From IMG/VR virus record IMGVR_UViG_3300044797_000047, positions 1 through 31,421 of that record: DNA of 31,421 nucleotides. One strand, written 5' to 3'. The notes beneath the pieces were generated by a model. That model ran no database searches and had not been told where the DNA came from. It saw nothing but the letters and a program-made list of their open reading frames with translations. Shown here piece by piece: positions 1 through 31,421 of this stretch. The stretch's first letter is position 1, and the number at the start of each line of letters is the position of its first letter. The stretch comes from a virus. The translations under genes were made by a program, and so were the position numbers.

Positions 1-83
1 AATTTGTAATAAGCTTTCTGCTTATCCTTATGTGTATAGTAGTAATTTAAATAATAATTTTTATATTTTTCGTATTCAGTCAT
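1..83 (-). CDS. Hypothetical protein, 3' part cut by window edge
   Basis: An ATG at 83 opens a frame that stays open to base 1. The visible part is about 27 residues, starting MTEYEKYKNYYLNYYYTHKD, very rich in Tyr, Lys and Asn. It begins one base after the stop codon of the next upstream minus-strand gene (85-318), which fits tight operon packing. No clear Shine-Dalgarno site is seen. No family is recognised. The call rests on spacing and the open frame only. Confidence 0.4.
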   Translation of the reverse strand, partial: MTEYEKYKNYYLNYYYTHKDKQKAYYK

Positions 84-84
84 T

Positions 85-318
85 TTATTTGCTTTTCAAT
101 TCTAAATACTCTAGATTATTCATCTCAACAAAATTACAAATATTTGGTCCGCATTCATAACATACCGGCATAGGTTGTTCCTGATTTTCTCTAAAAACTT
201 CGTTACCCTCAGAATCGTAATCCCAACCACCGTATGAACCACCACCTTCTTCACCGTGAGCAGTAATAGAGTGCCCACAGATACATGGGAACACAGGATT
301 TTTATTCTCTTCGTTCAT
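85..318 (-). CDS. Small Cys-containing hypothetical protein (77 aa)
   Basis: The protein has a CICGHSITAHG segment near residues 12-22 and a CYECGPNIC segment near 53-61, four or more Cys with nearby His, which suggests a small zinc-binding fold. Between them lies an acidic, Gly-rich stretch. It is the first protein gene after the two tRNA loci in the direction of transcription and is probably co-transcribed with them. The start has no strong ribosome-binding site. Small Cys/His proteins of this type are common in phage accessory regions, mostly without known function. No role is assigned. Confidence 0.6.
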   Translation of the reverse strand: MNEENKNPVFPCICGHSITAHGEEGGGSYGGWDYDSEGNEVFRENQEQPMPVCYECGPNICNFVEMNNLEYLELKSK

Positions 319-328
319 AAAGATTTAC

Positions 329-427
329 AGCTGAGGACAGGAATTGAACCTGCAACCTGTTGTTTATGTCAATTCCCATTACTAGAAATTCACAAAACAA
401 CTGCTCTGCCAATTGAGCTACCTCAGC
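329..427 (-). tRNA. tRNA gene with a 26-nt insertion in the anticodon loop; Met-type (CAT) if the insert is removed
   Basis: The 7-bp acceptor stem (GCTGAGG with CCTCAGC), D arm, variable loop and T arm (GCAGG-TTCAATT-CCTGT) are all canonical. The anticodon stem pairs GTTGT (397-401) with ACAAC (359-363), but 33 nt lie between them instead of 7. Removing positions 369-394 leaves the loop TTCATAA, an ideal Met-type CAT loop. Removing a register-shifted 26 nt leaves TTTGTGA, anticodon TGT (Thr), with a less standard position 37. The insert can form its own hairpin (AATTTC with GGAATT), so the whole arm could be an extended stem. CCA is not encoded and the discriminator base is T. It may be an intron-bearing tRNA, an anticodon-loop-remodelled tRNA, or a dead gene. 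Confidence 0.7.
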
Positions 428-450
428 GATAAACCTTCAATAAACTCTCT

Positions 451-523
451 GGGCGCGGTAGGGGTCGAACCTACGACCTTTCCCTTATCAAGGGAATGCT
501 CTAGCCAGCTGAGCTACACGCCC
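451..523 (-). tRNA. tRNA-Ile (GAT)
   Basis: A complete 73-nt cloverleaf. The acceptor stem GGGCGTG pairs with CGCGCCC (one G-T), followed by a D arm, anticodon stem TTCCC/GGGAA with loop TTGATAA, and T arm GTAGG-TTCGACC-CCTAC. The anticodon is GAT. CCA is not encoded. It sits 7 bases past the stop codon of the nucleotidyltransferase gene and 23 bases before the second tRNA, so it is likely processed from the same transcript. Confidence 0.95.
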
Positions 524-530
524 AAACAAT

Positions 531-1499
531 CTACTGTGCTTTTACAATCCCTGAATAAACATCGTACAGAAAATCGTCAACCCACTGCTCATCCGGTTTC
601 GCTCTCAACAAAGAATTAGCCTGTGCTACTTCTAAATCTAACAGTCCAGCGTCAATGATAGCTTCTACTTCTTTATATCCCATCTTTCCTGTTTTGATAT
701 CTAACAAAAGCTGACGGTTGGGACATGGGAACGTGATAAAGCCTGTTCTCAACAACTCTTGCCCCTCAAAGTTAACCCTGACAGCATGACTGACAGCTTT
801 CCAGTCAATCCCATCGTTTACTTCAGCCAATTTTGCTCTATGTCCATATTCAGCATAGATCTTGCCTAAAATCCCAAGGCTATACTTCACGGAATTCGTC
901 ATCTGAAACTTGCGACCACAAACCTCAAAATATTTGCGAGTAATACCATTCGGATCAGTACCTTCAAAATACTTAATGAATTCATCCCCTCGAGCTATGA
1001 AAGCGTCAAGTGGCAATTCCTGCAATAAAGCCATACCATCAAATGTATTAAGAAATTCAATGGTGTCCTTTACCGATCGAACACGTGAACCTTTAATCCC
1101 GTACTTACTGGCTTGCTTCCGAGCATAGCCAATGAAGCTCAAGATGCCTTTTGACAGCAGCTTATCTTTATTATCATATATTGTCTTAAATAAGTGATAA
1201 TCTTTTCCCTTAAAGATCTGGAAGGAATCAGGGGCGAAAAGCATATCAAGAGCTACTGTCTGACCATCACAAAGCAGACGCAGATATTCTGTGAGGCTAA
1301 AAATCTCAGAATCTACGTCATCCTTGGTGTTCTTTTCATACTCACGCTTGGGTCTAGAGGTACTGATGTTCCTATTTACACGAGCTAAGACAATCTCTCG
1401 TGCAGTGGGAACATAGATACCCTTAAAATCTGAGTCACTTAACGGAGTATCAGTCCCGTAAAGATGAGACCCAAATTTGATCTCTACAATCTTGTTCAT
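531..1499 (-). CDS. RlaP-like nucleotidyltransferase (DNA polymerase beta superfamily)
   Basis: The N-terminus carries the signature of minimal nucleotidyltransferases: G10-S11, then SDSD with D22 and D24, followed by FKGIYVP. A later acidic residue (D63 in DVDSEIFSL) is placed to be the third metal ligand. This matches the predicted nucleotidyltransferase family named RlaP (RNA repair pathway, polymerase-beta type; PF10127), and 322 aa suits it. Such enzymes add nucleotides to an acceptor; the substrate of this family is not well defined. The start codon overlaps the stop of the upstream 48-aa gene (ATGA), with an AAGG ribosome-binding site inside that gene. It lies directly upstream of two tRNA loci, which makes an RNA substrate plausible but unproven. 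Confidence 0.8.
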   Translation of the reverse strand: MNKIVEIKFGSHLYGTDTPLSDSDFKGIYVPTAREIVLARVNRNISTSRPKREYEKNTKDDVDSEIFSLTEYLRLLCDGQTVALDMLFAPDSFQIFKGKDYHLFKTIYDNKDKLLSKGILSFIGYARKQASKYGIKGSRVRSVKDTIEFLNTFDGMALLQELPLDAFIARGDEFIKYFEGTDPNGITRKYFEVCGRKFQMTNSVKYSLGILGKIYAEYGHRAKLAEVNDGIDWKAVSHAVRVNFEGQELLRTGFITFPCPNRQLLLDIKTGKMGYKEVEAIIDAGLLDLEVAQANSLLRAKPDEQWVDDFLYDVYSGIVKAQ

Positions 1500-1642
1500 T
1501 TAGCCTTTTCAATCTCTCGTTTTAAACGAAGAATAGTAGCCTTCCGCTGCTGCAATCGCACAAAGTTCTCAATCTCTTCTTTAACAACTTTTCGTTGTTC
1601 AATCCTATCTAAGAAGTCAAAAAACTTAAAAATGAGGTTCAT
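1496..1642 (-). CDS. Small coiled-coil protein (48 aa)
   Basis: This short gene has ATGA overlaps at both ends: its ATG overlaps the TGA of the gene at 1639-2271, and its TGA overlaps the ATG of the nucleotidyltransferase. That double translational coupling is the main support. The product begins MNLIFKFFDFLDRIEQRKVV and continues as a charged, Leu/Ile-spaced helix rich in Lys, Arg, Glu and Gln, so a single coiled coil is likely. No homologue is recognised. It may form a complex with one of its coupled partners (inference). Confidence 0.75.
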   Translation of the reverse strand: MNLIFKFFDFLDRIEQRKVVKEEIENFVRLQQRKATILRLKREIEKAK

Positions 1643-2271
1643 GCAGGCACCTCTTCTTTTTTGGCGCTCAAAGCTTCAAGATAATCAAGCGTTGTACCAA
1701 TCTTAGGAATCAAGTGTGTCAACGAATTGATCTTTTTCTGAATGCTCTGTAAATCCTCAATCTTATCGATCTTTTTCAGCAAGTCTTGATAGGTATAATA
1801 TTTACGCCACGCTTCATAATTTCTAGTATCACGTGTACGAACAACTGCAATAGCTTCACGATATTGATAGGTCAAGAACGTGATAACCTTCACTTTTATG
1901 CTATTCTTCGCAGCAGCCATACGCTTAATACGAGCGAGGTATCTCTCATTATCATTAAGCAAGTCTTTTTCAACAACTTCCAACCGACCAACCACCTTAT
2001 CAAAGATGATCAAACGATGCGTACCATGATTTGCATGTTCACACAAGCAATCGCATTTAGGTCCAACAGCATTGGTACAACGAAGATCACAAGCTGATTT
2101 TACGCCAGTCTTCACTAAATTCGTATGCTGAACACGTCCCATATAACGAAGTGCCAATTCTCCGCACAACGGACACGCATGCTTTAAAATAATCTCTAAT
2201 TCATCACCATTTTCAACATTAACTGCCAATGGTCGTTCACAAAATGCGCACTTCAGAAAGTGTCTATTCAT
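1639..2271 (-). CDS. Zn-finger-like Cys-rich protein with helical C-terminus (210 aa)
   Basis: The N-terminus has paired CAFC (8-11) and CPLC (33-36) motifs, a zinc ribbon pattern. A second cluster near residues 61-85 contains CDLRC, then CDCLC, then NHGTHR, a Cys/His motif seen in many uncharacterised phage proteins. From about residue 95 the protein is mostly charged helix, including a likely coiled coil in the last 60 residues. Strong ribosome-binding site GGGAGG six to seven bases before the ATG, and a strong promoter upstream. First gene of a coupled three-gene unit ending with the nucleotidyltransferase. A nucleic-acid-binding role is possible; none is shown. Confidence 0.75.
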   Translation of the reverse strand: MNRHFLKCAFCERPLAVNVENGDELEIILKHACPLCGELALRYMGRVQHTNLVKTGVKSACDLRCTNAVGPKCDCLCEHANHGTHRLIIFDKVVGRLEVVEKDLLNDNERYLARIKRMAAAKNSIKVKVITFLTYQYREAIAVVRTRDTRNYEAWRKYYTYQDLLKKIDKIEDLQSIQKKINSLTHLIPKIGTTLDYLEALSAKKEEVPA

Positions 2272-2308
2272 TTTATCCTCCCAGATATATGATTTACCTT
2301 ACTCTCTT

Positions 2309-2337
2309 ATTATACCATGAGTAGTTAAGTTTGTAAA
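2309..2337 (-). promoter_or_regulatory. Sigma70-type promoter with extended -10
   Basis: On the minus strand, TTTACA (2332-2337) is followed by a 17-bp spacer and TATAAT (2309-2314), with a TGG extension just before the -10. This is a near-consensus promoter. It is placed to drive the three coupled genes at 2271-531 and the tRNAs. Confidence 0.8.
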
Positions 2338-2347
2338 CCCCCGGGGG
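2338..2347. repeat. GC-only palindrome CCCCCGGGGG
   Basis: A perfect 10-bp palindrome of C and G in an otherwise AT-rich genome. It lies between the methionine aminopeptidase stop codon and the -35 box of the next promoter. It has no loop and no following T-run on either side, so it is not a standard terminator. Confidence 0.6.
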
Positions 2348-2349
2348 CC

Positions 2350-3117
2350 TTAAATAGTTTCGTTGTTACGCAATGTTAAGATGGTAGGAGGTTGACCTGC
2401 AGGATTGACTACAATTGTATGCTCAAAATGAGCAGCTACCTCACCTGAGAGCATCCACGTGTTCCATTGACCCTTTTGATGATAGATAGCAGGATCGCCG
2501 ATGCAAAAGATTGGTTCTATGCACAAAACCATACCTGTAACCAACAAAGAATTCTTATTCTGATCAACGTAGTTAGGAATTCCAGGACCTTCATGGATTG
2601 ACTGTCCTATACCATGTCCAGTGAATGGTTGGATCACCCCAGATTCATTTCTAGCAGCATAAATTGCTCTGCTGACATCTTGCACGGTATTGCCTTCTAA
2701 AGCTGCTCTAATGCCATCTCTCATTGCAGAGTATGTGTTCTCTGCAAGCTTCCGAACCTCAGGGCGAACGGGTGGAACTAAAACAGTCATAGCGGAATCA
2801 GCTTTCCAACCTTTATAGTCTACAACCATGTCTAATTTAATAACATCGCCTGGGCGAAAAGGTGTATTATTAGGGACACAATGAACAGCTCCAGAATTGA
2901 CTGAAATGCACATGCCATTGGGAAAATTATCGTATCCCTTACAAGCAGCTGTTGCACCAAAAGATTGTACAAAATCATCGCCCAGTTTATCGATCTCAAG
3001 ACCAGTAACTCCAGGTTGTACCTTGGAAGATAAAAAGCTGAGGCAATCCGAGAGGATCACCGCAGCTTTAGTAATTAATTCAATTTGTTCAGGGGTTTTA
3101 AGCGTTATTGTGCTCAT
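2350..3117 (-). CDS. map: Methionine aminopeptidase, type I
   Basis: Removes the initiator methionine from new proteins and needs two metal ions. All expected residues are visible at the usual spacing for type I enzymes: H79 (AVHCVPN), metal ligands D96 (KLDMVVD), D107 (KADSAMT), H168 (TGHGIG), E201 (CIEPIF) and E232 (FEHTIVV). The 255-aa length is that of the compact bacterial enzyme, with no N-terminal extension. The ribosome-binding site AAGAGA lies just before the ATG, inside the end of the upstream gene, with a 20-bp overlap. The enzyme looks active. In a phage it may speed maturation of virion proteins, or resist host shut-off (inference). Confidence 0.93.
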   Translation of the reverse strand: MSTITLKTPEQIELITKAAVILSDCLSFLSSKVQPGVTGLEIDKLGDDFVQSFGATAACKGYDNFPNGMCISVNSGAVHCVPNNTPFRPGDVIKLDMVVDYKGWKADSAMTVLVPPVRPEVRKLAENTYSAMRDGIRAALEGNTVQDVSRAIYAARNESGVIQPFTGHGIGQSIHEGPGIPNYVDQNKNSLLVTGMVLCIEPIFCIGDPAIYHQKGQWNTWMLSGEVAAHFEHTIVVNPAGQPPTILTLRNNETI

Positions 3118-3394
3118 ATCTCTTGCTTTTAAATCGTCGATCTTTTTTAAGCTTAAGCCATTCGTGCTTGTCTATCTTCGCGAGTCGAGAAACCTCTTTA
3201 GCTAAATCTGGAAGCTTCTTAATTTCTACATTATTGATCTTCAGAAATTTTGGACTATCGTCTGGAACATCTTCGATAAGTTCGTTCTTAGGGAAGACAT
3301 AAATCTGTTGAACGCAAATACAGGAACAGGTAGCACTGACGCAATCATTAAAACGATGCGTAGCACGGGTACGACAAATAAAGCATTTGTCCAT
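3098..3394 (-). CDS. Small Cys-rich hypothetical protein (98 aa)
   Basis: The first 30 residues hold CFIC, then NDCVSATCSCIC, six Cys with a His at residue 13, suggesting a zinc-bound N-terminal knuckle. The CSCIC cluster resembles the CDCLC cluster of the gene at 1639-2271, so the two may be distant relatives. The rest is a charged helix. There is no ribosome-binding site before the ATG, and a promoter -10 box ends only 6 bases upstream, so the mRNA is probably leaderless. Overlaps the start of the aminopeptidase gene. Function unknown. Confidence 0.65.
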   Translation of the reverse strand: MDKCFICRTRATHRFNDCVSATCSCICVQQIYVFPKNELIEDVPDDSPKFLKINNVEIKKLPDLAKEVSRLAKIDKHEWLKLKKDRRFKSKRYEHNNA

Positions 3395-3400
3395 ACACTA

Positions 3401-3429
3401 TTTATATCTCTATTATATACGTTTGTCAA
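3401..3429 (-). promoter_or_regulatory. Sigma70-type promoter, probably giving a leaderless mRNA
   Basis: On the minus strand, a perfect TTGACA (3424-3429), a 17-bp spacer and TATAAA (3401-3406). Six bases separate the -10 from the ATG at 3394, so the predicted transcription start falls on or next to the A of the start codon. A second TATAAT (3411-3416) lies inside the spacer but lacks a good -35. Drives the Cys-rich gene and map. Confidence 0.7.
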
Positions 3430-3450
3430 GAAGTATTTTGAGTAGGTAAG

Positions 3451-3942
3451 TTAGATCTCTTCAGTGATAATTATTTGAACGGGCTTGGTCCAATCAATCT
3501 TGGACATCATTAAATCCCAAGCGTCCTTAGAACTATTATCAAAATCCTGACCTTGAGAAAGACCAGGAGCAATACAACCTTCCAAGAAAACCTGTCCATC
3601 AGAAGGCCTGATAGCATAGTTGCTTGGGTGAATTTCAATGAAAGTTCTTCCAATAGCAGAAGTAGCTAACAATGGAGTTTTAAAAGGCCATCTAGAACCT
3701 TGGTATAAAGATACAGAGTATGTTCCAGGCTGGATACAAACGTTTGAGCCATTGTGTTCAACCTTAGGAAGCTCAATTGTATAACAAACAAACGAACCAT
3801 TGATAGAGAGCTCACCTTGTGTACACCATGTGTCAGTAGCTTTTCTAACCAATGATAGCTGTGTCCCATCAAATGAAGGTATCACTGGAGCTGATGGGGT
3901 AAAGAATCCTGCTGCTTGTTTAAAAATGTCAATCCAATTCAT
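3451..3942 (-). CDS. DUF5675-family protein (163 aa)
   Basis: The core matches the DUF5675 pattern: an early strand with TWCTQGELSING, then CYTIELP, a CIQPGTYSVSLY segment, and the conserved end IEIHPSNYAIRP...GCIAPG. The H-x-N and G-C-I elements recall the L,D-transpeptidase arrangement, but the fold link is only an impression. I start the gene at 3942 and not at an ATG 18 bases upstream: AGGA lies 6 bases before the 3942 ATG, and this start avoids overlap with the upstream gene. DUF5675 genes often sit near phage tail or lysis genes. The biochemical function is not established. Confidence 0.8.
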   Translation of the reverse strand: MNWIDIFKQAAGFFTPSAPVIPSFDGTQLSLVRKATDTWCTQGELSINGSFVCYTIELPKVEHNGSNVCIQPGTYSVSLYQGSRWPFKTPLLATSAIGRTFIEIHPSNYAIRPSDGQVFLEGCIAPGLSQGQDFDNSSKDAWDLMMSKIDWTKPVQIIITEEI

Positions 3943-3950
3943 AATTTTTC

Positions 3951-5243
3951 CTAGATCCATCCAAGTTGTTTAAAACCCCAATACGCAATCAGAAAATCAC
4001 AGCCAAAGAATATCTGACTAGGAGTTGTATTGCCAATCCAATCATCAACGCTATAAGGACAACGTTGCCATCGAAAATCCTGTGAACCCGTCCACCATAA
4101 AGGCAAAGGTTGAGTAGATACAGAATTCCCTGTCATAAACCAAAAGATAACATAGGTAAAAATATTAATCCCTAAACCACCAACAGCTGGGTTTGTAGAA
4201 TTAATCTTTTGAATATTGTTCTCATCTTCTACATAAAATTCATTCAAACGCGTTAAGCAAGGAGTCAAATCAGCTGCAGAGATACTAAAATGCTTTCCAC
4301 ATAGATAAGCAACCCATGCATTGCCTGAATTTTGATTTAATTTCCAAAGTCGTTTTAAGCCATTTACAAAATTATCATTAGATATATCTAGATCAGCTAA
4401 AATTGACAAATGAATAGCAGCACGATGATCATCATTCCAATTATTGAACGTTAAAAATGAAACCTTTGGATATTTATATAAATCTATACACCCATAGGTT
4501 GCAAGAACATCTTCATAGGCAGTTTCGTATTTTGAATCAGATGTTATAACAAACGCAACTTTTAAAATAGCTAAGCAAAGCGTCAAGGTCATTGGATTAG
4601 TAAGCCATCCATCAATGAGTGTGCCGTAAGTTGTAGATACTCCTGTAGGACCAATCAAACAATAATTATTATTTAAAATTTCATCAGCAATGCCACGTGC
4701 TAATATAGCAGCTTTTTGTTTAATATCAGCATCGCCATATTTCCACGCATAATAGATCCCAAGGATATGTCCACTTGCTCCATCATTAGATACATCATCT
4801 ATAAAAGAAGTTTTAGGATTTAATGGATCTGAAACACCGCGAATCAACCGTCTAACAGGTTCACCATGTGCTGTTTGATGTAGGTCAAGACCAATAAGGC
4901 CTTGTCTAATTTTTTCTAAATCAAGAGGATCATTTGTAACAGAATATTTAATACACCACATGGCGACCGTGATCCCATGCCAAAGTGCTTCATCACCTAC
5001 ATCATCAAAAGTAGTACCATTACTAATTGTTGAATCATAGACAATATTGTCATGATTAAATTGAACTAAAGCAACCTCAAAAGAAATAGCTTTCATATCT
5101 AACGATTCAGTACGTTTCAAGATCAATGGGCGAGTAAATTTATCAAATGGGTTCCAAATCCAATTAATGCAATCTGTTAGCCAAATTACGCCTACCTTAA
5201 CTATATTAGAAATTAAAATAATAGGGTGTTTAAATATAAGCAT
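3951..5243 (-). CDS. Possible (alpha/alpha)-barrel hydrolase with N-terminal membrane segment (430 aa)
   Basis: Residues about 6-30 (HPIILISNIVKVGVIWL and following) form a hydrophobic stretch that could anchor the protein or act as an uncleaved signal. The rest is helical, with repeated Trp/Asp/Gly-rich turns: DDVGDEALWHGITVAMW (about 80-96), SNDGASGHILGIYYAW, and WNDDHRAAIHL. This pattern recalls six-hairpin glycosidases and polysaccharide lyases, where acidic residues in such turns bind sugar. I cannot name a family or the catalytic residues. It lies between a papain-like peptidase and a DUF5675 protein, with 3- and 8-base gaps, so an envelope- or capsule-degrading role is plausible. Confidence 0.5.
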   Translation of the reverse strand: MLIFKHPIILISNIVKVGVIWLTDCINWIWNPFDKFTRPLILKRTESLDMKAISFEVALVQFNHDNIVYDSTISNGTTFDDVGDEALWHGITVAMWCIKYSVTNDPLDLEKIRQGLIGLDLHQTAHGEPVRRLIRGVSDPLNPKTSFIDDVSNDGASGHILGIYYAWKYGDADIKQKAAILARGIADEILNNNYCLIGPTGVSTTYGTLIDGWLTNPMTLTLCLAILKVAFVITSDSKYETAYEDVLATYGCIDLYKYPKVSFLTFNNWNDDHRAAIHLSILADLDISNDNFVNGLKRLWKLNQNSGNAWVAYLCGKHFSISAADLTPCLTRLNEFYVEDENNIQKINSTNPAVGGLGINIFTYVIFWFMTGNSVSTQPLPLWWTGSQDFRWQRCPYSVDDWIGNTTPSQIFFGCDFLIAYWGFKQLGWI

Positions 5244-5246
5244 AGA

Positions 5247-6032
5247 TTATCGCCTAATTGTCCAAAAATCGCTTGCCAAGTCTGGGTTAGAGATATAAGC
5301 ATAAGGAAGCTTGAAATATCCTTGCAATCCCCAACTTGGGCCCCAGGAATTACGCACGATCACTACTTGTTCTTTATCGTCATATCCTACTGCTAATACA
5401 GCGTGTCCACCAACGCAAGAATCAGTCATCTGATTTGGCATTGGTACTAAACCTGTTTGCGCAACCTCTGGACTTTCGAACGAGTCATAAACTGTAAATC
5501 CAAAAGCAAATGGAAATCCAGCCGCAAGACAGTGTTTCATATCTGCTAACGTGTCTAAACGAATATAGGCCGTAATCTTATGATTTAGGGCCTCAGCATA
5601 AGCTGCATCAGCGGGTTTATTAAAAACCTTTGACTCATCATACGGCCAAAGAGATTCTGGAGCAGCACCCAATGTCGCTAGGGTTTTAATGCCATCACGA
5701 ATCTGTCCACCTGCATCCTCATTAATTGTACCTTCCATAGCACGCTCATTATAATAAATAAACAAGTGAGAGAAGGTTGCATATTGATTTTGTATTAAGA
5801 TCTCAGGCGAAGCAGTTTTGGTAACTAAAGACTGTTCCTCTAAGAATTCAAGTGCACCAGCTAAAGAAAAGCTTGTGCAAGATCCTAATTGATCTTGGTT
5901 TTCCACTGGTGAACATTTAGGACGAAGATCCACCGCTGTAGGTAGCATTTCAAGTTTACAGACATGATGATTTGATGAGTAGTGAATATCTCTAATATCT
6001 GGTAAATCAGGTTTCCACGTAAATTTATGCAT
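5247..6032 (-). CDS. Papain-like cysteine peptidase (C1 family)
   Basis: A complete papain-type active site is visible: oxyanion Q46 and nucleophile C52 in NQDQLGSCTSF, H210 in CVGGHAVLAVGYD, and N228 in VRNSWGPSWG. The N-terminus WKPDLPDIRDIHYS is the short lead-in typical of bacterial and archaeal C1-like peptidases. At 261 aa there is no room for an inhibitory propeptide and no signal peptide is seen. AGGAG lies 6 bases before the ATG. It heads the minus-strand block 6032-3451, divergent from the plus-strand gene at 6119. The target is unknown; host envelope peptides, host proteins or virion maturation are all possible. Confidence 0.9.
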   Translation of the reverse strand: MHKFTWKPDLPDIRDIHYSSNHHVCKLEMLPTAVDLRPKCSPVENQDQLGSCTSFSLAGALEFLEEQSLVTKTASPEILIQNQYATFSHLFIYYNERAMEGTINEDAGGQIRDGIKTLATLGAAPESLWPYDESKVFNKPADAAYAEALNHKITAYIRLDTLADMKHCLAAGFPFAFGFTVYDSFESPEVAQTGLVPMPNQMTDSCVGGHAVLAVGYDDKEQVVIVRNSWGPSWGLQGYFKLPYAYISNPDLASDFWTIRR

Positions 6033-6053
6033 GTTTGACTCCTAAAATAAATC

Positions 6054-6082
6054 TTGATTAAATTAGATAAGTATGTTATTAT
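6054..6082 (+). promoter_or_regulatory. Sigma70-type promoter with extended -10, plus strand
   Basis: TTGATT (6054-6059), a 17-bp spacer, then TATTAT (6077-6082) preceded by TGT, an extended -10. AGAGAGGA at 6103-6110 precedes the ATG at 6119. A minus-strand TATAAT (6078-6083) overlaps this -10 and could serve the divergent peptidase gene, but it has no convincing -35. Confidence 0.75.
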
Positions 6083-6118
6083 AGTAAGGTAGCTTAATAA
6101 ACAGAGAGGATTATAAAA

Positions 6119-6559
6119 ATGAAAAAATACATTTTAGCAGTGATAAGCTTGTTTGCCATAAACGCATCGGCCATGGGTAATCGACCTCCAACGGATCCGG
6201 CCGACTATCAAGACATTGAAAATGCTGAAGCAATTACTACAAATGAAACAGTTAGGGCTGAATCAGCAGAATCAGGAATTGCAGCCCAACAAACAACCGA
6301 TGAAGCAACACAACAGGCTGATGAAGCTCGTATTAATAAGATGGATCAGACTAAGGTGCTTGCTGAAGGAGCTGTTCGCGTATTAGATACCAAACGGTTT
6401 GCCATTGAGTTATTTAATGACTATGACGCTCGCCGAATGCAGAATTTTGCAATGGGAGCTAAGGTTACATTGAAGCTTGGTAAAAGCTACGAGCAACGAC
6501 TCATTGAAAAGCAACAGAAAGAGATTGATGCTCTGCTGCAGAAACTAAATACCAAATAA
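6119..6559 (+). CDS. Secreted coiled-coil protein, lone plus-strand gene (146 aa)
   Basis: The N-terminus MKKYILAVISLFAINASA is a textbook Sec signal peptide with a likely cut after ASA. There is no lipobox Cys. The mature part is polar, Ala/Glu/Gln-rich and probably alpha-helical, with a heptad-like charged end (EQRLIEKQQKEIDALLQKL). It is the only plus-strand gene recognised, has its own promoter and ribosome-binding site, and converges on the end of the tail operon with a 4-base gap. That layout fits a moron, an extra gene with independent expression. Periplasmic or surface action is inferred. A spanin-like or exclusion role cannot be told apart from sequence alone. Confidence 0.8.
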   Translation: MKKYILAVISLFAINASAMGNRPPTDPADYQDIENAEAITTNETVRAESAESGIAAQQTTDEATQQADEARINKMDQTKVLAEGAVRVLDTKRFAIELFNDYDARRMQNFAMGAKVTLKLGKSYEQRLIEKQQKEIDALLQKLNTK

Positions 6560-6563
6560 TTTC

Positions 6564-8039
6564 TTAAGCTCGAATCTCCACGGCAGTTAATGTATAATTT
6601 TGAATAGCAACGAAGGTTGTGGTACCAGTCATAGCATAATAATATGTAAATGTGTGCGTACCAGCAGAAGGAGTTACAATAGTTGTGCCACATGCACAAT
6701 GTTCTCCTTGTTCACCTGACGCATTACCACCCATATTATCTAGAACTTGATTAAATGTACCTGCTACTGCTGTTCCATCCAGATTAACATTTGTTTGAAA
6801 TCCTATAGGATAAGATGGACCACTACCAGCTGTTTGTCCAATTAAACAAACTGACCATGATAACAAAACCGGTTTACCAATTGTAGTGATTGTAACTGTT
6901 GCAATTGTTGTACCAGAAAAAGTTACTGAAGTTGATTGAGATTGCACCATATTTGTAACAGCATTAGCTCTGAAGTCTGGAGTACTGATTGTACCTTGAG
7001 CAATTTGCTGCGCTGTTCCACCACTATTAGCAGTAGAACCATTTACAGAGCTGGTACGTAAATCAATTGTACCAATGGTACCTTGCTCAATCTGTTGTTG
7101 TGTACCTGTGTTAGATGTACTGCCAGCGATCCCACCATTTGCAACGGCAACCGTCGCACCAGAAGAAGTCAAACCAGTTCCTGCAGCAGCAAATTTCGCA
7201 TTTAGCTGAGTCTGAATAGATGAAGTAACCCCATGCACATATCCAATCTCTGTAGCTGATGTAGAACCATTCCCAGTTGTAGTAGGAACACCATTAATGT
7301 CTGTTACTACAACCTCATCACCAACCATAACATTTGGATTGCCTACGACTCCTGTACCAGTTGATGGGTAATAAGCTAATTGAAACTGTGTACCTTCACC
7401 AACGCCCGTCTCAGAAATTAATCCTGGTAAGAGAGCATAATAAACGCGTCCTACCTGAGAAATTTGTCCTGAACTTACAGCTGTTCCGGTTGTTGTAACA
7501 GATGCTAAGAAAACTGAATTTGCATCAGGCGGAACATTTGTCGTTGTAACTTGAATGTTATACCCATCTGTTATCTCATAGAAAATCTTCGCATTTGTGA
7601 TCTCGTTTAATGTGAAAGCCAACGTATTAGTTGTGGCAAGATAATCGATCCAGATGTAATTAGCTGAATTCTGCGTTACTGGGATATTAATAACGCCAGA
7701 TGACTGTGGCGTAAGAATCTGATTGCCAAGACCATCATTTGTTGTTTCTGTAACATTAGCTTCATTATATAATGTCGTATCACTAGGTGAAATGAAAATT
7801 CTATTCCCTAGAGGATCATAGGCAATACCGCCTAACGTTACGTTTACAGTAGGAGCAGCTGCTGTATTATTAGTACCTGGGACAACAAGAAAACCTTCTC
7901 CTGAAGACGTTGATTTATCAATACCAGTTTGAAAGGTATCAGTAATAAGATTAGCAACACGAGTTTGAAGACTCGATTGTAACCATTCAAAGATTTGTGC
8001 GATAATACGCTGCGCGTTGCTAAAAAATACTGATGCCAT
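6564..8039 (-). CDS. Tail fibre or baseplate appendage protein (491 aa)
   Basis: Thr/Ser/Gly/Val-rich beta protein typical of phage fibres. The N-terminal 150 residues look like a short helix (IIAQIFEWLQSSL) followed by a virion-attachment beta domain. A middle region has TSSIQTQLNAKF, a segment shared with the fibre at 11184. Residues about 334-361 (GSTANSGG...PDFRANAV) and the C-terminal tip (370-491, ending TAVEIRA) closely match the other fibre's residues 663-690 and its tip, so the two share a distal module. Last gene of the tail operon. The tip is the likely receptor-contact part. No chaperone or enzyme domain is seen. Confidence 0.8.
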   Translation of the reverse strand: MASVFFSNAQRIIAQIFEWLQSSLQTRVANLITDTFQTGIDKSTSSGEGFLVVPGTNNTAAAPTVNVTLGGIAYDPLGNRIFISPSDTTLYNEANVTETTNDGLGNQILTPQSSGVINIPVTQNSANYIWIDYLATTNTLAFTLNEITNAKIFYEITDGYNIQVTTTNVPPDANSVFLASVTTTGTAVSSGQISQVGRVYYALLPGLISETGVGEGTQFQLAYYPSTGTGVVGNPNVMVGDEVVVTDINGVPTTTGNGSTSATEIGYVHGVTSSIQTQLNAKFAAAGTGLTSSGATVAVANGGIAGSTSNTGTQQQIEQGTIGTIDLRTSSVNGSTANSGGTAQQIAQGTISTPDFRANAVTNMVQSQSTSVTFSGTTIATVTITTIGKPVLLSWSVCLIGQTAGSGPSYPIGFQTNVNLDGTAVAGTFNQVLDNMGGNASGEQGEHCACGTTIVTPSAGTHTFTYYYAMTGTTTFVAIQNYTLTAVEIRA

Positions 8040-8062
8040 AAACTTCTCCTTTGTGAATCTTT

Positions 8063-11000
8063 TTATTCGACTACGACGTAATAGACTTTTACTGAAGCTG
8101 GAACGAGCTGATTAACTATACTCTCGAGCGTTGTTAATAAAGGAAGAATAAACTCCCCTGGATCATTGATTGTAATAATTACGCCGAATGCCAATGTACC
8201 AGTATCCCAAAGAACGGGAACAGGTAATTGAGTCTCATTGTATTGCAATCTATAAGCTGTAACTGATTCTGTTGGTCCAAACCATTGATTTGCTAAAACT
8301 AAAGATGTATTTGATAGAATTTCTGCCACGGTACCTAAATAAATACCACCTGCATCAGTTATCTGATCACCAACTGTAAGCTGTGTCAAAAACTCTGTTC
8401 CAGGTATATAAGAATCAGCAGGAACAGTTACCGTACCAGCACTAGGGAATGTAACAGTGGTCGCAGAAGGTCCATAACACAATGCTCTGCCATTAAGTAC
8501 ACTTGAAGCTGCAAATGTAATGGATGTACCTGCCAAGATCGTACCATTCACAGTATTATTAGCCCCAAAGGTGAACGTAGTTCCTGTGATGAAATATACA
8601 TTGGCTGCTGTTGCTCCACCAGTTAAAACAACTGTCGCATTTGCGGGAAGTGTAAGAGAAGTTCCAAACGAAAAGATGTATGTACCAGCGCCATTCAAAG
8701 TAAGAGGTCCTGCTGACCAAGTACCAGCTGCAGAAGCATTATAATGTCCTGGTGTAGCGACATAACCACCAAGATCCGTCGAAGTGATATTAGTAGTAAC
8801 TGGCATTGCCAATAATGTGGCTGCTGCATTAGTAGCATCAGTATGCGCCTGTGCTGCAGCTGCATCGCCACTATGTAAATTGCCTGTAAACGTACCAGGA
8901 GGAAAGCCTGATACCGTACTGCCAGGAGAAACACCAAGATCTCCGGTCAAAACGGTATCACCAGTATTCGTTACTGCTGTACCAGCCAAAACAGCATAGG
9001 TATTAGCAGTTAATAAGGGTGCTGGGAGAACGGCTGTGTTTCCAGTGACAGCAGTACTGCCATTTGTAAACGTTACTATTCCTGATAAAGCGGTTGCTCC
9101 TTGTAATGGATTAAATATCTTAATAGGAGAACCGGTATCAAATGTAGCCTGAAGTGTATGGGTTGTTGGGGTATTCATTGTAAAATAACCTAGCGCCATA
9201 TTTACAGTATAATCAGATGGTGGAACTATCAATCCAGAACCTGGAGCAGAACTTGCTGGCACTGTAACCAATCCAGCGCTTGGAAATGTTACTGTGGTAC
9301 CAGAAGGTCCATATGTAAGAGCTCTGCCGTTAAGAACACTATTAGAAGCAAAAGTAATAGAAGTACCAGCTAAAATAGTACCATTAATCGTATCGTTGGC
9401 TCCAAATGTGAAGGTTGTACCTGTTACAAAGTAGACATTATCAGCTGTAGCACCATTTTCTAAAATAACGCTACAATTTGCACCAACCGTAAGGGAAGTT
9501 CCAAATAAGAATACATAAGTTCCTGCTCCATTTAGAGTAAGATTGCCAGTTGCAGTCCATGTTCCAGCTGCTGTTGCACTATATACGCCTGGGGTTGCTA
9601 CGAACCCGTTTAAATCAGTAGAACTAATGTTAGTTCCAGGTCCCATTCCTTGCAAGCTTGTGGCTGCAGCAGTTGCATCAGTATGAGCTTGAGCAGCTGC
9701 TGTGTCACCTTGATGAAGATCACCAGAATAAGTTCCTGGAGGAAAACCTGTAATAGTCGTCCCTGGAGAAATACCAAGATCTCCGTGGAGAACAGTATTT
9801 CCAGTGTTTGTTACAGCAGTATCGCCTAAAACAGCATAGGTTGAGGCTGTTAAAAGGTATGGATTGCCTGCACCTTGTGTAACATCTTCTACAACCAATT
9901 CCGAGCTGAATGGAGATGACAGATAAAATACTGATTGCTCAATTGTATCACCAGCGGTCATGCCAGTTGTTGAAGAAACAGTTAAATGAGTTGGATCAGT
10001 GATAGCTGTAACAGTAAAAGGAACAGAAACGGTTGTATCTAAGGCAGAACCAGTAACCCATCCAACTGTACTGCCAACTACTAAATGAGTACCATCTATA
10101 ACAGTTGTAATTGTGGTTGTATTAAGTACTTGAGTTATAGGTTGATCTTGACTTGTGGTTAAGATGAAGTTATTCTGATCACGAACATTAGTAATTGTTG
10201 GATCAATACCAGTAAAAGCACTCACGGCTAAAATAACAGCCTCATTAGTTCCACCAACCAAAGAAGCTAGATATAGATTTATCAAAATCCAACGATAATC
10301 TACATATTGCATGTTAAGAGGCTTAGGAAAATTAAACATCACGCCGAAATTTTGATATAGATCTTCATCTACACATAGATCTACGAAATTGTTTGTTCGG
10401 GTAAGATATGTTGTGTAATAAACCTGATCAAGTTGATTCCCATACATATTCTCAACAAGCCATAGGTTAGTCTTACGCTGATCAACTGGTTTTAAAAGAT
10501 CACCCTTTCCATAAACGTGATAATCTGGTAAAGAATTCATCAATGCTTCTGCAGTCGATTGCTGTACACTCATTGGAATAGTCCACTCTAAAATATCAGA
10601 CCATCCTGAGATAAATGAACCAGTATGTGTTCGTACTCGAGCATACCATGTTTGAACAATCCCATTTACTCGAGGAGCTACTGGAACAGCAAAACCCTTT
10701 CTAACATTACCATTTTGAAAAGTAATAGCCGTAAGCTGTGTAAATGTAACCAAATTTGGACCACTAAAGCTAACATAGTCAGCCGCCATTCCTGCAACAA
10801 GTCCAGCAGTATTGGAAACGATCAAATGCGTTGAGTCAATGATTGAATTAATGATAGCCGTGGTATTCCCTTGAAAGATAGAGTTACCGACTGCCATTCC
10901 AGCGGTGGAAGAAACAATCAAATGAGCAGAATCTACTACTGTAACTACTGTAAAAGAAAAGGATGCAGTATCTAGTTCCAAATCAAAACCAGCATCTGCT

Positions 11001-11170
11001 AATGATGGAGAAATAAATAATGGATTAAATCCCCACCAAAATACATAGACGCCATCTTGAGATGTTCTATAAAAACGTAAATCTTCTGGAATACTAGAAT
11101 CTTCAGCTGACGTTGCGCCAGTGTAGAATCTACCTGATCCGTAAAGACTTCCTGATCCGTAAAATCCCAT
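8063..11170 (-). CDS. gpI-like baseplate protein carrying two DUF3494 (ice-binding-like) domains (1035 aa)
   Basis: Starts with a Gly/Tyr-rich MGFYGSGSLYGSGRFY and an Ig/FnIII-like beta region holding two THL-type repeats (about 73-133). Residues 205-345 (PDYHVYGKGD..., LYQNFGVMFNFPKP..., LASLVGGTNEAV) look like a P2 gpI-type tail protein, as does the end LVPASVKVYYVVVE. Two more THL repeats follow (352-412). Two DUF3494 domains lie at about 440-640 and 719-918, each with TYAVL..TAVTNTG, GDLG.SPG, FPPGT and NGTILAGTSITF. The second splits a phage beta motif between VTFTNGSTAVTGN and GTEFLTQLTVGDQI, which shows clean insertion. Family gpI proteins are far shorter; the excess is the inserts. 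Position after gpJ and a fibre supports the baseplate role. Confidence 0.8.
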   Translation of the reverse strand: MGFYGSGSLYGSGRFYTGATSAEDSSIPEDLRFYRTSQDGVYVFWWGFNPLFISPSLADAGFDLELDTASFSFTVVTVVDSAHLIVSSTAGMAVGNSIFQGNTTAIINSIIDSTHLIVSNTAGLVAGMAADYVSFSGPNLVTFTQLTAITFQNGNVRKGFAVPVAPRVNGIVQTWYARVRTHTGSFISGWSDILEWTIPMSVQQSTAEALMNSLPDYHVYGKGDLLKPVDQRKTNLWLVENMYGNQLDQVYYTTYLTRTNNFVDLCVDEDLYQNFGVMFNFPKPLNMQYVDYRWILINLYLASLVGGTNEAVILAVSAFTGIDPTITNVRDQNNFILTTSQDQPITQVLNTTTITTVIDGTHLVVGSTVGWVTGSALDTTVSVPFTVTAITDPTHLTVSSTTGMTAGDTIEQSVFYLSSPFSSELVVEDVTQGAGNPYLLTASTYAVLGDTAVTNTGNTVLHGDLGISPGTTITGFPPGTYSGDLHQGDTAAAQAHTDATAAATSLQGMGPGTNISSTDLNGFVATPGVYSATAAGTWTATGNLTLNGAGTYVFLFGTSLTVGANCSVILENGATADNVYFVTGTTFTFGANDTINGTILAGTSITFASNSVLNGRALTYGPSGTTVTFPSAGLVTVPASSAPGSGLIVPPSDYTVNMALGYFTMNTPTTHTLQATFDTGSPIKIFNPLQGATALSGIVTFTNGSTAVTGNTAVLPAPLLTANTYAVLAGTAVTNTGDTVLTGDLGVSPGSTVSGFPPGTFTGNLHSGDAAAAQAHTDATNAAATLLAMPVTTNITSTDLGGYVATPGHYNASAAGTWSAGPLTLNGAGTYIFSFGTSLTLPANATVVLTGGATAANVYFITGTTFTFGANNTVNGTILAGTSITFAASSVLNGRALCYGPSATTVTFPSAGTVTVPADSYIPGTEFLTQLTVGDQITDAGGIYLGTVAEILSNTSLVLANQWFGPTESVTAYRLQYNETQLPVPVLWDTGTLAFGVIITINDPGEFILPLLTTLESIVNQLVPASVKVYYVVVE
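8417..9016 (-). other. DUF3494 domain, second copy in gpI-like protein
   Basis: Encodes residues about 719-918. Key elements are NTYAVLAGTAVTNTGDTV, TGDLGVSPGSTVSGFPPGT, GGYVATPGHY, and NGTILAGTSITFAASSVL, followed by NGRALCYG. This is the right-handed beta-solenoid ice-binding-like family (PF11999). It is diverged from the first copy at DNA level, so the duplication is not recent or the copies arrived separately. Confidence 0.85.
9251..9853 (-). other. DUF3494 domain, first copy in gpI-like protein
   Basis: Encodes residues about 440-640. Key elements are STYAVLGDTAVTNTGNTV, HGDLGISPGTTITGFPPGT, NGFVATPGVY, and NGTILAGTSITFASNSVL, then NGRALTYG. Ends in an SSAPGSG linker that resembles the SSAPGT linker after the sheath copy. 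Confidence 0.85.
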
Positions 11171-11183
11171 AATTTATCCTTAA

Positions 11184-13625
11184 TTAAACTCGAATTTCCA
11201 TAACGGTTAATGATCTACCAAAAGGTTGAAAAGTAGCACTTGAAGTAACATAATAAAATGTATAAGTGTACGTTCCTGCGGCTGGCGAATCAATTGCAGA
11301 CACAGATATTGTTACAGTTCCACCACCTGCAGAAGATATTGTATCAGCTTGACCATATGCACCTGGTATATTTGTACTACCACCATTTCGTGATATAGCA
11401 ATTGAACCAAGTCCTAAAGTGTTAACAGCAGAATTAAAAGTTCCATTAGCCATAACCAATACAGGACCACCAATGGTAGTAATTGTAACTGAAGTCCAGG
11501 CACTATACCCTGAAAGACTTTGTGGATCACTATCTACAGCATGTTGAATATTATGAACAGCATTAGCTCTGAAGTCTGGAGTTGAAACAGTACCCTGAAG
11601 AATTTGCTGCTGAGAACCACCACTATTTGCAGTACTACCAGCTACTGCACCGCTTGAAATAGTTGTTGCAACAGCACCTGAACCAGAACCTGTAACAGAT
11701 CCTGTTAAAGATGTAATAAGTTGTCCATATGCAGCAGCATCAGTAGATACACTACCATTAGCCATACCAGTAATTTTAAGACCTTGCATGGCAAGTCCGC
11801 TATTTGAAAATTGTGCAACCAGTGAACCTGCAGTATTAACTGTAGGTGCAGTATATAAAGAAATATTAGATGCCCCTGTAGTTGCGTTGAGATTTATGTT
11901 GGCTACAGAATAGGATGCATTAGGAATTGTACCAACACCACTTCTATTATTCCCTATATAAAATGTTGCTCCACCTTCCATATATGCACTAGTTATTCCA
12001 CCAGTTAATTGTAAAGCAGCATTAGTAGTAGTAACATTTAAATTACCACTTGCATCTGTAGTAATACCAGAATATCCAGTAACAGCTGTTCCTGTTGCAG
12101 AATAATACGCTAATTGATAAATTGTTCCAGAACCTACTGAACCAGCTCCACCAGATGCCCAAGTTAACGTACCAGAACCATTAGTTTGAAGGAATTGACC
12201 ACTTGTTCCTGTACCAGTAGGGAATGTTAAAGCATTCGCCGATGTTAATGGAGTAGATAATGTAATAGTTCCTGATCCATTTGTCACAACTAAATTATTA
12301 GTCGTTCCAGTTAAGGTTGCTGGAGTAAGAGAACCGCCTGTTGTTCCAATAAGCAATTCTCCAGCTGTGTATGTTGTTTGACCTGTACCACCATTGAGAA
12401 CAGGCAATGTTCCTGTAACACCGGTAGTTAAAGGAAGTCCTGTAGCATTAGTGAGTGTGACAGATGTTGGTGTATCAAGATTTGGAGTTGTTAAAGTAGG
12501 ACTATTAGATAATACTACACTACCAGTACCTGTTGAGGTTGTTACCCCCGTACCACCATTAAGAACTGGAAGAATACCAGTGACACCTGTAGTTAATGAT
12601 AATCCTGTTGCATTAGTAAGTGTAATAGACGAAGGTGTTCCTAATGCTGGAGTAACAAGAGTAGGAGAGTTTGAAAGAACTACAGAACCTGTACCTGTTG
12701 ATGTTGTAGTTCCTGTACCACCATTTAATACAGGTAATACTCCTGTGACACCTGTTGTTAGAGGAAGACCAGTTGCATTGGTGAGGGTGACTGACGTTGG
12801 TGTGCCTAAAACTGGAGTAACTAAGGTAGGGGAAGTTGATAGAACAATATTTCCTGAACCAGTCGTTGTATTCGAAGACGCAGCTGTAACAAGACCTTTT
12901 GCATTAACAGTTACATTTGAATATGTAAATGATCCTACATTAGAATTGACTGTAGCTAATGTTAAGACTGCTGATCCAGGACCAGTTGCTGTTGCATCAC
13001 CTGTTAAAGCAGTGAGATAATTACCTGTTGCTTGTTTGCCATTTAACTGAGTTTGAATTGAAGAGGTAGCATCTAAAAAGCTAAGTTGGGTTGCGGTTGT
13101 TGTGGATGAAGTAAGAACACCAGAAGCATTAGTGACAGGAACAATAGAATCATTCAATGCAGCAAGCTTAGATAAAGCAATAGCTGCACTAGATGAGATA
13201 TTTGCATCCAAGATAACACTGGAGGCTAGTGACCAAGATACTGTAGGAGCAGAAGGCCAATTATAGGTAATATTTAACTGCGCAATTGAATTAAGAGGAT
13301 CTTGAACTTCATTAATGTCTTCAGCAGCGATTTCTGAACCTAATCCTGTATAAGAAGCAGCAATAGTATTACCATTTTGCGCTGTAGAAAAACTTATAAC
13401 ACCAGTAATATAGTCAACCAAAAATTCTGTACCAGTAGGTGTTCCAGTTAAAATTTCACTATACCCCGGAATTACAACGGCTGGACCAGGACCTTGAGGA
13501 ACCTGAGTCAAACGTATCATTCCAGAAGCATATGTTGAAACGCCAACAATCCCGATAATGTGACTCTCGGAATTGACAGCTATTGGAATAACTAATTCAT
13601 TTACTTTTGTACTATAATTTATCAT
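11184..13625 (-). CDS. Repeat-rich tail fibre (813 aa)
   Basis: The N-terminal 150 residues form a beta attachment domain. Residues 256-420 are three tandem 55-aa units (core VVLSNSPTLVTPALGTP, TNATGLPLTTGVTG, LPVLNGGTG), a classic trimeric fibre-shaft repeat. The middle has SNVTVNAKGLVTAAS and LAYYSATGTAVTGYSG segments, also seen in the other fibres. The C-terminal tip (about 690-813, ending LTVMEIRV) is shared with the fibre at 6564. A trimeric fibre with host-binding tip is the likely role. It lies between gpJ and the gpI-like gene, so it is probably baseplate-attached. A 67-bp stretch is identical to part of the fibre gene at the right edge. Confidence 0.88.
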   Translation of the reverse strand: MINYSTKVNELVIPIAVNSESHIIGIVGVSTYASGMIRLTQVPQGPGPAVVIPGYSEILTGTPTGTEFLVDYITGVISFSTAQNGNTIAASYTGLGSEIAAEDINEVQDPLNSIAQLNITYNWPSAPTVSWSLASSVILDANISSSAAIALSKLAALNDSIVPVTNASGVLTSSTTTATQLSFLDATSSIQTQLNGKQATGNYLTALTGDATATGPGSAVLTLATVNSNVGSFTYSNVTVNAKGLVTAASSNTTTGSGNIVLSTSPTLVTPVLGTPTSVTLTNATGLPLTTGVTGVLPVLNGGTGTTTSTGTGSVVLSNSPTLVTPALGTPSSITLTNATGLSLTTGVTGILPVLNGGTGVTTSTGTGSVVLSNSPTLTTPNLDTPTSVTLTNATGLPLTTGVTGTLPVLNGGTGQTTYTAGELLIGTTGGSLTPATLTGTTNNLVVTNGSGTITLSTPLTSANALTFPTGTGTSGQFLQTNGSGTLTWASGGAGSVGSGTIYQLAYYSATGTAVTGYSGITTDASGNLNVTTTNAALQLTGGITSAYMEGGATFYIGNNRSGVGTIPNASYSVANINLNATTGASNISLYTAPTVNTAGSLVAQFSNSGLAMQGLKITGMANGSVSTDAAAYGQLITSLTGSVTGSGSGAVATTISSGAVAGSTANSGGSQQQILQGTVSTPDFRANAVHNIQHAVDSDPQSLSGYSAWTSVTITTIGGPVLVMANGTFNSAVNTLGLGSIAISRNGGSTNIPGAYGQADTISSAGGGTVTISVSAIDSPAAGTYTYTFYYVTSSATFQPFGRSLTVMEIRV
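12366..12860 (-). repeat. Three tandem 165-bp coding repeats in the fibre shaft
   Basis: Encodes residues 256-310, 311-365 and 366-420 in perfect 55-codon register. Units differ at DNA level by scattered substitutions but keep the same protein core. Confidence 0.85.
12660..12726. repeat. 67-bp perfect direct repeat, copy 1 (fibre 11184)
   Basis: Identical base for base to 31291-31357, in the other fibre gene. Both encode the same shaft-repeat segment (GGTGTTTSTGTGSVVLSNSP) in the same frame. The perfect match suggests recent gene conversion or duplication. Confidence 0.9.
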
Positions 13626-13637
13626 ATTGGTGTCCTC

Positions 13638-15494
13638 TTATGATTCTACAGTGATAGTTAAACTATTTGTCACTGTATAAGCATTATTACCTACGAAAAT
13701 TTGCTGTCCTGGTGGAATTGTTGTGGTTACTCCACTGTCAACTGATTGTAAGATCAAGCTACTTAAATCTACCTCTGATACACCGGCTACGGTTTGTGTA
13801 ACTGTAACCAGTTCACTCAAAACGACTGTAGCGCCAAGACCAAGTGAATTGATATATGTCGAAAGCGCAGTTTGAACATTTGTAATAACAGTAGCAGATA
13901 CATAACCAGGGATGACCAAAATTCCTGCTGTAAAATTAATGAATGCCTGAGTAGCTTCAAAGACCAAAATATCTGATCCAATAATATGATTAGAATTATT
14001 ATCTAAAAGGGCTTGAAGTGTAGGGATTAAACTATCATATGTATAGGTGACAGTAACCACCGTGTTATTATCTGGAACGAACCCACCAAATGAAGCGGAT
14101 CCAGCTATAAAAGGCGAAACATTTGTTACCGTAATTAATGTTGAGCTAACAATAGATGTTATTGATGTAGAAGCTAAACCTTGGCTAATCACATCGCCTA
14201 CGCTCATTCCTGATGCTGTAGAAACTGTCAATTGATTAACTGAGATATCAGCTGCACTTCCAGTACTCCATCCGAGTGTTGAGTTAACGACCAAATGCGT
14301 TCCATCAGGAATTGATGTAATAGTTGTTGCAAAAGCACCTTGTTTAATCGTATCACCGATTGTCATACCTGCGGTGGAAGAAACAATCAAATGAGTACCA
14401 TCTGTAACCGTAGCAACAGTAAATGGAAGTCCTACTGTGGTAATATTAAAAAACGTTTTGATAGTAAACGTGATATAACTTCCTGCATCAATGCTTCCTG
14501 CAAATAAGATATTTGGATTTAATTCAAATAGATAATCAACGCCAGGTATAAATGTATATGGGTTGCCACCAACAACCCCAGTCACTGATCCAACTGATAG
14601 CGCTGGTTGATTAAGCAATATATAAGACTGGGAACCTGTTGAAGAATATGTAAACGTTTCTGTTACTGTTACTGGTATCTGTCCACGAATATAAACGTTA
14701 ACGCTGCCGCCGTATTGATTTCTGGATGGAGGATTTGGGTCATTTGGTCCAACAACTAGAGCTTGAATAACATTTGGGTTAGTCTCCATGAGACTTTCAA
14801 TGCCATTAGGAGTACCAACGTTGTTTCCTTCAAGCTTAATCTGAATGCGCGCTGCAAATTGAATGTTAGATTCAACGTTAGTTCCACCGCTTGTAATAGC
14901 AGTGTTTGTTACAGCATCAACACCAATACCAGGTCCAACAAGTGATGTAATTGTGTTTGCAGCAACGTTACCTACTGTCCCGATTGTTTGAGCTACGATT
15001 GTCGTGCTTTGTTCATAGAAACCTGTAACTGGATTGAAGTAGCTTGGCGCAAGAGATGGGATAAACGTTACGGTTGCTGTTGTAGCAAATGATACAGCTG
15101 GTGAAGCCGATGTAGACAAGGTAGATACTGTTGTACCAGAAGGAACTGTGATGATAGGACTAGAGGTTGTATAATTTCTAATACGAAACGTCACGATACC
15201 AGTGGCTTGCGTACCTGGGAGACGAGTCATACCATAGTTGTTACCAATAGCATCAAGATCAGCCATAGATATGATAGCTGCATTAGTAACAAAAGCCTGA
15301 ACATCTTGAACATATTGGATAGCTGGGTATACTCCTGTATCTGTTGTACCATTCTCTGGTGAAAGTTCATTAGCAACCGTAGAACAAACCACGTCATTTA
15401 CAACGCTTCCTGTCTGCGTCGCGATATCTGGGCGCGAAGCTTGTAAAAACGAAAGCATGTTTGTTAAAATTTGACTAAATGTAGGAAGAGCCAT
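13638..15494 (-). CDS. Baseplate wedge protein, gpJ-like (Baseplate_J family), with inserted THL repeats (618 aa)
   Basis: The start (FSQILTNMLSFLQASRPDI...GSVVNDVV) and the middle (ADLDAIGNNYGMTRLPGTQATG, VPSGTTVSTLS, GTVGNVAANTITSLV, SNIQFAARIQIKLEGNN) are strong gpJ signatures. The C-terminal half returns to the family at about 495 (LQALLDNN...), then VATVILSELVTV-type strands. Between about 357 and 475 lie three short beta repeats with the core TDGTHLIVSSTAGMTIGD, absent from ordinary gpJ proteins, so this is an insertion. Forms the baseplate wedge together with the gp25-like and gpI-like products. Directly downstream of the gp25-like gene, the P2-like order. Confidence 0.92.
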   Translation of the reverse strand: MALPTFSQILTNMLSFLQASRPDIATQTGSVVNDVVCSTVANELSPENGTTDTGVYPAIQYVQDVQAFVTNAAIISMADLDAIGNNYGMTRLPGTQATGIVTFRIRNYTTSSPIITVPSGTTVSTLSTSASPAVSFATTATVTFIPSLAPSYFNPVTGFYEQSTTIVAQTIGTVGNVAANTITSLVGPGIGVDAVTNTAITSGGTNVESNIQFAARIQIKLEGNNVGTPNGIESLMETNPNVIQALVVGPNDPNPPSRNQYGGSVNVYIRGQIPVTVTETFTYSSTGSQSYILLNQPALSVGSVTGVVGGNPYTFIPGVDYLFELNPNILFAGSIDAGSYITFTIKTFFNITTVGLPFTVATVTDGTHLIVSSTAGMTIGDTIKQGAFATTITSIPDGTHLVVNSTLGWSTGSAADISVNQLTVSTASGMSVGDVISQGLASTSITSIVSSTLITVTNVSPFIAGSASFGGFVPDNNTVVTVTYTYDSLIPTLQALLDNNSNHIIGSDILVFEATQAFINFTAGILVIPGYVSATVITNVQTALSTYINSLGLGATVVLSELVTVTQTVAGVSEVDLSSLILQSVDSGVTTTIPPGQQIFVGNNAYTVTNSLTITVES

Positions 15495-15504
15495 AGTAAT
15501 GTCC

Positions 15505-15981
15505 TTATATTGTGCTAATTTGAATACCAGTCGTTATTTCTTGCCCGCTAGCTGCTATAACGGTAAGTAAAGTTGAAACACTGGTTAGGTTTTGAAGCTG
15601 CGTGTTTAATGAGTAAAGCGTTTGTACGACCTCTGCCGGGTTGGAGCGATTTTGAGTAAGCAGATACAAGATTTGAAGCGCTTGAGTAATCTGTTGCTGA
15701 ACTGTACCTGCAATCGTATTAGGATTTACCTTGTTACCAATTACAGATTGAAGCGTTGTACCATACAAAGGGAAAAGAATATTATCACCTTGTTCGGTAA
15801 GCAAGATCTTTAATATGTCTTGTTGCGTTTCCTCAAGACCAGTCACCAAAGTAAAATCATTATTAGATCCAATCTGAAGATCATTGGTCTGCTCTCCAAA
15901 ATACTGGGGAGGATTTCCCTGTTGTGGAGGATACTGTGGCTGTCCTGGAAAGTTAAGCGTTGTAAGTAAAAGATCTGACAA
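15505..15981 (-). CDS. Baseplate wedge protein, gp25/gpW-like (158 aa)
   Basis: After a Pro/Gln-rich N-terminus, residues about 45-105 fit the T4 gp25 / P2 gpW fold: FTLVTGLEETQQDILKILLT, then GDNILFPLYGTTLQSVIG, the position where the family has its conserved GE..F.P.FGS.L element. The helix QQQITQALQILYLLTQN follows. The Glu of the lysozyme-like family motif is replaced (GD in place of GE). Placed between the spike and gpJ genes as in other contractile tails. Length is slightly above the family norm owing to the N- and C-terminal extensions. Confidence 0.8.
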   Translation of the reverse strand: MSDLLLTTLNFPGQPQYPPQQGNPPQYFGEQTNDLQIGSNNDFTLVTGLEETQQDILKILLTEQGDNILFPLYGTTLQSVIGNKVNPNTIAGTVQQQITQALQILYLLTQNRSNPAEVVQTLYSLNTQLQNLTSVSTLLTVIAASGQEITTGIQISTI

Positions 15982-15994
15982 GTGAATTCTCCTA

Positions 15995-16477
15995 TTACGA
16001 ATTACAAACTTGATCTATGAGCGTTAAAAAGGCATTAGCTGTATTTACAAAGTTCTGTAATTGTTTTACTTGGCTTGAAACAGCGTTAGCCAAATATGCT
16101 CTGCGATTATACGTATAGATCAGATTCTGAAGACCAGCTAAAGCTTTAATTGTTGCACCGCTCTCAGCTTGCGCAATAAATTGGCTGATCGTAGGGCATG
16201 TGGCATATGCTTGCATTGGACCAAGAACTACGTTGAGTTCTGCCTGAATCTTATTCTGAACTGCAGCTAATGTTTGAATTTCTAGCATGGCAAACTCATT
16301 CAAAAGATCAAGACGAGCAATCTGAGCACCCAAGGTTGCGATCGTAAGGTCAGCAGCAGCGATCTGTGTCTGTAAAAATGTTTTAAATGTTGCCTTAAGA
16401 ATTGGGTTATTACAAAGGATCTGTCTAATAAAATTGATAACACAAATACTAAGGGCGACGGTTGTTGATTGAGGCAT
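15995..16477 (-). CDS. Helical baseplate-region protein of unknown function (160 aa)
   Basis: Almost wholly alpha-helical by composition, with long amphipathic stretches such as AADLTIATLGAQIARLDLL and AMLEIQTLAAVQNKIQAEL. Four Cys are scattered (residues 12, 22, about 114, about 158). The N-terminal 20 residues are hydrophobic but are followed by CNNP and do not look like a clean signal peptide. The gene lies one base after the spike gene and 13 bases before the gp25-like gene, so a baseplate structural or assembly part is likely. No homologue recognised. Confidence 0.7.
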   Translation of the reverse strand: MPQSTTVALSICVINFIRQILCNNPILKATFKTFLQTQIAAADLTIATLGAQIARLDLLNEFAMLEIQTLAAVQNKIQAELNVVLGPMQAYATCPTISQFIAQAESGATIKALAGLQNLIYTYNRRAYLANAVSSQVKQLQNFVNTANAFLTLIDQVCNS

Positions 16478-16478
16478 A

Positions 16479-17564
16479 TTAATCTCCCGCCGTTACAGTA
16501 ACAGACGCAGTAGAAATTTTAGACGTAAGCGAAGGTGGTGCAATAGGTGATTGAGCCAAAAATGCTAATCCCAAAGCCCCTAATTGTGACTGTGTAACAG
16601 GACCGCCACCAGTAAGAGGAGCAATGCTTGTAAAAAAGGCTTGAATTGCAGTAATGAATTGCCAATACACAGGATCAATGGTTGAGTTAGAAATAGCTAA
16701 ATCGCCTAATCTTGCAACGCCTTGTCCTGTGCCACCATTAAGAGAAATAACTGGTGCCTGTAAGGATAGATCAACTGTCCCTTGGATGGAGACTGTTGTT
16801 CCATGTAGCGTTATATCTCCAACTGGGTCCATTGTTAAAAAAGCTAAGGGTGCACCGGTACCAAAAACGGTATTATTAAGAGAGATATTCCCAATGGTAT
16901 CCATTGTCAACTGAGCAATTGGAATACCAACATCAGTGGTAGGAATATTAATTTGGGTCGCTATCTGAAGCCCTTCTGTAAGCCCTGTTAAAGAGTTAGT
17001 TGTATAGTTAAAGGTGCTTTGAATGTTGTCTGTTCCAGTATTAGATTCAAAGTAGCCGTTATCTGCAGACAGGATAACCTCATGATCATCAGCAGTACCT
17101 TCACCGCCAATGATTAGACGTTCCCCCATTGATCCAGATTCAATCTGAGCAACCCCATTGTTCCCAAGGTACAAATGCGCACCAAAACCAGGTGTACTCT
17201 CTCCTGTCGGAGAAGAAGGGCCAGTTGCTTCCATAAAAATTTCACCATCTTGAATAGGATTAGCCCCATTAAGAATATCTTGACCTACATTCCCTGTAGA
17301 AGGTATAGCACCACGAAATTGATTGTTTGCTGTAACAAATGCGAATGGTTCACGAATAATCATCAAAATATAAGATTGATACATATCCAACTGAAGGACA
17401 AGCACAAGACTACCAAGCAACGGAGCACTCTGATCCTTTAAAGCGTTTCCAAGCTGTACACCGACTAGTTTCTGACCATTTGGAATCTCAATAACAGAAT
17501 ACTGTCTAGGAGTTGTAGGGTCTTTTGCTAAAATTTGCGCTTGAAAAATTCTATAACTGTTCAT
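16479..17564 (-). CDS. Central spike protein, gp5/gpV-like (361 aa)
   Basis: Residues 1-80 fit an OB-fold of spike proteins: VIEIPNGQKLVGVQLGN, then GSLVLVLQLDMYQSYILMIIREPF. Residues about 205-290 hold short beta repeats (IAQLTMDTIGNISLNNT, LAFLTMDPVGDITLHGT, VSIQGTVDLSLQAPVISLNG), the type that builds the trimeric beta-helix needle. The C-terminal 80 residues include a conserved-looking segment VARLGDLAISNSTIDPVYWQFI, common at the end of spike proteins. No lysozyme domain is present, unlike T4 gp5. Sits directly after the hub gene, as expected. Pierces the outer envelope on contraction. Confidence 0.85.
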   Translation of the reverse strand: MNSYRIFQAQILAKDPTTPRQYSVIEIPNGQKLVGVQLGNALKDQSAPLLGSLVLVLQLDMYQSYILMIIREPFAFVTANNQFRGAIPSTGNVGQDILNGANPIQDGEIFMEATGPSSPTGESTPGFGAHLYLGNNGVAQIESGSMGERLIIGGEGTADDHEVILSADNGYFESNTGTDNIQSTFNYTTNSLTGLTEGLQIATQINIPTTDVGIPIAQLTMDTIGNISLNNTVFGTGAPLAFLTMDPVGDITLHGTTVSIQGTVDLSLQAPVISLNGGTGQGVARLGDLAISNSTIDPVYWQFITAIQAFFTSIAPLTGGGPVTQSQLGALGLAFLAQSPIAPPSLTSKISTASVTVTAGD

Positions 17565-17566
17565 AA

Positions 17567-19873
17567 TTACGATCCTGACGAAGCAAATGAATTTTCAATA
17601 TCTGTAAGAACAGGAAGAAGATCTACATTGATATCAACAATTGCGTTTACGTTATTGTACACTGGAACTGCGTCACGTACATAAGATAAGGAAAAACTCA
17701 TCGTAGCAGTTCCTGTAACAGATACCTGCTTGCTTAACTCAACAACATATCCAAATTTATATTTTGATTCATCTATAAAAGTTTGCCCGACTTGAATTGT
17801 TGGATCTAAATCGCAGCTAATAGTACCTGACTTAAGCTTTGCATTAGAAAGAGCCATCAAATATTCAGCCCAACCAAAGATCCCTGTTGTCTTACTATTA
17901 TTCGTGTTGGTATTAGATAAAGAAGCAGTAGCGGCGTTTGGATTTGCAGCCGTTTCCATCTCTAATAAACCATTCTGGATAAGCAGTTTACCATCACAAT
18001 ATCCGAACTGCTGAAGCACTGAAATGGGAAGAATATTAGGCGAATATCCTGTAAGAATCTTACTTACTAAATTTTCTACTGTTTCCGTATAATTAGTCGC
18101 CATGATATTTAAATTACTGCTGCGTATCATAGAGATATCAGAACGTCCTGGTACTGACGCAGCCATATTATTATACTGAGGTGATCGAACTATGAATTGA
18201 CCGTTAGCTTGTTCATAGATCTCAACGAATGTGATTTTTCTAATTTGATCCAAAATCTCATACGGAGTTTGCAGTTCTGGACTGAAGGAAAGAAAGACGT
18301 TATCTAAAAATTGAAAATAGGCTTGCAAATTTTGAACGCTTGGATCTAGAAATACTGGACTTGTACTACCATAGTTTATAATCTGCCCACCAACATTTTG
18401 TGTAATCTGCTGAAATGAAGCAGGTGATACACCTGTGCTTGCATCACCAGATGTTGCAACAGAGGCTAAAGCATTTGCCTGACTAACGATGTTGTTTATA
18501 AAATCAACAGATGCAGGCACGGTTGATGGTTCAATATAAGCAAATGGTCTAAGTTTCATAACCGTAGACAATAAGTACGGTGGCAACGTAAACAAATTTG
18601 CAGGATATGAATTTCCAGCTATCAAGGAAGTAATATTATAAAAGCTGCTTCCTAATGGTGGCAGCGTTGGACCTGAAAATGGAGTTGAAGCTGCTGTAGG
18701 ATTAGCAACACCCAAAGGACTTGCAAAGAATCCTGCCTGAATACTAGTGGACGTGCTTAGGTTCGTTGAGTTTAAAGGATTGATAGGAGTTGAAGCTGCA
18801 GAGATAGCAGCATCAGTTGTTGTGTTAAAATCAATCTTATAAACAGTATCAAATAAACCCTGAATGATGCTTCCAATCGGTTGACCAGCATAGATGGTCT
18901 CGTAAGGAGAAACATCGTTTAAACCTGTAACCTGTCCTGCCTGATATAAAGCGTTTGCAAATAAGGACGTTTTAATAGCCCTACGGGTTGAGCCAAACAA
19001 GCGACTCCAACCATTGCCGCTGACAATAACCTTATCTACTTGGTTGATTGTACTTGATGTATTCTTCTTCATTACGAAGCCATTAAACTCATTGGAGAAT
19101 AAGGTCTGACCATTGGGCATTTTGGTCAATAGAACTGATTCCTGCTGCAAATAAGGGTCAACTGGATTCTGTAGCCCAACTGGAGGTACATCATTCGTTT
19201 GTACGTATGTAAAAAACTGAAGGGGATTGTTATTATTAGGCTGTAATTCGGCTACCCCAAAGGTACCCCAGATGTTTGTTATAGGAGTCTGATTTTTATA
19301 GATAAATAATGAGATAAAATCATACTCTTGAATTAAGTCACTAAGTCGCAATCCCGAAATTGTAGAAAGAACAGTAGTTAAGTTTGTATTCTGAACTGTA
19401 AGAGGACCAGGGGTTAAACCTCTGTTTGTCTTAGCCTGTAAAATAGGTCCTTCAAAATCTAAATTGTTATCAAACGTATTGGCATTCGTCTCATACGCAG
19501 CTAATAAATCAATTGAGTTAGACGAGTTGGAAAATGCAAGCCCTTTTGTCAACGTGCTTCCAGACAATGGCTGAACCTTTAAACTATTATTAATTGTTCC
19601 ATAACTCAATGCAAGGTCTTGTAAGGTAACGGACCACGAATAGGTTGTTTCATCAATGTTTTGCTGAAACGTGTAATCAGTAACGAACCTAGAGATATCA
19701 TACTTCGTAAAGTACTTAGTGTCATCTAAATCAATAGAATATGGAGTAAAGGTCGATAAAGAAAAATCCCCAGCAGTAGCAGCAGCTGACTGTTGAGTAA
19801 AAAATGGTGTGTATTTATAAAGAAAACACTTAATCAATAAGTATTCTTGACTTACCTGCGTGTTTTGTGTCAT
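17567..19873 (-). CDS. Baseplate hub protein, gp27/gpD-like (768 aa)
   Basis: Residues about 40-90 (YFTKYDISRFVTDYTFQQNIDETTYSW with SVTLQDLAL) match the entry strands of hub proteins. The C-terminal part (GTISCDLDPTIQVGQTFIDESK, YGYVVELSKQVSV-like strands, TATMSFSLSYVRD) fits the end of the hub barrel, where FGYVV-type strands recur. The middle is a large Asn/Thr/Pro-rich insertion, so the protein is about twice the length of gp27. Position between the small tail protein and the spike gene supports the call. It would bind the spike below and the tube above. Confidence 0.8.
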   Translation of the reverse strand: MTQNTQVSQEYLLIKCFLYKYTPFFTQQSAAATAGDFSLSTFTPYSIDLDDTKYFTKYDISRFVTDYTFQQNIDETTYSWSVTLQDLALSYGTINNSLKVQPLSGSTLTKGLAFSNSSNSIDLLAAYETNANTFDNNLDFEGPILQAKTNRGLTPGPLTVQNTNLTTVLSTISGLRLSDLIQEYDFISLFIYKNQTPITNIWGTFGVAELQPNNNNPLQFFTYVQTNDVPPVGLQNPVDPYLQQESVLLTKMPNGQTLFSNEFNGFVMKKNTSSTINQVDKVIVSGNGWSRLFGSTRRAIKTSLFANALYQAGQVTGLNDVSPYETIYAGQPIGSIIQGLFDTVYKIDFNTTTDAAISAASTPINPLNSTNLSTSTSIQAGFFASPLGVANPTAASTPFSGPTLPPLGSSFYNITSLIAGNSYPANLFTLPPYLLSTVMKLRPFAYIEPSTVPASVDFINNIVSQANALASVATSGDASTGVSPASFQQITQNVGGQIINYGSTSPVFLDPSVQNLQAYFQFLDNVFLSFSPELQTPYEILDQIRKITFVEIYEQANGQFIVRSPQYNNMAASVPGRSDISMIRSSNLNIMATNYTETVENLVSKILTGYSPNILPISVLQQFGYCDGKLLIQNGLLEMETAANPNAATASLSNTNTNNSKTTGIFGWAEYLMALSNAKLKSGTISCDLDPTIQVGQTFIDESKYKFGYVVELSKQVSVTGTATMSFSLSYVRDAVPVYNNVNAIVDINVDLLPVLTDIENSFASSGS

Positions 19874-19894
19874 TGTTTGAGCTCTCTTCTATTC

Positions 19895-20392
19895 TTAGAA
19901 TTTTTGTAACAGGTTGCTGATATTTGAGCTTGCCTTATTCAATGGGATATTTAAGATATTCTCTAATTGACCAATCGCACCCTCAACCAACCCGTTGTTC
20001 GTTGTAGAGATTGAGAAATCTTCAATATTAAATTGCTGACCAAAAAGCAACTGAAAGTTGATGGTGTATGTAAACTCATTCAAGTGACTTGTGGAAGCTT
20101 CTACGTCTAACAGTGTAAGAAAACCCTGATAGATCTGAGTTTTATAAAATAGAGTAGAAAGCTTATTATTTGATTCAAAATTTTGCTGCAGAAATAGAAG
20201 TTCCTGATAGGCTGTTGAACCGGCAGATGCACCAGTCATAATAAGCATCTCAGGTGCATTATACCAAATCTGGTACTGAACTCCGCCTTGTGTTGGAAGT
20301 GTACCGTATGAAACAGCCTTTGTAATCTTCATGTTTCGAGGATTTACATAAAAATTAATATCATTGAGACGAAGTGGGTAAATCGTTGCCAT
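19895..20392 (-). CDS. Tail tube/baseplate junction protein (165 aa)
   Basis: The N-terminus IYPLRLNDINFYVNPRNMKITK and following beta-rich sequence (QGGVQYQIWYNAPEML, KTQIYQGFLTLLDVEAS, NEFTYTINFQLLFG) fit the small tail proteins found between the tape measure and the hub in contractile tails. The C-terminal 40 residues are helical. Such proteins join the tube to the hub or stabilise the baseplate. I do not recognise the exact family. Confidence 0.65.
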   Translation of the reverse strand: MATIYPLRLNDINFYVNPRNMKITKAVSYGTLPTQGGVQYQIWYNAPEMLIMTGASAGSTAYQELLFLQQNFESNNKLSTLFYKTQIYQGFLTLLDVEASTSHLNEFTYTINFQLLFGQQFNIEDFSISTTNNGLVEGAIGQLENILNIPLNKASSNISNLLQKF

Positions 20393-20409
20393 TTAATTGT
20401 TCCTTAATT

Positions 20410-22137
20410 TTATATCATGTACTTCTTTGGATCATTATGCGGAGCAATATTCTTTGCAGTATAAGGATTCTGAACTGGTCCACCTTTTGGCGCGCCAAAA
20501 TATTTAGACAAAACTCCTTCAAGACGATTAAAAAACTCTTCAGTCCATTGTGCCATCTTTTGAATTGGAGATACAATTTCACTTAGGTGTTCCATACCCT
20601 CAATGCTTAATCGTTTCCCCCTCTTTGCCATTTCTTCGGTTTGCTTTGCAAAATCTTCAGCCTTTGTGCCACCAACTTTTCCTAAAGTAGAAGCCATCTT
20701 AAAAAATTGTGGAAGATCTTGTAACTGAATCCCTAATCCCATATCTTTATTTAGTTGATTAGCCATCATAATCTGTTCTAATGGATTTTTAGATTGACCA
20801 CCAACTTTCGTTAAAAAATTACCCATTAAAGCAAAAGGATTATTTATAGTTCCTTGGTTATTAGGACCAATTCCAACTGCAGGAGTGCCAAATAAATCTG
20901 ATACAGTTGGCATCTTACCATTAACAAATGTGGACATACCAAGGATTTTCTCAAGTGAAAGATTAGCTCCTGCACTTGCTACACCTAAAGTCATTCGAGT
21001 AGTTTCTGCTTCACTCTTTCCAATACCACGGAAAAAACTACCTACGGTATCAAGCACATTAGCTGCTACTGTTCCGTCATTAGTTATATTACGAAGGGCT
21101 TTCTGCATCTCTAATTGAGCAGAAATAGCATCAAGTTGCGTAATTTGAAGATCTTTAGAGGATTTAGCTGTCTGAAAAAATGTCTTTGATATATCTCTTT
21201 GTGACATACCTAAATTCTTAGTAGCATCAGTAAAAAGTTCCATCTCTTTAGAAGCATCAGGAAGAATATTAGCAAAAAGCCCTAAATTACCTGTGAGTCC
21301 TGAAGCCCCTGCTGTTGTTCCAGCTTGCCCTACCAATGTACGAGATTGAGCCATTCCAGTCAAAAGATCACGACGTTCAGAAGGACCCAAAGCAGCAATA
21401 CTTATCCCACCAAATACTCTATCGCTTAATGATTGAGCTGTCGCCTCAGCTCCAAATCCAGTTTGACTAAGTGGCCCTGCTCCAGCACCAGCAAGTTGTA
21501 ATCCTACTTTTATATTCTTTGATTTCTGAATCGTTGCCTCAAGAAGAGCTGCAACGATTGCACCTGGAATTGCAACCTCCGGTTCAGCAATAATATTTGC
21601 TGCACCAGATACTAAACCGCCGATTGGACCACCAATACGACTAGCAACATTCTGAACACCTTGTAAACTACGACCAAGAATTCCAGGACCTTTTGCATTA
21701 GCAGCGGCTTTTGCTTCGATATCTGAAATTTGTTTTGTTGCTTTAAGAGCTAAATCAAGTTTACCTCTAGAGATTGATTCAGATGAGGCTTTCTCAGCTT
21801 GCGCTCTTTGTTCAAAAGCAGCAATTTGAGCTTTTGTTTCCTCATTTACGCTATCAATGGCAGCTCGTTTTAATCGGTCAACATTAACACGGCGTTCATT
21901 TTCTTTATCACCAACTAGTTTATAAAATTGTTCTTGATCTTTTAAATTGTTTTTAATCGTGTTTTGAAAAGCTGAACCAAAGTTTTTAGCAACGCCATCC
22001 AATACCTTCTGTAGATCATTAAAAGCCTCAATAGCAGGTCTAACATTAACAGATACATCAGACTTAGCGTTCTGTTGAGAGAAAAATGGATTAGAAATAG
22101 GTTGCCCGTTAGGGCCTAATAAAGGAGAATCAGCCAA
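20410..22137 (-). CDS. Tape measure protein (575 aa)
   Basis: Long helical protein with coiled-coil regions (about 35-145, rich in Lys, Glu, Gln, Ala), a hydrophobic Gly/Ala/Ile segment at about 169-200 (GGPIGGLVSGAANII and following) that may enter the host membrane, and a Gly/Ala-rich middle. It lies right after the chaperone genes and a small membrane protein, the canonical tape-measure place. By the usual 1.5 angstrom per residue, 575 aa implies a tail of roughly 85 nm (inference). No peptidase or lysozyme domain is seen. Confidence 0.85.
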   Translation of the reverse strand: MADSPLLGPNGQPISNPFFSQQNAKSDVSVNVRPAIEAFNDLQKVLDGVAKNFGSAFQNTIKNNLKDQEQFYKLVGDKENERRVNVDRLKRAAIDSVNEETKAQIAAFEQRAQAEKASSESISRGKLDLALKATKQISDIEAKAAANAKGPGILGRSLQGVQNVASRIGGPIGGLVSGAANIIAEPEVAIPGAIVAALLEATIQKSKNIKVGLQLAGAGAGPLSQTGFGAEATAQSLSDRVFGGISIAALGPSERRDLLTGMAQSRTLVGQAGTTAGASGLTGNLGLFANILPDASKEMELFTDATKNLGMSQRDISKTFFQTAKSSKDLQITQLDAISAQLEMQKALRNITNDGTVAANVLDTVGSFFRGIGKSEAETTRMTLGVASAGANLSLEKILGMSTFVNGKMPTVSDLFGTPAVGIGPNNQGTINNPFALMGNFLTKVGGQSKNPLEQIMMANQLNKDMGLGIQLQDLPQFFKMASTLGKVGGTKAEDFAKQTEEMAKRGKRLSIEGMEHLSEIVSPIQKMAQWTEEFFNRLEGVLSKYFGAPKGGPVQNPYTAKNIAPHNDPKKYMI

Positions 22138-22186
22138 TGGAATTACCTCGGAATTGTACGACTAGGTTGGAATTATAAAATACTAA

Positions 22187-22357
22187 TTAAAAAACTTTGA
22201 AAACAAGACAAACAATATATGCAGAAAAGAGTGTACCTACTAAGCTAACAATCGATCTTAATCCTTTTTCACTTTCATGAATTTTCAAAAGATCACAAAG
22301 AAAGTAATTGAACGAAACTATTACTACGAACAAGATTCCAGCTAAGATATAACCCAT
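22187..22357 (-). CDS. Tiny membrane protein with two transmembrane segments (56 aa)
   Basis: The ATG at 22357 has an ideal GGAGG ribosome-binding site 7 bases upstream and a promoter above that. The product starts MGYILAGILFVVIVSFNYFL, has a short charged loop (KIHESEKGLR), then a second hydrophobic span (IVSLVGTLFSAYIVCLVF). Two-span proteins of this size include holins, but also many other small phage membrane proteins. Its place between the chaperone and tape-measure genes is unusual. Strong initiation signals make it a real gene in my view. Confidence 0.75.
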   Translation of the reverse strand: MGYILAGILFVVIVSFNYFLCDLLKIHESEKGLRSIVSLVGTLFSAYIVCLVFKVF

Positions 22358-22372
22358 ATTAATTACCTCCTT

Positions 22373-22409
22373 ATGATATAATTATATCATGGGTTGGTAA
22401 GAATGTACA
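22373..22409 (-). promoter_or_regulatory. Extended -10 promoter within an 18-bp perfect palindrome
   Basis: On the minus strand, TGTACA (22404-22409, 4 of 6 to consensus), a 17-bp spacer and TATAAT (22381-22386) with TGA before it, an extended -10. The -10 is centred in the perfect palindrome ATGATATAATTATATCAT (22373-22390), which could be an operator or bind a dimeric regulator. Drives the 56-aa membrane protein and probably the tape measure. Confidence 0.6.
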
Positions 22410-22427
22410 TGGGCCTTACGACCTATT

Positions 22428-23128
22428 TTAGGCCCGCTTAATAACGTCAAGCTCTGAGTAATGCTTTGGATCTTTCATTATCGCTTCGAGTTCTTGTGGT
22501 GTGTATTTATTCTTTAGATCTTTGGACATCTGGTCGTATATAACAGATTCTGTGCTTACAGTTATCTCAACCGGTTTTCTATCAAAGAGTGTCTGTGCAG
22601 CTATTGGATTTAAAAATCTGCAAAGTAGTTTAGTCTTCTCAAATTCTTCCTCTTCATCCTTAACGTGATTCATGAGAATCCATGTGTACTCAGCAGGAGA
22701 AAGTTCTTTAATAGCATCAGATTTTGGAGAGACATGGAGGGCTTTGGAAACAATCCAAAGATCGCGGAAGGGGATTAGCTCACTTTTTTTTTAAGTTCTT
22801 CTAGTGCAAGATCTTGTTCTTGTGCCATTTGATCGTAGCAGTTGTAGATTGCATTAAAAATTGGAGCCTGTAAGTCTTGAATAAATTTTTTAACAGTTGG
22901 CAAATCAACCTTCTCGCCATTAATAGAATCAATTGCATAGATAAGTAGAGCTTGTTGAAGAATGACAGCGCGAAGTGCATTGTCCATTCCTAATGGAGAG
23001 GTAGGTAGTTCGGCTAAGGCTTGCTGTTGCTGAAGAACAGACAAAGTGTGCATTGAAACTTTTAAATTATTAACTACGTCAAACTCGCGTTCAACTCGAT
23101 TCAGATTGCTAAAGCTTTTCAAATCCAT
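22428..23128 (-). CDS. Tail assembly chaperone, frameshifted long form (gpGT-like, about 233 aa)
   Basis: A -1 slip on the A9 run at 22784-22792 joins residues 1-115 of the short form to a second open frame that runs to 22428. The new frame reads SELIPFRDLWIVSKALHVSP right after the slip and has no stop before its end. The internal ATG at 22673 is not a likely true start: the frame continues upstream of it through a coherent sequence to the slip site. Long forms of this kind bind the tape measure while the G part binds tube subunits (known for lambda gpG/gpGT and P2 E/E+E'). Location between tube and tape measure is exactly that of the known pairs. Confidence 0.82.
22775..23128 (-). CDS. Tail assembly chaperone, short form (gpG-like, 117 aa)
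   Basis: Mostly helical acidic protein (VEREFDVVNNLKVSMHTLSV, ALRAVILQQALLIYAID, and a C-terminal ELKKKVS) with the size and place of gpG-type chaperones. It ends two codons after the A9 run used for frameshifting. It follows the tube gene and has its own promoter, so its dose may be set apart from the tube and sheath. AAGGAG precedes the ATG. Confidence 0.82.
   Translation of the reverse strand: MDLKSFSNLNRVEREFDVVNNLKVSMHTLSVLQQQQALAELPTSPLGMDNALRAVILQQALLIYAIDSINGEKVDLPTVKKFIQDLQAPIFNAIYNCYDQMAQEQDLALEELKKKVS
22784..22792 (-). other. Slippery A9 run for -1 ribosomal frameshifting
   Basis: The zero frame reads CTT AAA AAA AAA GTG AGC TAA on the minus strand. The phase A-AAA-AAA followed by G is a proven -1 slippery type (compare dnaX A-AAA-AAG). 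A stop lies two codons after the slip, as is usual for this switch. Confidence 0.8.
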
Positions 23129-23160
23129 TTTAAAACTCCTTATACTTATCTTTCACTTCT

Positions 23161-23189
23161 ATTATAGCATGTCTTTGCGTTCTATGCAA
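23161..23189 (-). promoter_or_regulatory. Extended -10 promoter before the tail chaperone gene
   Basis: On the minus strand, TTGCAT (23184-23189), a 17-bp spacer and TATAAT (23161-23166) with TGC before it. It lies in the 70-bp gap between tube and chaperone genes. The -35 matches only TTG, but the extended -10 is perfect. Confidence 0.65.
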
Positions 23190-23198
23190 CTATTCTTT

Positions 23199-23729
23199 TT
23201 ATGCTGGTTCGCCAATTACTGTAGAACCTGTATAACCAAAATCAACTGCTTCCATGACGCGAAGATCGCCACCATTGATATTATAGGTTGCACCTACGCT
23301 ATGGATCCAAACGCCTGTGAAGATTGTGGATTTTGTTGGTATACCTGAACCTGCTGGTGCAATTTCTTGCTTCAGGATACCGATAGGAGCATTATTATTT
23401 ACAATGTCATCACCTGTGATGCCAAGTGTTTCTAAAGCATCAGAAACATAGAGCATTACACGATCTGCGTGTAAAGAATACTCATCAACCGTGCGAGGAA
23501 GACGTTCAACTGGTTTACCCTGTTGATCGCTATCCAATTCAAATCGAAAGTCTGTGTTTCGACGTTGTGTTTGAGTAAATGATTGTACCGCACCAATCTT
23601 TGCACTCTGTGTAGCTAGAGCCAAGAGAGCTGCTGGGTTATTCAGAGTTGTTGCATTCAAGCTCTGAGGTAAAACGAATAATGATACGCTAGTAGAAAGC
23701 CTTGCAGTTGTATTTCCAAGTTCAGCCAT
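23199..23729 (-). CDS. Tail tube protein (176 aa)
   Basis: Size and place (directly after the sheath gene, before the chaperone) are those of contractile-tail tube proteins. The sequence is beta-rich with a conserved-looking core: NTDFRFELDSDQQGKPVERLP, HADRVMLYVSDALETLG, and a final strand set VGATYNINGGDLRVMEAVDFGYTG. AAGGAGA lies before the ATG. Forms stacked hexamers inside the sheath. No inserted domains, unlike the sheath and baseplate proteins. Confidence 0.85.
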   Translation of the reverse strand: MAELGNTTARLSTSVSLFVLPQSLNATTLNNPAALLALATQSAKIGAVQSFTQTQRRNTDFRFELDSDQQGKPVERLPRTVDEYSLHADRVMLYVSDALETLGITGDDIVNNNAPIGILKQEIAPAGSGIPTKSTIFTGVWIHSVGATYNINGGDLRVMEAVDFGYTGSTVIGEPA

Positions 23730-23773
23730 TGTGATTCTCCTTAAATTTCCTAAATTTCTTTTTAGCTAATATC

Positions 23774-26284
23774 TTATACTAAGTTCAATCCAAGCGTAAT
23801 TAGAATTGTGTCAAGTTCCAATACTGGTTGAATACCTACCTGAAGCAGAATCTGCGTAGGCTGTAATGGATTTACTGTTGCTGTAGGTTGTACGAAAGAC
23901 TCGATGATATCTGCATCTTCGATTGTCTGTAGAATTGCTCCTGAAACAGTTTCAACCTGTGAAGGAGTATTCGAAAGCAACTTCTGTCCGATGAAGATTG
24001 GATCGAGAAGTCCACGAAGTGTTTGAGCCGTATAATCGGTGATTTCTGTAACCTGATATAGCTGGTTCAAAATTGTGTCGAATTCTGTGGTCGTTCCAAA
24101 CACAACTTTAGCAGAACCACTGATATTATCAACAATGAGTACGCCAGCATTTGACAAGATTACTTTCTGTGCCTGAGCCAGGGTATTTGTTGTTGTGATA
24201 CCCGTTACGACTTCACGAGTAAGTGGTTGTGCAACATCGAAGGCTGGGTTGGTACGAAGAGCGGCTAAAGCTGAAGCCATCATCGTACCATCAACTGTGG
24301 ATGCTGTCTGGTTTGTCCCGATGAACATAGAATCGGTTGTAGATGTTTGGTTAACTACGACAACGCGATTGCTAGAAGCAGCGGTTGCATAACCAAGCAT
24401 TGTTGTCATGTTTGTGAAGCTAGGATCATTAGCGGCAAAACCAATGAAAGCTGTGCGCTCTAATCGGTTGATCGTGCTAGACGCTGTCTCAACGTGTGCT
24501 GTAATATCTGGAATGAGCATTGCATTGTCTGCAGCATCCAGAGATACAACGATGTTGATGTTTGGAATGAAAAGTTTTTGAAGAGCTGCACGAACCTGAG
24601 AAGCGTTCGAACCGTCTGCTGGATTCATCTGCATCAAACAAACAATACTTGCGCCGTTTTGCTGAGCAAGCTGTGCTGCGATTGGAAGAGTCCAAGCTCC
24701 GTTCATGTTGGCTGTTTGACTATCTCCACCACCAACGGTTCCCATTGCATTTGTAATTGTTGTGAAATTCTGTGTGAAAAAGAATTGAGGTTGGAAAGAA
24801 TTCTGTCCATCACCCAATGCTTTTGCCCATTCGTAATTAGGATAGTAAACTACGCCTGCTACTGGACGAGAAGGAGTAGAAACCAATGAACCAGCTACGA
24901 AACCGAGGATAGCATTTGCTGTCCCGTTTTCAACTGTAAGAGAAGAGTTAGAAGTACCTGTCGTAGAAATTACCAAAGTGCCAGGAGCAGAAGATCCTGC
25001 AACAACTGTGTCTGTGGTGTTATTTAAGGTAACGGCTGCTGTCAAAGCAAACAAGCGACCCATAATTGTGCTACCACCATCATCAGTGACACTGGCTTGA
25101 GCAAGAATTGTTCCTTTAAATTGTGTAGCTGTTCCTAATGTAGCAGAACTTCCAACCTGCCAGTAAACATTACCAGCATTTCCACTATTGATCATAGTTA
25201 CGATAGCAGCTGTAGCTGTTACGAGTGTAGAACCAATTTGGAATACCCATTGAGCGTCAGGATTGCCCTGACCATCTAATGTAAGTGTACCAGTAAGTGC
25301 TGCTGAAGAAGCGAATTTGTAAACGCCAGCTGTTAGTGTACGTCCACCAAGATCACCAGTCAATACTGTTGCACCAGTGAGATTTTGAAATGCTGTATAA
25401 GCTGTAGTAGCGTCAGCTAAAGCTGTAGCAGCTGCACTGTTACCATTGTTGGTTGTTCCAACAACTGTTGGAGAACCTGTGATAGAACCAGCAGGACTTA
25501 AAGCTACATTTCCTGTTAAGGTTGTGCTACCTGTGTTTGTAATAGTGCTGCTTGCAATAACAGCATATGTAGAAGCTGAAGCAAGAGCTGGTACTGAAAC
25601 TTCTGTAGCAGATGCGATTGCTGCAATAGTATGTGCACTAAAATATGCGTTCATCGTAGCAGCAACTTCAGCAGCTGTTGTTTCAGTTGTAAAAGGAATT
25701 GTTTGAATTGGACCACCAGCAACGCTTAACTGGAAATTTAATCCACTAAGACTTGTGTAAGGATCAGAAGCTGTACCAGTAAGACTTGCAGCTAAGGAAA
25801 GCCAAGTAATATCACCGACTGACACGTCAACTGCTTCTCCTGCAACCCAGTTGGTTGTGCTTCCAACAACTAGATGTGTACTGTCAGTGACAGTTGTAAT
25901 TGTTGTCGTAAAAGTTCCAGCGTTATTAATCTGTGTTATTGTATCTCCAGCAGTCATGCCAGTTGTTGATGCAACGACTAGATGCGTGCTATCTGTTACT
26001 GTCGTAACTGTGAAAGCAAAGCCTAGAATATAATCAATGCCATTTTCGTAGGTAGCATAATTAGCATCTGTGATCGTAGTTCCATCCAATGCGACTGCCT
26101 TGTGAGCAAGCACATCAGTGTTCCCTGATCCACGAGTAACTGCTTCACCCGTAACTAAATTGGTTAATCGACCGGTACCAATAAAAGCAGTAACTCTTAT
26201 GCCACCTGTTACAGAAGCTAAAAGCTGTTGCTGTACTTGATCGTAAACTCCTGGTAAAACTGGTTGATTATTAATTGAAGGCAT
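23774..26284 (-). CDS. Tail sheath protein with an inserted DUF3494 domain and THL repeats (836 aa)
   Basis: The start MPSINNQPVLPGVYDQ is the usual sheath N-terminus. I use the ATG at 26284 because AAGGAGA lies 6 bases before it; an upstream TTG in frame (26302) overlaps that site. The C-terminal half has sheath features: AAQLAQQNGASIVCLMQMNP, TAFIGFAANDPSF, SNRVVVVNQT, RTNPAFDVAQPL, and AQKVILSNAGVLIVD. Insertions enlarge it: two THL-type repeats (about 90-160) and one DUF3494 domain (about 232-431). The DUF3494 domain splits a known phage domain between TAAEVAATMNAYF and LVISTTGTSNSSLTVENGTA. Sheath subunits cover the tail in hexameric rings, so the domain would be displayed many times. 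Confidence 0.9.
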   Translation of the reverse strand: MPSINNQPVLPGVYDQVQQQLLASVTGGIRVTAFIGTGRLTNLVTGEAVTRGSGNTDVLAHKAVALDGTTITDANYATYENGIDYILGFAFTVTTVTDSTHLVVASTTGMTAGDTITQINNAGTFTTTITTVTDSTHLVVGSTTNWVAGEAVDVSVGDITWLSLAASLTGTASDPYTSLSGLNFQLSVAGGPIQTIPFTTETTAAEVAATMNAYFSAHTIAAIASATEVSVPALASASTYAVIASSTITNTGSTTLTGNVALSPAGSITGSPTVVGTTNNGNSAAATALADATTAYTAFQNLTGATVLTGDLGGRTLTAGVYKFASSAALTGTLTLDGQGNPDAQWVFQIGSTLVTATAAIVTMINSGNAGNVYWQVGSSATLGTATQFKGTILAQASVTDDGGSTIMGRLFALTAAVTLNNTTDTVVAGSSAPGTLVISTTGTSNSSLTVENGTANAILGFVAGSLVSTPSRPVAGVVYYPNYEWAKALGDGQNSFQPQFFFTQNFTTITNAMGTVGGGDSQTANMNGAWTLPIAAQLAQQNGASIVCLMQMNPADGSNASQVRAALQKLFIPNINIVVSLDAADNAMLIPDITAHVETASSTINRLERTAFIGFAANDPSFTNMTTMLGYATAASSNRVVVVNQTSTTDSMFIGTNQTASTVDGTMMASALAALRTNPAFDVAQPLTREVVTGITTTNTLAQAQKVILSNAGVLIVDNISGSAKVVFGTTTEFDTILNQLYQVTEITDYTAQTLRGLLDPIFIGQKLLSNTPSQVETVSGAILQTIEDADIIESFVQPTATVNPLQPTQILLQVGIQPVLELDTILITLGLNLV
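24992..25591 (-). other. DUF3494 (ice-binding-like) domain inside the sheath
   Basis: Encodes STYAVIASSTITNTGSTTL, TGNVALSPAGSITGSP, GDLGGRTLTAGVYKFASSAA, GTLTLDGQGNPDAQWVFQIG, and NVYWQVGSSATLGTATQFKG. These are the standard PF11999 blocks in order, closer to free-standing family members than the two baseplate copies. Confidence 0.88.
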
Positions 26285-26428
26285 TGTGAATCTCCTTAAC
26301 AAAGATTTTAAATCGATTTTTTAGTTACAAAATTGTCGGTAAACAAGAATAGTCTACGCTATGAACGTAGTGCTCCTATTATAATGGAGAAATATTATAC
26401 TTTTATCACAAATATTATTGTTATCTAC
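26285..26428. other. 144-bp intergenic region before the sheath gene
   Basis: The longest gap in the tail operon. It holds two short inverted repeats, CTACG...CGTAG (26354-26370) and CTCC...GGAG (26373-26389), the second enclosing a minus-strand TATAAT. No good -35 is seen, and neither repeat is followed by a T-run in the minus direction. A sheath promoter or a weak attenuator is possible. Confidence 0.3.
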
Positions 26429-27601
26429 TTATGATACAGTTATCGTTAAATTCTGCGTTCCTGTGCCAGTTGCATTGATAGCAGATAACGTTGCATAATA
26501 AGTACCAGAGGGCGTAGGAACACCGGAGATAAGCCCGTTAGAAGCATCAACGGTTAATCCTGATGGTAAGCCAATAGCAGCGTAGGAAGTAGGTGAATTT
26601 AAAGCGGTTATAACATAATTAAAGGGGAAATTACCATTATAAGAAGCATCTAAAGGACTATTTATAATTGGGATACCTGCTGTATAAACAGGTACATCAA
26701 CGCTAATGCTGCTTACATTTGTAATAGCTAGGTTGTCTGACCATTCGCAATAAACCCTTAATATAAAATGATTTTCAATATAAACACGCTGATTCTGAAC
26801 CAATCTAGTTTCAGTGGGAAGTGTACGATCAATCATCTCAATACCATTTACAGCAAGCTGATGCCTAATCTCTGATATGTTATTATAAATAAGATCAATG
26901 ATCTTATCACGGGCTAACGTGTCATCAATAGTATATACCTTAATATTAACGACTACAACAAGACTTGAGAATATCTGATCCTGAATAACGACATTAGCGG
27001 AATTCTTGGCTTGGAAGCTATCTTCTGGCCCTAAATAACGAGTCTCGCTTGCACTGGCTGTATCTACTACGATACATGGCCAATCTTGATAATCCTGTGG
27101 GACAGCATCAGAGATAAAAATCTCAGAATTATCAAAGTCAAACAACCCACCATTAATTAGGGTTGGGGATGAGGGTTTTAAAACAGTAGACACAACAGCC
27201 AATGTAATTGCATTCCCTGATACACCAGAAGTTGTAGCTAGTAATTGAATTTGATTTGGAATTGTATTTGTCTGCGCTGTTACAAGCAATGTGCTGGAAT
27301 TCGCATTGATGAGAGCAACTAAACTAGCCAACGTGATCTGTTGTGTTGCACCAATCTTGACCTGTAATCCTGTAGGCGTCATATTAACAAAGGTAATCAC
27401 ATTCGTGCCGATAGTAAAGGTATCACCATTTGCTGGGTTGCCATAAAACGTAAGATTAGCTGAAGAGGCTGTTTCAATATAATTATATTGAAATGGAGGA
27501 ACCACTGCTGTATTATGTCTGGGAGCAAAAATCTCTTTAAGCTCACGGATAACAGAGGTACGTACTCGAGTTAGGATTAAATATGGATTAGAGTTTGCCA
27601 T
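26429..27601 (-). CDS. Tail terminator-like protein with inserted domain and C-terminal Ig-like domain (390 aa)
   Basis: The N-terminal 40 residues (LTRVRTSVIRELKEIFAPRH) and the central part (SEIFISDAVPQDYQDWPCIVV, VVNIKVYTIDDTLARDKIID, VYIENHFILRVYCEW) look like a tail-completion or terminator protein. Residues about 43-152 are an inserted beta domain (GNPANGDTFTIGTNVITFV, TLASLVALINA, SGVSGNAITLA) seen in many phage tail proteins. Residues about 308-390 form a putative Ig-like domain of the He_PIG type, with GLPSGLTVDASNGLISGVP. Directly upstream of the sheath, the usual place for a terminator. The extra domains likely face outward at the neck. Confidence 0.7.
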   Translation of the reverse strand: MANSNPYLILTRVRTSVIRELKEIFAPRHNTAVVPPFQYNYIETASSANLTFYGNPANGDTFTIGTNVITFVNMTPTGLQVKIGATQQITLASLVALINANSSTLLVTAQTNTIPNQIQLLATTSGVSGNAITLAVVSTVLKPSSPTLINGGLFDFDNSEIFISDAVPQDYQDWPCIVVDTASASETRYLGPEDSFQAKNSANVVIQDQIFSSLVVVVNIKVYTIDDTLARDKIIDLIYNNISEIRHQLAVNGIEMIDRTLPTETRLVQNQRVYIENHFILRVYCEWSDNLAITNVSSISVDVPVYTAGIPIINSPLDASYNGNFPFNYVITALNSPTSYAAIGLPSGLTVDASNGLISGVPTPSGTYYATLSAINATGTGTQNLTITVS

Positions 27602-27603
27602 GA

Positions 27604-28167
27604 TTAGAGTCCACTTGGGAGCGTATATACTATTGAGGCACGCTCAATTTCTGCGAGTTCAAAATCCTGATGCGTTACGAAGTGTTTCCATCTTCGAGGG
27701 AATACCTGAGTTACGAAAAATCTTTCATTGTTTCTACGTACGATCAAATCACCTGGAGTAAGCAAGGGTTCAAAAGCCGTCCAAGAATGAGGTTTATAAA
27801 TACGTTGCTGTCCGTAATCTGTCAAGGCTAAATCAGTTGGTCCGCTAGAAAGAAGACTGACGACAATCTCAAGGGGTTGAAAGTATCCATAATAAGGACC
27901 ACCGGCATTTGGTCCAGTTAAATTCGCATCTAAAGCAAGCCATCCAGTACCATAACAAATAGCATCCTCGTGCTGAGCGCTTGTATGTCTATCAGGATCA
28001 AATAGTGGACAACGTTGCCCTTCATAACGTTTCTTATAAAGTAATACACGTTCTCCACTCATATTGAGAATCCATTTATTCTTTTCTCTAATAGAAAGAA
28101 AGTACCATTCAAGGCTATCAGGCCCGAATTGACTTTGATCTGGAAGTATCTGGAATGAATCACCCAT
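27604..28167 (-). CDS. Neck/head-tail connector-type virion protein with Cys motif (187 aa)
   Basis: Residues about 52-76 (RCPLFDPDRHTSAQHEDAICY then GTGW) resemble a Cys/His motif seen in neck-region proteins of large phages, where CP.CYGTG is common. Here the cysteines are fewer. The C-terminal half is beta-rich (GDLIVRRNNERFFVTQVFPRRW, then FVTHQDFELAEIE), like head-tail joining proteins. It sits just upstream of the terminator-like gene with a 2-base gap. Exact role not certain. Confidence 0.6.
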   Translation of the reverse strand: MGDSFQILPDQSQFGPDSLEWYFLSIREKNKWILNMSGERVLLYKKRYEGQRCPLFDPDRHTSAQHEDAICYGTGWLALDANLTGPNAGGPYYGYFQPLEIVVSLLSSGPTDLALTDYGQQRIYKPHSWTAFEPLLTPGDLIVRRNNERFFVTQVFPRRWKHFVTHQDFELAEIERASIVYTLPSGL

Positions 28168-28181
28168 TGTAAGATTCCTTT

Positions 28182-28454
28182 TTAGGCTGTTTTAACAAGT
28201 GCAAGTTCTACAGCGTCAGCTGTACCATTCAATAAAGGCCAAAATGTTATACTATCACAAGAACCACCAATTGTCGTGCAAGCAAGACTAATTGCAGTAG
28301 TATTTCCATGTATATCATTTACATATATTGCAGAATTGTTTATATTAACAGCAGCTTGAGCATGCCTGCAAACATCGCAAAACATATCTGCTGTATTCGC
28401 GGATCTGTTATCTTTAAAACTACCATCTACATTCTTTTGTATTCGTAACGCCAT
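28182..28454 (-). CDS. Small hypothetical protein with CDVC motif (90 aa)
   Basis: The first part is polar, with MFCDVCRHAQAAVNI at about 24-38. The rest is beta-rich with two further Cys (CTTIGGSC). It lies in the virion gene series between a fibre-like appendage and the neck protein, with AAGGAG-type signals before the ATG. No family recognised. A small virion or fibre-associated protein is a reasonable guess. Confidence 0.6.
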   Translation of the reverse strand: MALRIQKNVDGSFKDNRSANTADMFCDVCRHAQAAVNINNSAIYVNDIHGNTTAISLACTTIGGSCDSITFWPLLNGTADAVELALVKTA

Positions 28455-28464
28455 TGCATTCTCC

Positions 28465-29382
28465 TTAAAGATCAGATGAATATTCTATAATAAAGCCATT
28501 GTTAGTTGGTACTAATGCGGTGGCATTTCCAGCGACAATGCCGCTCCCTACTGTAACAGTAATTTCAGCTGAGCGTATATTAGTACCAATAGTAATAGTA
28601 AGAGTTGTTGCTCCACCCTGTGTTGCTGTAAATAATTCTGAAATTGTTTGACCTGTTAAAGTTGTAGTAGCTCTTGTTCGCATTTCTACTGGATAAAAAA
28701 TCAATCCATAAGCAGATGTAGTGGAAGTACATTGCAGCATGGCTACTGGACCAGTATTATTAGAATTTTGTTGCCAATAATATCGTTGACATCGAGCTAA
28801 ATCAACCTGAGGATGAATACCAATAAAAGCTGAAGCAGGTTGTAAACCAACAGTCAATATTGCAGAATCCATATAGGTTGTTTGTATAGCATTTGGACAA
28901 TTTACGTATACTCGAACAGTATTGCTATTTCCAGTTGGCGTGTATGTCGCAGTCAACGTTTGCCAACCCGTATTAGCTACGTAATTACTAGAAGCACTTG
29001 ATCCTATACCGTTCTGTTGGATATCAACATTCACACCAGACACATTCGAATTAATTCGTACAGATACTGTTATCGGTTTACCAGCAGGCCACGATTCAAG
29101 ATCTTGTCCAATAGATATACCACTTGTAAGACTAGAAACATTTGTCGTATTAAGCTCAAGAGAATATAATCCAGTATCGACTGTAGAAGAATTTTGAGAT
29201 ACAACACCAGTAAAAGAACCACTATAAGCTAAATACCATCTATCAGCAGTATAAGCTGTATTGATTGGATTCGTAAACGTCGTACCCCTTTGCCAAATCT
29301 CAAAACCACCATTATCAAGAATATTAGCTACCCCTGAAGGATCTGTTCCAAAAAGAGAATCATTAATTGTTGTTCGTGTCAT
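28465..29382 (-). CDS. Tail appendage protein with carbohydrate-binding-like domain (305 aa)
   Basis: Residues about 22-55 (ILDNGGFEIWQRGTTF, then YTADRWYLAYSG) are the hallmark start of a jelly-roll appendage domain common in phage fibres and some bacterial surface proteins. It is followed by strands (PITVSVRINSNVSGVNVDI, NTGWQTLTATYTPTG) and the typical DLARCQRYYWQ segment near residue 195. The fold is a beta sandwich of the carbohydrate-binding type. Directly after the fibre gene at the right edge with a 3-base gap. Likely a receptor- or sugar-binding accessory to that fibre. Confidence 0.75.
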   Translation of the reverse strand: MTRTTINDSLFGTDPSGVANILDNGGFEIWQRGTTFTNPINTAYTADRWYLAYSGSFTGVVSQNSSTVDTGLYSLELNTTNVSSLTSGISIGQDLESWPAGKPITVSVRINSNVSGVNVDIQQNGIGSSASSNYVANTGWQTLTATYTPTGNSNTVRVYVNCPNAIQTTYMDSAILTVGLQPASAFIGIHPQVDLARCQRYYWQQNSNNTGPVAMLQCTSTTSAYGLIFYPVEMRTRATTTLTGQTISELFTATQGGATTLTITIGTNIRSAEITVTVGSGIVAGNATALVPTNNGFIIEYSSDL

Positions 29383-29385
29383 AAA

Positions 29386-31421
29386 TTATCTTACTCTCCT
29401 TGCTGAAAGTCGACCAAAAAATTTGGGCGTCGCCCCCGAATACGTAACGAACGCTTTTAGATAGATTGTCGTTGATGTTGATAGCGAGAAACGATACGTG
29501 GCAATCGTTCCCACATAGTTATTGACCGTCGTCGTGGGGGCCGGGACCCCAAGATAGTTGTCTCCGAACGTTAAACCTGAATTGGAATTGCCGCTTGTCG
29601 TAGAAATACCGAATTCGCAAACCGTGATCGTCGCACCGTTGGGCTGCACGTTGAAAAGCCCGGTAACATCCCAGTCCCCGGCGGACAGACTTATACTAGT
29701 CATATCTGCCCACTGGTTAGATGTCCCGACGTTAACACTACTAACGGTGGATCGGACGGCCTCACCAACATTACCTGTAACAGCAGCATCATTAGTAACT
29801 GTACCTATAATTTGTCCAGTACCACTTGAATAACCCGTGCAAAACCAACCACCAGCCGTAGCTGGATCAAAAATAAATGTAGCTGCGCCTCTAGGTCCAA
29901 TAATTAGATTTGTATAAAAAGGTAACAAAAATATCTGTGATCCAGTACCGTTGTAAACAAATGTAACCTCATGCGCTTGATCATCAGAAGTATTATTTGT
30001 AAAAACAATAACCTGACCAGGAACACCACCTGAAAATCCCTGAATAACTAATCCTGATGTATTTGCTTGATTATTTAAAGTAGACAAACCTGCTACATTC
30101 ATATTTGAGGAGATTTGGGCAGTAGTAGGCAATATTAATTCTGGCGTACTTACTACATTTCCCCAAGATAAAGCGTCACCTGTTGTTGTTGCCGCTGCAA
30201 GATTTGTAACCTTATTCCCACCGGCAGAAACATTCGTGCTTATACTACCTACTGTATTAGATGCTGTATAAACAGCTAACTGGCCAATTGTTCCAGCGTT
30301 AACAATTCCTGCACTCGTAACAGCTGTTTGAAAAATAAACGAAACCTTTTGCCCAGTTATAAGAGCATTATTAAATGTAACAGTTGTACTATTTGTTTCA
30401 AGATAATCAACAGCAGATCCAATAGTCTGTACATCTCCGTCAAGAGTTACAATTAAACTATGGCTACCAACATTATAAGAATTTACTAAATTAAAGATAG
30501 TTGTTGATCCAGTATAATTATTTAATGCTGTACCAACTACATAATCTTCTCTATATGCTGTAGTACCAGCAGTTGAGGCAATAGTAATTGTGTTGCCAAG
30601 AGGAGTTAATGTAACATTTGTACCTGCAGCTAAAACTACTGCCCCAGTTAAGGTATTTATGGAAGTTACACCACCAGGAGAACCATTAGCTGCAGCTGTA
30701 ATTAATCCTTTAGCATTAACAGTTATATTAGCATTTGTAAAAGATCCTACATTAGAGTTTACAGTAGCGAGGGTTAATGCACCACCTGAACTAATTGTAG
30801 CATCGCCAGACATCGTTTCAAAAGCTGGATCCGAAGATGCACCTTGTGAGATTAATAATGTACCACCTACTCCTGGAGAAGCAAAAGCAATATTTGATGT
30901 ACCTTCACCAAGCAATACTGCATGAGCTGTCAATGTAGCTAATCCAGTACCACCATTCATGACTACAAGTTGACCAGTTACGCCAGTAGTAAGAGGAAGT
31001 CCTGTAGCATTTGTAAGAACAGCAGCACTTGGCGTACCTAATGCTGGAGTAACAAGAGTAGGGGATGTAGCTAAAACGACATTACCTGATCCAGTAGTTG
31101 AACTTGTAATAGCTGATTCAATGATCTTCCCACCACTTGATTCCATTAAGAATCCATTAGCAAGAGCTGTAGAACTATTGGTACCACCATTACCAATTGG
31201 TAATATACCGGTTATGCCAGTAGTTAATGATAAATTAGTAGCATTCGTAAGTACCAATGTACTGGGTGTACCGAGATTAGGCGTTACTAAAGTAGGAGAG
31301 TTTGAAAGAACTACAGAACCTGTACCTGTTGATGTTGTAGTTCCTGTACCACCATTTGAAACAGCTAGTGGGGAAGTTAAAGTCAATGAAGCAAATGTTG
31401 GACTAGATGTGGTTCCAATAG
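29386..31421 (-). CDS. Tail fibre, 5' end beyond the window
   Basis: The frame is open through the right edge; the visible part begins IGTTSSPTFASL, so the start lies outside. The shaft has repeats like those of the fibre at 11184 (VVLSNSPTLVTPNLGTP, TNATGLPLTTGVTG, VMNGGTGLATL) and the shared NITVNAKGLITAAA segment. A central part has LVNSYNVGSHSLIVTLDGDVQ and a VSFIFQTAV strand. The C-terminal tip (about 29386-29760, ending GRLSARRV) is of the common fibre-tip type with WDVTGLFNVQP and YRFSLSTSTTIYLKAFV. Its DNA is distinctly GC-richer than the rest of the gene. Probably a receptor-binding fibre. Confidence 0.85.
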   Translation of the reverse strand, partial: IGTTSSPTFASLTLTSPLAVSNGGTGTTTSTGTGSVVLSNSPTLVTPNLGTPSTLVLTNATNLSLTTGITGILPIGNGGTNSSTALANGFLMESSGGKIIESAITSSTTGSGNVVLATSPTLVTPALGTPSAAVLTNATGLPLTTGVTGQLVVMNGGTGLATLTAHAVLLGEGTSNIAFASPGVGGTLLISQGASSDPAFETMSGDATISSGGALTLATVNSNVGSFTNANITVNAKGLITAAANGSPGGVTSINTLTGAVVLAAGTNVTLTPLGNTITIASTAGTTAYREDYVVGTALNNYTGSTTIFNLVNSYNVGSHSLIVTLDGDVQTIGSAVDYLETNSTTVTFNNALITGQKVSFIFQTAVTSAGIVNAGTIGQLAVYTASNTVGSISTNVSAGGNKVTNLAAATTTGDALSWGNVVSTPELILPTTAQISSNMNVAGLSTLNNQANTSGLVIQGFSGGVPGQVIVFTNNTSDDQAHEVTFVYNGTGSQIFLLPFYTNLIIGPRGAATFIFDPATAGGWFCTGYSSGTGQIIGTVTNDAAVTGNVGEAVRSTVSSVNVGTSNQWADMTSISLSAGDWDVTGLFNVQPNGATITVCEFGISTTSGNSNSGLTFGDNYLGVPAPTTTVNNYVGTIATYRFSLSTSTTIYLKAFVTYSGATPKFFGRLSARRVR
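31291..31357. repeat. 67-bp perfect direct repeat, copy 2 (fibre at right edge)
   Basis: Identical to 12660-12726 over 67 bases, both in the shaft repeat of a fibre gene and in the same orientation. Sequence diverges on both sides. Confidence 0.9.

Follow-up and report, generated by a model that had tools for sequence, protein, structure and literature searches.

Additional domains are a familiar feature of contractile tail sheaths. In a survey of 112 sheaths, these domains were mostly Ig-like, lay away from the tube and were suggested to contribute to adhesion or stability (PMC9230969), a sheath-stabilising role also being proposed there with phage 812 as the cited case. DUF3494 (PF11999) domains are described from a different context, that of ice-binding proteins. 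In one of them, AnpIBP, full ice binding requires residues S153 and T156 of the so-called B-face, and the substitutions S153Y and T156Y lose most of the activity (PMC7277481). In viruses, PF11999 has been reported in Arctic vOTUs among auxiliary metabolic genes, with host cryoprotection as the proposed reading, and S-SKS1 was named as a holder of PF11999 homologs (PMC11515562). That study is prior art for viral PF11999, not for PF11999 in virion proteins. Here we analysed a viral DNA of 31,421 nucleotides (IMG/VR record IMGVR_UViG_3300044797_000047, hereafter the window), in which a DUF3494 domain lies inside the tail sheath protein. We consider it very probable that DUF3494 is a binding module which these phages shuffle horizontally and display on the outside of the virion.

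The sheath gene occupies positions 23774-26302 (-) and encodes 842 aa from a TTG codon; the true start may instead be the ATG at aa 7 (base 26284), because the relatives start with MPSIN. When the protein was searched by tblastn against 50,697 GenBank phage records, aa ~539-841, in its C-terminal half, matched 206 of them. Among the matches listed, identity to the sheath is 24-30% and nearly all carry a tail sheath annotation, the best match being LR745208, which is uncultured and unannotated. The window sheath gave zero matches to PHROG at E 0.1, and scanning a bacterial genome collection found no relative of the whole sheath. A relative with a core 54% identical, L040 (we use L numbers for relatives and G numbers for contigs), matches the PHROG tail sheath family phrog_2839 with an E-value of 4e-36. 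We also modelled L007, a homolog lacking the insert; the model, built from too few sequences, is of low confidence (mean pLDDT 47.8), and its first eight Foldseek matches are all sheath proteins, including 3hxl, 3lml, 6gkw and 3j9q, with a best E-value of 3e-4 (3hxl) and low TM scores. By homology, the 842-aa product is thus identified as a contractile tail sheath protein. Its conserved C-terminal core (aa 471-842, 23777-24892 (-)) is 83-92% identical within clade 1, with L015 at 74%. Closer to the N-terminus, the alignment delineates another, smaller shuffled beta module (aa 93-160, 25823-26026 (-)), which has TVTDSTHLVV-type repeats, varies in presence among relatives and had escaped the initial annotation. 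L006 and L007 have similar repeats in the gene upstream of their sheath, as does the window in the ORF at 8063-11170.

The sheath stands beside a myophage gene set. Downstream, a gp25-like sheath initiator (15505-15981 (-)) matches PF10934 with an E-value of 2.7e-8, and a baseplate J-like wedge protein (13638-15494 (-)) matches PF04865 (8e-20) and phrog_6 (1.7e-37), while the tube and the tape measure are assigned by position only. The protein of 176 aa adjoining the sheath (23199-23729 (-)) is probably the tail tube; it is 91-95% conserved in the relatives and had no match of its own in database searches, Pfam and PHROG included. An ORF of 575 aa (20410-22137 (-)), with a hydrophobic central stretch and no family match, is tape-measure-like as judged on its sequence and position. 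The gene upstream of the sheath (26429-27601 (-)) ends in a putative Ig domain (PF05345, 1.4e-9). The window also encodes a papain-family cysteine protease close to the tail genes (5247-6032 (-), PF00112, 1.1e-15), an M24 metallopeptidase (2350-3117 (-), 4.5e-37) and a RlaP-type nucleotidyltransferase (531-1499 (-), 2.9e-13).

The initial annotation, made by reading the sequence, had placed a full DUF3494 domain inside the tail sheath at 24992-25591 (-). These coordinates are right and correspond to about aa 238-437 of the 842-aa ORF, and the presence of a full domain is borne out by profile search, structure and comparison with empty sites. PF11999 matches sheath aa 248-430 (25013-25561 (-)) with an E-value of 2e-49 and 168.5 bits, for a cut-off of 28.7, and the match spans profile positions 1-206 of 208. 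A PF11999 search of the window DNA returned the same interval, free of stops, with an E-value of 7.7e-53. In the PDB, phmmer retrieved 25 sequences at E<=1e-3, the best being 6eio (7.1e-37). They are named ice-binding, antifreeze or DUF3494 proteins with one exception by name, the Ig domain protein 6bg8, which is a Shewanella DUF3494 domain. AlphaFold modelled the whole sheath with pLDDT values mostly of ~70-85 over the DUF3494 domain and the neighbouring beta module, and poorly elsewhere. All 31 Foldseek matches of this model below 1e-3 are DUF3494 ice-binding structures, among them 6eio (E 7.8e-17, TMt 0.82, rmsd 1.7) and 7bwx (TMt 0.91). The model of the domain contains the discontinuous beta-solenoid and the bracing helix, and reaches a TMt of 0.82-0.91 against the ice-binding structures that match best. 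Purifying selection acts on the insert (dN/dS 0.07-0.30), indicating that it has some function.

Comparison with relatives shows where the domain was inserted. DUF3494 is present in the sheaths of the window, L004/L008, L005, L006, L009, L010 and L011/L012, L011 and L012 probably being one virus since their sheaths are identical. It is absent from L007, L013/L014, L015 and L179, in which the outer beta domain is continuous, as in L007: INAAYGDTIASANGAHLELSTGTLTVPVLFNTSITIENG. In the window, the insert cuts this domain in a hairpin after TIASA, between IASA and the strand leading to SNSSLTVENG. The claim that a beta domain is split into halves which can still be matched across the insert was therefore correct, the same domain being unbroken in L007, L013, L015 and L179. 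The site itself is an insertion hot spot, because L012 and L010 bear extra repeat domains there besides DUF3494, and a sheath of a second clade (L190:3134-5098) has at the same site a repeat domain and no DUF3494. GIY-YIG homing endonuclease-like ORFs, recognised by reading the sequence, adjoin the sheath genes in two relatives (L004:9377-9991 and L006:10293-11171), and such ORFs may promote cassette exchange.

All fusion carriers are metagenomic contigs. We regard an assembly artefact or a chance match as practically impossible. The same fusion, looked for in other sheaths as the initial annotation had proposed, was found in several independent IMG/VR contigs and in two sheath clades, which rules out a chimeric assembly; the E-values rule out a chance origin of the match, and the open frame and the purifying selection argue against both.

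The second sheath clade comprises L040, L041, L043/L044 and L045-L047, which carry DUF3494, and L190, which does not. Its members are about 46-55% identical to the window in the core and 79-90% in the insert. At the DNA level, the region encoding aa 180-450 is 63-90% identical between the window and this clade, for a core mostly at 50-60%. The comparison with L040 is the clearest: the insert is 89.7% identical in amino acids with a dS of 0.85, and the core 53.5% identical with a dS of 2.95, while DNA identity is 76-90% throughout aa 180-450 and mostly 48-60% elsewhere. Since the insert is far closer than the core by all these measures, the sequences indicate that the whole outer cassette was exchanged after the two cores had separated. 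The swapped cassette, whose ends are approximate, covers about aa 165-470 (24893-25810 (-)) and consists of the outer beta domain interrupted by DUF3494.

A tree of the domains, built by a quick method with SH-aLRT support and no bootstrap, places the window insert in a sheath clade. In L011, the sheath insert groups instead with fibre/baseplate-type domains (27 rows, SH-aLRT 100) and is closest to a copy from the window's own 8063-11170 ORF, to which it is 85% identical. The L010 insert lies beside the fibre-type clade with weaker support (91). On this tree the sheath label has to change three times, and strong branches force at least two of these changes; together with the separate case of L130, this rules out a single ancestral insertion. 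Recent acquisition from a bacterial host was likewise rejected, because the window domain and most phage domains form clades of their own, separate from those of the bacterial domains retrieved. The L130 sheath (L130:5404-8373) belongs to an unrelated family: it is an ortholog of the sheath of Myxococcus phage Mx1, with 37% identity over the C-terminal half and an alignable N-terminus, and no PF11999 match was obtained for the Mx1 sheath by profile search. Its DUF3494 domain is permuted, profile positions 65-203 matching at aa 189-323 and being followed by a match to the N-terminal part from aa 344. These sequences point to an independent insertion of DUF3494 into an unrelated sheath family; the permutation, seen in a single contig, counts as one observation.

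DUF3494 is not restricted to sheaths. In the window, a baseplate/tail-fibre protein of 1035 aa (8063-11170 (-)) matches PF11999 in two stretches (231 bits), corresponding to two fibre-type domains at 9314-9832 (-) (E 2.3e-39) and 8477-8992 (-) (E 8.9e-39) that the initial annotation of the sheath insert had missed, and a similar protein of L133 matches the tail fibre family phrog_1980. Further DUF3494 domains are found in orthologs of this protein and in other ORFs of G001, G003, G005 and G008. Altogether, 81 distinct non-sheath viral ORFs carry the domain, L130 being counted in. We scanned 55 non-sheath ORFs against PHROG, and all matches with a named function are to tail, fibre, minor tail, head decoration, head or virion proteins; 3 of the 12 families matched have no stated function, and many ORFs match none. 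Baseplate_J is fused to DUF3494 in one of these 55 ORFs and in L115. One non-sheath viral DUF3494 ORF bears a PEP-CTERM signal, like some bacterial DUF3494 proteins. DUF3494 is thus found on several kinds of virion proteins (sheath, baseplate/fibre, Baseplate_J) and moves between distant phages. Sheath-insert contigs of at least 25 kb also carry DUF3494 in other ORFs, the number of domains per contig being 3 in the window, 5 in G001, 3 in G003, 4 in G005, 2 in G007, 5 in G008, 2 in G015 and 3 in G016 (G007 and G008 are probably one virus). In contrast, profile searches found zero DUF3494 domains in G009 (151 kb) and G013 (180 kb), whose sheaths are insert-free. Because the carriers of sheath inserts hold more copies and G009 and G013 none, DUF3494 looks like a trait of the phage and not of the sheath alone, on small numbers.

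We then looked for the domain in described phages. With four domain queries, tblastn (E 0.01 to 1) found no DUF3494 in the 50,697 GenBank phage records, a search by which distant copies could be missed. The method is not blind to the domain, since the window domain matched 38 plasmid records by the same procedure. Profile searches gave no PF11999 match in Tunturi_5, an Acidobacteriota jumbo phage, or in S-SKS1, although this type of search did retrieve the domain from other contigs. Our literature search combining DUF3494 with phage, or tail sheath with ice-binding, found no report in the literature covered, and the words "ice" and "beta-helix" are absent from the main text of the survey of 112 sheaths (PMC9230969).

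The insert probably faces outward, as it is located between two core parts, where the additional domains of sheaths sit. This orientation is consistent with the data and is argued by analogy, because the model of the sheath core is of low confidence. The number of copies displayed can be approached from the tape measure, which sets tail length at 0.15 nm per residue, and from the sheath ring, which consists of six subunits and is about 4 nm high. With the ORF of 575 aa taken as the tape measure, the tail would be about 86 nm long and contain 21-22 rings, and thus about 130 copies of the insert at six per ring, consistent with the figure of over a hundred suggested in the initial annotation. 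The DUF3494 module would play the role supposed for Ig-like domains in other phages and attach the particle multivalently to an external target.

The ligand of this module is the part of which we are least sure. The initial annotation had named ice, polysaccharide, the host surface and shielding of the tail as candidate functions. Ice, or an ice-associated surface, is a real possibility that we rate somewhat below an even chance: the copies on the sheath (about 130) and on the baseplate/fibre proteins would bind it multivalently, so that virions would be held by ice or withstand freezing and thawing. The B-face of the sheath insert is intact. Its SSATLG segment (aa 385-390, 25133-25150 (-)) is identical in the alignment to the ice-binding segment S153-G158 of AnpIBP, so that the equivalents of both S153 and T156 are kept, and Thr or Ser occupy 15 of 24 outward B-face positions, for 40 of 171 elsewhere (p 1.9e-4). 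In fibre-type domains, the L011 sheath insert included, several coils have a T-x-x-T pattern, which resembles the T-A/G-X-T/N repeat of FfIBP. Of the solved structures, 6eio comes closest and is that of an Antarctic ice-binding protein, and palsa, bog, fen and Antarctic genomes are among the sources of some bacterial relatives. However, ordinary soil bacteria also keep these B-face residues in their DUF3494 domains, so they indicate an intact face and do not by themselves prove ice binding; this face also occurs in bacteria without a cold label, such as Nocardia, and the domain is carried by Streptomyces plasmids. A search of papers for six sample identifiers returned no habitat. A glycan, or a surface of the host or its matrix, is a ligand that we rate as equally likely as ice; the module would then aid adsorption and the ice-binding name would be historical. 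Such a role would fit a domain that occupies the niche of the Ig-like sheath domains (PMC9230969), is found on fibre and baseplate proteins as well, and varies and is swapped as adsorption modules are, and DUF3494 has been called an ice- and substrate-binding domain (PMC12337378). The small and mostly uncharged residues of the B-face, as expected for ice, argue against it.

A third reading dispenses with the ligand and makes the domain a spacer or shield that merely stabilises or armours the sheath, as proposed for additional sheath domains (PMC9230969, citing phage 812). Close relatives that do without DUF3494, or bear another repeat domain at the site, would be compatible with such a role. 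We nevertheless judge it unlikely, since the domain is also carried by fibre and baseplate proteins, where no ring has to be stabilised, and since its solvent-facing B-face is conserved. A binding module displayed by the virion is the reading we retain. If its ligand were ice, these phages would be ice-binding viruses, with a multivalent ice-binding virion able to survive freezing or to remain near hosts associated with ice, and the viral PF11999 genes listed as ice-binding auxiliary genes would mostly be virion parts and not genes for protecting the host; this wider proposal is somewhat doubtful.

These observations add an unexpected fold, the DUF3494 beta-solenoid, to the range of domains borne by phage tails, and one that occurs in two unrelated contractile sheath families, is exchanged as a cassette and is common to fibre and baseplate proteins. 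They suggest that viral PF11999 genes now taken as host cryoprotection genes may often encode virion parts, and, with a virus particle for which ice is a possible ligand, they provide a case that is directly testable.

Among known systems, the Mx1 tail sheath is of the same family as that of L130 and differs from it by having other middle domains, with no match to PF11999. The Arctic vOTU genes likewise are PF11999 genes encoded on viral contigs, but were read as host cryoprotection (PMC11515562), whereas the domains described here are fusions with proteins of the virion, those of the tail and baseplate included. With DUF3494 proteins, the nearest of which are 6eio (EfcIBP) and AnpIBP (7bwx), the sheath insert has in common the full domain, the fold and, for AnpIBP, the B-face segment SSATLG. 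Known DUF3494 ice-binding proteins are however cellular and typically secreted, while the window's domain is inside a structural protein of the virion and its ice binding is putative. The closest likeness in position and behaviour is with the Ig-like sheath domains (Evseev et al. 2022, PMC9230969; Fraser et al. 2006, cited there), which are also added between sheath core parts and away from the tube, vary between phages, are horizontally exchanged and have been proposed to help adhesion. The fold sets the two apart: the sheath domains described so far are Ig-like sandwiches, or helical in AR9/PBS1 (PMC9230969), whereas that of the window is a DUF3494 beta-solenoid.
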